This document shows, one piece after another, positions 1 through 64,000 of a DNA stretch of 64,000 bases. Below the pieces are notes generated by a model. It did no database searches. It saw only the letters and a list, made by a program, of their open reading frames with translations, and was not told where the DNA came from. The DNA comes from Pseudoflavonifractor sp. MSJ-37. Lineage in GTDB: Bacteria; Bacillota; Clostridia; Oscillospirales; Oscillospiraceae. The stretch is from assembly GCF_018917965.1 (NCBI RefSeq), contig NZ_JAHLPP010000001.1, forward strand, positions 992,001 to 1,056,000, given 5' to 3'. How positions within the stretch are numbered: position 1 is the first letter of the stretch; every line of letters begins with the position of its first letter. A program made the position numbers and the translations under genes.

Positions 1-73
1 CTTTCTTCCTTTTCATCCAGACGTCTCCAGTCCTTGGGACTGAACGCAGATATTTCGATATGAGGTGAACGAT

Positions 74-592
74 ATGGATCTCTTTGAAGCCATCGCCAAG
101 CGGTACAGCCATCGCACTCCCTTCCTGGACAAGACCGTTCCCGACGCCGACATCCGTAAGATCCTGGAGGCCGGCATCCAGGCCCCCTCCGGCCAGAACT
201 GTCAGACCACCTCCTTCGTGGCCGTCACCGATCCTGAGCTCCGCAAGGGCATTGCCGAGGTCCTCTCTACCCCTGCCGTCAAGACCGCTCCTGTGATCCT
301 GGTGGTCCTGTCCGAGCATCAGATCGCGCCCTGCGGCATGGCCTTCGAGGTGGAGGATTACGCTGCCTCCGTGGAGAATATACTTCTGGCCGTCACTGCT
401 CTGGGCTATGCCACCGTCTGGATGGACGGCATGACCAAGGCCCCCGCCGCCAGTGCCGCCATCGGCAAGCTCCTCAATGTGCCTGCCGGCAAGACGGTCC
501 GCACCATCCTCCCCATCGGTGTCCCTGCTGAAGTGGGTGAGCCAAAGCCCCGCAAGGCCTTCGATGAGCGGGTCCACTACAACGCGTTCTGA
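74..592 (+). CDS. Nitroreductase family protein
   Basis: A 172-residue FMN-dependent nitroreductase-fold protein, expected to reduce nitro groups or quinones with NAD(P)H in the cytoplasm; the substrate cannot be told. The N-terminus carries the family pattern of an Arg/Ser-rich FMN-binding segment (RYSHR) followed by AGIQAPSGQNCQ. It is short compared with typical 200-residue members but complete. I chose the ATG at 74 because AGGTG lies 6 bases upstream; a GTG at 65 would be an in-frame extension sitting inside that ribosome binding site. A strong terminator follows, so it is probably monocistronic or the end of a unit that begins before the window. Family is firm, substrate unknown. Confidence 0.85.
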   Translation: MDLFEAIAKRYSHRTPFLDKTVPDADIRKILEAGIQAPSGQNCQTTSFVAVTDPELRKGIAEVLSTPAVKTAPVILVVLSEHQIAPCGMAFEVEDYAASVENILLAVTALGYATVWMDGMTKAPAASAAIGKLLNVPAGKTVRTILPIGVPAEVGEPKPRKAFDERVHYNAF

Positions 593-613
593 TCGCGCCC
601 GGTATGTCAACGA

Positions 614-650
614 CTGGCAGTCTCTGATGAGAGACTGCCAGCCGCTTTTT
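614..650 (+). terminator. Intrinsic terminator after nitroreductase
   Basis: An 11-bp perfect stem (CTGGCAGTCTC at 614-624 with its complement at 631-641) closes a 6-base loop and is followed by CCGCTTTTT. Confidence 0.85.
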
Positions 651-659
651 CGTTCCCTC

Positions 660-688
660 TTGACATCAGTCCGAAATCGTACTATAAT
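660..688 (+). promoter_or_regulatory. Consensus promoter of marR-MATE operon
   Basis: TTGACA at 660-665 and TATAAT at 683-688 are separated by 17 bp, a perfect sigma-A match. Operator-like repeats overlap it (next entry), which fits repressor control. Confidence 0.9.
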
Positions 689-708
689 GACAGTCCGATA
701 TCAGACTG
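668..708 (+). promoter_or_regulatory. Tandem operator sites for the MarR-family regulator
   Basis: The palindrome CAGTCCGATATCAGACTG (691-708) has matching half sites AGTC-GATATC-GACT. A degenerate copy starting CAGTCCGAAATCGTACT lies at 668-684 between the -35 and -10 boxes. Two such dyads overlapping the promoter and transcription start are the classical layout of MarR autorepression. Binding is inferred, not shown. Confidence 0.7.
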
Positions 709-722
709 ATCGAGGTGTTTTT

Positions 723-1160
723 TTGGAACTCAGAGAACAAATGGCCCTGATCGACCGCTTCATCTGTCAGGCCAACGCCCTTTATGGCGAATGGGCCAAA
801 CGGCAGGGGCTGACCTACAACACGCTCATGGTGCTCTGCTCCCTGGACCAGCCGGACCCACGCACCCAGAAGCAGATCGCCGAGGAGCGGATGCTCCCTA
901 AACAGACGGTGAACTCCATCGTAAAAGAGCTGGAGCGGAAGGGCTGGATCCAATATCTGGATGGCCTGGAGCGGCGGGAGCGCCCTCTGTCCCTCACTGA
1001 GGCCGGACGGGCCCAGCTCCATCCCTTGTTGGAACGGATGTACCAGATGGAGGACCGGGTCATGGACCGGATGGGTCCGGATCTGTGTCAGTCTCTGCTG
1101 GAGGGCCAGGGAGCTTTTGCTCAAGCTCTGGCGGAGGAGGTGCGGAACGGTGGAGACTAA
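723..1160 (+). CDS. MarR family transcriptional regulator
   Basis: A 145-residue winged-helix repressor. The recognition region reads TQKQIAEERMLPKQTVNSIVKELERKG, followed by the wing with the family-typical D-x-x-x-R-R segment (LDGLERRERPLSLTEAG), and terminal helices for dimerisation. I take the TTG at 723 because GAGGTG sits 5 bases upstream; an ATG at 741 is the alternative. Its stop overlaps the start of the MATE transporter by 11 bases, so the two are translationally coupled and the regulator most likely controls the pump in response to a toxic ligand. The ligand is unknown. Confidence 0.9.
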   Translation: MELREQMALIDRFICQANALYGEWAKRQGLTYNTLMVLCSLDQPDPRTQKQIAEERMLPKQTVNSIVKELERKGWIQYLDGLERRERPLSLTEAGRAQLHPLLERMYQMEDRVMDRMGPDLCQSLLEGQGAFAQALAEEVRNGGD

Positions 1161-2481
1161 CGCCCTCGCCCGGCGCTTCGATGCGCGCGCTCTCCTGCGC
1201 TTCGCCCTGCCCAACATCGCCATGATGGTGTTCCTCTCCCTCTATACCATCGTGGACGGGATGTTCATTTCCCGGTATGTGGGGACGCTGGCCCTCTCCG
1301 CGATCAATATGTCCTTCCCCTTGAACTCTCTGGAGATGGCCATCGGCATCATGCTGGCCTCCGGTGGTTCTGCCATCATCGCCCGAAAGCAGGGGGAGGG
1401 CCGTACCGATGAGGCCCGGCAGGACTTCACTCTCATCGTGGCCGCCTCTCTGACCATCGGCGTGCTGTTCCTGGCGATCGGCAATCTGTTCCTGGGACCG
1501 ATCCTACGGCTCCTGGGCACCAGTGCGGCCCAGTGGGACTACTGCGTCCCCTATACCCGGATCCTGCTGCTCTTCTCCCCGGCGCTCTTCCTCCAGACTG
1601 GCTTCCAGACCTTGTTCGTCACGGCGGGACGGCCGGGTCTGGGATTGGGCACCACCGTGGCGGGTGGTATGGCCAATGTGGTGCTGGACTGGCTCTTCAT
1701 GGGTCCCCTCGGCATGGGCGTGGAGGGTGCCGCCATCGCCACCGTGATCGGTTACTGCATCCCTGCTGTGTTCGGCATGGTGTTCTTCTGGAAGGATCGG
1801 AGCTCCTCCCTGTGGTTCGTGCCCTTCCGCTTCCAGGGACGGATGCTGGCCCTGGCCTGCGGGAACGGCTCCTCAGAGATGGTCAGCAATGTGGCCAATG
1901 CAGTGACCACCTTCCTGTTCAACATGATCTTCCTTCGATCCTGGGGAGAGGACGGCGTGGCCGCTATCACGATCGCGATGTACTTCCAGTTCGTGTTCAC
2001 TGCCGTGTTCTTCGGCTTTTCCATCGGCGTGGCCCCGGTGATCAGCTACAAATACGGGGCTCAGGACATCCCTCAGCTCAAGAAGATCGTCCAGATCTGC
2101 ATCTGCTTCGTGCTGGCCGCCTCAGTCGGGGCCTATCTTCTCTCCCGGACCACGATCAGCTGGGCTCTGGCCCTGTTCACCGCCCGGGACAGCCATGTCT
2201 ACGCCATCACGATCCAGGGCTTCCCGCTGTATGCGCTGAGCTTCCTGATGATGGGCACCAGCATCTTCGCCTCCTCCCTCTTCACCGCCTTCTCCGACGG
2301 CATCGTGTCCGCTGTGATCTCCTTCGCCCGGACTCTGGTGTTCCTGGTCGGGACGATCCTGCTCCTGCCTCATGTGCTTGGCCAGATGGGCATCTGGCTG
2401 GCGGTCCCGGCGGCGGAGCTGCTTGGCATCCTCGTCTCCGTGAGCTTCCTGATCCGAAAACGCCGAAAATACCAGTATTGA
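1150..2481 (+). CDS. MATE family multidrug efflux transporter
   Basis: A 443-residue integral membrane protein with about 12 hydrophobic segments arranged as two six-helix halves, typical of MATE drug/cation antiporters. The first half carries FALPNIAMMVFLSLYTIVDGMF, a family-typical TM1 with the conserved substrate-path region. The GTG start at 1150 has GGAGG 9 bases upstream. It overlaps the end of the marR gene, so expression should follow derepression by that regulator. Exported compound unknown. A second, distinct MATE gene lies at 27928. Confidence 0.92.
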   Translation: METNALARRFDARALLRFALPNIAMMVFLSLYTIVDGMFISRYVGTLALSAINMSFPLNSLEMAIGIMLASGGSAIIARKQGEGRTDEARQDFTLIVAASLTIGVLFLAIGNLFLGPILRLLGTSAAQWDYCVPYTRILLLFSPALFLQTGFQTLFVTAGRPGLGLGTTVAGGMANVVLDWLFMGPLGMGVEGAAIATVIGYCIPAVFGMVFFWKDRSSSLWFVPFRFQGRMLALACGNGSSEMVSNVANAVTTFLFNMIFLRSWGEDGVAAITIAMYFQFVFTAVFFGFSIGVAPVISYKYGAQDIPQLKKIVQICICFVLAASVGAYLLSRTTISWALALFTARDSHVYAITIQGFPLYALSFLMMGTSIFASSLFTAFSDGIVSAVISFARTLVFLVGTILLLPHVLGQMGIWLAVPAAELLGILVSVSFLIRKRRKYQY

Positions 2482-2488
2482 CGGAAAA

Positions 2489-2523
2489 AGAGCGTCCTGT
2501 CCCCCGTGAGGACAGGACGCTCT
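2489..2523. terminator. Bidirectional terminator
   Basis: A 13-bp perfect stem (2489-2501 with 2511-2523) is flanked by an A-run on the left and TTTCC on the right. It can end both the MATE gene and the converging minus-strand gene at 2536. Confidence 0.85.
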
Positions 2524-2535
2524 TTCCGATCTTGT

Positions 2536-3012
2536 TCACCGGTTCGCCTTGCCGCTGATGTGCTCTACGGTCAGGCGGAAGACACAGAGCTGGGCCATCG
2601 CCTCCGCCGGGAACGTCCAGTCGGACTTCCCGGTATGATGGGCCATGATCTGAGCCAGCGCATGGCGCTTCTCCTCCGGTACCTCCAGGAACTCCACCCG
2701 GCCGGAGCCGATGACGCTCCGATATTTCATGGAGTGGACGCAGGCCTCAGCCGCCGTCACCAGATCATGGCCGCAGTCCAGCTCGAAGCCTGCCTTCCCG
2801 GTCCGGCGGAGCAGGTCCACCTTCCGGCCTTCCCGTGCGCTGTGGAAATAGAAGGTCCTCGCGTCCCCCGCTTCTTCATATCCGAAGTTCATAGGTACCA
2901 GATAGACCTCTCCCATATCCTCATCCCACAGGCCCAGCCGACAGCAGTCACAGGCCAGGATCGTCTCCCGCAGCTCTGCCGGGTCGGTCATCGCACGGTC
3001 CTTTCGCCGCAT
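2536..3012 (-). CDS. Pyridoxamine 5'-phosphate oxidase-fold (NimA-like) flavoprotein
   Basis: A 158-residue split-barrel FMN-binding protein of the PNPOx-like/5-nitroimidazole reductase (NimA) group. The segment VYLVPMNFGYEEAGDARTFYFHSAREGRKVDLLRR is the characteristic strand-turn region where small members contact FMN phosphate. Starts with ATG at 3012 preceded by AAAGGAG; an ATG at 3048 lies upstream of that site and is unlikely. It is divergent from dinB. Function may be flavin or heme-related reduction, or nitro-drug inactivation; the sequence does not decide. Confidence 0.82.
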   Translation of the reverse strand: MRRKDRAMTDPAELRETILACDCCRLGLWDEDMGEVYLVPMNFGYEEAGDARTFYFHSAREGRKVDLLRRTGKAGFELDCGHDLVTAAEACVHSMKYRSVIGSGRVEFLEVPEEKRHALAQIMAHHTGKSDWTFPAEAMAQLCVFRLTVEHISGKANR

Positions 3013-3041
3013 ATCATCATCTCCTTTGTTGGAACATTTGT

Positions 3042-3070
3042 TTGACACCCATCCTGTCTCATCTTATAAT
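3042..3070 (+). promoter_or_regulatory. Promoter of dinB
   Basis: TTGACA at 3042-3047 and TATAAT at 3065-3070 with a 17-bp spacer. No obvious Gram-positive LexA box (CGAAC-N4-GTTCG) is visible around it, so SOS control is not supported by the sequence. Confidence 0.85.
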
Positions 3071-3100
3071 AGGGTCAGAACGAAGAAAGGGGGCCAGTCC

Positions 3101-4339
3101 ATGGACCGGGTCATCCTGCACTGCGACCTGAACAGCTTCTTCGCTTCGGTGGAACTGCTGGACCATCCGGAGCTCCGGGACCAGCCCGTGGCCGTCTGCG
3201 GCGATCCGGAAAACCGCCATGGCATCATCCTGGCTAAGAATGAGCCCGCCAAGCGCTTCCAGATCCGGACTGCCGAGACCATCTGGCAGGCCCGGCGGAA
3301 GTGTCCGGAGCTGGTGCTCCTCCCCGCCCACCGGGAGAAATACCGCCATTGGTCTTCCGTCATCAACGGCATCTACGAACGCTACACCGATCTGGTGGAG
3401 CCTTTCAGCATCGATGAGAGCTGGCTGGACGTGACTGGTTCCCTCCATCTGTTCGGCACCCATGGGAAGGGTCTGGCCGACCAGATCCGGTCAGTGGTCC
3501 GGGAAGAGACCGGCCTGACGCTCTCCATTGGGGTGTCCTTCAACAAGATCTTTGCCAAGATGGGCAGTGACTACAAAAAACCAGACGCCACCACCGTGAT
3601 CGGCCGGGATGACTTCCGGCAGATGCTCTGGCCTCTTCCGGTGACGGATCTGCTGTTCGTGGGGCGCTCCGCCGCCCAGACCCTGGCCCGCTATGGGATC
3701 CATACCATCGGGGATCTGGCCCGCTTCGACAAGAAAACGCTGGTCCATATCTTGGGGAAGCAAGGCGCCGCCCTCCACGACTATGCTTCTGGGGCGGAGC
3801 ATAGTCCGGTGGTCCCTCTCCGGGAGATGCCGCCTCCCAAGTCGGTCGGCAACGGCATCACCTTTCCGCATGACCTGGTGGGCTGGGAGTCCCTCCGTTC
3901 CGGGCTGGCCCTCCTGTGCGACAGCGTGGCCGGACGGCTTCGGAGGATCGAACGGAAATGCACCACGCTCCAGCTCACCATCCGAGACCCGAGTTTTCGG
4001 GACATCTGCCGCCAGACCAGGCTCCCCGCCCCCACTTTCGTGAGTCGGGAACTGACCGATGCCGCTTTCCGGCTCCTGCAAAGCGTCTGGCGGCCGTCCG
4101 CCCCGGTGCGGGCCCTCACCGTCACCGCTCAGGACCTGGTCCCGGAGGCCGAGGCCGTCGAGCAGGTCGACCTCTTCACCACTCAGTCCCTCCCCCGCCG
4201 GGACAAGCTGGAGCGGCTGGAAAAAGCCGTGGATCAGGTGCGGAAGAAGTATGGCCGCAGTTCTCTTTCGCTGGCCTCATCTGTCCCTTCCTCTGCCGGA
4301 ACAGACGATCCCGATTGCTCAAAAAACGGTCCGTCCTGA
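3101..4339 (+). CDS. dinB: DNA polymerase IV (Y-family translesion polymerase)
   Basis: A 412-residue error-prone polymerase that extends past damaged bases. The metal-binding residues are present: Asp9 in HCDLNSFFASVE and Asp105-Glu106 in PFSIDESWLD. They are followed by the helix-hairpin-helix thumb (LARYGIHTIGDLARFDKKTL) and the little-finger domain. Start ATG 3101 follows AAAGGGGG. The C-terminus lacks an obvious QLxLF-type beta-clamp motif at the very end; a possible one (VDLFTT) lies about 50 residues earlier. Stands alone in a transcription unit. Confidence 0.93.
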   Translation: MDRVILHCDLNSFFASVELLDHPELRDQPVAVCGDPENRHGIILAKNEPAKRFQIRTAETIWQARRKCPELVLLPAHREKYRHWSSVINGIYERYTDLVEPFSIDESWLDVTGSLHLFGTHGKGLADQIRSVVREETGLTLSIGVSFNKIFAKMGSDYKKPDATTVIGRDDFRQMLWPLPVTDLLFVGRSAAQTLARYGIHTIGDLARFDKKTLVHILGKQGAALHDYASGAEHSPVVPLREMPPPKSVGNGITFPHDLVGWESLRSGLALLCDSVAGRLRRIERKCTTLQLTIRDPSFRDICRQTRLPAPTFVSRELTDAAFRLLQSVWRPSAPVRALTVTAQDLVPEAEAVEQVDLFTTQSLPRRDKLERLEKAVDQVRKKYGRSSLSLASSVPSSAGTDDPDCSKNGPS

Positions 4340-4362
4340 GTGCGATGCGCCCAGGACGGACC
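4321..4362. terminator. Terminator shared by dinB and the radical SAM operon
   Basis: A 10-bp stem (4329-4338 with 4353-4362) contains the dinB stop codon in its left arm. Read on the minus strand it is followed by a run of six Ts (complement of 4321-4326), so it mainly ends the hisC-radical SAM transcript. Confidence 0.75.
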
Positions 4363-4384
4363 ATCTTTGTACCGTATATCTGCT

Positions 4385-5269
4385 TTATAGCGCCCGACCG
4401 TACTCACTCCGCATCAGGTCCTTGTCCTGAAGCGCCCGGTCGATCGCGGCGATCATGGCATCCCGGTCCTCCGGCAGTCCGCCCTTCAGGGGCAGATAGT
4501 TGGAGGCGTGGTCACAGGTGAAGTGGAGCGGATCCACGTCCAGATGCTCCAGCAGGAGCCGGGTCTCCATCAGGGCCTCTTCCCCGGTGATGAGCTGGAA
4601 CTCGCCCCGGGCCACCTGCTCACCCAACTCGGTGCCTGGCTCCGCCATGAGTGTCAGGGCAGACAGATGACGTGGCTTCATCTCGTTCATCATCTTCGCC
4701 GTGGCCAGGATGTGGCGGCGGGAGGGCTCCCCGGGACCGGCCAGGCCCAGCAGGACCATGACCCACAGGTCCAGGCCCGCCTCCCGGAGCCGGACGCCCG
4801 CCTCCAGCATCTCCGCGGCGTCCACGCCCTTCTTGATCTGGTGCAGAAGGGCGTCATCGCCCGTCTCCACGCCCAGATAGACCCGGTACAGGCCGGCTTC
4901 CCGCAGGGCCTTCAGCTCCTCCGGTGTCTTGGTCAGGGTGGACCGGGGCCCGGCATAAGCCGTCACCCGCTCCAGCATAGGGAAGGTATCATAGAGCTTG
5001 TTCAGGATGGCCAGAAGCTGGTCGGTCTTCATGATGATGGCATCGCCGTCGCACAGGAACACCCGCTTCACCGGGCGGCCCAGACGGCCATGATACTCCC
5101 CGGCCATCTCGATGTCCTCGAAGATATCGGTCAGCGGGCGGATGTGGAAGCGCTTGTCCTTATACATACTGCAAAAGGTACACTTGTTGTGAGAACAGCC
5201 CACTGTGACCTGGAGCAGATAGCTCCGCCACTCTCCCGGCGGCCGGAAGATGTTTCCCTCGTATCGCAA
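4385..5269 (-). CDS. Radical SAM protein
   Basis: A 294-residue radical S-adenosylmethionine enzyme. The cluster-binding cysteines are C25, C30 and C33 in VGCSHNKCTFC; the CX4CX2C spacing differs from the usual CX3CX2C but is seen in a COG1032-like subgroup. The glycine-rich SAM segment and the conserved GVETGDD strand follow. No B12-binding or extra Fe-S domain is seen, and the substrate is unknown. The TTG start at 5269 is chosen because AAGGAGG lies 8 bases upstream. It sits 46 bases after hisC and is probably co-transcribed with it. Confidence 0.85.
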   Translation of the reverse strand: MRYEGNIFRPPGEWRSYLLQVTVGCSHNKCTFCSMYKDKRFHIRPLTDIFEDIEMAGEYHGRLGRPVKRVFLCDGDAIIMKTDQLLAILNKLYDTFPMLERVTAYAGPRSTLTKTPEELKALREAGLYRVYLGVETGDDALLHQIKKGVDAAEMLEAGVRLREAGLDLWVMVLLGLAGPGEPSRRHILATAKMMNEMKPRHLSALTLMAEPGTELGEQVARGEFQLITGEEALMETRLLLEHLDVDPLHFTCDHASNYLPLKGGLPEDRDAMIAAIDRALQDKDLMRSEYGRAL

Positions 5270-5315
5270 ATCTCGTTTCCTCCTTGGATATGCTTGGGTC
5301 GATGGACCAGTCGGA

Positions 5316-6380
5316 TCAGGCCTGTCCGGTGAGCTGGGCCAGCGCTTCGATCAGCCGGTCCATCTCCTCGTCCGTGCCCACGGTGATCCGCAGATGGTCC
5401 CCGATGCGGGGCTTGCCCCACCAGCGGACCAGGATGCCCTTCTCCCGCAGGCCGTCCAACAGCTCCTTCCCGCCCTTGGACGAATGAGAGACGAACAGGA
5501 AATTGGCCCTGGAGGGGCACACGGAGAAGCCCAGCCCCTCCAACGCGGCGGCGGTCCGCTCCCGGGTGGCCATGATCTTATGGCGCGTCTCCTGGAAGTA
5601 CGCCTCATCCTCCACGGAGGCCTTGGCCGCTGCCAGGGCGATCCGGTCCAGCGTATAGGAATTGAAGGAGTTCTTCACACAGTTCAGGGCGGCGATCATG
5701 TTGGGACTGCCGACCGCATAACCCACTCGCATCCCGGCCAGGGACCGGGATTTGGACATGGTCCGCACCACCAGCAGATTGGGATGGTCCGCCAGCAGAG
5801 TCAGGGCGGAGTCGGTGCCGAAGTCCACATAGGCCTCATCCACGATCACCGCCACGTCGGGGTTTCCCTCCGCCAGCCGGCGGATCTGCTCCAGAGGCAG
5901 GGCGATGCCGGTGGGGGCATTGGGGTTGGGCAAGATCACGCCGCCGTTCCCGTCCAAGAAGCGCTCCACTGGAATCTGGAAGTCCTCCTCCAGCGGGATC
6001 TCCTCATAGGGCACGGCGAAGAGCCCGGCATACACCGGATAGAAGCTGTACGAGATATCGGGGAAGCACACCGGCCGCTCCGGCCCAAAGAAGGCCTGGA
6101 AGCAGAAGGCCAGCACCTCGTCCGATCCGTTGCCCACGAACACCTGCTCCGGAGACACGCCGTGATAGCGGGCCAGCGTGTCCCGCAGGCTCCCGGCCTC
6201 CGGGTCTGGATAGAGCCGCAGAGCGGCGTCCGCCGCGTCCCGGACCGTCTCCAGGACCTTGGGGGACGGCGGATAGGGGTTCTCATTGGTGTTCAGCTTG
6301 ATGAAGGTCCGATCCTTCGGCTGCTCTCCGGGGGTATAGGGCACCATGTCCCGGATGCGGCTGCTCCAAAATTCTTTCAT
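5316..6380 (-). CDS. hisC: Histidinol-phosphate aminotransferase
   Basis: A 354-residue fold-type I PLP enzyme that transaminates imidazole-acetol phosphate in histidine synthesis, or the related step with aromatic amino acids. It has NTNENPYPPSP near the N-terminus, NPNAPTG, DEAYVDF and the PLP lysine K210 in TMSKSRSLAG. No other his genes are nearby, so a broader aminotransferase role (tyrosine or phenylalanine) is possible. It overlaps the upstream DUF951 gene by 4 bases (ATGA), showing coupled translation. Confidence 0.88.
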   Translation of the reverse strand: MKEFWSSRIRDMVPYTPGEQPKDRTFIKLNTNENPYPPSPKVLETVRDAADAALRLYPDPEAGSLRDTLARYHGVSPEQVFVGNGSDEVLAFCFQAFFGPERPVCFPDISYSFYPVYAGLFAVPYEEIPLEEDFQIPVERFLDGNGGVILPNPNAPTGIALPLEQIRRLAEGNPDVAVIVDEAYVDFGTDSALTLLADHPNLLVVRTMSKSRSLAGMRVGYAVGSPNMIAALNCVKNSFNSYTLDRIALAAAKASVEDEAYFQETRHKIMATRERTAAALEGLGFSVCPSRANFLFVSHSSKGGKELLDGLREKGILVRWWGKPRIGDHLRITVGTDEEMDRLIEALAQLTGQA

Positions 6381-6571
6381 GGCTCCGATGCCTCGTTCCG
6401 TTCGATCTTTTTGATGTTCTTTTCGGCTTTGCTGCGGGGCAGCATCAGCTCATGGCCGCAACCCTGGCAGCGAAGCTTGAAGTCCATGCCCACCCGCAGG
6501 ACCAGCCAGGATCGGCTGCCGCAGGGATGGGGCTTCTTCAGCTCCAGGATATCTCCTACCCGGACATCCAT
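6377..6571 (-). CDS. DUF951 domain-containing small zinc-ribbon-like protein
   Basis: A 64-residue basic protein of the DUF951 family found across Firmicutes, with no assigned function. It has a β-rich start (VRVGDILELKKPHPCGS) and CQGCGHELMLPRS, so three cysteines may bind a metal. First gene of the operon with hisC, with a clear promoter and an AAAGGGGAGG ribosome binding site. Nucleic-acid binding is only a guess from the basic C-terminus. Confidence 0.85.
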   Translation of the reverse strand: MDVRVGDILELKKPHPCGSRSWLVLRVGMDFKLRCQGCGHELMLPRSKAEKNIKKIERNEASEP

Positions 6572-6610
6572 GGGCGTCCTCCCCTTTCCGATACTTTATC
6601 GCGTTACTGC

Positions 6611-6639
6611 ATCATATCATAGATGATGCAGGACCGCAA
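6611..6639 (-). promoter_or_regulatory. Promoter of DUF951-hisC-radical SAM operon
   Basis: On the minus strand TTGCGG (6634-6639) and TATGAT (6611-6616) are 17 bp apart. The -35 is of the TTGC type seen repeatedly in this window. Confidence 0.75.
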
Positions 6640-6803
6640 GTCCTGATGCGCAGACATTATTATAAATTTTCCGCCCTATCCTGTCAATCCGTGGCTCTGC
6701 GGTGCATATACTTGCCTATCCGCAGGGCCCGCCGGGCGGACTGCCGCCCGCTCGGAGCCCGGATGGCCGCCGATCTGCGGCCGCTGGAAAGGATCTGGTC
6801 ATC

Positions 6804-7736
6804 TTGACACGCTTTTTTCTTCCGGAGGGATACCGCCTCCTCACGCCAGAGAACCGCGCTGTCTGTGCCTCTCCGGAGCGCCTTCGACTGGCCGCGGAAC
6901 GCCAGACCGTCCTGGAGGGCACCGCGCTCCTCTGTGACGCCGCCCATGACCTGACCGTCTCTCTGGGCGGAGGCCGGCTGGGCATCATCCCCAGGACTGA
7001 GGCTGCCCTCGGCATCGCCGAGGGCACCACCCGTGACATCGCCATCCTCACTCGGGTGGGCCGCCCAGTCTCCTTCGTGATCGACGGGATACCGGAGGAC
7101 CCGGGAGGACCTCTGCGGCTCTCCCGGCGGAAAGCCCAGCGGATGGCCCTGGACCGGCTCCTCACCGAAGCCCGTCCGGGCATGGTCCTCCCCGCCTCCG
7201 TCACCCACCTGGAGCCCTTCGGGGCCTTCGTGGACATCGGGTGCGGAGTGGTCTCCATGGTGGGCATCGAGAACATCTCTGTCTCCCGGATCGCCCATCC
7301 GGCCCAGCGCTTCTCGGTGGGCCAGCGGATCTATGTGGTTGTCCAGGACCTGGACCCGGCTCGGGAGCGGATCCTGCTCACCCACAAAGAGCTTCTGGGC
7401 ACCTGGCTGGAGAATGTCCAGTCCCTCCAGCCAGGGATGACCGTGCCGGGGATCGTCCGGGGGATCAAGGACTACGGCGTCTTCGTGGAGCTGGCTCCGA
7501 ACCTCTCCGGACTGGCCGAACCGAAAGAGGGGCTGGCCGAAGGCGACCGGGTCTCCGTGTTCCTCAAAGCCATCCTTCCGGAGCGCATGAAGATCAAGCT
7601 CCTGGTGATCGACAAGCTCCCGCCGGCGCCACCCGGGCCGCTCCCCTACTTCATCACCGGCGGCCGCCTGTCCTGGTGGCGCTATGCCCCGGAGGGCTGT
7701 ATGAAGACGGCCCTGGAGAGCGTGTTTTTGGAGTGA
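6804..7736 (+). CDS. S1 RNA-binding domain protein
   Basis: A 310-residue protein with two recognisable S1 (OB-fold) domains, about residues 124-196 (SVTHLEPFGAFVDIGCG) and 209-270 (IVRGIKDYGVFVELAPN), each with the typical G-x-F-V core. The N-terminal 120 residues look like a more diverged β-rich domain. Related to ribosomal protein S1/YfhC-like RNA-binding proteins; probably binds mRNA or ribosomes. I take TTG 6804 because AAAGGA lies 10 bases upstream; the reading frame is open further upstream but without a ribosome site. Monocistronic. Confidence 0.75.
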   Translation: MTRFFLPEGYRLLTPENRAVCASPERLRLAAERQTVLEGTALLCDAAHDLTVSLGGGRLGIIPRTEAALGIAEGTTRDIAILTRVGRPVSFVIDGIPEDPGGPLRLSRRKAQRMALDRLLTEARPGMVLPASVTHLEPFGAFVDIGCGVVSMVGIENISVSRIAHPAQRFSVGQRIYVVVQDLDPARERILLTHKELLGTWLENVQSLQPGMTVPGIVRGIKDYGVFVELAPNLSGLAEPKEGLAEGDRVSVFLKAILPERMKIKLLVIDKLPPAPPGPLPYFITGGRLSWWRYAPEGCMKTALESVFLE

Positions 7737-7756
7737 GCGGTCTCCCACAGAGCAGA

Positions 7757-7796
7757 GAACGTCCCATTCGGTCCATTCTGGCCGGATGGGACGTTC
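7757..7796. terminator. Hairpin between S1 gene and nagB
   Basis: An 11-bp perfect stem (GAACGTCCCAT at 7757-7767 with 7786-7796) lies between the two converging genes. T-runs are weak on both sides, so termination is likely but not certain. Confidence 0.6.
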
Positions 7797-7861
7797 CTTA
7801 CTATCGTCTCACAGCATCGTTCCGCTCTCTCAAAGAGGCAAGTCCATATGAGGCCGCCTGC

Positions 7862-8614
7862 TCAGCCGCAGATCGGCAGGCCCGCTTCTCTCAGACCGCT
7901 CAGGGCCGCCCGGTCGCCCACCAGGGTCACCTCGGGATGGAGCTGGAGGATGGAGGCCGGCACTTCCCGGCTCACCGGTCCGCAGAACGCCCGGCAGAGG
8001 ATGTCCGCCTTCTCTGCTCCGCTGGCCGCGATCAGGATACGGTGGGTGTGCATGATGCTCTTGATGCCCATAGTCAACGCCTGCCGGGGCATATCCTCCC
8101 GGCACTCGAAGAAGCGGCTGTTCCTCTGGAGCGTGCTCTCGCTGAGTTGGACTAGATGGCTCTCCAGGCCGAAGTCATCTCCCGGCTCGTTCAGGCCGAT
8201 ATGTCCGTTCACGCCGATGCCAAGGAGTTGGAGATCGATGCCGCCCAGCGCCCGGATCGTGGCATCGTAAGCGGCGCACTCCGCTCTGGGGTCCCGGGCC
8301 AGACCGTCTGGGACATAGGTGTTCTCCGGCCGGATGTCGATATGGTCGAACAGGTTCCGCTGCATGGCACAGCGGCAGCTCTGTTCATGGCGGGGAGAGA
8401 GCCCGTAGTACTCATACAGGTTCAGCGTCCTGATCTCCGCAAAGCTCAGGTCGCCCTTCCGATACCACTCCGCCAGCTGCTGATAGGCGCCTGTCGGTGT
8501 GCTGCCAGTGGCCAGACCAAGAACGCTGTCCGGCTTCGTGATGACCTGGGCCGAGATGATGTTCGCAGTGCGGCGGCTCATAGACTGATAGTCTTCCGTC
8601 ATATAGATCCTCAT
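7862..8614 (-). CDS. nagB: Glucosamine-6-phosphate deaminase family protein with altered active site
   Basis: A 250-residue homologue of NagB, which converts glucosamine-6-phosphate to fructose-6-phosphate and ammonia. It keeps LATGSTPTGAYQQL (phosphate loop), GIGVNGHIGLNEPG with His138 and Glu143, and the C-terminal VTLVGDRAAL. However, the residue matching the catalytic aspartate (Asp72 of E. coli, motif NLDEY) is Tyr67 here, encoded TAT at 8414-8416, in LNLYEYYGL. The normally aromatic residue in the next motif is also changed (HEQSC). The rest is intact with no frameshift, so it may be a divergent or inactive paralogue. Start ATG 8614 follows AGGGAGG. Confidence 0.8.
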   Translation of the reverse strand: MRIYMTEDYQSMSRRTANIISAQVITKPDSVLGLATGSTPTGAYQQLAEWYRKGDLSFAEIRTLNLYEYYGLSPRHEQSCRCAMQRNLFDHIDIRPENTYVPDGLARDPRAECAAYDATIRALGGIDLQLLGIGVNGHIGLNEPGDDFGLESHLVQLSESTLQRNSRFFECREDMPRQALTMGIKSIMHTHRILIAASGAEKADILCRAFCGPVSREVPASILQLHPEVTLVGDRAALSGLREAGLPICG

Positions 8615-8656
8615 CCGTGCATCCTCCCTGTCGTTTCAACTTGTTTGGACAATCAT

Positions 8657-8685
8657 ATCATACTATATTTTTCCTGTATATGCAA
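8657..8685 (-). promoter_or_regulatory. Promoter of nagB
   Basis: Minus-strand TTGCAT (8680-8685) and TATGAT (8657-8662) with a 17-bp spacer. Confidence 0.75.
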
Positions 8686-8822
8686 TCGAAAGCAGGCGTA
8701 TCCATCGGTCTCTACGCTTTACCTATCACTTTTTTCGATAAAGCCGCTCGATATCTTCCCCTTCTTTCCATCTTATATTATAATATCTTTTTGTGTATTT
8801 GAAGAAGAGAGGAAGTTCTGAT

Positions 8823-9377
8823 TTGAGCGACAAGATCGGCGCCGTGATGGGGCGCTTCCAGGGGCTCCACCTGGGACATATGGAGTATCTGCTGGCGGGT
8901 GCGGAGCGCTGTGAGCATCTGTTGGTGGGAGTCACCCATTTCGATCCCTGGGAGCACGCTCCGGACGATCTCCAGGGTCTGGAGCGGATGCGCGGCTCCT
9001 CCAACCCGTTCACCTATTATGAGCGCATGGCCATGCTGCGGGACTCGCTCCTGGAGGCCGGGCTCTCCCGGGACCGTTTCGATGTGGTCCCCTTCCCGAT
9101 CGAGCATCCCGAGCGGATCTGCCAGTTCATCCCGGCGGAGGCCGTCTGCTATGTGACCATCTATGACCAGTGGGGCGAGCACAAGCGGCAGGTCCTGTCC
9201 GAGCAGGGCTTCGACACCCAGATCCTCTGGGTCCGGGACGACAGTCAGCGCATCACCAGTGGCACCGAGGTCCGCCGCCTCATCTCCGAGGGACAGCCCT
9301 GGGAACATCTGGTCCCACCGGCCGCCGCCCGCTATCTGGTCCGGCATCATCTGACCGACCGCCTGCGAAACGTCTGA
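8823..9377 (+). CDS. Nicotinamide-nucleotide adenylyltransferase-like (NadM-type) nucleotidyltransferase
   Basis: A 184-residue nucleotidyltransferase with the HxGH motif (GRFQGLHLGHME, H16-L-G-H19) near the N-terminus and the family ISGTxxR motif near the C-terminus as ITSGTEVRRL. This arrangement is typical of NMN adenylyltransferases of the NadM/NadR type, which make NAD from NMN and ATP; another cytidylyl/adenylyl acceptor cannot be excluded. TTG at 8823 is chosen because GAGAGG lies 10 bases upstream. A TATAAT at 8779-8784 could be its -10 box; no convincing -35 is seen. Ends in a strong terminator. Confidence 0.78.
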   Translation: MSDKIGAVMGRFQGLHLGHMEYLLAGAERCEHLLVGVTHFDPWEHAPDDLQGLERMRGSSNPFTYYERMAMLRDSLLEAGLSRDRFDVVPFPIEHPERICQFIPAEAVCYVTIYDQWGEHKRQVLSEQGFDTQILWVRDDSQRITSGTEVRRLISEGQPWEHLVPPAAARYLVRHHLTDRLRNV

Positions 9378-9391
9378 CTCCTGCGCCGGTG

Positions 9392-9439
9392 CGCCCTCAT
9401 CCAGCCCGAACGATCGGGCGGATGAGGGCGCTTTTCCTT
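9392..9439 (+). terminator. Intrinsic terminator after NadM-like gene
   Basis: A 12-bp stem (9392-9403 with 9421-9432), extended by an inner GCCCG/CGGGC pairing, is followed by a T-rich tract. Confidence 0.85.
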
Positions 9440-9494
9440 TTTTCTTCCGGTTTTCCCCGCAAAATAGACGAGATCCCCTCTTTCCTCCTTCCTC

Positions 9495-9523
9495 TTGACA
9501 AGGCGATCCCGCAGTTTTATAAT
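9495..9523 (+). promoter_or_regulatory. Promoter of the suf operon
   Basis: TTGACA at 9495-9500 and TATAAT at 9518-9523, 17-bp spacer. An A+T-rich stretch just downstream (about 9530-9565, including ATACTAATCCAATAGGAAA) could hold a site for an Fe-S sensing repressor such as an Rrf2/IscR protein. No such gene is in the window, so this is a guess. Confidence 0.85.
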
Positions 9524-9593
9524 ATGGGCGCAATAAACCATACTAATCCAATAGGAAAACTATATCGTCTATCCTACCGGGAAGGTGAATGAA

Positions 9594-10367
9594 ATGTCAG
9601 CATCCCTTTTGAAGACTGAACAGCTCAACGTCAGCGTGGAGGGCAAGCACATCCTCTATGATGTCGATATGACCATCCGCGAGGGCGAGACTCATGTGCT
9701 CATGGGGCCCAACGGCGCGGGCAAATCTACCCTGGGCTACACCCTTATGGGCGGTCCCCGCTACCATGTAGACTCCGGCCGCATCCTGCTGGAGGGCAGG
9801 GACATCACCGAGTCTCCCGCCGACCAGCGGGCCAGGGACGGCCTTTTCCTCTCCTTCCAGGAGCCGCTGGAGGTCCCCGGTCTCTCCCTCCAGGACTTCC
9901 TGCGCAGCGCTCTGGAACAGCGGACCGGCAAGCGGCTGCGCTTCACGGACTTCTATAAAAAGCTCAAGGCCGCCATGGAGGTCCTCCATCTGGACCCCTC
10001 CTACAGCGTGCGGGACCTGAACGTGGGCTTTTCCGGCGGTGAGAAGAAGAAGATCGAGATCCTCCAGCTCCTGCTGTTCCAGCCCAAGCTCGCCATCCTG
10101 GACGAGACCGACTCCGGTCTGGACGTGGATGCGGTGCGTCTGGTCTCTGACGGCGTGCGGGCCTACCAGAAGGATCACAAGGGCGCGCTCCTCATCATCA
10201 CCCATTCCACCCGGATCCTGGAGTCCCTCCATGTAGACCAGACCCACGTGATGGTGGAAGGCCACATGGTGGCCGACGGCGACGGCTCCATGGTGGACGA
10301 GATCAATGAGAACGGCTACGAGTCCTATGTGGAGCGTGCCATCCGAGAGGGAGCGGTCCGGTCATGA
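9594..10367 (+). CDS. sufC: Fe-S cluster assembly ATPase SufC
   Basis: A 257-residue ABC-type ATPase, the motor of the SufBCD scaffold that builds iron-sulfur clusters in the cytoplasm. Walker A is GPNGAGKS (38-45), the signature is FSGGEKKK and Walker B is LAILDETDSGLD. It has no membrane segments, as expected for SufC. ATG 9594 has AAGGTG 6 bases upstream; a GTG at 9585 overlaps that site. First gene of sufC-B-D-S-U; its stop overlaps the sufB start (ATGA). Confidence 0.96.
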   Translation: MSASLLKTEQLNVSVEGKHILYDVDMTIREGETHVLMGPNGAGKSTLGYTLMGGPRYHVDSGRILLEGRDITESPADQRARDGLFLSFQEPLEVPGLSLQDFLRSALEQRTGKRLRFTDFYKKLKAAMEVLHLDPSYSVRDLNVGFSGGEKKKIEILQLLLFQPKLAILDETDSGLDVDAVRLVSDGVRAYQKDHKGALLIITHSTRILESLHVDQTHVMVEGHMVADGDGSMVDEINENGYESYVERAIREGAVRS

Positions 10368-11770
10368 GAGAGAAGAGCCAGGTCGAAGAGGTCGGCCGCA
10401 GCCTATATGACTTCCGCAAGGAGGAGAAGGACGCCTACCGGGTCGGCGCGGGCCTGACCCCCGCCATCGTGGAGCAGATCTCCAGGGAGAAGAAAGACCC
10501 TCCGTGGATGACTCTCTTCCGCCTCCAGTCCCTCCAGATCTATGATTCCATGTCCATGCCCGACTGGGGCCCCTCCATCGAGGGGCTGGATATGGACCAT
10601 ATCGTGACCTATGTGCGCCCTAACACCAAGATGAGCGCCAAGTGGTCCGAGGTCCCTGAGGACATCAAGGACACCTTCGAGCGTCTGGGCATCCCTCAGG
10701 CCGAACGGAAGTCTCTGGCCGGCGTGGGCGCACAGTACGACTCTGAGCTGGTCTACCACAACCTCCAGGAGGAGGTGGCCGCTCAGGGCGTCATCTACAC
10801 CGACCTGGAGAGCGCTATGCACGGGCCTTATGCCAAGATGATCCAGAGCCATTTCATGAAGCTGGTCCCCCCCTCTGACCACAAGTTCGCCGCTCTCCAC
10901 GGAGCTGTATGGTCCGGCGGATCCTTCGTATATGTGCCGCCCCATGTGTCCGTCACGATCCCTCTCCAGTCCTATTTCCGGCTGAACGCCCCTGGCGCCG
11001 GTCAGTTCGAGCACACTCTCATCATCGTGGATGAGGGGGCCGACCTGCACTTCATCGAGGGCTGCTCCGCCCCCAAGTACAATGTGGCCAACCTCCATGC
11101 GGGATGTGTGGAGCTCTTCGTGGGCAAGAACGCCCATCTGCGCTACTCCACCATCGAGAACTGGTCCAAGAACATGTACAACCTGAACACCAAGCGTGCT
11201 CTGGTGGAGGAGGGCGGCACCATGGAGTGGGTGTCCGGCTCCTTCGGCTCCCATGTGTCCTACCTCTACCCTATGACCATCCTGAAGGGACGGAAGGCCC
11301 GGATGGAGTTCACCGGCATCACCTTTGCCGGCAAGGGCCAGGATCTGGACACCGGCGCCAAGGTGGTCCACAGCGCCCCAGAGACCTCTTCTTATATCAA
11401 TACCAAGTCCATCTCCAAGGACGGCGGCGCCAGCACCTTCCGCAGCTCTCTGGTGATCCAGGAGGGCGCGGAGCACAGCAAGGCGGCGGTCTCCTGCCAG
11501 TCTCTGATGCTGGACGATATCTCCCGCTCCGACACGATCCCCGCCATGGATATCCGCACCGGCGACGCCGATGTGGGCCATGAGGCCCGGATCGGCCGGA
11601 TCAGCGACGATGCGGTCTTTTATCTCATGTCCCGCGGCATCAGCGAAGAGGATGCCCGGGCCATGATCGTCAGCGGCTTCGCGGACAACGTGTCCAAGGA
11701 GCTCCCGCTGGAGTACGCGGTGGAGATGAACAATCTCATCCGCCTGGAGATGAAGGGCAGCATCGGCTGA
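10364..11770 (+). CDS. sufB: Fe-S cluster scaffold protein SufB
   Basis: A 468-residue SufB, the β-helix scaffold that with SufC and SufD assembles Fe-S clusters. The conserved region around VEGCSAPKYNVANLHAGCVE and the C-terminal DVGHEARIGRISDDAVFYLMSRG are family hallmarks. The 4-base overlap with sufC indicates coupled translation. In Bacillus the sufB gene is last in the operon; here it is second, the arrangement common in Clostridia. Confidence 0.96.
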   Translation: MREKSQVEEVGRSLYDFRKEEKDAYRVGAGLTPAIVEQISREKKDPPWMTLFRLQSLQIYDSMSMPDWGPSIEGLDMDHIVTYVRPNTKMSAKWSEVPEDIKDTFERLGIPQAERKSLAGVGAQYDSELVYHNLQEEVAAQGVIYTDLESAMHGPYAKMIQSHFMKLVPPSDHKFAALHGAVWSGGSFVYVPPHVSVTIPLQSYFRLNAPGAGQFEHTLIIVDEGADLHFIEGCSAPKYNVANLHAGCVELFVGKNAHLRYSTIENWSKNMYNLNTKRALVEEGGTMEWVSGSFGSHVSYLYPMTILKGRKARMEFTGITFAGKGQDLDTGAKVVHSAPETSSYINTKSISKDGGASTFRSSLVIQEGAEHSKAAVSCQSLMLDDISRSDTIPAMDIRTGDADVGHEARIGRISDDAVFYLMSRGISEEDARAMIVSGFADNVSKELPLEYAVEMNNLIRLEMKGSIG

Positions 11771-11799
11771 CGGCCGAGCGGGAAAGAGGTGTTTTCAAG

Positions 11800-12894
11800 A
11801 TGACGAACAATAGTTTCCAGATCGACCGGCTCCCGGTCCGCACCTGGAACCAGTTGAAGATGAACGAGACCCGTCTGGACCTGACGGCCCCCACAGCCAG
11901 CTGCGGCCCTGAGGCGGTCTCCCTCCCCGCCGGCCTCTCCTGGAAGAGCGGCGGGATCATGGATCCGGTCTGGAGCCAGATCCCCACCGGCGGCGGCCCT
12001 GACGTGGACCGCTGGCTGGGTGAAGGCGTCTCCGCCGCTCTGCTGGAGACCGATGGCAGCGGGAGCCAGTCCCCCGCCGCGATCCGCTGCTCTTATGGCA
12101 GTCGAGCCGATGGGGCCGACCGGATCTGCCTCCATGCCGGGAAGGGCGCCATCCTCCCGGCGATCCTTCTGCTCCAGAGCGATGCTGACGCCTCTGGCAC
12201 GGCAGCGGTGCAGATCCGCATCCGGGCTGAGGAGGGCGCTCAGGTCCGTCTCTATGTGGCGGAGCTCCTGGGAGCGGATGTAGCCTGCGTCTGCGACATC
12301 GGCGGGACCTGCGCGGACAACGCCCGGATCGAGCTGGTGAAGCTGGAGCTGGGCTCCGGCCATCTCTATGCCGGCGTGCAGACCGAGCTGGACGGCGACG
12401 GCAGCTCCTTCCAGGCCGACATCGGCTGTCGGGTCAAGGGCGGCCATACGCTGGACATGAACTATGTGGCCCGCCATCATGGCAAAAAGACCAGGAGCCA
12501 GATGAACGTAGCCAGCATCCTGGAGGAGGGCTCCTCCAAGCTCTTCCGGGGGACCATCGACTTCCCCAAAGGCTGTCAGGGAGCCAAGGGCATGGAGCAG
12601 GAGAACGTGCTCCTGCTGGGCAGACATCAGCGGAACCAGACCATCCCCCTGATCCTCTGTCAGGAGGAGGATGTGGAGGGCGATCACGGTGCCTCCATCG
12701 GCCGTCTGGACGATCAGGTCCTCTTCTATCTGGCCTCCCGGGGCATCTCCAGGCAGGCGGCAGAGAACATGATCGCCCGGGCCCGTCTGGATGCTGTATG
12801 CGCCCTCATCCCCTCGGAGGAGGTCCGGGATCGGATCCGGCGCTTCCTCGACCCTGATATCGACACGGAGGTGGACGGTCATGAAGGACTTTAA
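11800..12894 (+). CDS. sufD: Fe-S cluster assembly protein SufD
   Basis: A 364-residue SufD, partner of SufB in the SufBC2D complex. The C-terminus shares the SufB/SufD pattern (EGDHGASIGRLDDQVLFYLASRGISRQAAENMIARA), while the N-terminal half is much more diverged, as usual. ATG 11800 follows AAAGAGGTG. Its end overlaps the start of sufS by 14 bases. Confidence 0.93.
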   Translation: MTNNSFQIDRLPVRTWNQLKMNETRLDLTAPTASCGPEAVSLPAGLSWKSGGIMDPVWSQIPTGGGPDVDRWLGEGVSAALLETDGSGSQSPAAIRCSYGSRADGADRICLHAGKGAILPAILLLQSDADASGTAAVQIRIRAEEGAQVRLYVAELLGADVACVCDIGGTCADNARIELVKLELGSGHLYAGVQTELDGDGSSFQADIGCRVKGGHTLDMNYVARHHGKKTRSQMNVASILEEGSSKLFRGTIDFPKGCQGAKGMEQENVLLLGRHQRNQTIPLILCQEEDVEGDHGASIGRLDDQVLFYLASRGISRQAAENMIARARLDAVCALIPSEEVRDRIRRFLDPDIDTEVDGHEGL

Positions 12895-14092
12895 GGCCGA
12901 TTTCCCCCTGCTCAACGAGCGGGACATCGCCTATCTGGACAACGCCGCCACCGCTCAGCGCCCTGTCCCGGTGCTGGAGGCAGAGCGGAAATTCTATGAG
13001 CGCTTCAACGCCAATCCCCTGCGGGGGCTCTATGCGCTGGGCGTGGAGGCCACAGAGGAATATGAGAAGGCCCGGGAGCGGGTCCGTCAGTTTCTCCATG
13101 CCGGGAGCACTCAGGAGATCATTTTCACCCGCAACACCACTGAGAGCATCAATCTGGTGGCATACAGCTACGGTCTGGAGCGGCTGAAGCCCGGCGACGA
13201 GATCCTGGTCTCCATCGCCGAACACCACAGCGACCTCCTGCCCTGGCAGATGGTGGCCCGCAGGACCGGCGCCACGCTTCGGTTCCTGGAGTGCGATCCG
13301 GACGGCACCTTCCCGCTGGAGCGGATCCAGGCTATGGTCGGCCCCAATACCAAGCTGGCCGCCATGGGCCAGGTCTCCAACGTACTGGGCCGCACCGCTC
13401 CGGTGGAGGAGCTGATCCGTCTGGTCCACCAGAACGGCGGCGTGGTGCTGGTGGACGCCGCCCAGAGCGCCCCCCATATGCCGGTGGACGTGGCCGCGCT
13501 GGATGTGGACTTCCTGGCCTTTTCCGGCCATAAGCTCATGGCCCCCATGGGCATCGGCGTGCTGTACGGCAAAAAGGCCCTTCTGGACGCGATGCCCCCC
13601 TTCCTCACCGGCGGCGAGATGATCGAGTCCGTCACCCGGGAGGGCGCGGTCTACGCGGAGCTCCCCCACAAATTCGAGGCCGGCACCGTCAACGGCGGCG
13701 GTGCGGTGGCTCTGGCCGCCGCCATCGACTATCTGGAGCAGGTGGGCTGGCAGGAGGTCATGGGTCGGGAGGAAGCCCTCACCAAGCTGGCCTTCGACGG
13801 TCTGTCCCAGATCCTCGGAGTCCATATCCTGGGCAGTCAGGATCCCGCGGAGCACTGCGGCATCCTGAGCTTCACCGTAGACGGGGTCCATCCCCACGAC
13901 ATCGCCGCGATCCTGGACGACGCCCATGTGGCCATCCGGGCGGGCCACCACTGCGCCCAGCCTCTCCTGGCCCATCTGGGCGTCCGGTCCTCAGCCAGAG
14001 CCAGCATCGCCTTCTACAACACCGAGGAGGACGTGGCCCGGCTCGTCGATACCATGAAAACAGTAAGGAGGCGGATGGGCCTTGGCCTTTGA
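12881..14092 (+). CDS. sufS: Cysteine desulfurase SufS (group II)
   Basis: A 403-residue PLP enzyme taking sulfur from cysteine for Fe-S assembly. The PLP lysine is in AFSGHKLMAPMG and the persulfide cysteine in RAGHHCAQPLL, the group II pattern that needs a SufU or SufE partner. ATG 12881 lies inside the end of sufD and follows GGAGGTGG. It feeds sulfur to SufU, encoded next with an 11-base overlap. Confidence 0.95.
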   Translation: MKDFKADFPLLNERDIAYLDNAATAQRPVPVLEAERKFYERFNANPLRGLYALGVEATEEYEKARERVRQFLHAGSTQEIIFTRNTTESINLVAYSYGLERLKPGDEILVSIAEHHSDLLPWQMVARRTGATLRFLECDPDGTFPLERIQAMVGPNTKLAAMGQVSNVLGRTAPVEELIRLVHQNGGVVLVDAAQSAPHMPVDVAALDVDFLAFSGHKLMAPMGIGVLYGKKALLDAMPPFLTGGEMIESVTREGAVYAELPHKFEAGTVNGGGAVALAAAIDYLEQVGWQEVMGREEALTKLAFDGLSQILGVHILGSQDPAEHCGILSFTVDGVHPHDIAAILDDAHVAIRAGHHCAQPLLAHLGVRSSARASIAFYNTEEDVARLVDTMKTVRRRMGLGL

Positions 14093-14525
14093 CGCGTTTT
14101 ACAATGAGGTCCTGACGGACCATAACCTCCACCCGCTCCACAAGGAGCGGGTGGAGGATGCTGATCTGGTGCTGGAGGGCGTGAACCCATCCTGTGGAGA
14201 CGACATCGTCCTGGAACTCAAGGTAGAGGACGGCACGATCGTGGATGGCTCCTTCGAGGGCGACGGCTGTGCCATCTCTCAGGCCTCCGCCGACATCATG
14301 CTGGATCTGGTGGTGGGCCGGACCAAGGAAGAGGCCCTCCATCTGGCCGAGCTCTTCCACAAGATGATCCACAGCCAGTGCAGTCCCGAGGAACTGGAGG
14401 AGTTGGGCGAGGCCGGTGCCCTCAAAGACATCTCCCATATGCCCGCCCGGGTGAAATGCGCTCTGCTGGGCTGGGGCACCATGAAGGATATGCTCTCTGA
14501 CTCTGACAAAGACAAGACGGAATAA
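14082..14525 (+). CDS. sufU: SufU sulfur-transfer protein
   Basis: A 147-residue zinc-containing SufU, which accepts sulfur from SufS. The three zinc cysteines and the aspartate are present: NPSCGDD, GDGCAISQASAD and ARVKCALLGW. The insertion between the second and third cysteines that marks SufU rather than IscU is present. Starts at TTG 14082 with AAGGAGG 9 bases upstream, overlapping sufS. Last gene of the suf operon, followed by a terminator. Confidence 0.94.
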   Translation: MAFDAFYNEVLTDHNLHPLHKERVEDADLVLEGVNPSCGDDIVLELKVEDGTIVDGSFEGDGCAISQASADIMLDLVVGRTKEEALHLAELFHKMIHSQCSPEELEELGEAGALKDISHMPARVKCALLGWGTMKDMLSDSDKDKTE

Positions 14526-14541
14526 CGCCGTCCTATCGTTC

Positions 14542-14578
14542 AAGAGGCGGTGCCAAAGGATGGGCACCGCCTCTTTTT
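14542..14578 (+). terminator. Terminator of the suf operon
   Basis: A 13-bp perfect stem (AAGAGGCGGTGCC at 14542-14554 with 14563-14575) ends in a run of Ts. Confidence 0.92.
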
Positions 14579-14642
14579 ATCTGGTCCCGGATATGGTATG
14601 ATATCTGTTGACCCACATCTCATGTTTTAGGAGGAACGCATC

Positions 14643-15203
14643 ATGATCCCCACCCCAGAAGAAGCACTCTCTCTGCTGGAGGAGTATAACAAAGGAGAGT
14701 TCCATCTCAAGCACGGCCGGATCGTCGGCGACGTGCTCCGCTGGTATGCCCAGGAGCTCGGCTACGGCGACGAGGCCGACTTTTGGCAGGTCGTGGGCAT
14801 CCTCCACGACCTGGATTTCGAGCAGTGGCCCGAGGAGCACTGCGTCAAGGAGCAGGAGCTCCTGCGGGCGCGGGGCGTGGACGAGCGTCTGATCCACGCC
14901 GTGGCCAGCCACGGCTATGCCCTCACGGTAGACATCGCCCCGGAGCATCCGATGGAGAAGGTGCTCTATGCCGCTGATGAGCTCACCGGTCTGATCGGCG
15001 CGGTGGCTATCATGCGTCCCTCCAAGAGCGTCAGCGACCTGGAGGTCAAGTCCGTGAAAAAGAAGTACAAGGACAAGAAGTTCGCCGCCGGATGCTCCCG
15101 GCAGGTCATCGAGCGGGGCGCCGATATGCTGGGCTGGACGCTGGAGGAGCTGATCGACCGCACCATCCAGGCCATGCGGACCAGCGACGCCGTGGACGGA
15201 TGA
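14643..15203 (+). CDS. HD-domain hydrolase
   Basis: A 186-residue HD-superfamily protein. Metal ligands can be seen at His24, His55-Asp56 (GILHDLDFE) and Asp in YAADELTG. Related proteins are annotated as hydrolases or phosphohydrolases, usually with unknown substrate. The ATG start has TAGGAGG upstream. Its stop overlaps the following iscS start (ATGA), so it is co-transcribed with iscS and mnmA, but a role in thiolation is not known. Confidence 0.8.
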   Translation: MIPTPEEALSLLEEYNKGEFHLKHGRIVGDVLRWYAQELGYGDEADFWQVVGILHDLDFEQWPEEHCVKEQELLRARGVDERLIHAVASHGYALTVDIAPEHPMEKVLYAADELTGLIGAVAIMRPSKSVSDLEVKSVKKKYKDKKFAAGCSRQVIERGADMLGWTLEELIDRTIQAMRTSDAVDG

Positions 15204-16333
15204 TCTATCTGGACAACGCCGCCTCCACAGCCCTCTCCCCCGCCGCGCTGGAGGCGATGCTCCCCTGGATGACGGAGCAGTACGGGAACCCCTCCAGCCT
15301 CCACCGGGCGGGCCAGCGGGCGGCTCAGGCCGTCTCCGAGGCCCGGGCCCAGACTGCCAAGATCCTCCATGCCCGCCGGGGCATGGTGTGCTTCACCTCC
15401 GGCGGCACCGAGGCCGACGCACTGGCCCTGTCCACCGCCGCGGCCTGGGGAGAACGGCATGGGAAGCGGCACATCGTCTCCGCCGCCTTCGAACACCATG
15501 CCGTCCTCCGGGGACTGGAGCACCTGGCGGAAAAAGGCTTTTCCGTGACGTTCCTCTCTCCCGGCCCCTCCGGCCGGATCCGGGCAGAACAGGTGGCAGA
15601 CGCCATCCGGGACGATACCGGTCTGGTGAGCCTCATGGCCGCCAACAACGAGACTGGGATCCTCCAGCCAGCCGCTGAGGTGGGCGCTCTCTGCCGGGAA
15701 CGGGGCATCCTCTTCCACACCGACGCGGTACAGGCCGTAGGCCATATCCCCGTGGACGCAGAGGCTCTGGGAGCCGATCTGCTCTCCCTGTCTGCCCATA
15801 AATTCCACGGCCCCAAAGGCGTTGGTGCCCTCCTCTGCCGAGAGGATCTGCCTGTGGTCCCCCTGCTCCCGGGCGGCGGGCAGGAGCGGGGCCGCCGGTC
15901 CGGCACGGAGAACGTGCCCGGGATCGTGGGGCTCGCCGCGGCCCTCCTCCAGGCCGACACCTCGATGGAGGCGGACATGGCCCGGACAGCCGCCCTCCGG
16001 GACCGGTTGGCGGAGGCCGTCTCCCGGATCCCCGGGGTCCATCTCACCGGGATGGATCAGCCCCGGCTCCCGGGGATCCTGCATCTCTGCGTGGAGGGCG
16101 TCCGGCGGGACACCCTCCTGCTCCTGCTGGACCAGGCCGGGATCTGCGCCTCTGCCGGGTCGGCCTGCTCCGCCGGGGCTCTGGAGCCCAGCCATGTCCT
16201 GCGGAGCATGGATGTCCCGGAGCCCCTGTCCATGGGGGCCCTCCGATCCTCTCTGTCCCCCGCCAACACAGAGGCGGAGATCGACACCACTGCCGAGATC
16301 CTTTCCGATCTCATCCACAGACTGAAGAACTGA
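15200..16333 (+). CDS. iscS: Cysteine desulfurase, IscS/NifS type
   Basis: A 377-residue group I cysteine desulfurase. PLP lysine in SAHKFHGPKGVG, active cysteine in GSACSAGALEPSHVL on the flexible loop. It begins with MIYLDNAASTALSP, with no N-terminal extension. It lies 20 bases before mnmA, matching the YrvO-MnmA pair of Bacillus in which the desulfurase is dedicated to tRNA 2-thiouridine synthesis. Coupled to the HD gene by a 4-base overlap. Confidence 0.93.
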   Translation: MIYLDNAASTALSPAALEAMLPWMTEQYGNPSSLHRAGQRAAQAVSEARAQTAKILHARRGMVCFTSGGTEADALALSTAAAWGERHGKRHIVSAAFEHHAVLRGLEHLAEKGFSVTFLSPGPSGRIRAEQVADAIRDDTGLVSLMAANNETGILQPAAEVGALCRERGILFHTDAVQAVGHIPVDAEALGADLLSLSAHKFHGPKGVGALLCREDLPVVPLLPGGGQERGRRSGTENVPGIVGLAAALLQADTSMEADMARTAALRDRLAEAVSRIPGVHLTGMDQPRLPGILHLCVEGVRRDTLLLLLDQAGICASAGSACSAGALEPSHVLRSMDVPEPLSMGALRSSLSPANTEAEIDTTAEILSDLIHRLKN

Positions 16334-16353
16334 CGAAGGAGGGATCCGTCCCT

Positions 16354-17448
16354 ATGAAGAAGCGAGTCCTGATCGCCATGAGCGGCGGCGTCGATTCCAG
16401 TGTGGCCGCCTATCTGCTCCAGCAGCAGGGCTATGAGTGCATGGGCGTGACCATGCGGCTCTATGAGAACACCGACGTCGGCATCCCAAAGGGCCACACC
16501 TGCTGTAGTCTGGACGACGTGGAGGACGCCCGCTCGGTGGCCGCCCGGCTGGGCATCCCCTACTATGTGCTGGACTTCTCTCAGGAATTCCGTTCCGCTG
16601 TCATGGACAAGTTCGTCCGTACCTATGAGGCCGGCGGCACGCCCAACCCCTGCATCGACTGCAACCGGTATCTGAAATTTGGCCTCCTGCTCCAGCGGGC
16701 CCGGGAGCTGGGCTGCGACTTCATCGCCACTGGCCACTACGCGGTGATCGGCCGCCGGGAGGACGGCCGCTGGCTCCTCCGGGCTGGGGAAGAGGACGCC
16801 CGGGACCAGAGCTACGTCCTTTACTCCATGACGCAGGAGGAGCTGGCCCACACCCTCTTCCCTCTGGGCGAGCTGCCCAAAGCCAAGGTCCGGGCCATCG
16901 CGGAGGAGCAGGGCTTCTGCAACGCCCGGAAGCATGACAGTCAGGACATCTGCTTCGTCCCGGACGGGGACTATATGTCCTTCCTGGAGCGCTGGAACGG
17001 AAAGCCCTACCCCCACGGAGATCTGATCGATCAGGAGGGCAAGGTGCTGGGCCGCCACCGGGGCGCCGCTGCCTATACCATCGGTCAGCGCCGGGGACTT
17101 GGGCTGGCCATGCCCCATCCGGTCTATGTGTGTGGGAAGGATATGGCGGCCAACACCGTCACTGTGGGACCCTCCTCCGCGCTCTTCTCTCCCGCTCTGC
17201 TGGCAGATGACTGGAACTGGATCGTCCCGCCGCCGGAGGATGGGATCCTCCGGGGCGAGGCCCGGGTCCGCTATCATCAGGCGGTCCAGTCCGCCTCTGT
17301 CACGCGTTTGGAGGACGGTCAGGTCCGGCTGGACTTCGATGCTCCTCAGCGCGGGATCTCCCCTGGTCAGGCCGTGGTCCTCTACCAGGGCGACCTGGTC
17401 CTGGGCGGCGGCACGATCCTCCGGGCCCTGCCGGAGCACGACGGCTGA
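16354..17448 (+). CDS. mnmA: tRNA-specific 2-thiouridylase MnmA
   Basis: A 364-residue enzyme that 2-thiolates the wobble uridine of Glu, Gln and Lys tRNAs. The ATP PP-loop is SGGVDSS near residue 10; the two catalytic cysteines lie in NPCIDCNRYLKFG and DICFVPDGDY. The central and C-terminal β domains are complete. AGGAGGG precedes the ATG. Sulfur likely comes from the adjacent IscS. Ends in a strong terminator. Confidence 0.96.
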   Translation: MKKRVLIAMSGGVDSSVAAYLLQQQGYECMGVTMRLYENTDVGIPKGHTCCSLDDVEDARSVAARLGIPYYVLDFSQEFRSAVMDKFVRTYEAGGTPNPCIDCNRYLKFGLLLQRARELGCDFIATGHYAVIGRREDGRWLLRAGEEDARDQSYVLYSMTQEELAHTLFPLGELPKAKVRAIAEEQGFCNARKHDSQDICFVPDGDYMSFLERWNGKPYPHGDLIDQEGKVLGRHRGAAAYTIGQRRGLGLAMPHPVYVCGKDMAANTVTVGPSSALFSPALLADDWNWIVPPPEDGILRGEARVRYHQAVQSASVTRLEDGQVRLDFDAPQRGISPGQAVVLYQGDLVLGGGTILRALPEHDG

Positions 17449-17455
17449 CAGGCAG

Positions 17456-17513
17456 TCAAAAACGATACCGCGTCCGGGAGGAACGTTCCACCTCGGACGC
17501 GGTATCGTTTTTT
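17456..17513. terminator. Bidirectional terminator between mnmA and perR
   Basis: A 16-bp perfect stem (17461-17476 with 17494-17509) is flanked by an A-run on the left and a T-run on the right, serving both converging genes. Confidence 0.92.
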
Positions 17514-17909
17514 CTAGGACGATCTCGTTTCTTCCTTACGGCACTTGACGCACACGCCCCGGCAGAGCACCTCGTGGACCCGGATCTGGTGGCCGCTGGC
17601 CTCCTCCGCTGCCCGGTCGATGTCCTTCTCATAGGGCAGGTCGATATCATAGACCGCGCCGCACCGGTCGCACCGGAAGTGTGGATGCGGCGTGATATTG
17701 GCATCGTACCGCTCCACCGGAAAGGCCATCCGGGCGATCCGTCCGTCATCAGCCAGCAGCTTCAGGTTCCGATAGACCGTCCCAAGGCTCAGAGAGGGGT
17801 TCTCCGGCTTGAGCCAGTGATAGACCATCTCCGCCGTTGGATGCTCCGTCGTGTGGATCAGGGTCTCATAGATGAGTTCCCGCTGTCGGGAATAACGCTT
17901 GCTGTTCAT
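17514..17909 (-). CDS. Fur family regulator, PerR-like
   Basis: A 131-residue metal-dependent repressor. It has a winged-helix N-terminus (SLSLGTVYRNLKLLADDG), the His-rich metal/peroxide site HPHFRCDRCGAVYD and a second zinc pair CRGVCVKC. Spacing is closest to PerR, the peroxide sensor, but Fur or Zur cannot be ruled out. ATG 17909 has AAAGGAGG upstream; longer starts are possible but lie upstream of its promoter. A 15-bp palindrome at its transcription start suggests autoregulation. Confidence 0.85.
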   Translation of the reverse strand: MNSKRYSRQRELIYETLIHTTEHPTAEMVYHWLKPENPSLSLGTVYRNLKLLADDGRIARMAFPVERYDANITPHPHFRCDRCGAVYDIDLPYEKDIDRAAEEASGHQIRVHEVLCRGVCVKCRKEETRSS

Positions 17910-17928
17910 CGAGGCCCTCCTTTCAAAC

Positions 17929-17943
17929 CAGTAATCATTACTG
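17929..17943 (-). promoter_or_regulatory. Per/Fur-box-like operator
   Basis: CAGTAATCATTACTG is a perfect 7-1-7 inverted repeat, the geometry of the Per box TTATAATNATTATAA. It sits at the expected transcription start of the Fur-family gene. Confidence 0.75.
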
Positions 17944-17948
17944 TTATC

Positions 17949-17977
17949 ATGATACCATAAGTTTGGCCGGACCGCAA
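17949..17977 (-). promoter_or_regulatory. Promoter of the PerR-like gene
   Basis: Minus-strand TTGCGG (17972-17977) and TATCAT (17949-17954), 17-bp spacer, directly upstream of the palindromic operator. Confidence 0.7.
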
Positions 17978-18081
17978 GTGCCAGATCCTGCTTTTTGCGG
18001 TATGTCCCGCTGTTTTCCCGGGCATACTGGGACCGAATGGCTATGATCCATCCAAACTCGATCACAGGAGGTCTCTGTCCT

Positions 18082-18429
18082 ATGAAACGGATCCTGACGA
18101 TCCTTGCTCTAGCGCTGGCGCTGACCGCCGCCGGCTGTTCCGGCCGGCGGACCGAGCCCACGCCGACTCAGCGGCCCAGTACGTCTGTACTGCCTACGCC
18201 GACCCTGAGCCCCAGCCCGAAGCCCTCCGCCGCACCCAAAGCATCGGACCATCCAGGGACGGACGCGGCGAAGGACGTGGGCGACGCCGCCAAAAACGCC
18301 ATGGACAAAGCCGGCGATGCCGCGAAAGACGTTGGCGACGGCATGATGGATGCCGGGAAAGATATGGCAGACGGCATGGGCGACGCCGCGAAGGATATCG
18401 CCGACGGCATCAAAAACGCTGTCCGATGA
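18082..18429 (+). CDS. Lipoprotein with 11-residue amphipathic repeats
   Basis: A 115-residue predicted lipoprotein. Residues 1-20 are a signal peptide ending in the lipobox LTAAGC. Next comes a Pro/Thr/Ser-rich linker with PTPT and SPSP repeats, then about five 11-residue units of the type D-[VMI]-[AG]-D-G-[MI]-x-x-A-[AG]-K, rich in Ala, Gly, Asp and Lys. This would form a long amphipathic helix like LEA or apolipoprotein repeats, perhaps lying on the membrane or cell wall. ATG 18082 has AGGAGG 9 bases upstream. Function unknown. Ends in a strong terminator. Confidence 0.75.
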   Translation: MKRILTILALALALTAAGCSGRRTEPTPTQRPSTSVLPTPTLSPSPKPSAAPKASDHPGTDAAKDVGDAAKNAMDKAGDAAKDVGDGMMDAGKDMADGMGDAAKDIADGIKNAVR

Positions 18430-18434
18430 CCCCC

Positions 18435-18475
18435 CAAAAAAGACCGGACCTCTCTGAACGAGGTCCGGTCTTTTT
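18435..18475. terminator. Terminator between repeat lipoprotein and tsaD
   Basis: A stem of at least 11 bp (GACCGGACCTC around 18442-18452 with its complement at 18460-18470) has an A-run before it and a T-run after it, so it works in both directions. Confidence 0.9.
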
Positions 18476-18479
18476 CCAT

Positions 18480-19490
18480 TCAGCCCAGGCTGATATCCCG
18501 GGTGGCATAGGCGTTCAGCTCCATACCGGCCCGCTTTCCCGCCAGATATTCGTAGTAGCCCTGGCAGCCGATCATCGCGCCGTTGTCCCCGCACAGGGAC
18601 AGGGCGGGCAGATAGAGCCGATCTCCGCTCCTGGCGCAGGCCGCTTTCAGGTCGGCCCGGATCCGGCTGTTCGCCGCCACACCGCCAGCGATGGCGATCT
18701 TGCCATAGCCCTTCTGCCGGGCCGCCATCATGGTCCGCGGGACCAGCGTGTCGCTGACCGCCGCGCCGAAGGAGGCCGCCAGTCCGGGCAGATCCAGCTC
18801 CTCCCCCTTCTGCCGGGCATTGTGGGCCAGATTGACCACCGCCGTCTTGAGACCGGAGAAGGACATATCCAGCGGCGCATCCGCCACATGGGCCCGGGGC
18901 AGATCATAGGCCTTGTCATCTCCCCCCTGAGCCAGCTTGTCCATCGGTGCGCCGCCAGGGTAGCCGATGCCCAGCACCCGGGCGGCCTTGTCGAAGCACT
19001 CCCCCGCCGCGTCGTCCCGGGTGGCCCCCAGGATCTCCATATCAGTATAGGTCTTGACATCCACGATCATGGTGTTTCCACCGGACACGCAGAGGCACAC
19101 GAAGGGTGGCTCCAGATCAGGATGGGTGATGTAGTTGGCCGCGATGTGGCCCCGCACATGGTGGACCGGTACCAGAGGCTTCCCCAGCGCGAAGGCCGCC
19201 GCCTTGGCGAAGTTCACCCCCACCAGCACCGCCCCGATCAGGCCGGGAGCATAGGTCACAGCCACCGCGTCGATGTCCCCCCGGCCCATGCCCGCTTCTG
19301 TCAAAGCCCGGTCCGCCAGAGCGGCGATGGCCTCCACATGCTTGCGGGAAGCGATCTCCGGCACCACGCCGCCATAGAGGGCATGCATATCGGCCTGAGA
19401 GGCGATCGCATCGGAGCGGACCGTCCGCCCGTCGGTCACTACCGCAACGGCAGTCTCGTCGCAGGAGGATTCTACAGCCAGGATGTTCAT
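18480..19490 (-). CDS. tsaD: tRNA threonylcarbamoyladenosine synthase subunit TsaD
   Basis: A 336-residue ASKHA-fold enzyme that transfers the threonylcarbamoyl group to A37 of ANN-decoding tRNAs. It begins MNILAVESSCDETAVAVV and carries the metal-binding H-x3-H in PVHHVRGHIAAN and the nucleotide loop CVSGGNTMIVD. Its partners TsaB and TsaE are not next to it; instead two GNAT genes precede it in the operon. Start overlaps the upstream gene by 4 bases. Confidence 0.95.
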   Translation of the reverse strand: MNILAVESSCDETAVAVVTDGRTVRSDAIASQADMHALYGGVVPEIASRKHVEAIAALADRALTEAGMGRGDIDAVAVTYAPGLIGAVLVGVNFAKAAAFALGKPLVPVHHVRGHIAANYITHPDLEPPFVCLCVSGGNTMIVDVKTYTDMEILGATRDDAAGECFDKAARVLGIGYPGGAPMDKLAQGGDDKAYDLPRAHVADAPLDMSFSGLKTAVVNLAHNARQKGEELDLPGLAASFGAAVSDTLVPRTMMAARQKGYGKIAIAGGVAANSRIRADLKAACARSGDRLYLPALSLCGDNGAMIGCQGYYEYLAGKRAGMELNAYATRDISLG

Positions 19491-20101
19491 GATGTCTCCT
19501 CTTCCTTTCTCTCCGGGCGTCTGCCGCCCGGTCCGGCAGGGGCCGGGATCTGGACATAGCGCCGGTACAGCCCCACCGGGAGCCGGGTCTGATAGAAGGC
19601 CCGGTGGGCGGCCATCACTGCCGCCTCATCGGCCTCGCCCCGGACCAGCATGGTGTAACGGACCGTGAAGAGCTGGGCCTGATAGTCCAGCAGGCGGAAA
19701 CCGCGGTGCAGATAGAAGCCCAGCCGTCGCTCCCGCCGGGCCCGCTCTTCCGGGCTCCGGGCGGTCTCCGGCGCCTCCGCCTCTACGACGAGCGCACGTC
19801 CGGCATAGCGCTCCGCCAGCAGATCCAGCATCGCTCCGCCCACGCCCTCGCCCCGCTTGTGGGCACAGACTGCCAGATAGTCCAGCAGGACATCGTCTCC
19901 GATCGGGCAGGACAGGGCATAGCCCATCAAGGCCCCGCTCCGCCAAAGGCCCACCGGGTCGCAGAGCCCTGCCTCCACCATGGCCCGGATCGTCCTCAGG
20001 GGCTTGCGCTCCGCCCGTGGGAAGGCCTCTGTCATCTCGCTCCGGTAGACCAGGCGCAGGCTTCGCCGGCTCAGGGGACAGAGCTCCAGTCCGGAGCTCA
20101 T
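19487..20101 (-). CDS. GNAT family N-acetyltransferase
   Basis: A 204-residue acetyltransferase. The acetyl-CoA loop region is seen in LDYLAVCAHKRGEGVGGAMLDLLAERY and the C-terminal β-strand in RRLGFYLHRGFRLLDYQA. The substrate is unknown. ATG 20101 overlaps the rimI stop (ATGA) and is preferred over a GTG at 20110. The position between rimI and tsaD is where tsaB is often found in other bacteria, but this protein is not a TsaB. Confidence 0.8.
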   Translation of the reverse strand: MSSGLELCPLSRRSLRLVYRSEMTEAFPRAERKPLRTIRAMVEAGLCDPVGLWRSGALMGYALSCPIGDDVLLDYLAVCAHKRGEGVGGAMLDLLAERYAGRALVVEAEAPETARSPEERARRERRLGFYLHRGFRLLDYQAQLFTVRYTMLVRGEADEAAVMAAHRAFYQTRLPVGLYRRYVQIPAPAGPGGRRPERKEEETS

Positions 20102-20544
20102 CGATCCCACTCCCGGGTCATGAGGATCGCGTCCTCCTTGGGATCGTCGTAATAGCCCTTCCGGCGGCCCGTCTCATAGAAGCCGTGCTTCTCATAGAGA
20201 GACACGGCGGGCAGGTTGCTCTCCCGGACCTCCAGGGTCAGGAAGGCCAGCTTCTCCGCGCCGAAGCGGGTGAACGTGTCGATCAGAGCGTCCGCGATGC
20301 CCTGCCGGCGGCAGGCCGGGTCCACCGCCACGTTGTCGATATAGCCCTCATCCAGGACCACATGGAGCCCCGCGTAGCCCAGCACCTCCCCTTCCGGGCC
20401 CTCGGCCACGAGGAAGCAGGCGCTGTCGTTGTACAGCTCCTCCTCCAGCATGGCCTCGCTCCAGGGATGAGAGAAGCAGGTCCGCTCCAGGGCGGCGATC
20501 CCCGCCAGATGGCTCCGGTCCATGGGCACCAAACGATAGTCCAT
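20098..20544 (-). CDS. rimI: Ribosomal protein S18-alanine N-acetyltransferase
   Basis: A 148-residue GNAT protein. IDNVAVDPACRRQGIADALIDTF is the acetyl-CoA binding motif A, and FLTLEVRESNLPAVSLYEKHGF is the RimI-type motif B. RimI acetylates the N-terminal alanine of S18 and is often encoded beside tsaD, as here. AAGGAGG precedes ATG 20544. It follows polA by 17 bases. Confidence 0.9.
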   Translation of the reverse strand: MDYRLVPMDRSHLAGIAALERTCFSHPWSEAMLEEELYNDSACFLVAEGPEGEVLGYAGLHVVLDEGYIDNVAVDPACRRQGIADALIDTFTRFGAEKLAFLTLEVRESNLPAVSLYEKHGFYETGRRKGYYDDPKEDAILMTREWDR

Positions 20545-20561
20545 GACGATCCTCCTTGATA

Positions 20562-23210
20562 TCAATGTGCTTCCGCCCAGCTCCTGCCGGCGTGGGCGTC
20601 GGCAGTGAGGGGCACAGAGAGGGACACGACGCCTTCCATGGTCTCTTTCAGAAGGGCCTGCACCCGCTGGCTCTCCTCCTCCGGGCACTCCACGATCAGC
20701 TCATCGTGGACCTGGAGGACGAGACGCCCCCGGAAGCCCTCGCTCCGCAGACGGCGGTCCACCTGGATCATGGCCAGCTTGATGATGTCGGCGGCGGTGC
20801 CCTGGATGGGCATATTGAGGGCCACCCGCTCGCCGAAGGAGCGCAGATTGAAGTTGGAGGACTTCAGCTCCGGCAGCCAGCGGCGGCGGCCCATGAGGGT
20901 AGAGACCCAGCCGTCCTTCTTCGCCCGCTCCACGATGTCAGTCATATAAGCCCGGACGCCGGAATATCGTTCAAAGTACCGCTCCATATAGGCCTTGGCC
21001 TCAGCGTTGGTGACTCCGATGTCCTGGGCCAGCGAGAAGGCCGAGATGCCGTACACGATGCCGAAATTCACGGCCTTGGCGGCGGAGCGCATCTGCTTCG
21101 TCACCAGTTCCGGCGGCACACCGAACACCTGTCCGGCGGTGATGGTGTGGATGTCCTCCCCGCTTCGGAACGCGGCGATCATATGCTCGTCTCCGGCGAT
21201 ATGGGCCAGAAGCCGCAGCTCGATCTGAGAGTAGTCCGCGTCCACCAGCACGTTCCCTGGACCGGGCACGAACATCTTCCGCAGCTCGGCTCCCAGCTCC
21301 GTCCGCACGGGGATGTTCTGGAGATTGGGTTCCGTGGAGGAGAGCCGCCCTGTGGCGGTGACCGTGTTCTGGAAGGACGTATGGATCCGCCCGTCCGGCG
21401 CGATCACCTTGGTCAGCCCCTCTACATAGGTGGAGGAGAGCTTGGTGTACTGCCGGTACTCCAGCACGTCGTCCACGATGGGGGTTCCCCGGAGCTTCTC
21501 CAGCACGTCCGCGCTGGTGGAATAGCCGGTCTTGGTCTTTTTCACCGGTGGCAGGCCCAGCTTCTCGAACAGGATGTGCCCCAGCTGCTTGGGGGACAGG
21601 ATGTTGAAGGTCTCCTCCGCCTCGATATAGATCCGCTCCTGGACCTCGCCGATCCGATCGTTCAGCATCTGGCCAAAGGCCGACAGGGCTTTCCGGTCCA
21701 CCAGCACGCCCGCCCGCTCCATCCGGGCCAGCACCGGGCACAGGGGAAGCTCCACGCCGTAGTAGAGCCGATCCATGTCCAACTCGGTCAGCTTGTCCTT
21801 CTCCCGCTGATAGAGGGCCTCCACCAGCGCGGTGTGGCTCGTCCACGCCCCCAGTGGAACGGACAGGTCGGCCAGCGGGCTGAAGGCATCAGGATCTTGA
21901 TAGAGAGCGGCCTTGGGAGCCTCGAATTTGAACCAGCTCATGGCCAGCTTCTCCAGCTCATAGCTCCCGTCCGTGGGCGCGAGCAGATAGGCGGCCAGCG
22001 CTGTATCGAACTGGAAGCCGCCGAAGTCCACATCTTCCCCCATCAGATAGTTCATCAGGGGCTTGCAGTCATGTGTGACCTTGTGGATCTCCGGGGCGAA
22101 GAAGCCCTTCAGGAATTCGCCATAGCATTCCAGGCGGCTGGACAGGAACACCGCTGCCCTGCCGCTGCCCTCCTCACCGAACTCCACGCACACGCCCTCC
22201 AGGTCGGGCAGGGCCAGGAACGACACATGGTCCCGGTCGCGGAACCGATCCAGCAGTTCTTCCATGCGTCCGCGGTCTTCCACGAGCTCGCTCTCGCAGG
22301 TACAGGAGAAGCCGTCCGTCCGTTCCACTGCCCCATGGCCGGACAGGCCCAGCTTGTCGATCAGCTTGGCAAATTCCAGCTTGAGGAACAGGTCATAGAG
22401 GGCCTGCTCATCCGGCGGACGGCGCAGGGCCTGCTCCGGGTCGAAGTCGATGGGGGCCTCACACCGGATCGTGGCCAGATCGTAGGACATCCGGGCCTGC
22501 TCCTCCCCCTCGCCCAGCTTCTTGAGCACGTTGGGCTTGGCCTCCACGGCGGACAGGTCGGCATAGATGGCGTCGATGGACCCATACCGTTGGATCAGGT
22601 CCATGGCGGTCTTTTCTCCGATGCCTTTCACGCCGGGGATATTGTCGCTGGAGTCTCCCATCAGGGCCTTCAGGTCGATGATGTGGATCGGGTCGAAGCC
22701 GTACTCCTCCCGGAACGACTCCGGTGTCATGTCCCTCGTGGTGGTCTGGCCCATGCGGGTGGTGACCAGCTTCACCCGGGTCCGGTCCGTCACCAGCTGG
22801 AGAGAGTCCTTGTCGCCGGTGACGATTACCGTATCCCATCCGGCGGCGGCATCCTTCCGGGCGATGGTGCCGATCAGATCGTCGGCCTCCCACCCGTCCA
22901 GCTCCCACCGGGAGATGTTCATGGCCTCCAGCACTTCTTTCAGGACAGGCATCTGGGCGGCCAGCTCATCCGGCATCCCCTTCCGCTGGGCCTTGTAGCC
23001 CTCATAGGCCAGGTGACGGAACGTGGGAGCCTTCCGGTCGAAGGTCACGCAGAGCGCGTCCGGCCCCTCCTCATCCAGCAGTTTGAACAGGATGGTGAGG
23101 AACCCGTACACCGCGTTGGTGGGCGTTCCGTCCTTGGTCGTGAGCATCCGCACCCCGTAAAAGGCCCGGTTGATGATGGAGTTGCCATCGATGACCATGA
23201 GTTTCTTCAT
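20562..23210 (-). CDS. polA: DNA polymerase I
   Basis: An 882-residue repair and replication polymerase. The N-terminal 290 residues are the 5'-3' exonuclease (LMVIDGNSIINRAFYG, GWEADDLIGTIA, GDSSDNIPGVKGIGEKTA). The middle domain lacks a clear D-x-E exonuclease motif, so proofreading is probably lost, as in many Firmicutes. Polymerase motif A is DADYSQIELR (about residue 656), motif B is KAVNFGIVYG, and motif C is QVHDEL (about 833). ATG 23210 follows CAGGAGG. First gene of the polA-rimI-GNAT-tsaD operon. Confidence 0.96.
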   Translation of the reverse strand: MKKLMVIDGNSIINRAFYGVRMLTTKDGTPTNAVYGFLTILFKLLDEEGPDALCVTFDRKAPTFRHLAYEGYKAQRKGMPDELAAQMPVLKEVLEAMNISRWELDGWEADDLIGTIARKDAAAGWDTVIVTGDKDSLQLVTDRTRVKLVTTRMGQTTTRDMTPESFREEYGFDPIHIIDLKALMGDSSDNIPGVKGIGEKTAMDLIQRYGSIDAIYADLSAVEAKPNVLKKLGEGEEQARMSYDLATIRCEAPIDFDPEQALRRPPDEQALYDLFLKLEFAKLIDKLGLSGHGAVERTDGFSCTCESELVEDRGRMEELLDRFRDRDHVSFLALPDLEGVCVEFGEEGSGRAAVFLSSRLECYGEFLKGFFAPEIHKVTHDCKPLMNYLMGEDVDFGGFQFDTALAAYLLAPTDGSYELEKLAMSWFKFEAPKAALYQDPDAFSPLADLSVPLGAWTSHTALVEALYQREKDKLTELDMDRLYYGVELPLCPVLARMERAGVLVDRKALSAFGQMLNDRIGEVQERIYIEAEETFNILSPKQLGHILFEKLGLPPVKKTKTGYSTSADVLEKLRGTPIVDDVLEYRQYTKLSSTYVEGLTKVIAPDGRIHTSFQNTVTATGRLSSTEPNLQNIPVRTELGAELRKMFVPGPGNVLVDADYSQIELRLLAHIAGDEHMIAAFRSGEDIHTITAGQVFGVPPELVTKQMRSAAKAVNFGIVYGISAFSLAQDIGVTNAEAKAYMERYFERYSGVRAYMTDIVERAKKDGWVSTLMGRRRWLPELKSSNFNLRSFGERVALNMPIQGTAADIIKLAMIQVDRRLRSEGFRGRLVLQVHDELIVECPEEESQRVQALLKETMEGVVSLSVPLTADAHAGRSWAEAH

Positions 23211-23294
23211 ATCGTGCCTCCTGTGTCTCTCCGCTGTTCCGCCCGCAGATGGGGCCCGGCTGGAAAAACAGATCGGTCCTTTCTGACAGACCGC

Positions 23295-23319
23295 GGCCGC
23301 AGACCTGTCGTCTGCGGCC
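23295..23319. terminator. Hairpin between DUF4364 gene and polA
   Basis: A 10-bp stem (23295-23304 with 23310-23319) and 5-base loop just after the DUF4364 stop. No T-run follows on either strand, so it may be only a partial terminator. Confidence 0.45.
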
Positions 23320-23325
23320 CGGTCC

Positions 23326-23865
23326 TCATTCGTCCTTCCCGTCCTCTTTGTCCAGCAGGGCGGCCAGGACCTCATTGTACACCCGCTCCGGCTTGGCCTG
23401 GAAGCCTCTGGACAGCCGGGCGGCCTGATCCTCATTGACGCAGAGGAGCTCGATCGTCATGATGTTGCCGCCCTCGTCATCCAGCGTCATCCGGGCCGTG
23501 AGGCTCCCGTCCTCCCGGGGGATGACCTCGGTGCGGACCTGGGCGTTCCGCCGCAGGATGCCGTTGACCCGGGCCAGGTCGGTGTTGCACTTGTGCTTCA
23601 CGGAATAGGGCAGCTCGCTCTCACAGGCCTCGCCGTTCTGGCGGCCCTTGTCCGTGATGGCGTAGAGCCCCTCCTCCAGAGTCAGATGCCCCGTGTCCAC
23701 CAGCTCGGCCACTGCCTCGGCGAAGTCGAAATAATCCACGCCCTCGTCACACATGGTCAGCTCGGTCAGCGTCGGGAAGTCGATGGGAGAGGCCACCCGT
23801 GCCATGATATACAGCACCAGGAATTTGATCTCCATCTTGTTGCGGATGAATCCTAAACGGCTCAT
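23326..23865 (-). CDS. DUF4364 family winged-helix protein
   Basis: A 179-residue protein of the DUF4364 family, found across Clostridia and thought to be a PadR/MarR-like winged-helix regulator. The N-terminal half (KFLVLYIMARVASPIDFPTLTELTM, HLTLEEGLYAITDKGR) has helix-turn-helix character, and the second half is a β-rich domain of unknown ligand. ATG 23865 is preceded by GGTGG. It has its own promoter and lies upstream of polA, from which it is separated by about 115 bases. Confidence 0.8.
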   Translation of the reverse strand: MSRLGFIRNKMEIKFLVLYIMARVASPIDFPTLTELTMCDEGVDYFDFAEAVAELVDTGHLTLEEGLYAITDKGRQNGEACESELPYSVKHKCNTDLARVNGILRRNAQVRTEVIPREDGSLTARMTLDDEGGNIMTIELLCVNEDQAARLSRGFQAKPERVYNEVLAALLDKEDGKDE

Positions 23866-23930
23866 AGGAGGGCCACCTTTCTCCACGGGGCAGTTCCACC
23901 GCCCGTCCAAAGCTATCATAAGCAGACTTT

Positions 23931-23959
23931 ATTATAAGGTATTTTGCCCCGCTTGGCAA
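23931..23959 (-). promoter_or_regulatory. Promoter of DUF4364 gene
   Basis: Minus-strand TTGCCA (23954-23959) and TATAAT (23931-23936), 17-bp spacer; divergent from the next promoter. Confidence 0.78.
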
Positions 23960-23972
23960 CCCCGGCCCTTCC

Positions 23973-24001
23973 TTGACATCCGTCTGCCGCGGGGGTATCA
24001 T
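23973..24001 (+). promoter_or_regulatory. Promoter of DUF3048 gene
   Basis: TTGACA at 23973-23978 and TATCAT at 23996-24001, 17-bp spacer. Confidence 0.75.
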
Positions 24002-24049
24002 GGGACCATCGGATCATGTCGGAACATCAGGAAAGAGAGGACTTCTACC

Positions 24050-25153
24050 ATGGATCAGAACAAACTCTCCCTCTGCTGCCTCGCCCTCGTCCTAGGGCTG
24101 TCCGCCTGCGGCCGGACGGCCTCTGGACCCTCCCCCGCCCCGGAACATTCCGTTCCGGTGTCCACGCCCGCTCCGGCCGCTCCCACGCCCACCCCGGAGC
24201 CGGTCTATACCGGCCCGGTGAACATGCTCACCGGGCTCCCCATCTCGGAAGAGTACGCCGACCGTCGGCCGGTGGCGGTCATGCTCAACAATCTGAAGCG
24301 GGCCCTCCCTCAGCTGGGCGTGGCCGATGCCGACATCATCTACGAATGTCTGGCCGAGGGCGGCATCACCCGGATGCTTGGGGTCTATCAGGATCCCAGT
24401 CAGGCGGGCTCCATCGGCTCGATCCGCTCCTCCCGGCCTTACTATCTGGAGCTGGCTCTGGGGCACGACGCAGTGTACATCCACGCCGGTGGCAGTCCCG
24501 ATGCATACGCCAAGATCAAGTCCTGGGGCGTCACCGCTCTGGACGGAGTGAACGGCCCCTACTGCGGCTCCTCTCCCGGCTCGAACCTCATGTGGCGGGA
24601 CAGCTCCCGCCGGAAGAATATGGGCTATGAACACAGCGTCATCACCACCGGCGCCACGATCGCCGAAATGTTCCAGGGATATTCCTTCCGCAAAGACCAT
24701 GAGAGCGGCTACACCTATGCGATGTCCTTCGCCGAGGACGGGACGCCGGAGGACGGCGTCACCGCCGATACGGTCACGGTACCCTTCTCCAATGTCAAGA
24801 CCGGCGTGTTCACCTATGATGCGGACAGCGGGACCTATCTGGTCAGTGAATATGGCCAGCCCTATGTGGACGGGAACACCGGCAATCAGGTGGGCGTCAC
24901 CAATGTACTGGTCCTCAAGACCCGGTGCTCTGCCATCTCCGGTGATGATAAGGGCCGAATCACCGTGGACCTGACCAGCGGCGGCACCGGCTATTTCGCC
25001 TGCGGCGGCAAGGCCGTGGAGATCCGCTGGAGCAAGGCCGGCCGGGACCGGCCGCTCCGCTATACCGACTCCTCCGGACAGCCCATCACCCTGGGCGCCG
25101 GCCACAGCTATGTGAGCATCGTCCCGCTGGACAGCGATGTCCAGATCCAGTGA
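24050..25153 (+). CDS. DUF3048 domain lipoprotein (YerB-like)
   Basis: A 367-residue predicted lipoprotein. The signal peptide ends in a lipobox LGLSACG, followed by a Pro/Thr/Ala linker and then the DUF3048 domain beginning NMLTGLPISEEYADRRPVAVMLNN. Typical motifs include IYECLAEGGITRMLGVY, GSIGSIRSSRPYYLELA and YIHAGGSPDAYAKI. Homologues such as B. subtilis YerB are membrane-anchored cell-surface proteins of unknown function. ATG 24050 follows GAGAGG. Monocistronic, with its own promoter and terminator. Confidence 0.9.
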   Translation: MDQNKLSLCCLALVLGLSACGRTASGPSPAPEHSVPVSTPAPAAPTPTPEPVYTGPVNMLTGLPISEEYADRRPVAVMLNNLKRALPQLGVADADIIYECLAEGGITRMLGVYQDPSQAGSIGSIRSSRPYYLELALGHDAVYIHAGGSPDAYAKIKSWGVTALDGVNGPYCGSSPGSNLMWRDSSRRKNMGYEHSVITTGATIAEMFQGYSFRKDHESGYTYAMSFAEDGTPEDGVTADTVTVPFSNVKTGVFTYDADSGTYLVSEYGQPYVDGNTGNQVGVTNVLVLKTRCSAISGDDKGRITVDLTSGGTGYFACGGKAVEIRWSKAGRDRPLRYTDSSGQPITLGAGHSYVSIVPLDSDVQIQ

Positions 25154-25173
25154 GGCCGATACGGAGACCGCAA

Positions 25174-25222
25174 AACGATGTCCCGCGGAGACGGCAGAGG
25201 AGCCGCCCCGCGGGACATCGTT
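25174..25222. terminator. Terminator between DUF3048 and DUF4230 genes
   Basis: A 15-bp perfect stem (25174-25188 with 25208-25222) separates the converging genes. T-rich sequence on the right is short. Confidence 0.75.
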
Positions 25223-25234
25223 CGTTTCGGCCGG

Positions 25235-25876
25235 TCAGGCTGCCGCTCTCTCAGTGGTGACGGAGACAGCGTAGCCCTCCACGCCAGGCACGCGGGAGAG
25301 GAGATGTTTGACTGCGGCCTCGCTCCGCTCTTTTGCGGCGGTGAGGAGGCCATTGTCGATGGCTTTCTCCTCTACCCCGCTCTTCTGGTCGGCAGTGAAG
25401 CCGGTGTAGTCGCTGATCTCGATCTGGTTGAAGATGTTGTGGGTCTGGTCATACACCTGGATGCTGTCCTCATCGATCTCGTGGGACAGGATCTCCGGGG
25501 CCGGAAGGGTCACGGAGATCCTATCCCCGCTGACCTGGATGTCCATCCCGGACAGGTCGGTCCCGGCCTTGATGGTCCCGTCATAGGCTACGATGAAGCT
25601 CTTGGTGGTGAATGGCACCTTCCATCCATAGAAATCCACCTGATCCTCGAATCTCCCCATATTGGTATAGTGGTATTCCACGGTGGACAGCTCTTGGATG
25701 TCCGTCAACTGCTGGCCCAGAAGCTCGCTGGTGATGACGGGCTCGGTCTCTCGGCGGCTGAGGATGCCGCCCAGGAGGAAAGCCGCAGTCAGCGCCGCGG
25801 CCGCGATAAGGACCAGGATGAGACGGCCCCTGAGTCCGAGGCCCCGCTTCGCCTCCCGCTGTTCCCGCATCGGCAT
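25235..25876 (-). CDS. DUF4230 membrane-anchored protein
   Basis: A 213-residue protein with a basic N-terminus and one transmembrane segment (about residues 17-40, GRLILVLIAAAALTAAFLLG), followed by an extracellular DUF4230 domain (SELLGQQLTDIQELSTVEYHYTNMG, ITVTLPAPEILSHEID-type). DUF4230 proteins are widespread in gut bacteria and have no known role. ATG 25876 has AAAGGA 9 bases upstream. Confidence 0.83.
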   Translation of the reverse strand: MPMREQREAKRGLGLRGRLILVLIAAAALTAAFLLGGILSRRETEPVITSELLGQQLTDIQELSTVEYHYTNMGRFEDQVDFYGWKVPFTTKSFIVAYDGTIKAGTDLSGMDIQVSGDRISVTLPAPEILSHEIDEDSIQVYDQTHNIFNQIEISDYTGFTADQKSGVEEKAIDNGLLTAAKERSEAAVKHLLSRVPGVEGYAVSVTTERAAA

Positions 25877-25926
25877 ATGTATCCGTCCTTTCTGTCTCAA
25901 GATACAAGGGTCTCCCCTTGCGGGAT

Positions 25927-25955
25927 ATCATAGCGAAGGCACGAATAAAATGCAA
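25927..25955 (-). promoter_or_regulatory. Promoter of DUF4230 gene
   Basis: Minus-strand TTGCAT (25950-25955) and TATGAT (25927-25932), 17-bp spacer. Confidence 0.75.
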
Positions 25956-26147
25956 GTCCCTGCGGCAATTTGACACTATCTGTCATCATTTTGTAGATCA
26001 TGAGGATCGGATTGGGCCGAAGGGCCGGTCCAGACGGACTGCGGTCCTATCCTTTTCCGCCGTTTTGTGGTATGATGAGCCGGTCAGGAGAGCAGGACAC
26101 CATGGATCACGGTCTCTCCGGCAGACTCACGGAAGCAGGGTGGTCTT

Positions 26148-26486
26148 TTGAAGTATTTCGTTCAGGAAGAGCAGCGAAGGGATTCGCACAGCAGCCGCTA
26201 TTTGGAATTCCAGGCCGGAAGATACCACGGCAGATGCTGGCTCGATAGCTCCATCAGCATCCGCGATGAAACATGGGAGGAATATCATGTTTCCGATCTG
26301 ATCCTTGAAGTAGTCCCAGAATTCGATCTTTATGGAACGACGATCATCACGGAGGATCGTTGGGACCGCATCGTGGAACTGAGCCGAAGGGATGGATACG
26401 CTTGTCAGGAGATCATCGCGGAAGCGGTCCCATGGGCCGCACGCTGTTTTGAAACGAACGACGCGTTCACGATCTTAGGGATATAG
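26148..26486 (+). CDS. Hypothetical protein, 112 residues
   Basis: I do not recognise a named family. The protein is acidic with a Trp/Tyr-rich core (GRYHGRCWLDSS, EEYHVSDLILEVVPEFDLYGTTIITEDRWD) and ends in DAFTILGI, an ending I have seen on clostridial hypothetical proteins. The start is uncertain: TTG 26148 has only AGGGTGG four bases upstream. A better ATG (26102, with AGGAGAG) opens a different frame that runs to 26248 and overlaps this gene. Base composition is less GC-rich than its neighbours. The last codons lie in an 18-bp inverted repeat. Confidence 0.55.
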   Translation: MKYFVQEEQRRDSHSSRYLEFQAGRYHGRCWLDSSISIRDETWEEYHVSDLILEVVPEFDLYGTTIITEDRWDRIVELSRRDGYACQEIIAEAVPWAARCFETNDAFTILGI

Positions 26487-26502
26487 ATCGTGAACGCGTC
26501 GT
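26458..26502. repeat. 18-bp perfect inverted repeat over a gene end
   Basis: ACGACGCGTTCACGATCT at 26458-26475 is exactly complementary to 26485-26502 with a 9-base loop. The left arm encodes the last codons of the preceding gene and the stop lies at the loop edge. There is no T-run, so it is not a standard terminator. Confidence 0.85.
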
Positions 26503-26551
26503 CGGAACGGACTTGACGCAAATAGAACAGATCCCCGGATGGATCGAAGCC

Positions 26552-26599
26552 GTGCCCCCACTCTCCCCGCTGTCGAGGCGAGTGGGGGCACAGCTTTTT
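26552..26599 (+). terminator. Intrinsic terminator upstream of the M20 gene end
   Basis: A 12-bp stem GTGCCCCCACTC (26552-26563 with 26580-26591) is followed by AGC and five Ts on the plus strand, so it terminates transcription from the hypothetical gene at 26148. Confidence 0.8.
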
Positions 26600-26614
26600 G
26601 CAGATCGGTCCGGA

Positions 26615-27793
26615 TCAGCCCTCCAGACCGGCCAGAGCGGACTCCGCCAGGAGCGCGGCGCCCAGAGGCAGGGCATCGTCGTCTACCTTGAAGTGCTCAT
26701 TATGCCAGCAGGCGTTGGGCTGACCGGGGAAGCCAGTGCCCAGCCAGTAGAAGAAGGAGGGCACGTCCTGGCCGAAGAAGGCGAAGTCCTCGGATCCCAT
26801 GCCGCCCTTGGGCTGGACGATATCCTCCGGCTGGAACACCGCGCCGGCGGCCTTCCGGGCCAAAGCCACCATCTCCGGCTTGTTATAGGTCACGGGGATG
26901 TGGGAGACGAACTCCACCTTACATTTACACCGATAGGAGGCCGCGATGCTCTCCGCCATCTCCTGGAGGCGCTGGCGGGTGGCCATGAGGACCTCATCGG
27001 AGTGGGCCCGGATATCGCCAGTCATGGTGAGCGTCTCGGGGACGAAGTTCTCCGGCGTTCCGGCGTTGATGGAGAACACGGCACAGGTCAGAGGCTCCAG
27101 CGGGTCGGTGTTCCGGCTCACGATGGTCTGGACCGCGTCCACGATGGCCGCACCGGCCACGATCACGTCCACACACTTGTGGGGGGAGCCGCAGTGGCCG
27201 GTGACGCCGGCGAGGGTGATGGAAAAATCGGACTTGCCCGCCATGATGGCGCCGGGGATCACCGCCACCTGGCCGCAGGGGATCTCCGGGCGGTCATGGA
27301 GCCCGAAGATCCGGACCGGACGCTCCGGGAGCTTGTCCCACAGGCCGTGGGCCACCATGGCGGCCGCGCCCTCGGTGATCTCCTCAGCGGGCTGGAACAG
27401 GAACACCACGTTCCCACACAGCTCCGCACGCCGTTCGGACAGCATCTGGGCTGCGCCCAGAAGGCAGGTGGTATGGAAGTCGTGGCCACAGCCGTGCATG
27501 ACGCCGTCGTACTCGGACACCACACCGTTGTCGGCGGGCTCCTGCTGCTCGATGGCGTCGATGTCGGCCCGGAGGGCCACTGTGGGACCGGGCTTTCCGC
27601 CCCGCAGGAAGCCCACCGCACCGGTCTCCATGCCGATGTCGATCTGTTCGATCCCCAGCTTCGCGAGACGGTCCTTGATGATGCCGGTGGTCCGGGTCTC
27701 ATGGAACGCCAGCTCCGGGTGGCGGTGGATGTCGTCCTTGGTCTCCTTGAGCATGGGATAGAGCGCTCTCGCCCGTTCGATCATATTTACCAT
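26615..27793 (-). CDS. M20 family amidohydrolase/metallopeptidase
   Basis: A 392-residue zinc hydrolase of the aminoacylase/IAA-amino acid hydrolase group (peptidase M20D). Metal ligands are in VMHGCGHDFHTTCLLG, PAEEITEGA, and near the C-terminus HNEHF; GSEDFAFF is also conserved. A β-rich dimerisation domain is inserted in the middle. It probably removes acyl groups from amino acids or small peptides. ATG 27793 has AGGAAGG about 11 bases upstream. Confidence 0.9.
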   Translation of the reverse strand: MVNMIERARALYPMLKETKDDIHRHPELAFHETRTTGIIKDRLAKLGIEQIDIGMETGAVGFLRGGKPGPTVALRADIDAIEQQEPADNGVVSEYDGVMHGCGHDFHTTCLLGAAQMLSERRAELCGNVVFLFQPAEEITEGAAAMVAHGLWDKLPERPVRIFGLHDRPEIPCGQVAVIPGAIMAGKSDFSITLAGVTGHCGSPHKCVDVIVAGAAIVDAVQTIVSRNTDPLEPLTCAVFSINAGTPENFVPETLTMTGDIRAHSDEVLMATRQRLQEMAESIAASYRCKCKVEFVSHIPVTYNKPEMVALARKAAGAVFQPEDIVQPKGGMGSEDFAFFGQDVPSFFYWLGTGFPGQPNACWHNEHFKVDDDALPLGAALLAESALAGLEG

Positions 27794-27828
27794 ATGGATG
27801 CCTGCCTTCCTCACAGCGCCCGCCCCAC

Positions 27829-27857
27829 TTGCGGGCCAGGCCGTGTCGTACTATAAT
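27829..27857 (+). promoter_or_regulatory. Promoter of second MATE gene
   Basis: TTGCGG at 27829-27834 and TATAAT at 27852-27857, 17-bp spacer. The roughly 65-base leader contains a small hairpin around TTTTGC/GCAAAA before the ribosome site, of no known type. Confidence 0.78.
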
Positions 27858-27927
27858 AAGGTAAATATAGTCTCTCACGGCGGCTTTTGCAAGGGCAAAA
27901 CCACCGGAAAAGGAGTGCTTTCTGACC

Positions 27928-29301
27928 GTGCAGTCTGGAAATGATTTCTCAAGGGGGAGCATCCCCCGCAACATCCTGAGCATGGCCCTCCCCATGACGG
28001 CGGCTCAGCTCATCAATATCCTCTACAATATCGTGGACCGGATGTACATCGGCCGGATCCCCGGAGAGGGCCGTCTGGCTCTGACCGGTCTGGGCCTGTG
28101 TCTGCCGATCATCTCGATCCTCATGGGCTTCGCCAATCTGTGCGGCATGGGCGGCGCGCCCCTCTGCTCCATCCACCGGGGCCGTGGCGAGGAGAAGGAG
28201 GCCGAGGCGATCATGGGGAACTCCTTCACCCTGCTGATCCTCTTCGGCGTGGTCCTGACCGCCCTGTGCTTCTGGTTCCGGCGGCCGATCCTCTACCTCT
28301 TCGGGGCCAGCGATGTGACCTATCCCTATGCGGACGGTTATCTGGCCCTCTATCTGCTGGGGACCCTCTTCGTGATGATCGGTCTGGGCATGAACCCCTT
28401 CATCAATTCCCAGGGCTTTGGCCGGATCGGGATGGGCACCGTGGCGCTGGGAGCATTGGTGAACATCGTGCTGGACCCGGTGTTCATCTTCGGTCTCGGC
28501 ATGGGCGTCCGGGGCGCGGCTCTGGCCACGATCCTCTCTCAGGCCTGTTCGGCGGCATGGGTGCTTCTCTTCCTCACCGGGAAACAGAGCCTGTTGAAGC
28601 TCCGTCCTGCAGCACTCCGGCTCCAGGCGGACCGGGTGCGGAAGATCCTGAGCCTCGGTCTGTCCGGATTCATGATGTCCATGACCAACAGTCTGGTACA
28701 GGTGCTGTGCAACGCTACCCTCCAGCAGTGGGGCGGCGACCTGTATGTAGGCGTCATGACGGTGGTGAATTCCATCCGCGAGGTGATCTCCATGCCGGTC
28801 TCCGGCATCACCAGCGGCAGTCAGCCGGTGCTGGGCTTCAACTACGGCGCCAACGAATACGGGCGGGTCCGGGAGGGCATCCGCTTCGTGTTCTGGCTCA
28901 CCATGATCTACTCGGTGATTGTCTGGCTCAGCACACTGGCCTTCCCGGAGCTGCTAATCCGGATCTTCAACGATGACCCAGAGCTAATCCGGGACGGTGT
29001 GCCCGCCTTCCGCATCTACTTCGCCACCTTCGCCTGTATGTCCTTCCAGTTCATCGGGCAGTCCATCTTCGTGGGTCTGGGCCGGTCCCGGCAGGCGATC
29101 TTCTTCTCTCTGCTCCGGAAAGCCGTCATCGTGGCCCCGCTCACTCTGATCCTCCCCTACTGCTTTGGTCTGGGCGTCAACGGCGTGTTCCTGGCAGAGC
29201 CGATCTCCAATGTGCTGGGCGGACTGGCCTGCATCCTGACCATGTATGTGACCGTGTACCGTCCGCTGGGACAGGAGGCGGCCCGCCCGTACCTCAAATG
29301 A
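27928..29301 (+). CDS. MATE family efflux transporter
   Basis: A 457-residue multidrug/toxin extrusion protein with about 12 membrane segments. The first helix region ALPMTAAQLINILYNIVDRMYIG is typical of the MepA/DinF-like branch. It is only distantly similar to the MATE at 1150 and has no adjacent regulator. It starts with GTG at 27928; AAAGGAG lies about 12 bases upstream, a rather long spacer. Confidence 0.92.
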   Translation: MQSGNDFSRGSIPRNILSMALPMTAAQLINILYNIVDRMYIGRIPGEGRLALTGLGLCLPIISILMGFANLCGMGGAPLCSIHRGRGEEKEAEAIMGNSFTLLILFGVVLTALCFWFRRPILYLFGASDVTYPYADGYLALYLLGTLFVMIGLGMNPFINSQGFGRIGMGTVALGALVNIVLDPVFIFGLGMGVRGAALATILSQACSAAWVLLFLTGKQSLLKLRPAALRLQADRVRKILSLGLSGFMMSMTNSLVQVLCNATLQQWGGDLYVGVMTVVNSIREVISMPVSGITSGSQPVLGFNYGANEYGRVREGIRFVFWLTMIYSVIVWLSTLAFPELLIRIFNDDPELIRDGVPAFRIYFATFACMSFQFIGQSIFVGLGRSRQAIFFSLLRKAVIVAPLTLILPYCFGLGVNGVFLAEPISNVLGGLACILTMYVTVYRPLGQEAARPYLK

Positions 29302-29360
29302 ATCGGCGGACGCCGCCAGCCCTATGGCTGACCGCGTCCGCCTTCGTTCTGCGCTCTCCC

Positions 29361-30200
29361 TCAGTTGGGGTGACCGCCGCCCCCCTCCCGGCAGCAGGGA
29401 CGGCCTCCGCCGTGGTCCGGCGGGAAGAACTCCTCCATGGGGAACTTGACCCGGCGGAAGAGCTCACAGGGATCTTCGTCCCCACAGGAGCCGCCGCAGG
29501 GGCATTCTTTCTCGGGCACACAGTAATCGTAGACCGGCATGAGGAGCTGGGTGTCCCGCTCCAGACGGATGATGGAGAACTGTCCCAGGGTCACATAGAT
29601 CCGCTTGCCCTGATCTCCAAAGCACAGGTCACAGCCGAAGCATCCGCAGATGCAGGGTGGGATCTCCGAGATGGCGCAGTCGCAGGGACGGCAGTCGCAC
29701 ACGTCCACCAGCTTCATGCTCAGGACGATGGGATCTACGGCCTCCACCACAGCGGTGGGGACATTGCTCTTCCGGATCTGGAGGTCCGGGCCCTCCTCCG
29801 CTACCTGAGAGGTGAACACCTTGGCTCCGCTGTCACTGCCGAAGAGGATGACCCGCTTGTCGAACACGCACAGTCCGCTGATCGGCACTGGCCGGACCGC
29901 CCCGATGAAGGCGTCCGCCGTGACTCGGTAGTAGTACCGCACGTCCACGGTGTAGAACCCCCGGTCGAAGCCGATGGGCTCCACATCGATGTACACATAG
30001 AGCAGCTCCGCCTTCCCGGCCTTGACACTGATGGCCCGGTCGATCGCGGCCTGAGAGTCCTGCGTGGGATAGAACCGCAGATCTTCGATGCAGTCCTTAT
30101 CTCGGCAAGAATCATACACCTTCCTAGTATCGAGGCAGACGGCCTCCCGGATGTCAGTTGGCCCTTGGAGCGGACCGGGGATGACTTTTTCAGGCATCAT
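29361..30200 (-). CDS. Cysteine-rich hypothetical protein
   Basis: A 279-residue protein I cannot assign to a characterised family. The N-terminal part (DTRKVYDSCRDKDCIEDLRFYPT, then a β-rich stretch YVYIDVEPIGFDRGFYTVDVRYYYRVTA) looks like a folded β-domain. The middle has the cluster VDVCDCRPCDCAISEIPPCICGCFGCDLCFGD, and the C-terminus has CPCGGSCGDEDPCELF and a Gly/Cys tail. About 20 cysteines suggest metal binding or disulfide cross-linking. Similar proteins occur as hypotheticals in Clostridia; a spore-surface role is only a guess. ATG ATG at 30200/30197 follows AGGAGG. Confidence 0.7.
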   Translation of the reverse strand: MMPEKVIPGPLQGPTDIREAVCLDTRKVYDSCRDKDCIEDLRFYPTQDSQAAIDRAISVKAGKAELLYVYIDVEPIGFDRGFYTVDVRYYYRVTADAFIGAVRPVPISGLCVFDKRVILFGSDSGAKVFTSQVAEEGPDLQIRKSNVPTAVVEAVDPIVLSMKLVDVCDCRPCDCAISEIPPCICGCFGCDLCFGDQGKRIYVTLGQFSIIRLERDTQLLMPVYDYCVPEKECPCGGSCGDEDPCELFRRVKFPMEEFFPPDHGGGRPCCREGGGGHPN

Positions 30201-30273
30201 GGTACCTCCTGACGCTTATTCGGATCGCTTCCACCCCATCTTATGGACCGGGGGCACGATCGGTGCGCCGGAG

Positions 30274-30312
30274 AAAAAAAGAACGGCGAGGTCCCGGGGC
30301 TCTCCCCCGTTC
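30274..30312 (-). terminator. Minus-strand terminator without an assigned gene
   Basis: On the minus strand a stem closed by GAACGG/CCGTTC (30307-30312 with 30281-30286) with inner pairing is followed by seven Ts (complement of 30274-30280). It lies about 90 bases after the terminator of the micro-ORF unit and before the Cys-rich gene. Confidence 0.65.
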
Positions 30313-30401
30313 CCTCACCGCTCAGTTTCGATACTGGCTGGGTCCTGTCTCCATGTCTCTCACCATTCTTTCTGCCGTTCCATGGCACATCCTTGATGCG
30401 C

Positions 30402-30441
30402 AAAAGAAAACCACACCACAGCTCCGCGCTGGATGGTGTGG
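30402..30441 (-). terminator. Terminator of the 26-codon micro-ORF
   Basis: On the minus strand CCACACCA pairs with TGGTGTGG (30434-30441 with 30411-30418), followed by TTTTCTTTT. Confidence 0.75.
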
Positions 30442-30464
30442 AACGAACCGCCTGTATCTTACGA

Positions 30465-30545
30465 TCAGCGCTCGCTGCGGATCACATCTCCGGACCCGAA
30501 GATCATGTCGTCCACGTCAGTCCCACGGTAAGTCTCATTCAGCAT
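30465..30545 (-). CDS. Micro-ORF encoding a 26-residue peptide
   Basis: ATG at 30545 is preceded by AGGAGG at 7 bases and reads 26 codons to TGA at 30465-30467. The peptide begins MLNETYRGTDVDDMIF and ends GSGDVIRSER; it is acidic in the middle and soluble, with no signal or membrane segment. It has its own TTGCGG-17-TATAAT promoter, a near-ideal ribosome site and a terminator, i.e. a complete one-gene transcription unit. Function is unknown. It could be a regulatory peptide or a small structural protein. Confidence 0.65.
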   Translation of the reverse strand: MLNETYRGTDVDDMIFGSGDVIRSER

Positions 30546-30577
30546 ATCTATCCCTCCTCTCCTTCAGAACTGCATTC

Positions 30578-30606
30578 ATTATAACGCATCTTCTGTAAAG
30601 CCGCAA
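30578..30606 (-). promoter_or_regulatory. Promoter of the micro-ORF
   Basis: Minus-strand TTGCGG (30601-30606) and TATAAT (30578-30583), 17-bp spacer, about 35 bases before the start codon. Confidence 0.8.
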
Positions 30607-30756
30607 GACCTTTTTCACGCCAAAACGTGAATGTTTTGTAAATATAACGTGTATTTTCTGTTATCTTCCGTGCGATATCCCATTTTTCGACGCTCGCAGC
30701 AAATGAATCGCCGCTCCGCTCATCCTGCATCGTCCGTCTCAGATCTTCGTCCGCAC

Positions 30757-30785
30757 TTGACACAGGACGGCCTGCGTGGTAATAT
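30757..30785 (+). promoter_or_regulatory. Promoter of the cysE-cysS T-box transcript
   Basis: TTGACA at 30757-30762 and TAATAT at 30780-30785, 17-bp spacer. The 150 bases upstream (30607-30756) are A+T-rich and hold no gene I can see. Confidence 0.8.
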
Positions 30786-30794
30786 GATGGAACG

Positions 30795-31047
30795 ATGATG
30801 AGCGCGATGAACGGGAAAAGTAGCGTCCTGTCCGACCGGTCAGAGAGGGTCTGCCGCTTGGCTGAAAGCGGACCCGCGGCGGAAGATGTGAAGTGCGCCC
30901 GGGAGCGTGGGGCGCAATGGCTCCCGGCAGGCCGCCGTTACCGGCCGGATCGGTTGCTGGACCGATCATGAGCGAATACAAGAGTGGGACCGCGACGGAG
31001 ACGCCGCCTCTTGTGCCTTTGAGGGCATAAGGGGCGTTTTTTTGTCC
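30795..31047 (+). ncRNA. T-box riboswitch, probably cysteine-specific
   Basis: The leader contains the T-box hallmark AGAGTGGGACCGCG at 30981-30994, which pairs with the uncharged tRNA acceptor end. It also has the stem I elements CAGAGAGGGT (30841-30850) and CTTGGCTGAAAGCGG (30857-30871). It ends in a terminator hairpin with seven Ts at 31037-31043. In the expected specifier loop (GATGTGAAGTGCGCC) the triplet TGC at 30894-30896 fits a cysteine codon. Together with the genes downstream, this indicates antitermination of cysE-cysS when tRNA-Cys is uncharged. Confidence 0.9.
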
Positions 31048-31085
31048 CCTCCCCCGCTGGTCCCCATATCTTTTGGAGGGATATC

Positions 31086-31751
31086 ATGACACGTCTCGGC
31101 GAGACTCTCGCGGCCTATCAGGCCCGGGATCCGGCGGCCCGGAGCAAGCTGGAGATCTTCCTGCTCTACCCCGGCATCCACGCCACCCTCTACCATCGAT
31201 TGGCACATTTCCTATACTGCCACGACCTGAAGTTCCTGGCCCGGGCCGTCTCCCAGTGGAGCCGCTTCTGGACCGGCATCGAGATCCATCCCGGCGCCAA
31301 GATCGGCCGCCGCTTCGTCATGGACCACGGCATGGGCATCGTCATCGGCGAGACCGCCGAGGTGGGCGATGACTGTCTCCTCTACCACGGCGTCACCCTA
31401 GGCGGCACCGGCAAGGACCACGGCAAGCGCCACCCCACTCTGGGCAACAACGTGATGGTCTCCGCCGGCGCGAAGGTGCTTGGGCCCTTCAAGGTGGGCG
31501 ACAACGCCCGCATCGCCGCCAACGCGGTGGTGCTCAAAGAGATCCCCCCCGACGCCACCGCCGTTGGCGTCCCCGCTCGGGTGGTCCGTATCGCCGGGGA
31601 GAAGGTGGACTACGCTACCGATGTGGACCAGATCCATGTGACCGACCCGGTACAGAAGGAGCTCCAGGCACTCAGTTCCCGACTGGAGTTCGTCGAGATG
31701 CTGCTGGACGAGCAGCGCTCCGACCATGGTACCGACCACGATGATGAATGA
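31086..31751 (+). CDS. cysE: Serine O-acetyltransferase
   Basis: A 221-residue left-handed β-helix acetyltransferase that makes O-acetylserine, the precursor of cysteine. Catalytic His residues lie in VMDHGMGIVIGET and LYHGVTLGGTGKD; hexapeptide repeats follow (NNVMVSAGAKVLGPFKVGDNARIAANAVV). The start ATG follows TTGGAGGG. First gene of the T-box-controlled operon with cysS. Cysteine synthase is not in the window. Confidence 0.95.
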   Translation: MTRLGETLAAYQARDPAARSKLEIFLLYPGIHATLYHRLAHFLYCHDLKFLARAVSQWSRFWTGIEIHPGAKIGRRFVMDHGMGIVIGETAEVGDDCLLYHGVTLGGTGKDHGKRHPTLGNNVMVSAGAKVLGPFKVGDNARIAANAVVLKEIPPDATAVGVPARVVRIAGEKVDYATDVDQIHVTDPVQKELQALSSRLEFVEMLLDEQRSDHGTDHDDE

Positions 31752-31775
31752 CGCACGATCAGGAGGACGTTTTCA

Positions 31776-33191
31776 ATGAAACTCTATAATTCTCTCACCC
31801 ACACCAAGGACGAATTCAAGACCCATACCCCCGGACACGTGGAGATGTATACCTGCGGCCCCACGGTCTACCACTTCGCCCACATCGGCAACCTGCGCAG
31901 CTACCTCATGGAGGACGTGCTGGAGAAGTATCTCCGCTATACCGGCTATGATGTGAAGCGGGTCATGAACATCACCGATGTGGGCCATCTGGCCTCCGAT
32001 GCCGACACCGGCGAGGACAAGATGCTCAAGGGCGCCCGGCGGGAGCACAAGACCGTCATGGAGATCGCTAAATTCTACACCGATGCCTTCTTCTCCGACT
32101 GCGAGAAGCTGAACATCAAACGTCCCGATGTGGTCCAGCCCGCCACCGGCTGTATCGACGAGTATATCAAGATCGTCTCCGCCCTGCTGGACAAGGGCTA
32201 TGCCTATCTGGCCGGCGGCAACGTCTACTTCGACACTTCCAAGCTCAAGCAGTATTATGTGTTCAATGACCACGACGAGGAGGATCTGGCCGTGGGCGTC
32301 CGGGACAGCGTGGAGGAGGATCAGAACAAGCGGAACAAGGCCGATTTCGTCCTCTGGTTCACTAAGTCCAAGTTCGAGGACCAGGCTCTGAAGTGGGATT
32401 CCCCCTGGGGCGTGGGCTATCCCGGCTGGCACATCGAGTGCTCCGGCATCTCTCTGAAGTACAACGGCGAGTATCTGGACCTGCACTGCGGCGGCATCGA
32501 CAACGCCTTCCCCCACCACACCAACGAGATCGCGCAGTCCGAGAGCTATCTGGGCCATCCCTGGTGCCCCCAGTGGTTCCATGTCCACCACCTGAACACC
32601 TCCCACGGCAAGATGAGCAAATCCAAGGGCGAGTTCCTCACCGTCTCCCTGCTGGAAGAGAAGGGCTACGACCCCATGGTCTACCGGTCCTTCTGCCTCC
32701 AGTCCCACTACCGCAAGAGCCTGGTGTTCACCTGGGAGAACCTGGACAACGCCAAGGCCGCCTACGACAAGCTGATCGCCCGGATCGCCGCCTTGGGCGA
32801 CGACGGTGAGCTGGAGCAAGGCGCGATGGACGAACTGCGAGTGGCCTTCCGGGCCGCCATGGACAACGACCTGAACACCTCCATGGCCGTCACCGTGCTC
32901 TACGATGTCCTCAAGTCCAAGCTGAACGACAAGTCTAAGCGGGCCCTGCTGGACGAGTTCGACCAGGTCCTGGGCCTGCGTCTGCTGGACCGGGCCGCCA
33001 AGGCCGCCGCGCCCAAGGCGGAGACTGCCTCTGCGGAGGCCGATCCTGAAATCGACGCGCTGGTGGCCGCCCGTACCGCTGCCAAGCAGGCGAAAAACTG
33101 GGCCGAGGCCGACCGCATCCGTGACGAGCTGAAGGCCCGCGGCATCGAGCTCACCGACACGAAAGAGGGCACCACCTGGAAGCGGATCTAA
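31776..33191 (+). CDS. cysS: Cysteinyl-tRNA synthetase
   Basis: A 471-residue class I aminoacyl-tRNA synthetase. It has TCGPTVYHFAHIGN with the HIGH-type motif, zinc ligands around HIECSGIS and HCGGIDNAFPHH, and the KMSKS motif as GKMSKSKGEF. The C-terminal DALR and anticodon-binding part is complete. Co-transcribed with cysE behind the T-box, so shortage of charged tRNA-Cys raises both cysteine synthesis and charging. Confidence 0.97.
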   Translation: MKLYNSLTHTKDEFKTHTPGHVEMYTCGPTVYHFAHIGNLRSYLMEDVLEKYLRYTGYDVKRVMNITDVGHLASDADTGEDKMLKGARREHKTVMEIAKFYTDAFFSDCEKLNIKRPDVVQPATGCIDEYIKIVSALLDKGYAYLAGGNVYFDTSKLKQYYVFNDHDEEDLAVGVRDSVEEDQNKRNKADFVLWFTKSKFEDQALKWDSPWGVGYPGWHIECSGISLKYNGEYLDLHCGGIDNAFPHHTNEIAQSESYLGHPWCPQWFHVHHLNTSHGKMSKSKGEFLTVSLLEEKGYDPMVYRSFCLQSHYRKSLVFTWENLDNAKAAYDKLIARIAALGDDGELEQGAMDELRVAFRAAMDNDLNTSMAVTVLYDVLKSKLNDKSKRALLDEFDQVLGLRLLDRAAKAAAPKAETASAEADPEIDALVAARTAAKQAKNWAEADRIRDELKARGIELTDTKEGTTWKRI

Positions 33192-33245
33192 TCCCCGGAT
33201 AAGACTGCCCTCCGGCGCATATCCTGTCCCTCAGGTGATGCATCT

Positions 33246-33716
33246 ATGACATGGAAGCGATATGTGCCTTGGGTCCTGCTCTGTGAGGGTGTGGGCGCCC
33301 TGTCCGGCTGGCTCTCCCGAGAGGGCTTCCGGGCCTATGGGACAGGAGCGGTGCCCAAACCGCCCCTCTCCCCGCCCGGCTGGGTGTTCCCGGTCGTCTG
33401 GGCGGTCCTCTTCGCCCTGATGGGCACAGGGGCCGCTCAAGTCTCCCGGACCGCCAAGGGTCCCCAGCGGGACCGGGCCATGCTGTTCTTCCTGCTCCAA
33501 TTGGCGGCCAATTTCTGCTGGCCTCTCCTCTTTTTCCGGCTCCGGTGGTCCGGAGCGGCTCTGATCTGGCTGGCCGTCCTGTGGGGGCTGATCTTGGTCA
33601 TGACCCTGGCCTTCCGCAGAGTTTGCCGGACTGCCGCCGCCCTCCAGATCCCCTATCTGCTCTGGACCGCCTTCGCCCTGTATCTCAACTGGGGCGTATG
33701 GCGGATGAGCCGCTAA
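33246..33716 (+). CDS. TspO/MBR family membrane protein
   Basis: A 156-residue protein with five predicted transmembrane helices and the family motifs KPPLSPPGWVFPVVWAVLFALMG (TM1-2 loop) and ANFCWPLLFF, and the C-terminal LNWGVWRM. TspO proteins bind porphyrins and related tetrapyrroles and are involved in stress responses. The ATG is preceded by CAGGTGATG. Follows cysS by 55 bases but probably a separate unit. Confidence 0.9.
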   Translation: MTWKRYVPWVLLCEGVGALSGWLSREGFRAYGTGAVPKPPLSPPGWVFPVVWAVLFALMGTGAAQVSRTAKGPQRDRAMLFFLLQLAANFCWPLLFFRLRWSGAALIWLAVLWGLILVMTLAFRRVCRTAAALQIPYLLWTAFALYLNWGVWRMSR

Positions 33717-33720
33717 CGCA

Positions 33721-33765
33721 AAAACGCGGCACGCTCTGTTTTGTCACAGAGCGTGCCGCACATTT
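33721..33765. terminator. Bidirectional terminator between tspO and NlpC/P60 gene
   Basis: A 14-bp perfect stem (33726-33739 with 33746-33759) is preceded by an A-run and followed by CATTTTA. It ends the converging minus-strand operon and the tspO gene. Confidence 0.88.
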
Positions 33766-33773
33766 TATCTCTC

Positions 33774-34598
33774 TCAGAAGATGCTCCCGACCGCGGTGAC
33801 GGACCCCGCCAGATCTGCCCGGAAGCGGGAGCTGGCCGGATCCAGGCTGTTCAGGACCACCCCCGCGCCCTCCCGGGCAGTGGAGTGGATGTAGTCCCCC
33901 TCGCCCAGATACATCGCCGTGTGGCCCGGGAAAAACAGCAGGTCCCCCGGTCCCATGTCTCCCCGACGGATGGGATGGACCGGGAACCCCGGCTCGATCC
34001 GGGCGTCCCGGAAGATCCGGATCCCGTTCAGCAGATAGGTCATAGAGGTCAGGCCGGAACAGTCGATGCCCAGCGGCGTCTTGCCGCCCCAGCGGTACTG
34101 GGTCCCCAGATAGCTCCGGGCCGTCTCAGTCAGGGCCGCCCGGAGGGCTCCCTCCTCTCGGAAGGCTGGAGCGGTGTGGTGCGCCCCAAGGAAGCCCATG
34201 CGGACGAAGCCCTCCCGGCCGTCGCAGAGGCAGACTCTCTGCCAGTCCCCGGCCTCCGGCGGGTCCAGTGGGGATACCAGCGCGCCCCGGGTCAGGCACG
34301 CTATCCGGACATGCTCCACACCGGGACCGGACAGCACATCGCAGAAGGCCCGGAGGACCACCCGCTTCGGAGCCTCCTCCCACCGGCGGCAGGCCGTCCC
34401 GTCCCGGCGCAGATCCCCAGCTCTGGCCCAGCCCCGGTACCGGTAAGGCGTTTCCACCTGACACCATCCTCCGGCATGGTCCAGCACGGTCACAGTCATC
34501 CCGGAGAGGACCTCGTCGGCCTGTTCCGCCCTGTCGTCCGGTCCACACCGCAGGGCACAGACCGGGACTTTGACGAGGGCGTCAGACATAGCGCTCAT
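33774..34598 (-). CDS. NlpC/P60 family cell-wall peptidase
   Basis: A 274-residue protein with two SH3-like domains (about residues 10-65 and 80-140) and a C-terminal NlpC/P60 cysteine peptidase. The catalytic cysteine is in PLGIDCSGLTSMTYLLNG and the histidine in FPGHTAMYLGEG. This layout resembles YkfC-type γ-D-glutamyl-diamino acid endopeptidases that process cell-wall peptides. No signal peptide is visible, which suggests an intracellular role in peptide recycling. The start is ATG 34598 or 34589; both overlap the upstream gene's stop, so the pair is translationally coupled. Confidence 0.85.
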   Translation of the reverse strand: MSAMSDALVKVPVCALRCGPDDRAEQADEVLSGMTVTVLDHAGGWCQVETPYRYRGWARAGDLRRDGTACRRWEEAPKRVVLRAFCDVLSGPGVEHVRIACLTRGALVSPLDPPEAGDWQRVCLCDGREGFVRMGFLGAHHTAPAFREEGALRAALTETARSYLGTQYRWGGKTPLGIDCSGLTSMTYLLNGIRIFRDARIEPGFPVHPIRRGDMGPGDLLFFPGHTAMYLGEGDYIHSTAREGAGVVLNSLDPASSRFRADLAGSVTAVGSIF

Positions 34599-35343
34599 AG
34601 ATCTCCCGGGTCAGACGGCCGATGAACTTCTCCTGCTCCTTCCCATCTCCGGCGGGGCCGTCCCAGGTGAAGATGCCCAGATAGAAGGGGGCGGGGAACG
34701 CCTCGAAGATGCCGGAGTCGCAGCAGGCCCCCTCCTCCACCCCGGACATATGGGACAGGCCCACCGGGTTGGGGACATAGCGCAGGAAGAGCCCGCTCCG
34801 ACGGTGGCGGTGCAGGATATCCAGCGCCAGCTCCCGCAGGTCGTGGTCCAGCACAGTGCCCCGGTAGACGGCCCACCAGACCCGCTCCTGGTCCTGAGCG
34901 GTGGTCCGGCTGTCCCGGAGGGGCCGGCGGCAGTCTGTTGCTTTCAGGCCCATGGTGCTGGAGAGGTATTCCTCCATCTCGTCCGTGTCCACCAGCGCCA
35001 GCACCAGATCCGCGGCCAGGTCGTCGTCCTCCGCGATCATCCAGTAGAGCAGTTCCCGCAGGGTGTAGATGGAGTCCCCCATCTCCGCCACCCGGCTGTC
35101 CTCCCCGGCCCGCTCCGGCGGCAGGGGGATCTCCCGGTCCAGCTCCAGCCGGTCCTGGCGGACCAACTCCAGCACGAAGATCAGCAGGGGCACCTTGATG
35201 GCGGAGGACGCCGGAAAGGGCTCCTCCGGGTCGATGCTGTGATAGTGCTCTCCGTTGAGCAGGTCGGTCATCAGCAGAGACGCCTTCCCCGGGAACACAT
35301 CGATCTGCTCCCGGAGCCATGTGTCCAGTCTCGTGTTTTCCAT
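34582..35343 (-). CDS. Serine hydrolase, class A beta-lactamase-like
   Basis: A 253-residue penicillin-binding-protein-fold hydrolase. The nucleophile motif SxxK is S47-A-I-K50 in PFPASSAIKVPLLI. A typical third KTG motif is not evident, and there is no signal peptide, so it may be an intracellular esterase or D-peptidase rather than a β-lactamase. I chose ATG 35343 because AGAGG lies 9 bases upstream; the ATG at 35352 directly abuts that site. Coupled with the NlpC/P60 gene, suggesting joint processing of peptidoglycan fragments. Confidence 0.8.
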   Translation of the reverse strand: MENTRLDTWLREQIDVFPGKASLLMTDLLNGEHYHSIDPEEPFPASSAIKVPLLIFVLELVRQDRLELDREIPLPPERAGEDSRVAEMGDSIYTLRELLYWMIAEDDDLAADLVLALVDTDEMEEYLSSTMGLKATDCRRPLRDSRTTAQDQERVWWAVYRGTVLDHDLRELALDILHRHRRSGLFLRYVPNPVGLSHMSGVEEGACCDSGIFEAFPAPFYLGIFTWDGPAGDGKEQEKFIGRLTREIYERYV

Positions 35344-35488
35344 ATCGGTCATCCTCTCTTCTTATCGTGTTCGATCCTATGCGGGCATGCGCGGGATCAT
35401 TTCTCCGGTCCGGCGGCCCGGCTCCCTCTTCCCTTGTCCGCCAAAAAAGGGTATACTGGAGGAAAGAGAGAAAAAGGGGGCCTCTGTC

Positions 35489-36481
35489 ATGTCCAGACAT
35501 CCTCGCCAGAAGCTGAAGCTGCTCCTGTTGGAGCGGATCCTGCTGGAGCGCTCCGATGAGGAGCATCCCATCTCCACTGCCGCTCTGCTGGACGCGCTGG
35601 AACAGCAGGGCGTCGCCGCCGAGCGCAAGAGCCTCTACGACGACATGGACACCCTGAGCCAGATCGGTCTGGACGTACAGAGCCGCAAGGGCCGGGACGG
35701 CGGCTGGTTCATCGGCGAGCGGCCCTTCCAGCTCCCAGAGCTCAAGCTCCTGGTGGACGCGGTGCAATCCTGCAAGTTCATCACCCAGCACAAGAGCAAT
35801 GCCCTGATCCACAAGCTGGAGAGCCTGGCCAGCATCTATCAGGCCCATCAGCTCCAGCGGCAGGTCTACGTCGCCGGCCGACCCAAGACCATGAACGAGA
35901 GCGTCTACTACACCATCGACCGGCTCCACGCCGCCATCTCCCAGCAGAGGTCGGTATCTTTCCGCTATTTCGAGTATGACGTGCGGAAGGAGAAGGTGTT
36001 CCGGCGGGGCGGGAAACGCTACCACGTCTCCCCCTACGGCCTCATCTGGGACGATGAGAACTACTATCTGGCCGGGTACGACCATGACCATGACCAGCTG
36101 CGCCATTACCGGGTAGACAAGATGGCGGAGCTCACCGTCACCAGCCAGCCCCGTCAGGGGGATGCCCAGTGCGGCTCCTTCGACACCGCCGCCTACGGCC
36201 AGAAGCATTTTGGGATGTTCAGCGGCCGGGAGGCCGACGTCCGGCTCCGGTGTGAGGACCGGATGGTGGGCGTGATCCTGGACCGCTTCGGCCGGGACTC
36301 CATCCTGATCCCCGAGGCGGAGAGCGGACATTTCACCGTCACCGTCACCGTGGTGGTGAGCCCTCAGTTCCTGGGCTGGCTCTTCGGCTTGGGCACCGGG
36401 GTGGAGCTCCTCTCCCCCGGCTGGGCCGTGGAGGCCTTCCGGGACCAGCTCCGGCAGGTCGAGGAACGCTATCCCGGCTGA
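35489..36481 (+). CDS. WYL domain transcriptional regulator
   Basis: A 330-residue regulator of the HTH-WYL class. The N-terminal winged helix-turn-helix covers roughly residues 1-75 (ISTAALLDALEQQGVAAERKSLYDDMDTL), and the WYL domain runs from about 140 (SVSFRYFEYDVRKEK, HVSPYGLIWDDENYYLAGYD), followed by a WCX-type C-terminal domain. WYL proteins often sense nucleotides or nucleic acids and control DNA repair or defence genes. No target is obvious nearby. ATG 35489 follows AAAGGGGG. Confidence 0.88.
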   Translation: MSRHPRQKLKLLLLERILLERSDEEHPISTAALLDALEQQGVAAERKSLYDDMDTLSQIGLDVQSRKGRDGGWFIGERPFQLPELKLLVDAVQSCKFITQHKSNALIHKLESLASIYQAHQLQRQVYVAGRPKTMNESVYYTIDRLHAAISQQRSVSFRYFEYDVRKEKVFRRGGKRYHVSPYGLIWDDENYYLAGYDHDHDQLRHYRVDKMAELTVTSQPRQGDAQCGSFDTAAYGQKHFGMFSGREADVRLRCEDRMVGVILDRFGRDSILIPEAESGHFTVTVTVVVSPQFLGWLFGLGTGVELLSPGWAVEAFRDQLRQVEERYPG

Positions 36482-36485
36482 CGGG

Positions 36486-36818
36486 TCACTCCCAAGTCTT
36501 CCAGACGTCCGGACAGTAGCCCACGGTGGCCTTCTTCCCGTTGCGGACGATGGGGGTGCGGAGGAGCTTCGGCTCCTCCAACAGCTTCTCCAGCTTGTCC
36601 TCGTCATAGGCCAGATAGTTCAGCAGAGCCGCGTCCGGGTGCTTCTGATCGATCAGCGCCTCCAGCCCTACCGCGTTCTTCACGCTGGTGAGTTCGCCTT
36701 TGCTCATGCCGTACTTCACCAGATCCACCGACTGGAACTTCACCCGGCGTTCCTTGAAATAGCGCTCCGCCTTCTTGGTGTCGAAGCATTTGGACTTCCC
36801 GAAGATCTGGATGTTCAT
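36486..36818 (-). CDS. ArsC/Spx family thioredoxin-fold protein
   Basis: A 110-residue thioredoxin-fold protein of the arsenate reductase (ArsC)/Spx/MgsR family, with a single active cysteine at position 11 (GKSKCFDTKKAERYF) and the conserved RTPIVRNGKKATVGY. It does not have the CxxC redox switch of Spx. No other ars gene is near, so true arsenate reductase activity is doubtful. Overlaps the DUF1653 gene by 4 bases, so the two are co-translated. Confidence 0.85.
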   Translation of the reverse strand: MNIQIFGKSKCFDTKKAERYFKERRVKFQSVDLVKYGMSKGELTSVKNAVGLEALIDQKHPDAALLNYLAYDEDKLEKLLEEPKLLRTPIVRNGKKATVGYCPDVWKTWE

Positions 36819-37042
36819 CCCTCATCCTCCTCTCCGATATAGACGAAGCGGGGGCCGGAATAGCCCTCCCGCTCCACGGTCTCGTTCCACATGGCCGCGG
36901 GCCGCACCCAGATGCCCCGCTCGCCATAAAGGGCCTGATAGACCACCATCGGCTCCATGGTCTCGGAATGACGGGCGGTATAGAGCACCCGGTATCCCTT
37001 CCCCTTGAAGTGCCGCCAGCGGCCCGGACGGATCTCTTCCAT
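36815..37042 (-). CDS. DUF1653 domain protein
   Basis: A 75-residue DUF1653 protein, recognised by MEEIRPGRWRHFKGKGYRVLYTARHSE and the ending RPAAMWNETVEREGYSGPRFVYIGE. This small β-barrel family has no known function. ATG 37042 is preferred because AAGGAG lies 8 bases upstream; an ATG at 37048 is too close to that site. Operon with the ArsC-like gene. Confidence 0.85.
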   Translation of the reverse strand: MEEIRPGRWRHFKGKGYRVLYTARHSETMEPMVVYQALYGERGIWVRPAAMWNETVEREGYSGPRFVYIGEEDEG

Positions 37043-37479
37043 GGACATCGCTCCTTGCAGACAGTCATCGTGTTCAACGGTCCTATTGTAATCCAAAACA
37101 GGGCGTTTGAAAAGAGTTGGAACGGCCCGAGCGTCTGCAGAAAAATAAAAGTATACTTTTTCCACAGACTATGGTATACTATAAATCAATATCGTACTTT
37201 TTACTGGTACGTTTTTCGATGGCTTCTGGTGCGCACGCGCACTCGATCGATATATGGGACATGGCCGAACATCCACCTCTGGGCGGTATCCCCCATCTCT
37301 TCCCGGCGAGGCAGGGCCGGGAAGAACGGGCGTCCGTCCCTGGTTTTTTGCGCCCTTGGCCCTCCCCTATCCCGGTCCGGCAGGTCTACATGGACCCGGA
37401 ACGCCGTCGCATCGACCAAGCATCTTTTATGAGAGATCATAACGAATCGTGATATGAAAAGGAGTGTTCGATCCATACT
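37043..37479. promoter_or_regulatory. 437-bp intergenic region with divergent promoters and long RNase J leader
   Basis: On the minus strand TACAAT at 37085-37090 may be the -10 of the DUF1653 gene. On the plus strand TATACT/TATAAA boxes at 37175-37185 are the likely start of the rnj transcript, giving a leader of about 280 bases. Just upstream is the 14-bp palindrome AAAAGTATACTTTT (37147-37160), a possible operator. The leader has short GC-rich hairpins, one followed by TTTTTT (37343-37349), but no RNA family I recognise and no good ORF. Confidence 0.5.
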
Positions 37480-39138
37480 ATGGCAGAAAAATTGAAGATC
37501 ATTTCTCTGGGCGGTCTGAACGAGATCGGTAAGAACCTGACCGTCTATGAGTATGGCGGGGACATCATCATCGTCGATGTGGGCATGGGCTTCCCGGATG
37601 ACGATATGTACGGCATCGACGTAGTCATCCCTGACTTCACCTATCTCATCAAGAACCAGGACAAGATCCGCGGCATCTTCCTCACCCACGGGCACGAGGA
37701 CCATATCGGGTCCATCCCCTATCTCCTGCGGAGCATCAACGTGCCCATCTACGCCACCCGCATGACCGCTGGTCTGGTGCGCCTCAAGCTGGAGGAGCAC
37801 CATCTGGCCGACAAGACCAAGCTCATCACCTGCGAGGCCGGCGAGGTCGTCAAGGCCGGCCGGTTCTCCGTGGAGTTCATCCACGTGAACCACTCCATCG
37901 CCGACGCGGTGGCCTTCGCCATCAAGACCCCCATCGGCACCGTGGTCCACACCGGCGACTTCAAGATCGATCCCACCCCCATCCAGGGCGGCATGACCGA
38001 CCTGGCCCGGCTGGGCGAGCTGGGCAAAAAGGGCGTCCTGGCCCTGCTCAGCGACTCCACCAACGTGGAGCGGCCCGGCTATACCCGCAGTGAACGCTGC
38101 GTGGGTGCCTCCTTCGACGCGCTGTTCCGGGGCTGCGACCAGCGGATCATCGTCACCACCTTCGCCTCCAACGTGGACCGGATCCAGCAGGTCATCTCCG
38201 TGGCGGCCAAGTACGGCCGCAAGGTGGCCGTCACCGGTCGGAGCATGGAGAACGCCATGAAGGTGTCCGTGGAACTGGGCTATATGAACATCCCCGACGG
38301 CGTGCTGGTGGACATCAACCACATCAAGAGCCTGCCCAACAACAAGATCTGCATCATCACCACCGGCAGCCAGGGCGAGACCATGTCCGCCCTGACCCGC
38401 ATGGCCTTCAACACCCACAAGCAGGTGGAGATCAAGGCCGGCGACCGGGTCATCCTCTCCGCCTCCGCCATCCCTGGCAATGAGCACGCCATCGGCAGTG
38501 TCATCAACGAGCTCTACCGCAAGGACGCCGAGGTGATCAACGAGCGGAACGGCCCCCTCCATGTGTCCGGCCACGCCTGTCAGGAGGAGCTGAAGATCAT
38601 CCACGCTCTGGTGAAGCCCAAGTTCTTCATCCCGGTCCACGGCGAACAGCGCCACCTCAAGACCCACGCCAAGCTGGCCCGCGATATGGGCATGGATCCC
38701 CGCCGGATCATCATCAGCGACATCGGCAAGGTCATCGAACTGACCCAGAACTCCGCCAAGATCAACGGCACCGTGCCCGCCGGCAAGGTGTTCGTGGACG
38801 GCTATGGCGTGGGCGACGTGGGCAGCGTGGTCCTTCGGGACCGGAAACATCTGGCCGAGGACGGCATGATCGTAGTGGTCGTGTCCATGTCCAGCGAGGA
38901 CGGCTCCGTGGTCTCCGGCCCCGACATCATCACCCGCGGCTTCGTCTATGTGAAGGAGTCCGAGGGGCTCATGGAGGAGCTCCGCCGTGTGGCTGTGTCC
39001 ACTCTGGCGGACTGCGAGGCCGAGCACTGCACCGACTGGTCCTCCATCAAGGCCGAGCTCAAGAACGACCTGTCCAACTACCTCTATAAAAAGACCAAGC
39101 GCAATCCCATGATCCTGCCTGTCATCATGGAGATCTGA
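37480..39138 (+). CDS. rnj: Ribonuclease J
   Basis: A 552-residue metallo-β-lactamase/β-CASP ribonuclease with 5'-3' exonuclease and endonuclease activity, central to mRNA decay and rRNA maturation in Firmicutes. The catalytic motif is LTHGHEDHIGSIPYLL; the other metal ligands lie in HVNHSIADAV, VHTGDFKIDPTP and the C-terminal FIPVHGEQRHL. ATG 37480 has AAAGGAG about 15 bases upstream, an unusually long spacer. Preceded by a long leader, ended by a strong terminator. Confidence 0.95.
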   Translation: MAEKLKIISLGGLNEIGKNLTVYEYGGDIIIVDVGMGFPDDDMYGIDVVIPDFTYLIKNQDKIRGIFLTHGHEDHIGSIPYLLRSINVPIYATRMTAGLVRLKLEEHHLADKTKLITCEAGEVVKAGRFSVEFIHVNHSIADAVAFAIKTPIGTVVHTGDFKIDPTPIQGGMTDLARLGELGKKGVLALLSDSTNVERPGYTRSERCVGASFDALFRGCDQRIIVTTFASNVDRIQQVISVAAKYGRKVAVTGRSMENAMKVSVELGYMNIPDGVLVDINHIKSLPNNKICIITTGSQGETMSALTRMAFNTHKQVEIKAGDRVILSASAIPGNEHAIGSVINELYRKDAEVINERNGPLHVSGHACQEELKIIHALVKPKFFIPVHGEQRHLKTHAKLARDMGMDPRRIIISDIGKVIELTQNSAKINGTVPAGKVFVDGYGVGDVGSVVLRDRKHLAEDGMIVVVVSMSSEDGSVVSGPDIITRGFVYVKESEGLMEELRRVAVSTLADCEAEHCTDWSSIKAELKNDLSNYLYKKTKRNPMILPVIMEI

Positions 39139-39150
39139 TCTCGCAGCGCA

Positions 39151-39193
39151 AAACAGCCTTGCTGTCCCACAAGGGACGGCAAGGCTGTTTTTT
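39151..39193. terminator. Terminator of rnj
   Basis: A 12-bp stem (39151-39162 with 39179-39190), inner pairing GTCCC/GGGAC, T-run on the right and A-run on the left; works in both directions. Confidence 0.92.
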
Positions 39194-39202
39194 CGTATCA
39201 GA

Positions 39203-39612
39203 TCAGGCTTTGACGCCGGAAGTGCAGATCTGCATGGCCACACCATCCTCCATGATATGGAAGCCGTGCTTCTCATAGAAGGCGGCGTTTTTCCGTTCCT
39301 CCGGCATGATCTCGATGTAGAGGTAGTCCTTGTACTTCTCCTTCACCATCTCCACCATGGTCCCGGCGATGCCCTGGCCCTGATGGTCCGGACGCACCAG
39401 GACATAGTGCATATAGGCCATCATCTCTCCGTCATCCAGCACCCGGACCAGGCCCACCAGCTCCTCCCCGTCCCAGGCGGTGAACACAGTGGAGGACCCC
39501 ATCAGGGCTTTGTGGAGCCGGCTGGGGTACTCGCCGGACACCCATCCCACAGACCGGAACAGATCCTGTACTTCCTTCTGGCCAAACTTTTTTCTTCGGT
39601 ATAGCGTATCAT
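39203..39612 (-). pseudogene. GNAT family acetyltransferase with an N-terminal frameshift
   Basis: The GNAT domain (LVGLVRVLDDGEMMAYMHYVLVRPDHQGQGIAGTMV, IEIMPEERKNAAFYEKHGF) is intact in one frame, but that frame has no suitable start codon after the ribosome site. The expected start is ATG 39612, with AAAGGAG upstream, giving MIRYTEEK. This frame runs into an A6 run (T-run at 39588-39593 on the plus strand), after which it would read a different frame; one extra A would restore MIRYTEEKKFGQKEVQDLF. So the gene is either disrupted, mis-sequenced, or depends on slippage at the homopolymer. It lies in an operon behind the HxlR regulator. Confidence 0.75.
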
Positions 39613-39630
39613 ATGTAAATTTCTTCTCCT

Positions 39631-40017
39631 TTACGGTTTGTTCTCCCGGTAGCCGCACTTCTGACACTGAGGCAGAGAGGGCTCTGCCCCCTCCTCCTGA
39701 TAGAGCCCCGCCCAGTGGCAGATGCTCTGGAGGATCGGGATGACCGACTTCCCCTTCTCGGTCAGGAAGTACTCCACCCGGGGCGGGATCTCGTCGAACT
39801 GGCGGCGGGCCACCAGTCCGCTGTTCTGGAGCTCCTTCAGAGTGGTGGCCAGCACCGCATCCGTGATGTTGCTCATCTCCCGGCGGAGGACGCTGTACCG
39901 CAGTTCCTTCTGGGCCGCCAGCACACAGAGGATCCGGGACTTCCATTTCCCGCCGAAGAGGTCCAGACCGTACTCCAGTGGACAGCGGATGTCCTTCTCC
40001 AATTTTGGTCGATACAT
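39631..40017 (-). CDS. HxlR family transcriptional regulator
   Basis: A 128-residue winged-helix regulator of the HxlR type. CPLEYGLDLFGGKWKSRILCVLA is the family signature, followed by the HTH (RREMSNITDAVLATTLKEL) and wing (ARRQFDEIPPRVEYFLTEKGKS). The C-terminus has CQKCG, a possible metal site. HxlR proteins often sense reactive electrophiles through a cysteine; Cys12 and Cys31 are candidates here. ATG 40017 follows AAGGAG; lies 5 bases after the LysE exporter gene, so co-transcribed. Confidence 0.9.
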   Translation of the reverse strand: MYRPKLEKDIRCPLEYGLDLFGGKWKSRILCVLAAQKELRYSVLRREMSNITDAVLATTLKELQNSGLVARRQFDEIPPRVEYFLTEKGKSVIPILQSICHWAGLYQEEGAEPSLPQCQKCGYRENKP

Positions 40018-40022
40018 GATGT

Positions 40023-40613
40023 TCAGCTCCTTGCGATGCCCCAGGCGCAGTACAGGAGGAACAGGCCCAGGACGCGGTCGATCATCGTTTGATGGTTCCG
40101 GCAGGCCCGCTGGAGCTTGAGTCCCAGAAAGGCCCAGGTCAGGCAAGCACTGCTGCCGAAGGCCACCACGCCCACGCCCGCCAGCAGGAGGGCCGGCAGA
40201 CTGTGGATATGGGGGATCAGGTAGGCGCTCAGCAGGGTCATGATGTAAAAATAGATCTTCACGTTCACCAGCTGGAGGAGGAACCCCTCCCGGAACGTGG
40301 GACGGCGGCGCTCCTCTCCTCCCCCATCGGAGCTCCCCCGCATCATATGGACGGCTAGCCACACCAGATAGGCCGCCCCCAGGTATCTCAGCACCGGCAG
40401 GACCGGCGAGAGCACGGTGTCCAGACCATACAAGGCCAGGGCACACAGGGTCTGCACGCACAGATAGCCGGTGCAGATCCCGGCGATCAGGACCCGGCCC
40501 TCCCGCCAGCCAAATCGGGTGGTGGTCTCCATGGCCAGGATGTTCCCTGGTCCGGGGGTATAGGAGCTGACGGCCATATAGCCCAGCATCGGCCCCAAAA
40601 ACGATGGTATCAT
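40023..40613 (-). CDS. LysE family amino-acid exporter
   Basis: A 196-residue LysE/RhtB-type transporter with five to six membrane helices. The N-terminal SYTPGPGNILAMETTTRFGWREG is the conserved PGPG motif. It exports amino acids or analogues; the substrate is unknown. First gene of an operon with the HxlR regulator and the frameshifted GNAT gene, so it may be regulated by that HxlR protein. Confidence 0.88.
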   Translation of the reverse strand: MIPSFLGPMLGYMAVSSYTPGPGNILAMETTTRFGWREGRVLIAGICTGYLCVQTLCALALYGLDTVLSPVLPVLRYLGAAYLVWLAVHMMRGSSDGGGEERRRPTFREGFLLQLVNVKIYFYIMTLLSAYLIPHIHSLPALLLAGVGVVAFGSSACLTWAFLGLKLQRACRNHQTMIDRVLGLFLLYCAWGIARS

Positions 40614-40649
40614 CTTCTCTCTCCCACTTTCTTTCGGGTCTATGGAGAT

Positions 40650-40678
40650 AAGATACCGGAGCTTCCCGCATTTTGCAA
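40650..40678 (-). promoter_or_regulatory. Promoter of lysE-hxlR operon
   Basis: Minus-strand TTGCAA (40673-40678) and TATCTT (40650-40655), 17-bp spacer. A possible regulator half-site AGTTACTTGCAAAATG overlaps the -35. Confidence 0.65.
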
Positions 40679-40720
40679 GTAACTATCGAATTTATGAGCG
40701 GCTTATTTTTCATCCGCCGC

Positions 40721-41473
40721 TCAGGGATAGGCACACCGATAGACCTTCCCCGGCTCCATGGGGATCTGGCGGGCGGCGAAGAGCTCCTCCACCGTGACGA
40801 AGTAGAAGCCCTGCCGGTGGAGACGATCCACAGCCGCCAAGGCCGCATCTACCGAACTGGAAAAGATATCGTGGAGCAGGATGATATCTCCGTCTCTGGC
40901 GCGGGAGACGATGTGCTCCGTCACCCGGGCGGCGTCCTGATCGTCCCAGTCCTCCGGGTCGATGGACCACAGCACGATGGGACAGCCCGCCATGTTTCGC
41001 ACGCCGTCATCCACCATGCCATAGGGCGGCCGCAGAGGGAATCCCTCCCGTCCCAGCACCGATCGGAACAAGTCCCGGGTCTTGTCCACCTGGGCGGCGA
41101 AGTCGGCGGTGCTCAGGGCAGTCAGCGCCACATGGTCATAGGTGTGGATGCCGATCTGGTGGCCCTCCCGCTCCATGCGCTGGAGCAGATCGGTGCTGTG
41201 TTCCGCCACCCGGCTCCCCACCAGGAAGAAGGTGGCCTTCACGCCCCGCTCCGCCAGCCCATCCAGCAGGGCCGTGGTGGTGGACCGCCGGGGCCCGTCG
41301 TCGAAGGTCAGCGCCAGCAGACCGCCCTCTCCTCCCGCAGATGTAGGGGCTGGCATCTCCTCCTGGAGGACCATATCCGCCGGGACCGTCCGATCCATCC
41401 AGCTCCGCCCCGCTGTTGCCGCCAGCGCTCCGACACCGATCAGGACCAGCAGGATCGCCCATCTGCGCCGCAT
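40721..41473 (-). CDS. Polysaccharide deacetylase family protein
   Basis: A 250-residue NodB-fold deacetylase with an N-terminal membrane anchor or signal (LLVLIGVGALAATAG). The catalytic Asp-Asp is in LTFDDGPRRSTT, the metal His pair in IGIHTYDHVALTALS, and further motifs are RPPYGMVDDG and IILLHDIF. Similar proteins remove N-acetyl groups from peptidoglycan, including in spore cortex formation. AAAGGCGG precedes the ATG. Monocistronic. Confidence 0.9.
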   Translation of the reverse strand: MRRRWAILLVLIGVGALAATAGRSWMDRTVPADMVLQEEMPAPTSAGGEGGLLALTFDDGPRRSTTTALLDGLAERGVKATFFLVGSRVAEHSTDLLQRMEREGHQIGIHTYDHVALTALSTADFAAQVDKTRDLFRSVLGREGFPLRPPYGMVDDGVRNMAGCPIVLWSIDPEDWDDQDAARVTEHIVSRARDGDIILLHDIFSSSVDAALAAVDRLHRQGFYFVTVEELFAARQIPMEPGKVYRCAYP

Positions 41474-41541
41474 ACCGCCACCGCCTTTCCAAGCTCTCCG
41501 ATAGTATGCGGCGAAAGGACGATCCTATGCGTCTCAAATCG

Positions 41542-41576
41542 AAAAAGTGCCTCTCCGGCTCAGACCGGAGAGGCAC
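41542..41576 (-). terminator. Terminator of the arg gene cluster
   Basis: On the minus strand a 12-bp perfect stem (41565-41576 with 41547-41558) is followed by five Ts just downstream of argF. Confidence 0.9.
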
Positions 41577-41595
41577 CTCTGGATCCATCAGGGAC

Positions 41596-42519
41596 TTATT
41601 TCTGCTGCTCGTCGCCCATGAGCAGGTACATGACGGCCTTCTGAGCGTGGAGACGGTTCTCCGCCTCGTCGAAGATCTCAGTGGCGTGGGCCTCGAAGAC
41701 ATCGGCGGTGATCTCTTCGCCGCGGTGGGCGGGCAGGCAGTGCTGGACCATGCAGCCGGGGTTGGTCAGCTTCATCAGGTCGGCGTTGACCTGATAGCCC
41801 TTGAAGGCGGCCTTCCGCTTGGCCGTCTCGTCCTCCTGGCCCATGGAAGCCCACACATCGGTGAACACCACGTCGGCGCCCTTGGCGGCGTCCGCGGGAT
41901 CGCGGACCAGAGTGAACTTGGCGTCGGTGACGGTCTTGGCGAACTCCATCACCTCGGGATGGGGATCGTAGCCCTCGGGGCAGGCCACGGACACGTCCAT
42001 GCCCACCTTCAGGCCACCCACGATCAGGGAGTTGACCATGTTGTTGCCGTCGCCGATGAAGCACATCTTCAGACCTTCCAGCTTGCTCTGATGCTCACGG
42101 ACTGTCATCAGGTCGGCCAGCACCTGGCAGGGATGGGAAAAATCAGTCAGGCCGTTGATCACGGGGATGTCGGCATACTCGGCCAGCTTCTCCACTTCCT
42201 TCTGGGAGTACGTCCGGATCATGATGCCGTCGCAGTAGCGGGACAGCACACGGGCGGTGTCCTCCACGGGCTCGCCGCGGCCGATCTGGCTCTCCTTGCC
42301 GGAGAGGAAGATGCCGTGGCCGCCCAGCTGGTAGATGCCGGTCTCGAAGGAGACGCGGGTCCGGGTGGAGTTCTTCTCGAAGATCATAGCCAGCGTCTTG
42401 CCCTGGAGATAGTTGTGGACCAGGCCGTGCTTCTGGTTGTACTTCATCTGGTCGCCCACGTCCAGGATGTGGATGATCTCTTCCTTGGAGAGATCCAACA
42501 GCTTCAGAAGATCTTTCAT
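41596..42519 (-). CDS. argF: Ornithine carbamoyltransferase
   Basis: A 307-residue enzyme that forms citrulline from ornithine and carbamoyl phosphate. The phosphate-binding motif is EKNSTRTRVSFE, the carbamoyl site HPCQVLADL and the ornithine site HCLPAHRGEEI. Last gene of the argC-J-B-D-F block; catabolic roles (arcB) are unlikely given the neighbours. Followed by a terminator. Confidence 0.96.
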   Translation of the reverse strand: MKDLLKLLDLSKEEIIHILDVGDQMKYNQKHGLVHNYLQGKTLAMIFEKNSTRTRVSFETGIYQLGGHGIFLSGKESQIGRGEPVEDTARVLSRYCDGIMIRTYSQKEVEKLAEYADIPVINGLTDFSHPCQVLADLMTVREHQSKLEGLKMCFIGDGNNMVNSLIVGGLKVGMDVSVACPEGYDPHPEVMEFAKTVTDAKFTLVRDPADAAKGADVVFTDVWASMGQEDETAKRKAAFKGYQVNADLMKLTNPGCMVQHCLPAHRGEEITADVFEAHATEIFDEAENRLHAQKAVMYLLMGDEQQK

Positions 42520-42582
42520 TTCAAGTCACCTCATTCAAAATATCGGGGATGTGAACGCGGGGGATGCCCGCATATATGTTCG

Positions 42583-43761
42583 TTACTCCAAGACCTCGTC
42601 CATGATCTTGACGCCCTTATCCATCTCCTCCTTGGTGATGGTCAGCGGCGGCAGGAGGCGCAGGCCCGGGCCGGCAGTGAGGACCAGCAGGCCGCTCTTC
42701 ACCAGCTTGTTGGCCAGCTCCTTGTTGGTATAGCCCTCCTTGACCTCGATGCCGATCATGAGGCCCATGCCGCGGGTGGCGCCGATGCTCTTCTTGCCCA
42801 GAGCCTCGATCTGGGCACGCAGGTAAGCGCCCTTCTCCCTCACGCTGGCGATCAGATCGTCATCCAGGATGTCCAGCACGGTGAGGGCGGCGGCAGAGCA
42901 GATGGGGTTGCCGCCGAAGGTGGAGCCATGGGTCCCGGCGCCCATGACGTTCCGGCACTTCTCGTTCACCAGGAAGCCGCCCATGGGCAGGCCGCCGGCG
43001 ATACCCTTGGCAAAGGACACGGCGTCAGGCTGGATGCCGTACTGCTGATAGGCGAAGAGGGAGCCGGTCCGGCCGATGCCGGTCTGGACCTCATCCACCA
43101 GCAGGAGCCAGTCCCGCTCGGCGCAGAGCTTGGCCAGGCCCTGGACGAACGCCTGCTCCATGGGGAGCACGCCGCCCTCGCCCTGGATCAGCTCCAGGAG
43201 CACGGCGCACACATCGTCGCCGCCCTCGGCCTCCACGCTGGCCAGGTCGTTGGCATCGGCGTAGCGGAAGCCCTCCATGAAGGGGTAGAAATACTGATGG
43301 AACACGTCCTGACCGGTGGCGGTCAGGGTGGTGATGGTCCGGCCATGGAAGGAGTTCTTCAGGGTCAGGATCGTGCTGCGGCCCTTGCCGTACTTGTCGG
43401 TGCTGTACTTGCGGGCCAGCTTGATGATGCCCTCGTTGCCCTCAGCGCCGGAGTTGCCGAAGAAGGCGGCGGCCATACCGGCCCGGCCGCACAGCTTGTC
43501 CGCCAGCTTGGCGTAGGGCTGGGCATAGAACAAGTTGGAGATATGGCCCAGTTTCAGGGCCTGTTCATAGATGGACCAGGCCCACTTCTCGTTGCCGTAG
43601 CCGATGGAGCAGACGCCGATGCCGGAGGTGAAGTCGATGTACTCCTTCCCCGCCAGATCCCAGAGGGTGGCGCCCTTGCCGTGGTCGATGTCCACATCAT
43701 AGCGTCCATAGGTCTGGAGCGTATGGGCATGGTCCAGGGCTTTCAGTTCTTCAAAGGTCAT
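42583..43761 (-). CDS. argD: Acetylornithine aminotransferase
   Basis: A 392-residue fold-type I PLP transaminase making N-acetylornithine. The PLP lysine is in PDAVSFAKGIAGGLPMG; LVDEVQTGIGRTG and the C-terminal GLMIGIEVKEG are class III aminotransferase signatures. Lies 13 bases after argB and 63 before argF. Confidence 0.95.
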   Translation of the reverse strand: MTFEELKALDHAHTLQTYGRYDVDIDHGKGATLWDLAGKEYIDFTSGIGVCSIGYGNEKWAWSIYEQALKLGHISNLFYAQPYAKLADKLCGRAGMAAAFFGNSGAEGNEGIIKLARKYSTDKYGKGRSTILTLKNSFHGRTITTLTATGQDVFHQYFYPFMEGFRYADANDLASVEAEGGDDVCAVLLELIQGEGGVLPMEQAFVQGLAKLCAERDWLLLVDEVQTGIGRTGSLFAYQQYGIQPDAVSFAKGIAGGLPMGGFLVNEKCRNVMGAGTHGSTFGGNPICSAAALTVLDILDDDLIASVREKGAYLRAQIEALGKKSIGATRGMGLMIGIEVKEGYTNKELANKLVKSGLLVLTAGPGLRLLPPLTITKEEMDKGVKIMDEVLE

Positions 43762-43774
43762 CTCGACCGCCTCC

Positions 43775-44629
43775 TTACAGGATCATGGTACCGATGCCCT
43801 CGTCGGAGAGCATCTCGATGAGGATGGAATGGGGGATGCGGCCGTCCAGGATGTGGGTCCGCTCCACGCCGGAGCGCACAGCCTCTACACAGCACTCGAT
43901 CTTGGGGATCATGCCGCCCTTGATGATGCCCTCCAGTTCCAGCTTGGGCACATCGGACAGGCCCACCACATGGATGAGGGTGCTCTCGTCCTTGGGGTCC
44001 CGCAGGACGCCCCGCACATCGGTGAGGAGGATCAGCTTCTCCGCCCCCAGGGCCACAGCCAGCTTAGCGGCGGCGGTGTCGGCGTTGATGTTGTAGGCGT
44101 TCTCCCCGTCGATGCCCTGGGCCACGGTGGAGACCACTGGGATGTAGCCATCCTTCAGACTGTCCTGGACCACACTGGGATCCACGGACACGATCTCGCC
44201 CACCAGGCCGTACTTCTTGTCCAGCTTTTTGGCCTGGAAGAGCCCGGCGTCCATGCCGCACAGGCCGATCGCCCGGCCGCCCCGGCGGTTCAGGGTGGCC
44301 ACCAGGTTCTTGTTCACCTTGCCGCAGAGGACCTCCTGGACGATCTCCATGGTCTCCTCGTCGGTGTAGCGCAGACCGTCCACGAACTTGGACTCCTTGC
44401 CAATCTTCTGGAGCATCTCGTTGATCTCCGGTCCGCCGCCGTGGACCACCACCACCTGGATGCCCACCAGATGGAGCAGGATGATGTCGCTGATGACGGC
44501 CCGGCGGAGCTCCTCCGAAATCATGGCGTTCCCGCCGTACTTGACCACGATGGTCTTGCCGTAGAATTTCTGGATATAGGGCAGGGCCTCGGCCAGTACG
44601 GTGGCTCTGCTCACGATAGGATCAGACAT
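43775..44629 (-). CDS. argB: Acetylglutamate kinase
   Basis: A 284-residue amino-acid kinase. VVKYGGNAMI and VVVHGGGPEINEML are the nucleotide and substrate motifs. The N-terminal helix (SRATVLAEALPYIQKFYGK) is of the type found in arginine-sensitive hexameric forms, so feedback inhibition by arginine is likely. Follows argJ by 21 bases. Confidence 0.95.
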   Translation of the reverse strand: MSDPIVSRATVLAEALPYIQKFYGKTIVVKYGGNAMISEELRRAVISDIILLHLVGIQVVVVHGGGPEINEMLQKIGKESKFVDGLRYTDEETMEIVQEVLCGKVNKNLVATLNRRGGRAIGLCGMDAGLFQAKKLDKKYGLVGEIVSVDPSVVQDSLKDGYIPVVSTVAQGIDGENAYNINADTAAAKLAVALGAEKLILLTDVRGVLRDPKDESTLIHVVGLSDVPKLELEGIIKGGMIPKIECCVEAVRSGVERTHILDGRIPHSILIEMLSDEGIGTMIL

Positions 44630-44650
44630 GCTCGTTCTCCCCTCTCCGGA

Positions 44651-45874
44651 TCAGGTACGGTAGTCGCCGTTGATCTTCACATAGTCATAGGTCAGATCGC
44701 AGCCCCAGCAGGTGGCCTGATGCTCGCCCTCGTGGAGATCGACATCGATGATGACCTCGTCCTGGGAGAGGATGCTCTTGGCGGCGGTCTCGTCAAAATC
44801 CACGGCCATGCCCTGATGGCAGACCAGCACCTCTCCCACGGCGGAGGCGAACTTCACGTCCACATACTCCGGACGGAAGGGTGCCTTGGAATAGCCCATG
44901 GCGCACAGGACCCGGCCCCAGTTGGCGTCGGTACCGAACATGGCGGCCTTCACCAGCGGGGAGCCCACCACGGACTTGGCCAGACGCTCAGCGCTCTCCT
45001 CGCTCCGGGCATCCCGGACGGTGCAGGTGATCAGGCGGCTGGCACCCTCGCCGTCCCCGGCGATGGCACGGGCCAGCTCCTCGCACACATGGCGCAGCGC
45101 CTTCTGGAACACAGTGTAGTCGTCATCCTTCCACTCGATCAGAGCGTTCTCCGCCATACCGTTGGCCAGGACCACACACATATCGTTGGTGGAGGTGTCA
45201 CCGTCCACAGTGACCCGGTTGAAGGTCTTGGGCACGGTCTCATGGAGGGCGTCGGCCAGCAGCTCATGGGTGATGGCGCAGTCGGTGGTGATGAAGCAGA
45301 GCATGGTGCCCATGTTGGGATGGATCATGCCGGAACCCTTGGCGATGGCGCCCATGGTCACGGTCTTGCCGCCCACAGTGAAGGTGTAGGCCAGCTCCTT
45401 CTTGACCGTATCGGTGGTCATGATGGCATTGGCCGCCGCGTCGGAGCCCTCGGGACCGTCGGTGAGGCCGGCGGCCACCTGGGGGATCCCCTTCTCGATG
45501 GCGGCGATGTTGATGGTCTGGCCGATGACGCCGGTGGAGGCCACCACGAAGTCGGAGGCCTTCCGGCCAGTGGCGGCGGCGGCGTACTCGCTCATGAACT
45601 CGGCGTTCTCATGGCTCATGGGACAGCAGGCGTTGGCGTTGCCGCTGTTGGCCACCACGCCCCAGGCGGTGCCGTCCTCCAGATGGTCCATGGTCACATA
45701 GATGGGGGCGGCCTTCACCCGGTTCATGGTGTAGGTGCCCGCCGCGGTACACTCCCGCTCGGAGAGGATGATGGCCAGATCCTTCTTCTCCTGCCGCTTG
45801 CTCTTGACGCCGCAGTGGACGCCCCAGGCCTTGAATCCCTTCGCGGCTGTGACGCCGCCGGTGATCTGCTTCAT
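44651..45874 (-). CDS. argJ: Glutamate N-acetyltransferase / N-acetyltransferase ArgJ
   Basis: A 407-residue self-cleaving enzyme that moves the acetyl group from acetylornithine back to glutamate, so no separate argA is needed. The cleavage site is in IHPNMGTMLCFITTD, with the nucleophilic Thr after Gly instead of the usual Ala. ITGGVTAAKGF at the N-terminus and the C-terminal YVKINGDYRT are typical. ATG 45874 has AAGGAG upstream. Whether it is also able to use acetyl-CoA (bifunctional) cannot be read from sequence alone. Confidence 0.95.
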   Translation of the reverse strand: MKQITGGVTAAKGFKAWGVHCGVKSKRQEKKDLAIILSERECTAAGTYTMNRVKAAPIYVTMDHLEDGTAWGVVANSGNANACCPMSHENAEFMSEYAAAATGRKASDFVVASTGVIGQTINIAAIEKGIPQVAAGLTDGPEGSDAAANAIMTTDTVKKELAYTFTVGGKTVTMGAIAKGSGMIHPNMGTMLCFITTDCAITHELLADALHETVPKTFNRVTVDGDTSTNDMCVVLANGMAENALIEWKDDDYTVFQKALRHVCEELARAIAGDGEGASRLITCTVRDARSEESAERLAKSVVGSPLVKAAMFGTDANWGRVLCAMGYSKAPFRPEYVDVKFASAVGEVLVCHQGMAVDFDETAAKSILSQDEVIIDVDLHEGEHQATCWGCDLTYDYVKINGDYRT

Positions 45875-45958
45875 ATCGTTTCGCTCCTTCGTATCGTCCC
45901 GGTCCGTGCCGGGCCCGTATCCGGTCCGGAGCGGAGGGTCCCCCGCTCCGGGCATATG

Positions 45959-46909
45959 TCACTTTTGTTCGCCCAGGTCCAGACCGGTGGTCTCGTCCAG
46001 GCCCAGCATGATGTTCATGTTCTGCACGGCCGCGCCGGATGCGCCCTTGCCCAGATTGTCGAAGAGGGCGGTCACGATGGTCTGATCCTCATGGCCACAG
46101 ACCACCAGCTCCAGCTTGTCGGTGCCGGCCATGGTGTTGGCCGCCAACATGGGGGCGTCCCCGCCCCAGCGGACGGACACCAGCTTCTGTCCCGCGTAGT
46201 AGGCGGACAGGATGTGATAGACCTCTTCAGCGGTGGGCTGGCCCACCAGATAGCGGTCGTAGAGCATGATCGTCGTGGCCATGCCCTTGTAGTAGTCGTC
46301 CACCACCGGGCAGAACACCGGAGGCTGGTCCAGTCCCGCGATCTTCTGCATCTCCGGGAGGTGCTTGTGGCGGAGGCTGGTGCCGTAGATGCGGGGACTG
46401 TAAAGGTCCTTCCCCTTCTCCTCTGCCTCATAGGCCGCGATCATCTTCTTGCCGCCGCCGGAGTAGCCGGTCAGGGAGAAGCAGGTCAGCGGGTAGTCCT
46501 TGGGCAGGATACGCATGGACACCAGCGGCGCCGCGGAGGACAGGAAGCCGGTGGCGTGGCAGCCGGGGTTGGCTACCCGCTTGGCGGTCCCGATGACCTC
46601 ATAGGGCTTCTTATACAGCTCCGGGAAGCCGTAGACCCAGCCCTTCGCCGTCCGATGAGCGGTGGAGGCGTCGATCACTCGGGTGCGGTCGTTGTCGATG
46701 AGGGAGACCGCCTCTTTGGCCGCCGCGTCAGGCAGACACAGGAACACGATATCTGCCGCGTTGAGACATTCCTTCCGGGCGGCGGTGTCCTTGCGCTTGT
46801 CCTCGTCGATCAGCAGGAGCTGGATGTCGTCCCGCCTGCCCAGGCGCTCGTAGATCTGGAGACCGGTGGTCCCCTCTTTTCCATCTATGTAAACAATCGG
46901 TCTGCTCAT
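45959..46909 (-). CDS. argC: N-acetyl-gamma-glutamyl-phosphate reductase
   Basis: A 316-residue dehydrogenase of the short (type 2) ArgC class. It has DGKEGTTGLQIYERL for NADP binding, the catalytic cysteine in VANPGCHATGF, and GYSGGGKKMI and the C-terminal NLGKGASGAAVQN. ATG 46909 follows AGGTGG. Starts the argC-J-B-D-F block, 32 bases after an unrelated lipoprotein gene. Confidence 0.95.
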   Translation of the reverse strand: MSRPIVYIDGKEGTTGLQIYERLGRRDDIQLLLIDEDKRKDTAARKECLNAADIVFLCLPDAAAKEAVSLIDNDRTRVIDASTAHRTAKGWVYGFPELYKKPYEVIGTAKRVANPGCHATGFLSSAAPLVSMRILPKDYPLTCFSLTGYSGGGKKMIAAYEAEEKGKDLYSPRIYGTSLRHKHLPEMQKIAGLDQPPVFCPVVDDYYKGMATTIMLYDRYLVGQPTAEEVYHILSAYYAGQKLVSVRWGGDAPMLAANTMAGTDKLELVVCGHEDQTIVTALFDNLGKGASGAAVQNMNIMLGLDETTGLDLGEQK

Positions 46910-46941
46910 TGTTTCCACCTCTGTATCTATGTCAAAAAGCC

Positions 46942-47589
46942 TCAGTCATCCATGGAGAGGAAGCCCTCGTCCGCGGCCACGTTGTAGAGCCCCCAGCCCG
47001 TCAGCGTATCGTCGTCGCCCCAGCCGTAGGAGGTCCAACTGGCGAACCCCTCCGGCATATCGGACTTTGGGGTCCCGGGCAGGTAGAGCAGGATCTCATC
47101 CGCATCGTCCAGACCATAGGGGCCGCTCCCCACATAGCGGACGCCGTCCTCGATGACCGCTTCCCCATCGGTCTCCTCCTGCTGGATGTCCTCCAGACGC
47201 ATCGTATAGGTGTGGCCGTCCACCCGCTCCGGCTGGCTGAACCGCCCGGAGAAGGTGCAGATGTATACCGTCCCATCGGGATAGTCCTCCCCGGTATCCC
47301 CCATGTCCGTATCATGGTAGGATCCTGTGAAGGAGCCGTCCTCCGCCACATCCAGTTCCGTGCTCCAGGCGCCTACGCCGCTGGAGAACAGAAACGTCCG
47401 AGGAAAGAGCGCCTCCTCCGGGGCTTGACTGCTCTCGACTGCCATCGGCGTAGGGACCGGAGCCACGCTCTCTACCGGTGCAGGCATGTCAGCAGGCGTC
47501 TGGGCAGACGAAGCCGTCGGAGCTGCTGTCCCGCCGCACCCGGCCAGCAGGGACAGAGCCAAAGCCGCGGGTATGATGGCTTTTTTCAT
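46942..47589 (-). CDS. Hypothetical lipoprotein inside the arg cluster
   Basis: A 215-residue protein with a signal peptide and lipobox (LALSLLAGCGG), a Ser/Ala/Pro linker, and a C-terminal acidic β-rich domain (GSFTGSYHDTDMGDTGEDYPDGTVYICTFSGRFSQPERVD, MRLEDIQQEE). No family recognised. It separates argH from argC but is on the same strand and ends 32 bases before argC, so it may share a transcript. ATG 47589 has GGAG upstream. A link to arginine metabolism is not indicated. Confidence 0.75.
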   Translation of the reverse strand: MKKAIIPAALALSLLAGCGGTAAPTASSAQTPADMPAPVESVAPVPTPMAVESSQAPEEALFPRTFLFSSGVGAWSTELDVAEDGSFTGSYHDTDMGDTGEDYPDGTVYICTFSGRFSQPERVDGHTYTMRLEDIQQEETDGEAVIEDGVRYVGSGPYGLDDADEILLYLPGTPKSDMPEGFASWTSYGWGDDDTLTGWGLYNVAADEGFLSMDD

Positions 47590-47623
47590 ATACAACACTC
47601 CATCCGTTTCTTCGATACCCTTT

Positions 47624-47652
47624 ATGGTACTGCGCCCGCGGATGGAATGCAA
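47624..47652 (-). promoter_or_regulatory. Promoter of the lipoprotein-argC segment
   Basis: Minus-strand TTGCAT (47647-47652) and TACCAT (47624-47629), 17-bp spacer. The weak -10 makes it tentative. Confidence 0.5.
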
Positions 47653-47695
47653 CTATAAATTTCGCGCTCATCGGGCGCGGATGAACGTCTCCGGC

Positions 47696-49081
47696 TTACT
47701 TTCCTTCTCTCTCCGCCAAAAATGCCTTGACGTGGTCGATCTGCTTCTGCACGCTCTCCGCGGAGGGACCGCCGTAGACTTTTCTGCCGTTGACGCAGGT
47801 GTTCAGCTCCAGAGCCTTGTACACGTCCTCCTCGAAGATGGGAGAGACTGCCTTGAAGTCCTTCAGGGGAAGAGTGTCCAAAGTCTCCCCCGCCTTGATG
47901 CAGAAGTTGACCAGCTTGCCCACGATCATGTAGGCCTCCCGGAAGGGCATGCCTTTCTTCACCAGATAGTCGGCGCAGTCGGTGGCGTTGATGAAGCCGC
48001 CGGAGGCCGCGGCGCGCATGTTCTTCTCCTTGACGGTGAGGGTATCCAGCATCGCCGCGAACACGGGGATGCACAGCTCCACGGTGTCGATGGCGTCGAA
48101 CACGGGCTCCTTGTCCTCCTGCATATCCTTGTTGTACGCCAGAGGCAGGCCCTTCATGACGGTCAGCAGCGTGATGAGAGAGCCGTACACCCGGCCGGTC
48201 TTGCCCCGGACCAGCTCGGCCACGTCGGGGTTCTTCTTCTGAGGCATGATGGAGGAGCCGGTGGAGTAGGCGTCATCCAGCTCCACATACTTGAACTCCC
48301 AGGAGCACCACAGCACGATCTCCTCGGAGAAGCGGGACAGGTGCATCATCAGGATGGAGCAGGCGGACAGGAACTCGATGGCGAAGTCACGGTCGGACAC
48401 GGAATCCATGGAGTTGTCGGTGGGACACCGGAAACCGAGGGCCTCGGCGGTCTGGTACCGGTCCACCGGATAGGTGGAGGTAGCCAGCGCTCCGGCGCCC
48501 AGGGGGCACTCGTCCATCCGCTCCAGACAGTCCTCCAGACGGGTGATGTCCCGCTTGAGCATATTGGCATAGGCCATCATGTAGTGGGCGAAGGTGGTGG
48601 GCTGGGCCCGCTGGAGATGGGTATAGCCGGGCATGACGGTGTGGAGATTGGCCTCCGCCTTCTTCACCAGCACTTTCTCCAGGTCCTGGATCATGCCGAT
48701 GATCACGGGGATCTCCTTCTTCACATAGAGCCGGAAGTCCACGGCCACCTGGTCGTTGCGGCTGCGGCCGGTGTGGAGGCGCTTTCCGGTCTGGCCGATG
48801 CGCTGGGTCAGCATGGACTCGATGTTCATGTGGATGTCCTCGTTCTCCATGGAGAACTCCACCTTGCCGTCCTCGATGTCGGCCAGGATCGCCTTGAGGC
48901 CGTCGATGATCTTCTCCGCCTCATGCTCCTCGATGATCCCGGTCTTGCCCAGCATGGCCGCATGGGCCATGGAGCCCTTGATGTCCTCCTGATACAGGCG
49001 GGCATCGAAAGAGATCGAAGAGTTGAAGTCGTTGACCAGCGTATCGGTCTCCTTCTGGAACCGTCCAGCCCAAAGTTTCAT
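47696..49081 (-). CDS. argH: Argininosuccinate lyase
   Basis: A 461-residue fumarase/aspartase-superfamily enzyme that splits argininosuccinate to arginine and fumarate. It begins MKLWAGRFQKETD and carries the signature GSSIMPQKKNPD with the catalytic serine loop. It follows argG by 170 bases, which contain hairpins. Confidence 0.96.
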   Translation of the reverse strand: MKLWAGRFQKETDTLVNDFNSSISFDARLYQEDIKGSMAHAAMLGKTGIIEEHEAEKIIDGLKAILADIEDGKVEFSMENEDIHMNIESMLTQRIGQTGKRLHTGRSRNDQVAVDFRLYVKKEIPVIIGMIQDLEKVLVKKAEANLHTVMPGYTHLQRAQPTTFAHYMMAYANMLKRDITRLEDCLERMDECPLGAGALATSTYPVDRYQTAEALGFRCPTDNSMDSVSDRDFAIEFLSACSILMMHLSRFSEEIVLWCSWEFKYVELDDAYSTGSSIMPQKKNPDVAELVRGKTGRVYGSLITLLTVMKGLPLAYNKDMQEDKEPVFDAIDTVELCIPVFAAMLDTLTVKEKNMRAAASGGFINATDCADYLVKKGMPFREAYMIVGKLVNFCIKAGETLDTLPLKDFKAVSPIFEEDVYKALELNTCVNGRKVYGGPSAESVQKQIDHVKAFLAEREGK

Positions 49082-49118
49082 AACAAAAGCACCTCACCAA
49101 AGTTTCATAGGATGCGTA

Positions 49119-49211
49119 ATGCAGAACGCAGAATGATGTGGCTCCATTCTGTATTCTGCATCACCGCACCCCGGATGATATCAGCCTCCCCGGCGGCCGG
49201 AGCCGCCGGGG
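49119..49211. repeat. Hairpin-forming intergenic repeats between argG and argH
   Basis: ATGCAGAACGCAGAATG (49119-49135) faces CATTCTGTATTCTGCAT (49145-49161), a 17-bp stem with two imperfect positions. A second perfect 10-bp stem CCCCGGCGGC/GCCGCCGGGG lies at 49188-49197 and 49202-49211. The first has the look of a dispersed small repeat rather than a terminator; the second could stabilise the argG 3' end. Confidence 0.65.
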
Positions 49212-49250
49212 GGACCTGCGATGTACGGGGATATTCGTTTTGCGGACCGC

Positions 49251-50468
49251 TTACTTCAGCTTGCCCTGCTCCCGGAGCGCCTGGACCGTGTCGGGCAGGC
49301 CCCACAGGTTGATGAAGCCGGTGGCGTCATCCTGGTTGTAGTCGCTCTCCTCGAAGGTCACCAGGTTCTCGGAGTACAGGGTCTCAGGAGAAGTGACGCC
49401 GGCGGTGACGATGTTGCCCTTATAGAGCTTCAGCTTCACGGTGCCGGTGACGTGCTCCTGGGTCTTGGTGACGAACGCGGACAGAGCCTCGCGCACGGGG
49501 GTGAACCACTTGCCGTTGTAGATCAGGTCGGCGAAGTCGATGGCCAGCTTCTGCTTCATGTGCTTGGTGTCCTTATCGACGGTGATCATCTCCAGCACCT
49601 CATGGGCCCGGTACAGGATGGTGCCGCCCGGAGTCTCATAGACGCCGCGGTCCTTCATGCCCACCAGCCGGTTCTCCACGATGTCCAGCAGGCCGATGCC
49701 GTTCTCGCCGCCCAGCTTGTTCAGCTTGCGGATGATGTCGCTGGCCTTCATCTTCTCGCCGTCGATGGCCACAGGCACGCCCTTGACGAAGTCCAGGGAC
49801 ACGTAGGTGGGTGCGTCGGGGGCGTTGGCGGGAGAGACGCTCATCTCCAGGAAGCCGGGCTTGTCGTACTGGGGCTCGTTGGCGGGGTCCTCCAGATCCA
49901 GACCCTCGTGGGACAGATGCCACAGGTTCTTGTCCTTGGAGTAGTTGGTCTCGCGGGAGATCTTCAGAGGCACGTTGTGGGCCTCGGCGTAGTCGATCTC
50001 CTCCTCGCGGCCCTTGATGGACCACTCTCTCCAGGGAGCGATGATCTTCATGTCAGGGGCAAAGCGCTTGATGCCCAGCTCGAACCGGACCTGGTCGTTG
50101 CCCTTGCCGGTGCAGCCGTGGCAGATGGCGTCAGCGCCCTCCTTCTTGGCGATCTCCACCAGCCGCTTGGCGATGATGGGACGGGCGAAGGCGGTGCCCA
50201 GCAGATAGTCCTCATACTTAGCGCCCATCTGCATGGAAGGGATGATGACATCGTCCACCATCTCATCGGTCAGATCCTCGATGTACAACTTGGAGGCGCC
50301 GGTCTTGAGGGCCTTCTCCTCCAGACCATCCAGCTCGTCGCCCTGGCCCACGTCAGCGGACACGGCGATGATCTCGGGATCGTCATAGTTCTCCTTCAGC
50401 CAGGGGATGATGATGGAAGTATCCAGGCCGCCGGAGTAAGCAAGGACCACTTTCTTGATGTCAGACAT
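49251..50468 (-). CDS. argG: Argininosuccinate synthase
   Basis: A 405-residue ATP-dependent ligase joining citrulline and aspartate. The ATP loop is [17 protein letters not shown]; other motifs are [13 protein letters not shown] and [13 protein letters not shown]. Good ribosome site (TAGGAGG) before ATG. First gene of the arginine cluster, preceded by a promoter and a possible Arg-rich leader ORF. Confidence 0.97.
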
Positions 50469-50531
50469 GATGATGACCTCCTAAAGTATATCGATCGGTT
50501 CGGCCAGCCGGCCGTTCTCTTGTCGTTGGGC

Positions 50532-50576
50532 TTAGTATACTCCCCTTCTCCGGTGATTGCAACTGTTATTTTGCAT
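50532..50576 (-). CDS. Possible arginine leader peptide upstream of argG
   Basis: A 14-codon ORF (MQNNSCNHRRRGVY) with AAGGA 5 bases upstream of its ATG and stop at 50532. It has three consecutive Arg codons CGG-AGA-AGG, as expected for a leader that senses Arg-tRNA supply before an arginine operon. Against it: the predicted argG promoter overlaps it, so a transcript carrying it would have to start further upstream, and no terminator with a T-run follows. I rate it as plausible, not proven. Confidence 0.4.
   Translation of the reverse strand: MQNNSCNHRRRGVY
50534..50562 (-). promoter_or_regulatory. Promoter of argG
   Basis: Minus-strand TTGCAA (50557-50562) and TATACT (50534-50539), 17-bp spacer, giving a leader of about 60 bases. 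Confidence 0.65.
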
Positions 50577-50607
50577 AATTATCCTTCTTTTTCCCGCTTC
50601 CGCCCGT

Positions 50608-50672
50608 CATTTTTTCATTATATTCATTATTCAGTGAATATTTACGGATATTTTCATGAATAATTCGTATAC
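50608..50672 (-). promoter_or_regulatory. A+T-rich block upstream of argG, candidate ArgR sites
   Basis: A strongly A+T-rich 65-bp stretch in a high-GC genome. It contains TATTCAGTGAATA (palindrome, 50629-50641), CATGAATAATTCGTATA (50655-50671) resembling the Bacillus ARG box start CATGAATAA, and a minus-strand TATAAT (50620-50625). Suggestive of ArgR operators or an upstream promoter; matches are partial. Confidence 0.45.
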
Positions 50673-50725
50673 GTCCCGCAGATATGCATCCGCCGGCAGC
50701 CGCGTCCTGTCCCTCCGGCAAAGAC

Positions 50726-50760
50726 GAGCCCGCGCGCCGGACGATCCGGCGCGCGGGCTC
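50726..50760. terminator. GC-rich terminator hairpin after the zinc-ribbon gene
   Basis: A 16-bp perfect stem (50726-50741 with 50745-50760) and 3-base loop directly after the minus-strand stop at 50768. The T-rich tail is short (CGTCTTT). Confidence 0.75.
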
Positions 50761-50767
50761 CGCGTCA

Positions 50768-51472
50768 TCACATATGGAACCGCCGCCGGACCTCCTCCCG
50801 AAGGGAGGGCACCCGGCGGACCACGACGAGAGGGATCACCAGAGCTGTGCAGATCGTCAGGACCACCAGAGACCAGCCCGGTCCCCAGCTCCCGTACAGG
50901 AACCGGTCGATCAGCAGCTCCACGCCGAACAGGAACACGCCTATCGTGCCGATCAGTACGGTGACGGTGGTCAGGATCGAGCGTCTGCCGCTCCACAGGA
51001 TCAGCCCCAGGAACAGCACACAGGCTCCGCCCCACAGGACGATCGGCAGGGCCAGACGCAGATACCAGCCCATCCCGTCCAGATCCAGCGCGATCAGGAA
51101 GAGGTAGACCGCCACCGCCCCAGTGTCCAGCACCAGCCGGGCCGCCAGCGGCATCCTCCGCAGGAGCAGAGGCGGCACCAGCCACAGCCACAGCATCAGC
51201 GCCGCCCCGATCACATAGAGGGACCAGGCCCGCGCCGGATGGAGGAACAGGTTCAGCACCCCACAGCACACCGCCGCCGAAGCCAGCATGGCGGTCAGGA
51301 GCAGGGCCAGCTCTCCCTTGGAGGCCGGCGGCACCTCCCGCCGCTCTGTTGGGAACGGCGGAGGCGAGGCCGTATCCACCGGCTGGCCCGGGTCCAGCAC
51401 CGGGGTATGGCACAGGGGGCAGAAGGACGCCGTGGGATCCAGCTCCACGCCGCAGTGGACGCAGTATGACAT
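50768..51472 (-). CDS. DUF6320-like zinc-ribbon membrane protein
   Basis: A 234-residue protein with an N-terminal zinc ribbon (CVHCGVELDPTASFCPLCHTPV), a Pro-rich linker and six or so transmembrane helices. The architecture and position next to the acyltransferase match proteins annotated DUF6320. ATG 51472 has AGAGGTG upstream. It lies 18 bases after the acyltransferase gene, in one operon. Function unknown; the zinc ribbon is probably cytoplasmic. Confidence 0.7.
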   Translation of the reverse strand: MSYCVHCGVELDPTASFCPLCHTPVLDPGQPVDTASPPPFPTERREVPPASKGELALLLTAMLASAAVCCGVLNLFLHPARAWSLYVIGAALMLWLWLVPPLLLRRMPLAARLVLDTGAVAVYLFLIALDLDGMGWYLRLALPIVLWGGACVLFLGLILWSGRRSILTTVTVLIGTIGVFLFGVELLIDRFLYGSWGPGWSLVVLTICTALVIPLVVVRRVPSLREEVRRRFHM

Positions 51473-51490
51473 AGGGAACACCTCTCGATA

Positions 51491-52792
51491 TCAGAAGATC
51501 AGTTCGGACCGGACGGTCCGGTTGCTCTCCACCTTTATATGGATCCCCTCCCGGACCAGGAAGCGGAAGAACTCCCGCTCCGTGTCGGTCTCCTTCAGCG
51601 TCCCGGCGAAGGTGATGGCCATGGTGTCGCCGAAGCTGATGGAGGCGCAGTGGACCCGGGGCGCCGTGGCCTGCCCCAGCATGACCTCCATCCGCCGGAT
51701 GTGGGGCGCCATCTCCTCCGGCACCTGGAAGGCCCCCGGATTGGTGTACGTCCCGGAGTAGGGCCGGGTCCCCGCCAGCCGGTAGCTCAGGGCCATGATC
51801 GGGTTCTTCATCCAGAGGGGGATCAGCTGGAGGAGCCGGTTGGTCTGGAAGCGCACATTGCCGGTCAGGATAGCCTGCATCTCCACCCGGTCGATGTGGA
51901 AGCGCATATAGTGGTGGACCCGGGACACGATCTCCGGAAACGTATAGTCCCCCAGGGCCGGATCGATGTAGGGGCGGACCGTGAGGATGAAGTTCCGCAG
52001 GGTCTCCGATGGGAACCAGTGCCGCAGGTCCACCGGGATCGCCAGAGCCACCTGTTTGGGCCGCCGGGGGCGCTCCCTGGCCTGGTTCTCCAGGATCACC
52101 TTCAGGAGCGCCGCGGTCAGATACTCCGTGATGGAAGCGCCGTAGGATCTGGCCTTGACCTTGAGCTGGTCCACCGACAGCAGGCCCATGGTCACGTTCA
52201 GCGTGTAGAAGGGCTCCGCCGTGCCTGTGTTCTGGAAGGCCTTCCGGCCCAGCTTCAGCCGCAGGGGCCGGCCCATCGCATAGCGGGCGTAGGCGTCCTC
52301 CAGCTCCTCCCGGCGGGGCGGCTCGTGGATGTCCAGCACCCCGTGTCCACTGGGGACCGGATGGCCCATCTCCCCCAGATACACCGCCAGCAGGGTCCGG
52401 AAGAACACCAGGGCCCCTCCCCCATCGGACAGGGCGTGGAACACCTCCAGCGAGATCCGGTGTCCATAATAGTAGAAGCGGATCAGCCAGCCCCCGTCCT
52501 CCCGGAAGCGCACCGGCTGGCAGGGGTTGGCGATGTCCGGCTTCACGAAAGGGCCCGGGGACGGATTGGGCTCCAGATAGTACCAGAAGGCCCCCCGCCG
52601 GATCCGTACGGCGAAGCCCGGGAACCGGGGCATGGTCTTGTCCACCGCCCGCTGGAGGGCCTCCGGGTCCACCTTCTCCTCCATCACCGCCGAGAAACGA
52701 TAGATCGCGGAGTACTGCTCCTTCTGGAGGGCGGAATAGAGGACGCCCGCGTTGTCCAGCCGGTACCACTCCCGGCGCTTCTGCTCTGCCAT
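51491..52792 (-). CDS. Condensation-fold acyltransferase (alcohol acetyltransferase/WS-DGAT-like)
   Basis: A 433-residue protein of the chloramphenicol acetyltransferase/condensation superfamily. The active-site HxxxDG motif is HALSDGGGALVFF. The N-terminal half binds the acyl donor (PDIANPCQPVRF region), and ALAIPVDLRHWFPSETLRNFILTVRPYID matches the DFGWG-type bridging segment region by position only. Such proteins make esters or acylated lipids; the acceptor and donor are unknown. It forms an operon with the DUF6320-like gene and diverges from an alpha/beta hydrolase. Confidence 0.75.
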   Translation of the reverse strand: MAEQKRREWYRLDNAGVLYSALQKEQYSAIYRFSAVMEEKVDPEALQRAVDKTMPRFPGFAVRIRRGAFWYYLEPNPSPGPFVKPDIANPCQPVRFREDGGWLIRFYYYGHRISLEVFHALSDGGGALVFFRTLLAVYLGEMGHPVPSGHGVLDIHEPPRREELEDAYARYAMGRPLRLKLGRKAFQNTGTAEPFYTLNVTMGLLSVDQLKVKARSYGASITEYLTAALLKVILENQARERPRRPKQVALAIPVDLRHWFPSETLRNFILTVRPYIDPALGDYTFPEIVSRVHHYMRFHIDRVEMQAILTGNVRFQTNRLLQLIPLWMKNPIMALSYRLAGTRPYSGTYTNPGAFQVPEEMAPHIRRMEVMLGQATAPRVHCASISFGDTMAITFAGTLKETDTEREFFRFLVREGIHIKVESNRTVRSELIF

Positions 52793-52889
52793 GGCATACC
52801 CCCTCCTTTCCCTTCACTGGTCTGGTCGTCCTCTGCATTCTACCATCTTTTCCCGTCGGCTACAAGGGCATCTCCCCGAACGCTCCCAC

Positions 52890-52918
52890 TTGCGCCCCGG
52901 ATCACGGTATGGTAAGAT
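52890..52918 (+). promoter_or_regulatory. Promoter of the alpha/beta hydrolase gene
   Basis: TTGCGC at 52890-52895 and TAAGAT at 52913-52918, 17-bp spacer. Confidence 0.65.
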
Positions 52919-52961
52919 GGGACGACCGATCCGCCCCGTCCCGCACACAGGAGGTGCCCCG

Positions 52962-53903
52962 ATGAAGAGACCGCAGGATGACCCGTCCGCCAAAGCAGAG
53001 GCCAAGCGTCTCGCCCCCATGATGAAGGCTCTGAAGGCCATCCACTCCGCCGCGTCGCCGGAGTCCATGTCCCCGGACGATCTGGAGCGCCAGCGCAAGG
53101 GGCAGGAGCTTTTGGGCCGCCTGGTCACTCCCATGGTGGGCATGAGCTGGGAGCCCTTCGACCTCTCCGGCATGGCCGCCGCCTGGGTCCGGCCCGACCG
53201 GGGCCACGACCGGCGGCACGCCGTCCTGTACTGCCACGGCGGCGGCTATACCAGCGGCAATCTGGGCTATTCCCGGCCCATCGCGTCCAAGCTGGCCGGC
53301 GTCACCGGCTTCGAGGTCCTGTCCTTCGAGTACCGGCTGGCCCCGGAACACCCCTATCCCGCCGCGGTGGAGGACGCACTGAAGGCATGGGACTACCTGA
53401 TGTATCTGGGCTACGGCGCCCGGGACATCGTGGTGGCCGGCGACTCCGCCGGGGGCAATCTGGCCCTGGTACTGGCCCACCGGCTGAAGGCCACCGGACG
53501 CCGCCTCCCCGGCGCCCTGATCCTCATGTCCCCCTGGACCGACATGACCGCCAGCGGACGCTCCTATCAGGAGCGGGCCGAGCTGGATCCCTCCCTGACC
53601 CAAGACTATATCCAGGCGGTCCGAGCCGCTTACGCAGGCGGCGAGGACTGGACCGCCCCCGGCCTCTCCCCCCTCTTCGGCGACCTGCGTGGCTTTCCGC
53701 CGGTGCTGATCCAGGCCGGTACCAACGAGATCCTCCTCTCCGACTCTGTGCGTCTCCGGGACCGTCTGGTGGCTGCGGGCGTCCCCTGCCGTCTGGAGGT
53801 GTGGCGCGGGATGTGGCACGTGTTCCAGATGTTCCCCATCAAGCGGGCCTCCGAGGCCATGGACAGCATCGGCCGCTTCCTGCTGGAACAGCTGTGCATT
53901 TGA
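52962..53903 (+). CDS. Alpha/beta hydrolase (hormone-sensitive-lipase-like esterase)
   Basis: A 313-residue hydrolase of the HSL/acetyl-esterase family. The oxyanion motif is YCHGGGYTSGN, the nucleophile serine is in VAGDSAGGNLAL, and the acid and histidine are in the region of IQAGTNEILLSD and GMWHVFQM. No signal peptide, so cytoplasmic. It is divergently transcribed from the acyltransferase, and may hydrolyse the ester made by it or supply an acyl group. AGGAGG precedes ATG 52962. Confidence 0.88.
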   Translation: MKRPQDDPSAKAEAKRLAPMMKALKAIHSAASPESMSPDDLERQRKGQELLGRLVTPMVGMSWEPFDLSGMAAAWVRPDRGHDRRHAVLYCHGGGYTSGNLGYSRPIASKLAGVTGFEVLSFEYRLAPEHPYPAAVEDALKAWDYLMYLGYGARDIVVAGDSAGGNLALVLAHRLKATGRRLPGALILMSPWTDMTASGRSYQERAELDPSLTQDYIQAVRAAYAGGEDWTAPGLSPLFGDLRGFPPVLIQAGTNEILLSDSVRLRDRLVAAGVPCRLEVWRGMWHVFQMFPIKRASEAMDSIGRFLLEQLCI

Positions 53904-53967
53904 CGCCGCGGCACAGCGTGAAGGACAGGGTGGATAAGGATCGGCTGACAGCGCCGCTCTGGAACGA

Positions 53968-54016
53968 GATACCGCGTCCCCATCCCGAACGTCGGGCGGG
54001 GACGCGGTATCCTTTT
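53968..54016. terminator. Terminator between hydrolase and malQ
   Basis: A 14-bp perfect stem (53968-53981 with 53998-54011) followed by CTTTT. Confidence 0.85.
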
Positions 54017-54017
54017 C

Positions 54018-55502
54018 TCACAGACACCGGCGGTAGGTCCTCGTGATCTTTCTCAGGCGGTCGGACACGTCCCGGTTGAACGCGGCCTCCCGTACCCGCC
54101 AGCTCCAGTTCTGGGGACCCATGGTGCCGGGGGCGTTCATCCGGGCGTCGGCCCCCAGGCCCAGCAGGTCCTGCATGGGCACGATGGCCAGCCGGGCCGG
54201 AGAGGCCCAGGCCCCGCATACAGCGCCCCAGCCGAACCCCTCGTCCTCCCGAAGCCGGAGGTAGTCGAAGGCGTAGTCCCGCTCCGCTGGACTGGCCTCG
54301 TCGAAGAGCCACTGGACGAAGGTGGGCGTGTCATGGGTGCCGGTGTAGATCACCGACTCCGGTGGACAGTTATGGGGCAGATAAGCGCTCTCCCCCACCG
54401 GGTCGAAGGCGTAGATCAGGATCTTCATGCCGGGCAGGCCGCTTCCGGCGATGAAAGCCCTAGCATCCGCGTCCAGATCCCCCAAGTCCTCCGCGATCAG
54501 CTCCAGACCGGGGACCTGCTCCAGCAGACGGACCAGCTCCATGCCCGGTCCCGGCTCCCAGTGGCCCTCCTTCGCGGAGGCAGCCCCCAGCGGGATCGAC
54601 CAGTATGTGTGGAACGCCCGGAAATGGTCGATCCGCACCATGTCGTACAACCGGGCCATGTGTTCCCCCCGGCGTTTCCACCAGGTATAGCCAGTGGCGC
54701 GGTGGCGGTCCCAGTCATAGAGGGGATTGCCCCAGTGCTGGCCCTCATCGGTGAAGGCGTCCGGCGGGACGCCCGCCACGGCGGTGGGATGGCCCTCCTC
54801 ATCCAGCTGGAAGAGCTCCGGCTCCGCCCACACCTCCGCCGAGTCCGGAGAGACGTAGATAGGCAGGTCCCCCAGGATCCGGATGCCCTTCCCATTGGCA
54901 TAGGCTTTCAGGGCGGTCCACTGCCGGAAGAACAGGAACTGGAGGAAGGCGTGACCGCCCATCTCCTCCGCCAGTCCCCGCCGCAGGGCCTCCAGCGTCT
55001 CAGGCCGGCGGCGGATCTCCTCCGGCCAGTCCTTCCGCTCCGCGCCCCCCAGCTTTTCCCGGACGGCCATGAAGAGGGCGTAGTCCGGGAGCCAGTCGGA
55101 CTCCTGCTCCCAGAAGGCCTCCAGCTCGGTCCGGAAGCGGGCCTTCCCCCGGCCCCATGCCTTTCGGAGCAGAGCGGGACGGGTCCGGTGGAGCCAGGCA
55201 TAGTCCACCCGGTCCGGATCCGGCCAGCGAGCCTCCTCCAGCTCCCGTTCTGTCAGGAGGCCCTCCCGGGCCAACTCCTCCAGATCCAGGAGGAAGGGGT
55301 CCCCCGCGAAGGAGGAAGGGGACATATAGGGCGAGTCCCCGCCGCCCGGGGGCACCAGAGGCAGGATCTGCCAGTAAGACTGCCCCGCGTCAGACAGGAA
55401 GTCCACGAAACGGCGGGCTTTCTCCCCCAGGCTCCCGATCCCATATCCTCCGGGAAGGGCGGTGACCGGGAGGAGGACGCCGCTGGAACGATGAGCGAGC
55501 AT
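54018..55502 (-). CDS. malQ: 4-alpha-glucanotransferase (amylomaltase)
   Basis: A 494-residue GH77 enzyme that transfers α-1,4-glucan segments in maltodextrin and glycogen metabolism. The nucleophile Asp is in DMVRIDHFRAF, the acid/base Glu in LIAEDLGDL and the third acid in YTGTHDTPTFVQW. It begins MLAHRSSGVLLPVTALPGGYGIGSLG, typical of the family. ATG 55502 follows AAGGAGG. No other starch genes are in the window. Confidence 0.95.
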   Translation of the reverse strand: MLAHRSSGVLLPVTALPGGYGIGSLGEKARRFVDFLSDAGQSYWQILPLVPPGGGDSPYMSPSSFAGDPFLLDLEELAREGLLTERELEEARWPDPDRVDYAWLHRTRPALLRKAWGRGKARFRTELEAFWEQESDWLPDYALFMAVREKLGGAERKDWPEEIRRRPETLEALRRGLAEEMGGHAFLQFLFFRQWTALKAYANGKGIRILGDLPIYVSPDSAEVWAEPELFQLDEEGHPTAVAGVPPDAFTDEGQHWGNPLYDWDRHRATGYTWWKRRGEHMARLYDMVRIDHFRAFHTYWSIPLGAASAKEGHWEPGPGMELVRLLEQVPGLELIAEDLGDLDADARAFIAGSGLPGMKILIYAFDPVGESAYLPHNCPPESVIYTGTHDTPTFVQWLFDEASPAERDYAFDYLRLREDEGFGWGAVCGAWASPARLAIVPMQDLLGLGADARMNAPGTMGPQNWSWRVREAAFNRDVSDRLRKITRTYRRCL

Positions 55503-55578
55503 ACGTTGGCCTCCTTGAATGGCAGAGATCTCTCTGCCGTCTTCTCGCTCTCATTATAGTGTCCGGGCCGTCCGGGTG

Positions 55579-58044
<2,466 letters not shown>

Positions 58045-58245
58045 GTGTCCACCTCGTTCCAAGCGGCCCCGAACGAAGCCGTCCTTTCGTCTGATCATCT
58101 TCATCGCAGATCGATCCCACTCCTTGCCGCAGTGACGCGTCGGCCTCTGTCCGTCAGTCATAACTAGCAATTCTTTCCAGTAGATCGTACAGATCTCGGC
58201 CGATCCAGCACCTAAAAATATACCCAAGTCTCCCGCAATTTAGCA

Positions 58246-58273
58246 TTGCATTTTTGAAAAGTTGTGTTACAAT
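58246..58273 (+). promoter_or_regulatory. Promoter of ferredoxin gene
   Basis: TTGCAT at 58246-58251 and TACAAT at 58268-58273, 16-bp spacer, in an A+T-rich intergenic region. Confidence 0.65.
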
Positions 58274-58303
58274 GTGAGTAGTTTAAGTTTGGAGGTGTTA
58301 CCT

Positions 58304-58474
58304 ATGGCATATGTTATCAGCAGTGACTGCGTGAGCTGCGGCTCCTGCGCTGGTGCCTGCCCCGTGAGCGCGATCGCTCAGGGCGACGAGCACTATGAGA
58401 TCGACGCCAGCTCCTGCATCGAGTGCGGCACCTGCGCTGACACCTGCCCCGTCGGCGCCATCTCTCAGGGCTGA
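58304..58474 (+). CDS. 2[4Fe-4S] ferredoxin
   Basis: A 56-residue clostridial-type ferredoxin with two CX2CX2CX3CP motifs, CVSCGSCAGACP (binding half of each cluster) and CIECGTCADTCP. It carries low-potential electrons for anaerobic metabolism. Excellent ribosome site GGAGGTG. Strong promoter and terminator suggest high expression. The Clp and Suf systems nearby are not functionally coupled to it. Confidence 0.97.
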   Translation: MAYVISSDCVSCGSCAGACPVSAIAQGDEHYEIDASSCIECGTCADTCPVGAISQG

Positions 58475-58503
58475 TCAGTACTCCCGCGAGAAAAGGTAGA
58501 GGA

Positions 58504-58537
58504 CAGAGGACCGCTCCGGCGGTCCTCTGTTTTTTTG
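58504..58537 (+). terminator. Terminator of ferredoxin gene
   Basis: An 11-bp perfect stem (58504-58514 with 58519-58529) and a long T-run. Confidence 0.93.
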
Positions 58538-58547
58538 CGCCGCATGG

Positions 58548-58576
58548 TTTACAGCCGCCCTCCCGTCCTGTATACT
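58548..58576 (+). promoter_or_regulatory. Promoter of brnQ with overlapping inverted repeat
   Basis: TTTACA at 58548-58553 and TATACT at 58571-58576, 17-bp spacer. CCGCCCTCC (58555-58563), inside the spacer, is the exact complement of GGAGGGCGG (58592-58600), which includes the ribosome binding site. Confidence 0.65.
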
Positions 58577-58604
58577 GATAAGTATGAGTTAGGAGGGCGG
58601 TACC

Positions 58605-59903
58605 ATGAAAGAGCTGAAGGGGCGCGATCTGTTTCTGATCGGATGCACACTGTTCACCATGTTCTTCGGCGCGGGCAACCTGATCTTCCCGCCGGCCATC
58701 GCCGCGCAGGCCGGCGCTATGACCTGGTGGGCCGTGATCGGTCTGACCGTCAGCGCGGTGGGACTGCCGGTGCTCGGCGTAGTGGCTGTCGCCCGTTCCG
58801 GCGGCATGGACGCGCTGTGCGGCCGGGTCCATCCTCTCTTCGCCAAGGTGTTCACCGTGACCGCCTATCTGGCCATCGGGCCCTGTCTGGCCATCCCCCG
58901 CACCGCCAGCACCTCCTTCGAGATGGCCGTGCCCCCCTTCGCCGGGGCGGACGCGCCGATGGCCCTGTTCCAGTTCCTCTATTCGGCGGCCTTTTTCGCC
59001 CTGGCCCTTCTGGTCGCCCTGCGGCCGGAGAAGCTCACCGACCGGCTGGGCAAGATCATGTGTCCCCTGCTGATCCTGCTGGTGGTCGTCACCTTCGCCG
59101 CCTGTCTGGCCGACCCGCTCCAGGGCTATGGTCCCGCCGGAGCTGGATATGAGTCGCCCGGGAAGGCGGTCATCACCGGCTTCCTACGGGGCTACCAGAC
59201 CATGGATGTCATCGCCGCCCTGGCCTTCGGCATCGTCATCAGCCTGAACATCCAGGCCCGGGGCATCGCGCCGGAGCGGGCCGTGGTCCGGGGCACTATC
59301 CGGGCCGGCGCGATCGCCGGCGTCCTGCTTTTCCTGATCTATGCCATGCTGGCCCATATCGGCGCCCTGTCCGGCGGGGCCTTCCCGGACCCGGACAATG
59401 GAGCCGCGGCCCTGACCAACATCGTCCACGCCCTCTTCGGCCGGCGGGGCGATCTCCTGCTGGCGGCGATCTTCGTCATCGCCTGCTTCAACGTGTGCGT
59501 AGGCCTGATCTGCTCCTGCGGCGAGTATTTCGCGGAGCTCTGTCCCAAGATCCCCTATCGGGGCTGGGCCATCCTCTTCGCCATCGCGAGCATGGCTCTG
59601 GCCAACGCAGGCCTGGATCAGATCTTGGCTCTCTCCGTACCGGCGCTCAACATCATCTACCCGGTGGCGATCACGCTGAGCCTCCTCTCCCTCTTCCAGT
59701 CCCGGCTGGTGGGGAGGGACCAGGTCTGGCCGATCGTCATCCTCTTCACTGGTGCGGCCAGCATCCTGCTGGAGCTGCTGGGCCTGCTGGCCCCCGCTCT
59801 GCTGGACCGGATCCCGCTGGCCTCTCTGGGACTTGGCTGGGTCCTCCCCGCCCTGCTGGGCCTCATCGCCGGTCTGCTGGCCTCCCGGAAGGCCGGGCGC
59901 TGA
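58605..59903 (+). CDS. brnQ: Branched-chain amino acid transporter BrnQ
   Basis: A 432-residue, 12-helix symporter of the LIVCS family that imports leucine, isoleucine and valine with Na+ or H+. The N-terminus FLIGCTLFTMFFGAGNLIFPP is the family signature. The ATG follows GGAGGGCGG. Monocistronic, or in one unit with the His-rich gene 39 bases later. Confidence 0.93.
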   Translation: MKELKGRDLFLIGCTLFTMFFGAGNLIFPPAIAAQAGAMTWWAVIGLTVSAVGLPVLGVVAVARSGGMDALCGRVHPLFAKVFTVTAYLAIGPCLAIPRTASTSFEMAVPPFAGADAPMALFQFLYSAAFFALALLVALRPEKLTDRLGKIMCPLLILLVVVTFAACLADPLQGYGPAGAGYESPGKAVITGFLRGYQTMDVIAALAFGIVISLNIQARGIAPERAVVRGTIRAGAIAGVLLFLIYAMLAHIGALSGGAFPDPDNGAAALTNIVHALFGRRGDLLLAAIFVIACFNVCVGLICSCGEYFAELCPKIPYRGWAILFAIASMALANAGLDQILALSVPALNIIYPVAITLSLLSLFQSRLVGRDQVWPIVILFTGAASILLELLGLLAPALLDRIPLASLGLGWVLPALLGLIAGLLASRKAGR

Positions 59904-59942
59904 CCCTTTTCCCAAAAATGCTTTGAAAAAGGAGCTCTTTCC

Positions 59943-60443
59943 ATGCATCACGAACACGACGGACACCGCTGCGGATGCGGCCATGACCACGACCATGGAC
60001 ACCATCATCACGAGGGATGCGGTTGCGCGCACGAGCACCCGCACCACCACGGCCGCCATGACGGCGCACTGACCCCCGCCATGGAGGACTTCCTCCATCT
60101 CCTCTCCCACCACAAATATCTGCCTATGGCCCGTTTTTTGGTGGAGAGCAGCAAGGAGGAGGACTTCTGCTCCGTGGCCCTGGCCCCGGTCTTCCTCCGC
60201 TCCCCGGACGAGGACCTGGCTTCCGTGAAAATGACCGCTTCCCTCCTGCTCGATCTGGAGGAAATGTCATATTTGACCTTGGACTATGACTATCCTCTTG
60301 ACAATTACTCATATGAAGAGTATAAAAAATCTGAGCTCTTTGCCTATTTCTGTCGAACGGTCGAGGAGGCCGGCCATCGGGAAGGTTTCCTCGGGGACAC
60401 TCCAGTCCTGGAGCTGGGCAGCATAGCGCTCGTAGAGAAGTGA
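59943..60443 (+). CDS. His/Cys-rich protein
   Basis: A 166-residue protein. The first 40 residues contain 17 histidines and four cysteines (for example HDHDHGHHHHEGCGC, HPHHHGRHD), like the metal-storage tails of HypB, SlyD and zinc transporters. The remaining 125 residues are a folded, helical acidic domain (LHLLSHHKYLPMARFLVE, DYDYPLDNYSYEEYKK) that I do not recognise. AAAAGGAG precedes the ATG. It lies 23 bases before a metal-dependent amidohydrolase gene, so it may deliver a metal to it; this is inference. Confidence 0.75.
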   Translation: MHHEHDGHRCGCGHDHDHGHHHHEGCGCAHEHPHHHGRHDGALTPAMEDFLHLLSHHKYLPMARFLVESSKEEDFCSVALAPVFLRSPDEDLASVKMTASLLLDLEEMSYLTLDYDYPLDNYSYEEYKKSELFAYFCRTVEEAGHREGFLGDTPVLELGSIALVEK

Positions 60444-60466
60444 GATCGAAAGGACGGATACACTCC

Positions 60467-61885
60467 ATGGAACAGCTCATCCTGAACGCCGTCGTCGTGA
60501 CGGTAGACCCTCAGCGCCGCGTCCTCTGGGACGGGGCTGTCCTGGTGCGGGACGACCGCATCGCCGACATCGGCTCCACCGCGGACCTGAAGGCCAAATA
60601 TCCCTCTCCTGACCGGACTATCGACGCCGGAGGAAAAGTCCTCTTCCCCGGCTTCATCAACAACCATACCCACCTGTTCCAGACCCTGCTGAAGGGCATC
60701 GGCGATGACATGGAGCTGAGCGACTGGCTCTCCCACATGATGTTCCCCGCCGCCGTCTATCTGGAGCCGGAGGATACCTATCACGCGGCCATGCTGGGCC
60801 TGTCCGAGGCCCTCCACAGCGGCGTCACCACTACCGTGGACTATATGCACTGCCACAGCAAGCCCGGCCTGACCGACGGCATCTGCAAGGCTGTGAAGGA
60901 CCTGGGCGTCCGCGGCATCGTGGGCCGCGGCACCATGGACACCGGCGTAGAGTACGGCACCTGTGCCGACCTGTGCGAGAAGGTCGCCGACGTGGAGGCC
61001 GACCTGCACCGCCTGTTCAAAACTTATCACGACACGGAGAACGGCCGCCTGAAGATCTGGGCCGCCCCCTCCTCCATGTGGTCCAACTCTGACGAGATGC
61101 TGAAGATGCAGTGGAGAGTGGTCAACGAGTACGGCTCCGGCTTCACCGTCCACATCTCCGAGACCGAGTACGCCCGTATGGCCACCGAGTGGGTCCACGG
61201 CTGCAACGATGTGGATCTGCTCAAGAAGCTGGGCATCCTCGGCCCCAACGTGCTGATGGTCCACTGCTGCTGGATCAACGATCAGGACATCGCCCTCATC
61301 AAGGAGCACGATATGAAGGTCTCCCACGACGCCTGTGCCAATATGTATCTGGCCGACGGCGTGGCCCCCCTGCCCGAGATGCTGAAGGCCGGCGTCACCG
61401 TGGGCCTGGGCCTGGACGGCGCCGCCAGCAACAACTCTCAGGACATGATCGAGCTGATGAAGTGTACCGCTCTCCTGCACAAGAACAACAAGCTGGACCC
61501 CATGGCGATCACCGCCGAGAAGGTCCTGGAGATGGCCACCATCGACGGCGCCCGCTCCATCGGCCTGGACAACGAGATCGGTTCCATCGAGGTGGGCAAG
61601 AAGGCCGACCTGGTGTTCTTCGATCCCGCCGCCAGCCAGAAGTCCACTCCCATGCACAACCCCGTCTCCACCCTGGTGTACTCCTCCGGGATGCAGAACA
61701 TCGTGGGCGTCATGGTGGACGGCAAGATGCTGATGGAGGACGGCAGGCTCCTCACCGCCAGCGATGCCGACATCATCGCCAATGGCCAGCGCACGGCCGA
61801 CGCCATCTGCTGCCGCGGCAAGATCACCAACCGCCGCGAGGGCCACAAGTGGGAGAGCTTCAAGGAGAAGAAGGCCGAGAACTAA
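60467..61885 (+). CDS. Amidohydrolase family protein (TRZ/ATZ or 8-oxoguanine deaminase-like)
   Basis: A 472-residue TIM-barrel metal hydrolase of the COG0402 group, with the metal ligands H67-x-H69 (INNHTHLFQ), His in FTVHISETE, His in MVHCCWI and Asp in LGLDGAASNN. It probably deaminates a purine, triazine or other heterocycle; the exact substrate is not readable. ATG 60467 follows AAAGGACG. Directly downstream of the His-rich protein gene. Confidence 0.85.
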   Translation: MEQLILNAVVVTVDPQRRVLWDGAVLVRDDRIADIGSTADLKAKYPSPDRTIDAGGKVLFPGFINNHTHLFQTLLKGIGDDMELSDWLSHMMFPAAVYLEPEDTYHAAMLGLSEALHSGVTTTVDYMHCHSKPGLTDGICKAVKDLGVRGIVGRGTMDTGVEYGTCADLCEKVADVEADLHRLFKTYHDTENGRLKIWAAPSSMWSNSDEMLKMQWRVVNEYGSGFTVHISETEYARMATEWVHGCNDVDLLKKLGILGPNVLMVHCCWINDQDIALIKEHDMKVSHDACANMYLADGVAPLPEMLKAGVTVGLGLDGAASNNSQDMIELMKCTALLHKNNKLDPMAITAEKVLEMATIDGARSIGLDNEIGSIEVGKKADLVFFDPAASQKSTPMHNPVSTLVYSSGMQNIVGVMVDGKMLMEDGRLLTASDADIIANGQRTADAICCRGKITNRREGHKWESFKEKKAEN

Positions 61886-61921
61886 AGCCTCCCCTTCCTC
61901 TGTTTTGATAAGACATAAAAG

Positions 61922-61952
61922 ATGCCGCTCCGGCCGGAGCGGCATTCTTTTA
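61922..61952 (+). terminator. Terminator of amidohydrolase gene
   Basis: An 11-bp perfect stem (61922-61932 with 61935-61945) followed by TCTTTTAT. Confidence 0.85.
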
Positions 61953-61969
61953 TGCCTGATATAGGACTG

Positions 61970-62004
61970 GCCCCCGCCCCGGATACGATCCGGGGCGGGG
62001 GCCG
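61970..62004. terminator. GC-rich hairpin after the SLH gene
   Basis: A 16-bp perfect stem (61970-61985 with 61989-62004) with a 3-base loop downstream of the minus-strand SLH gene. It lacks a T-run. Confidence 0.55.
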
Positions 62005-62047
62005 AACTGTTCATCGGTCATCCGTCAGACTGATGTCTGAGGATCCC

Positions 62048-64000
62048 TCAGTCCTTCCAGTCAGGCGCGGCGGTCAGCTTCGTCCAGGTCTCGTGGATCT
62101 CGCCCTTCCGCTGGAAATCGTGGCTGTTGGTGGCCTCTTGGACCGCCAGATGATACCAGGCGCCGGCGGGATTGTCGGGCCAGACGGTCATGCCGTCCAG
62201 CAGGTCCTCCGCCGTCTCCGGCATCCGGCACAGCACATGGTTTATCAGCGTCATGGCCTCGGCCCGGGTGATGAGGTCATCCGGGCGGAAGGTCCCATCG
62301 GAGCCGCTGTTGATCCAGCCCAGAGAGGCGGCCCGGACGATCTCGCTCTCCGCCCAGTGGCCGGAGATGTCCGTGAAAGCCGTCTGGCTCCCCTCCACCG
62401 TGCTGGTGTCGAAGCGGGCGCAGATCGCGGCGAACTCCGCCCGGGTGATCGCGGCGTCGGGGTCGAAGCTCGCCGCACTGCGGCCCTTGATCACGCCCAG
62501 CCGTGCCATAGTGGAGACCGCCGTATTGCACCAGTCCCCGGTGACCACGTCCTGGAAGCTGTTCCAGGCGGTCTCGTTCGCATCCCGGACCTCGCTCGTG
62601 AGGAGCCGGTAGAAGATGGCCGCCGTCTCGGCCCGGCTGATGTTGGCCAGAGGCCGTACTGTTCCATCGGAGTAGCCCACCACATAGGCGAAGTGGTCGT
62701 CTCCGTTCAGGCCGCTGGGCACCTGAGTGGCCTTCCAGCCGGCGTAGACGGTCCAGTTCCGGGTCATCTTGAGCTCGGTGACCTTCTTGGTCAGGTCCTT
62801 GTCGGTGTACCAGCCAGTGAAGGTATAGCCGTCCCGGATGGGCAGCTTATCCAGCTTCACAGTGGTGGACTCCCGATAGCGCTCCTTCTCATACTCGGTG
62901 CCGCCGTTGGACACATAGGTCAGATCGTAGCGGTCCGGCCGGTCATCGTCCCGGTCAGAGCCGGAGGGACGGGTGGTGGGTCGAGGGGTAGGCGTCGGTG
63001 TGGGGGTCGGTGTGGGAGTAGGAGTAGGCGTGGGCGTCGGAGTCGGAGTCGGGGTCGGGGTCGGAGTGGGCTCCGGGTCCTTATCCCCCACGACGGCCAC
63101 GAAATACAGGGTCGCCTGATCGTCCACCCAGTCCTCAGGGGTGGTCATCCGATCCAGCTCGGCGTACCCATAGGCGGTGTCCACCTTCAGGCAGACGCCC
63201 GTCTCCACCACATAGATCTGTTCCCAGCCCTTCAGCTCCTGACCAGTCGGCAGAGGCTTCAGGAGCGCCTCGTCCGGGGTGGTGATGGTCTTGGCATCAT
63301 CGTCCGAGGTCAGGGAGGCGGTGTAGACCTCCTCCATCTTCCCCATCTCCCCGGTCTCATAGAAGACAGTGGTGATGGTCTTTCGCGCTTCCTCCACCTT
63401 TTCGAAGGTATAGGTATAGGTGGCGTAGTCGTTCTGGGGGCGGGTCATAGCCTCTTCATCGTCCCAGGAGCCGCCCTGCCAGCCCTCAGCGGCCACAGGG
63501 TCAGGGATCTCCTTGGTGCCCATGGTAGCGCCCTTCCGGACGACGACCCGGCGGGTGGTCGAGCCATCCTCGAAGGTACCGCCGATCACCTGGAAGGTGA
63601 TCAGCACGGTCTCCACATCCTCACCGGAGCCGCACTTCACCTTAAAGGTGTCGATGCTTGTGGCGGCGGGGGCCTCCCAACGCTCCTTCGCTTCGTTCCA
63701 GGTCAGGTCATACTTCACATCGGCGATGGTGATGGGATGGTCGGTACCGGTCTCCTTGTTGTAGGCCATGGCGTACACATAGCCGTACATGGTCACTTCG
63801 CAGGTATAGGTACCATTCTTCTCTTCGACTTCGCCGATCTCATAGCTGTCCGGCAGGATACCGAAGGACTTCCTCTCATGGCCGGAGCCCTCGGTGACGC
63901 ACTCCACCACATAGCTGGTGGCCAGTTCCGTGTCCACAGGGGGTCTGGGGGCCTCTTTCTTGGGGAAGGTATAGATATAGGTCACATTCTCCGTCAGCGG
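62048..64000 (-). CDS. S-layer homology domain surface protein, 5' end beyond the window
   Basis: At least 650 residues, open at the window edge, so the N-terminus is missing. From the visible N-terminal side there are β-rich modules with Lys/Asp/Glu-rich strands (YTFEKVEEARKTITTVFYE). A Thr-Pro repeat linker of about 15 dipeptides follows, then an InlB-type B-repeat (LPIRDGYTFTGWYTDKD) and about three SLH units at the C-terminus (ISRAETAAIFYRLL, ITRAEFAAICARF, ITRAEAMTLINHVL). SLH domains bind secondary cell-wall polymers, so this is a cell-surface protein, perhaps an adhesin. It is likely the start of a larger gene. Confidence 0.9.
   Translation of the reverse strand, partial: PLTENVTYIYTFPKKEAPRPPVDTELATSYVVECVTEGSGHERKSFGILPDSYEIGEVEEKNGTYTCEVTMYGYVYAMAYNKETGTDHPITIADVKYDLTWNEAKERWEAPAATSIDTFKVKCGSGEDVETVLITFQVIGGTFEDGSTTRRVVVRKGATMGTKEIPDPVAAEGWQGGSWDDEEAMTRPQNDYATYTYTFEKVEEARKTITTVFYETGEMGKMEEVYTASLTSDDDAKTITTPDEALLKPLPTGQELKGWEQIYVVETGVCLKVDTAYGYAELDRMTTPEDWVDDQATLYFVAVVGDKDPEPTPTPTPTPTPTPTPTPTPTPTPTPTPTPRPTTRPSGSDRDDDRPDRYDLTYVSNGGTEYEKERYRESTTVKLDKLPIRDGYTFTGWYTDKDLTKKVTELKMTRNWTVYAGWKATQVPSGLNGDDHFAYVVGYSDGTVRPLANISRAETAAIFYRLLTSEVRDANETAWNSFQDVVTGDWCNTAVSTMARLGVIKGRSAASFDPDAAITRAEFAAICARFDTSTVEGSQTAFTDISGHWAESEIVRAASLGWINSGSDGTFRPDDLITRAEAMTLINHVLCRMPETAEDLLDGMTVWPDNPAGAWYHLAVQEATNSHDFQRKGEIHETWTKLTAAPDWKD
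62988..63072. repeat. Short-period repeat coding for a Thr-Pro linker
   Basis: Tandem six-base units (GGTGTG, GGAGTC, GGCGTC variants on the plus strand) run about 85 bases and encode alternating Thr and Pro. Such tracts change length easily by slippage. Confidence 0.85.

What the first reader, a model, noticed from the sequence alone, without database searches (positions are those of the whole stretch)
30402..30606. Complete transcription unit for a 26-residue peptide
Seen directly: on the minus strand a TTGCGG-17-TATAAT promoter, a near-ideal AGGAGG at 7 bases, an ATG-initiated 26-codon ORF and a hairpin terminator with T-rich tail. All parts are in order within about 200 bases. Such small genes are easily missed in annotation. 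The peptide has no hydrophobic segment or signal, so it is not an obvious toxin or bacteriocin. Its function is open.
Basis: partly seen in the sequence, partly recalled or inferred. Interest (0 to 1): 0.7.

Follow-up and report, generated by a model that had tools for sequence, protein, structure and literature searches.

The report
Phosphate-regulated micropeptide family of gut Clostridia
A 26-residue peptide gene is real and belongs to an unnamed family of tiny proteins found in many members of one order of mostly gut bacteria, with one version apparently switched on by phosphate shortage and a sister version apparently switched on during spore formation.

Summary
The 26-codon ORF is a conserved protein-coding gene: all 10 genus genomes searched (own included) carry it, as do many genera of the family, with core D-[IV]-D-[DE]-[LMF]-I-[FY]-G and C-terminal S-[ED]-R. 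Third codon positions of the last 18 codons diverge ten times more than second positions. In 398 genomes of the phylum only five match, three of them from this order. No Pfam or NCBIfam model matched above cut-off (7 peptides scanned).

The promoter is of phosphate-regulon type: 11-bp repeats and a TTTACA 10 nt before TATAAT, as at the own genome's pstS-like gene. Paralogues, one in the same genome, carry sigma-E-type sporulation promoters. The terminator stem CCAC(A/G)C is itself conserved in vegetative copies.

Best explanation: an acidic cytosolic micropeptide made on phosphate starvation that binds a protein partner through its core and C-terminus, with a paralogue for sporulation. Partner and function are unproven; the RNA may also act.

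The parts
30659..30664 (-). Pho-box-like repeat ATAACA (5 of 6 bases), first of four in 11-nt register
   Evidence: best triplet for L002 is ATAACA-N5-TACACG-N5-TTTACA, score 15 of 18, reached by 0 of 200 shuffles
30648..30653 (-). Pho-box-like repeat TACACG (4 of 6 bases), second of four
30637..30642 (-). Pho-box-like repeat TTTACA (6 of 6 bases), third of four
   Evidence: TTHACA-N5-TTHACR occurs once in the 64-kb window (30626-30642 minus), expected 0.01; pattern written with the site known
30626..30631 (-). Pho-box-like repeat TTCACG (5 of 6 bases), fourth of four
30601..30606 (-).
   Evidence: TTGNNN is shared by the vegetative class, which was selected for it
30594..30599 (-). TTTACA 10 nt upstream of the -10, as at the own pstS-like gene (TTTACAGAAGATGCGTTATAAT against TTTACAGAGGATGCGGTATACT)
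   Evidence: L235
30578..30583 (-). TATAAT, -10 element
30553..30558 (-). AGGAGG Shine-Dalgarno sequence, 7 nt before ATG
30465..30545 (-). Micropeptide gene (26 codons plus TGA): MLNETYRGTDVDDMIFGSGDVIRSER
30411..30441 (-). 3' hairpin CCACACC...GGTGTGG, terminator with conserved stem sequence; only site of this exact pattern in the own genome
30402..30410 (-). T-rich tail of the terminator

Best explanation
The unit is a stand-alone, phosphate-starvation (PhoB/PhoP-type) gene for an acidic, cytosolic micropeptide. Under low phosphate the response regulator binds the 11-bp repeats at 30664-30626 and the promoter-proximal TTTACA, and turns on a roughly 170-nt mRNA that ends at the 30441-30402 terminator. 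The peptide has no signal or membrane segment and no processing partner was seen, so it most likely acts inside the cell as a short linear motif: the core D-[IV]-D-[DE]-[LMF]-I-[FY]-G and the free C-terminal S-[ED]-R dock on one protein partner and adjust its activity, while the N-terminal third is a free tail. The same genome has a second gene of this family with a sigma-E-type promoter, so a like activity is probably used again in the mother cell during sporulation. Shown: the sequence parts, coding conservation, the motif statistics and the paralogue. Inferred: Pho and sigma-E control (from promoter sequence, no expression data), cytosolic action and partner binding. Unknown: the partner.
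For: Coding: 10 of 10 genus genomes and 22 of 99 genomes in all, own included; 24 of 24 of those loci give the same core and end; codon-position pattern and pN/pS. Ser is written AGY in 120 and TCN in 18 of 138 loci, Arg CGN in 73 and AGR in 65 (these loci were chosen by a residue pattern). Specificity: 21 of 269 genomes of other families in an order sample at E<=0.01; 5 of 398 in a phylum sample, 3 of them from the order (own included) and 2 weak. Pho type: triplet score >=15 in 16 of 43 vegetative promoters, 1 of 57 sigma-E-type, 0 of 19 unassigned; shuffle p<=0.05 in 21 of 43, 8 of 57 and 0 of 19. A TTNACA-N5-TTNACA pair scoring 11 or 12 of 12 lies upstream of the best pstS-like hit in 14 of 14 genomes that have one, of 16 searched; the own hit scores 200.3 bits, just under the model's curated cut-off of 206.6. 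Sigma-E-type paralogues: two-block -35/-10 pattern in 30 of 57, expected 0.35, against 11 of 20 spoIVA upstream regions, expected 0.18, and 1 of 43 vegetative promoters; own-genome copy at L241 and copies in seven other genus genomes. No recurring export or modification gene beside it.
Against: No expression, binding or mutant data. 27 of 43 vegetative promoters do not reach the Pho triplet threshold, and 5 further, weaker pstS-family hits lack the repeats. TTTACA repeats read backwards resemble TGTAAA boxes of the essential WalR regulator (recalled), so another OmpR-family regulator is possible. Only 4 of 20 spoIVA upstream regions carry the exact -10 pattern of the sigma-E-type peptide genes; the two-block pattern that links them was written after seeing the spoIVA sequences. 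The conserved 3' stem suggests that the RNA may carry function of its own. A protein partner is pure inference. Many genomes of the family have no match (117 of 400 at the loose E<=1). The last core residue G is not constant: the genus's sigma-E-type paralogues have S, H, Q, C or R there.
Confidence: 0.55

Rival explanations
1. Dual-function RNA: the transcript both encodes the peptide and acts through its conserved 3' hairpin as a base-pairing or protein-binding RNA, in the way SR1/SR1P or SgrS/SgrT do (recalled).
For: Stem CCACRC...GYGTGG within 90 nt after the stop in 25 of 40 vegetative loci against 1 of 57 sigma-E-type and 0 of 19 unassigned, expected 0.02-0.04 per class. In all 26 the fifth pair changes together: A-T in 10, G-C in 16, never mixed. 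In 30 genomes, 19 of 40 distinct sites with T-tail lie just behind a peptide gene (many of these genomes were picked because their peptide gene was known to have the stem). CCACACC...GGTGTGG occurs at one place in the own genome (the reversed control pattern also occurs once).
Against: A terminator needs a stem anyway and related loci could have inherited one. No target was sought. The ORF carries clear codon-level constraint, and the folded transcript is not more stable than shuffles.
Confidence: 0.25
2. Precursor of an exported signal or modified peptide (RiPP or quorum peptide) whose C-terminal part is the mature product.
For: Short, conserved C-terminal half, variable N-terminal half, the layout of some precursors.
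Against: No hydrophobic or signal segment by eye; median net charge -4; no recurring transporter-protease-maturase set among the nearest two genes on each side. In 18-20-residue members the core starts one to three residues after the start, leaving no leader.
Confidence: 0.1
3. Leader peptide whose translation controls a downstream gene by attenuation.
For: A same-strand 279-aa ORF (29361-30200) starts 264 nt after the stop codon.
Against: The unit has its own terminator; downstream genes differ between lineages; no run of control codons by eye; the residues are conserved rather than a codon run; a second terminator-like hairpin stands between (seen by eye, not listed by the scan).
Confidence: 0.03
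4. Membrane-acting small toxin (type I toxin-antitoxin).
For: Small, stand-alone gene with a strong ribosome site.
Against: Acidic, no transmembrane segment by eye; the scan lists no promoter on the opposite strand within the unit; one vegetative copy in each of 10 genus genomes.
Confidence: 0.02

Closest known systems
Pho regulon promoters with PHO boxes (PhoR-PhoB/PhoP)
   Same: 11-nt direct repeats upstream of the -10, shared with pstS-like genes of the same genomes; the review PMC4415409 (passages read) defines the PHO box as two 11-nt direct repeat units, seven bases well conserved
   Different: The window's four repeats match 5, 4, 6 and 5 of 6 bases; regulator binding not tested; no micropeptide of this sequence is among Pho members that I know of (recalled)
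Sigma-E regulon small proteins such as SpoVM (26 aa) and CmpA (recalled)
   Same: Size, and sigma-E-type promoters for the paralogues; in C. difficile sigma-E and sigma-K promoters share the -10 and differ at -35, ATA against AC (PMC3789822, passages)
   Different: Sequence unrelated; SpoVM is a basic amphipathic membrane peptide (recalled), this family is acidic; the window copy has a vegetative Pho-type promoter
Dual-function RNAs SR1/SR1P and SgrS/SgrT (recalled)
   Same: Short mRNA with one tiny ORF and a terminator hairpin that may be functional
   Different: No RNA target shown; no Rfam match at gathering score in the window
HAD-phosphatase motif I (DxDxT, often DIDDTLF; recalled)
   Same: DIDDLIFG looks like it by eye
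   Different: The Thr is absent and a 26-residue peptide cannot form the enzyme; taken as coincidence, not tested

Membership tests
Pho regulon gene | 11-nt TTNACA-type direct repeats upstream of the -10 | tested here: met
   four repeats in register, two strong; further TTTACA 10 nt before the -10
Pho regulon gene | Same operator at pstS of the same genome | tested here: met
   L235 (200.3 bits, curated cut-off 206.6) and 13 other genomes; best pstS-like hit in 14 of 14 genomes; 5 further weaker TIGR02136 hits lack it; triplet score reached by at most 5% of shuffles in 9 of 14
Pho regulon gene | Binding by PhoB/PhoP and induction by low phosphate | not testable with these tools
   Needs experiment
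Sigma-E regulon (paralogues, not the window copy) | -35 KMAT-type and -10 CATA-type blocks 13-15 nt apart | tested here: met
   30 of 57 against 0.35 expected; 11 of 20 spoIVA upstream regions against 0.18; own paralogue GCATATC-13-CATAGACT
Sigma-E regulon (paralogues, not the window copy) | Restricted to spore formers | tested here: inconclusive
   Any family member at E<=0.01 in 120 of 219 complete genomes with SpoIVA and 4 of 26 without, Fisher p 1.3e-4, not corrected for relatedness and not split by promoter class
Known protein family (Pfam, NCBIfam, PHROGs) | Match above cut-off | tested here: not met
   7 peptides; 23 of 24 members; best Pfam hit 13.4 bits against cut-off 23.6
Dual-function regulatory RNA | Conserved RNA element besides the ORF | tested here: met
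Dual-function regulatory RNA | RNA target or RNA-binding partner | not tested
   No target search was made
RiPP or exported signal precursor | Adjacent maturation or export genes, leader or signal | tested here: not met
   neighbour clusters (clusters of 4 or more read); no hydrophobic segment by eye

The most novel reading that the evidence does not exclude
A micropeptide family of this order acts as one shared effector of two programmes, phosphate starvation (PhoB/PhoP copy) and mother-cell sporulation (sigma-E copy). The phosphate copy is also a dual-function RNA, whose conserved CCACRC/GYGTGG 3' hairpin has a regulatory role of its own.
Probability: 0.25. Interest if true: 0.8.

Novelty: new variant of a known kind. 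Interest (0 to 1): 0.66.

Why it matters
About half of the complete genomes sampled in this family of bacteria (124 of 245 at E<=0.01) carry at least one gene for the same 18-41-residue kind of peptide, often two or more, and the family libraries searched here do not contain it. If the promoter readings are right, one peptide motif links phosphate starvation to endospore formation in organisms whose sporulation and phosphate biology are little studied. The short, sharply defined motif makes the partner protein findable by pull-down, and the two-copy layout in this genus (one Pho-type, one sigma-E-type) makes both roles directly testable.

Tried and rejected
Rejected as explanations: leader peptide, type I toxin, RiPP or signal precursor (see rivals). 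Rejected as homology: the Pfam hit PF21911 (13.4 bits, cut-off 23.6), PHROG hits at E 0.18 and 0.35 in one member each, PDB hits to designed TIM barrels that match only a DVDEM-like stretch, and the Rfam sR28 hit at 18.4 bits (gathering 39). All are taken as chance.

Led nowhere: the exact pattern in viral contigs gave 0 matches. Six core octapeptides in 5.39 million papers gave 0 papers. The recalled sigma-E consensus strings gave 0 papers. Neighbour clustering gave lineage-specific neighbours; the commonest, a metallophosphoesterase-like gene directly upstream on the same strand, is at 29 of 57 sigma-E-type loci and 1 of 43 vegetative ones. Fold of the transcript: no excess stability. No structure prediction was run: the 26-residue peptide is below the tool's 30-residue limit.

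Results against the reading: 27 of 43 vegetative promoters do not reach the Pho triplet threshold. In the pstS upstream regions the triplet score is reached by at most 5% of shuffles in 9 of 14 only. The exact -10 pattern CATANN[AC]T is in only 4 of 20 spoIVA upstream regions; the two-block pattern was written after reading these regions. 4 of 26 complete SpoIVA-lacking genomes keep a peptide, at least two of them with a CATA-type -10. One locus (L003) that by eye belongs to the vegetative class was filed as sigma-E-type by the automatic rule because of a chance CATANNAT; I left it there in all counts. The classes were defined by the -10 or by a TTG...TAnnnT pattern, so only the -35 of the sigma-E class and the repeats are independent evidence. 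The 138 peptides were picked by a residue pattern, so their invariance is partly by construction; the 24 loci were found by similarity to the window peptide instead. Of 138 loci, 135 had enough upstream sequence and 119 were kept after removing near-identical ones; for the 3' test 116 of these had 90 nt after the stop. The 120 of 219 count was transcribed by hand from the list. The 30 genomes were chosen by me, many because the stem had been seen at their peptide gene.

Full report
What is there. Simple consensus scans do not flag this promoter or terminator and the transcript does not fold unusually well, so the parts alone would not have proved a gene. Conservation does.

Is it a gene? The peptide was searched in 99 genomes, own included: 22 have a match at E<=10, 10 of 10 in the genus, 11 in other genera of the family and 1 elsewhere in the order, none with a stop inside. 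All 24 loci returned show the same layout: variable N-terminal part, then D-[IV]-D-[DE]-[LMF]-I-[FY]-G, 6-7 residues, then S-[ED]-R (one SQR) and stop (alignment), with a ribosome-site-like stretch in front in nearly all (scores). In the ten genus orthologues the last 18 codons diverge 0.18, 0.05 and 0.50 at positions 1, 2 and 3; pN/pS is 0.23 (bootstrap 0.08-0.42), and 0.76 for the eight codons before the core. The length change between core and end is a whole codon.

How far does it go? A profile of these peptides matches 283 of 400 genomes of the family at a loose E<=1; at E<=0.01 it is 124 of 245 complete genomes (my count from that list). A refined profile matches 38 of 295 genomes in a sample of the order at E<=0.01: 17 of 26 in the own family and 21 of 269 in other families, where the end is often SDK or SEK. 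In 398 genomes across the phylum there are 5 matches: the own genome, one of the family, one of the order and two weak ones that are probably chance. Viral contigs gave no exact match. No model of NCBIfam (7 peptides scanned) matched, and none of Pfam (the same 7) or PHROGs (23 of the 24 members of A1) matched convincingly. No held paper contains six core octapeptides. Catalogues of small proteins exist (for example PMC11364881, seen only in a search listing) and may hold members; I could not check.

Two promoter classes. Of 119 non-redundant upstream regions, 57 carry CATANN[AC]T at the right distance (shuffles 5.0); 48 carry TTGNNN-16/18-TAnnnT (shuffles 9.5), of which 43 lack the former; 19 have neither. 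In the first class a -35 block of the type [GT][AC]AT emerges by itself, leaving 14 nt to the CATA block after the full KMATATT-like stretch; given the CATA, [GT][AC]AT stands at the right place in 41 of 57, expected 3.4. The two-block pattern is found in 30 of 57 (expected 0.35), in 1 of 43 of the second class, in 3 of 19 of the rest, and in 11 of 20 upstream regions of spoIVA (expected 0.18), which I took as a known sigma-E gene (recalled) from 20 genomes of the family. Against this, the exact -10 pattern of the peptide genes is in only 4 of 20 spoIVA regions, and the two-block pattern was written after reading those regions. In C. difficile, sigma-E and sigma-K share the -10 and differ by ATA against AC at -35 (PMC3789822, passages), so the first class is sigma-E-type. 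Family members at E<=0.01 are present in 120 of 219 complete genomes with SpoIVA and 4 of 26 without (Fisher p 1.3e-4, relatedness ignored).

The window copy is in the second, vegetative class. Upstream of it four repeats stand in 11-nt register, ATAACA-N5-TACACG-N5-TTTACA-N5-TTCACG (30664-30626); the triplet score of 15 was reached by none of 200 shuffles. TTTACA-N5-TTCACG is the only such pair in the window (expected 0.01, pattern written with the site known). A further TTTACA lies 10 nt before TATAAT. Across the class the triplet score reaches 15 in 16 of 43, against 1 of 57 and 0 of 19 in the others. The phosphate-binding protein gene pstS (TIGR02136) was sought in 16 of these genomes and found in 14. 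The best hit of each has a like pair upstream (11 or 12 of 12 bases), while 5 further, weaker hits do not; three of the 14, the own one among them, score just under the model's curated cut-off. In the own genome the promoter core TTTACAGAGGATGCGGTATACT of that gene and the peptide promoter core TTTACAGAAGATGCGTTATAAT differ at three of 22 bases. The PHO box is defined as two 11-nt direct repeats (PMC4415409, passages).

The paralogue. The own genome holds a second member, MPEHTPDSPAPAPMPAPREDVDDLIFSTETERPVSDR (L241 1450-1563), with GCATATC-13-CATAGACT in front, the sigma-E type. Seven other genus genomes have the like, each with GCATANACTG in front (G001, G004 to G009; two of these matches are weak, E 0.03 and 0.07). 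In G002 and G003 only one copy was found. In these paralogues the last core residue is S, H, Q, C or R instead of G, and most end in SQR. So the genus typically has one Pho-type and one sigma-E-type copy.

The 3' hairpin. Within 90 nt after the stop, CCACRC...GYGTGG is present in 25 of 40 vegetative loci, 1 of 57 sigma-E-type (L003, which by eye belongs to the vegetative class) and 0 of 19 others, expected 0.02-0.04 per class. In all 26 the fifth pair switches together (A with T in 10, G with C in 16). The stem CCACACC...GGTGTGG occurs at this single place in the own genome (the reversed control pattern also occurs once). In 30 genomes the pattern with a T-tail gives 44 rows, 40 distinct sites after removing double-strand counts, and 19 of the 40 lie just behind a peptide gene; many of these genomes were chosen because the stem had been seen there. 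A terminator does not need a fixed stem sequence, so the RNA may do something itself. I rate this as a serious rival or addition, not as shown.

Mechanism. The peptide is acidic (median net charge -4 in 138 loci), has no hydrophobic stretch, and in its shortest forms is little more than the core and end. Neighbours differ by lineage: MATE transporter, P-type ATPase and others at vegetative loci; at sigma-E-type loci a metallophosphoesterase-like gene often lies upstream (29 of 57) and prfB often downstream (14 of 57 on the same strand) (names by my reading of the sequences, only the window's MATE protein was checked with Pfam). Each peptide gene has its own promoter between these genes. There is no recurring export or modification gene. 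The simplest account is a cytosolic short linear motif that docks on a protein, used under phosphate starvation and again in sporulation. The partner is unknown, and this step is inference. Confidence: real protein-coding gene about 0.97; Pho-type control about 0.8; the whole account 0.55.

Verdict. The finding is real and better than reported: a micropeptide family of this order with two regulatory classes. The kind (stand-alone stress-regulated micropeptides) is known; the family was not found in the sources searched.

Noticed in passing
window 30798-31014, plus strand: T-box leader (69.2 bits, below Rfam's gathering score of 93, E 9.3e-15) ahead of the serine acetyltransferase-like ORF 31086-31751 and the following cysteinyl-tRNA synthetase-like ORF; terminator at 31005-31036. 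Probably a cysteine T-box (gene names and specificity from my reading).
   Followed up: partly
window 30322-30366, minus strand: A 14-residue ORF, MVRDMETGPSQYRN, lies just downstream of the peptide's terminator and ahead of a second terminator-like hairpin (about 30270-30315, by eye); the near-copy MVKDMDTEPGQYWK is at the same place in one relative (L003), with only a faint trace in L004 and none seen in the other seven genus loci.
   Followed up: partly
window 29361-30200, minus strand: 279-residue cysteine-rich ORF downstream on the same strand without any Pfam match at E<=0.01.
   Followed up: no
L222-L235 upstream regions: Promoters of pstS-like genes in this group share a Pho layout: a TTTACA-N5-TTTAC-like pair in 14 of 14 and, by eye in 9 of 14, a further TTTACA 9-10 nt before a TATACT-like -10; usable to predict the Pho regulon of the family.
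   Followed up: partly
L246-L265: Many spoIVA upstream regions of the family share CTTATCCCCATA at the -10, a more extended conservation than the sigma-E consensus requires.
   Followed up: no
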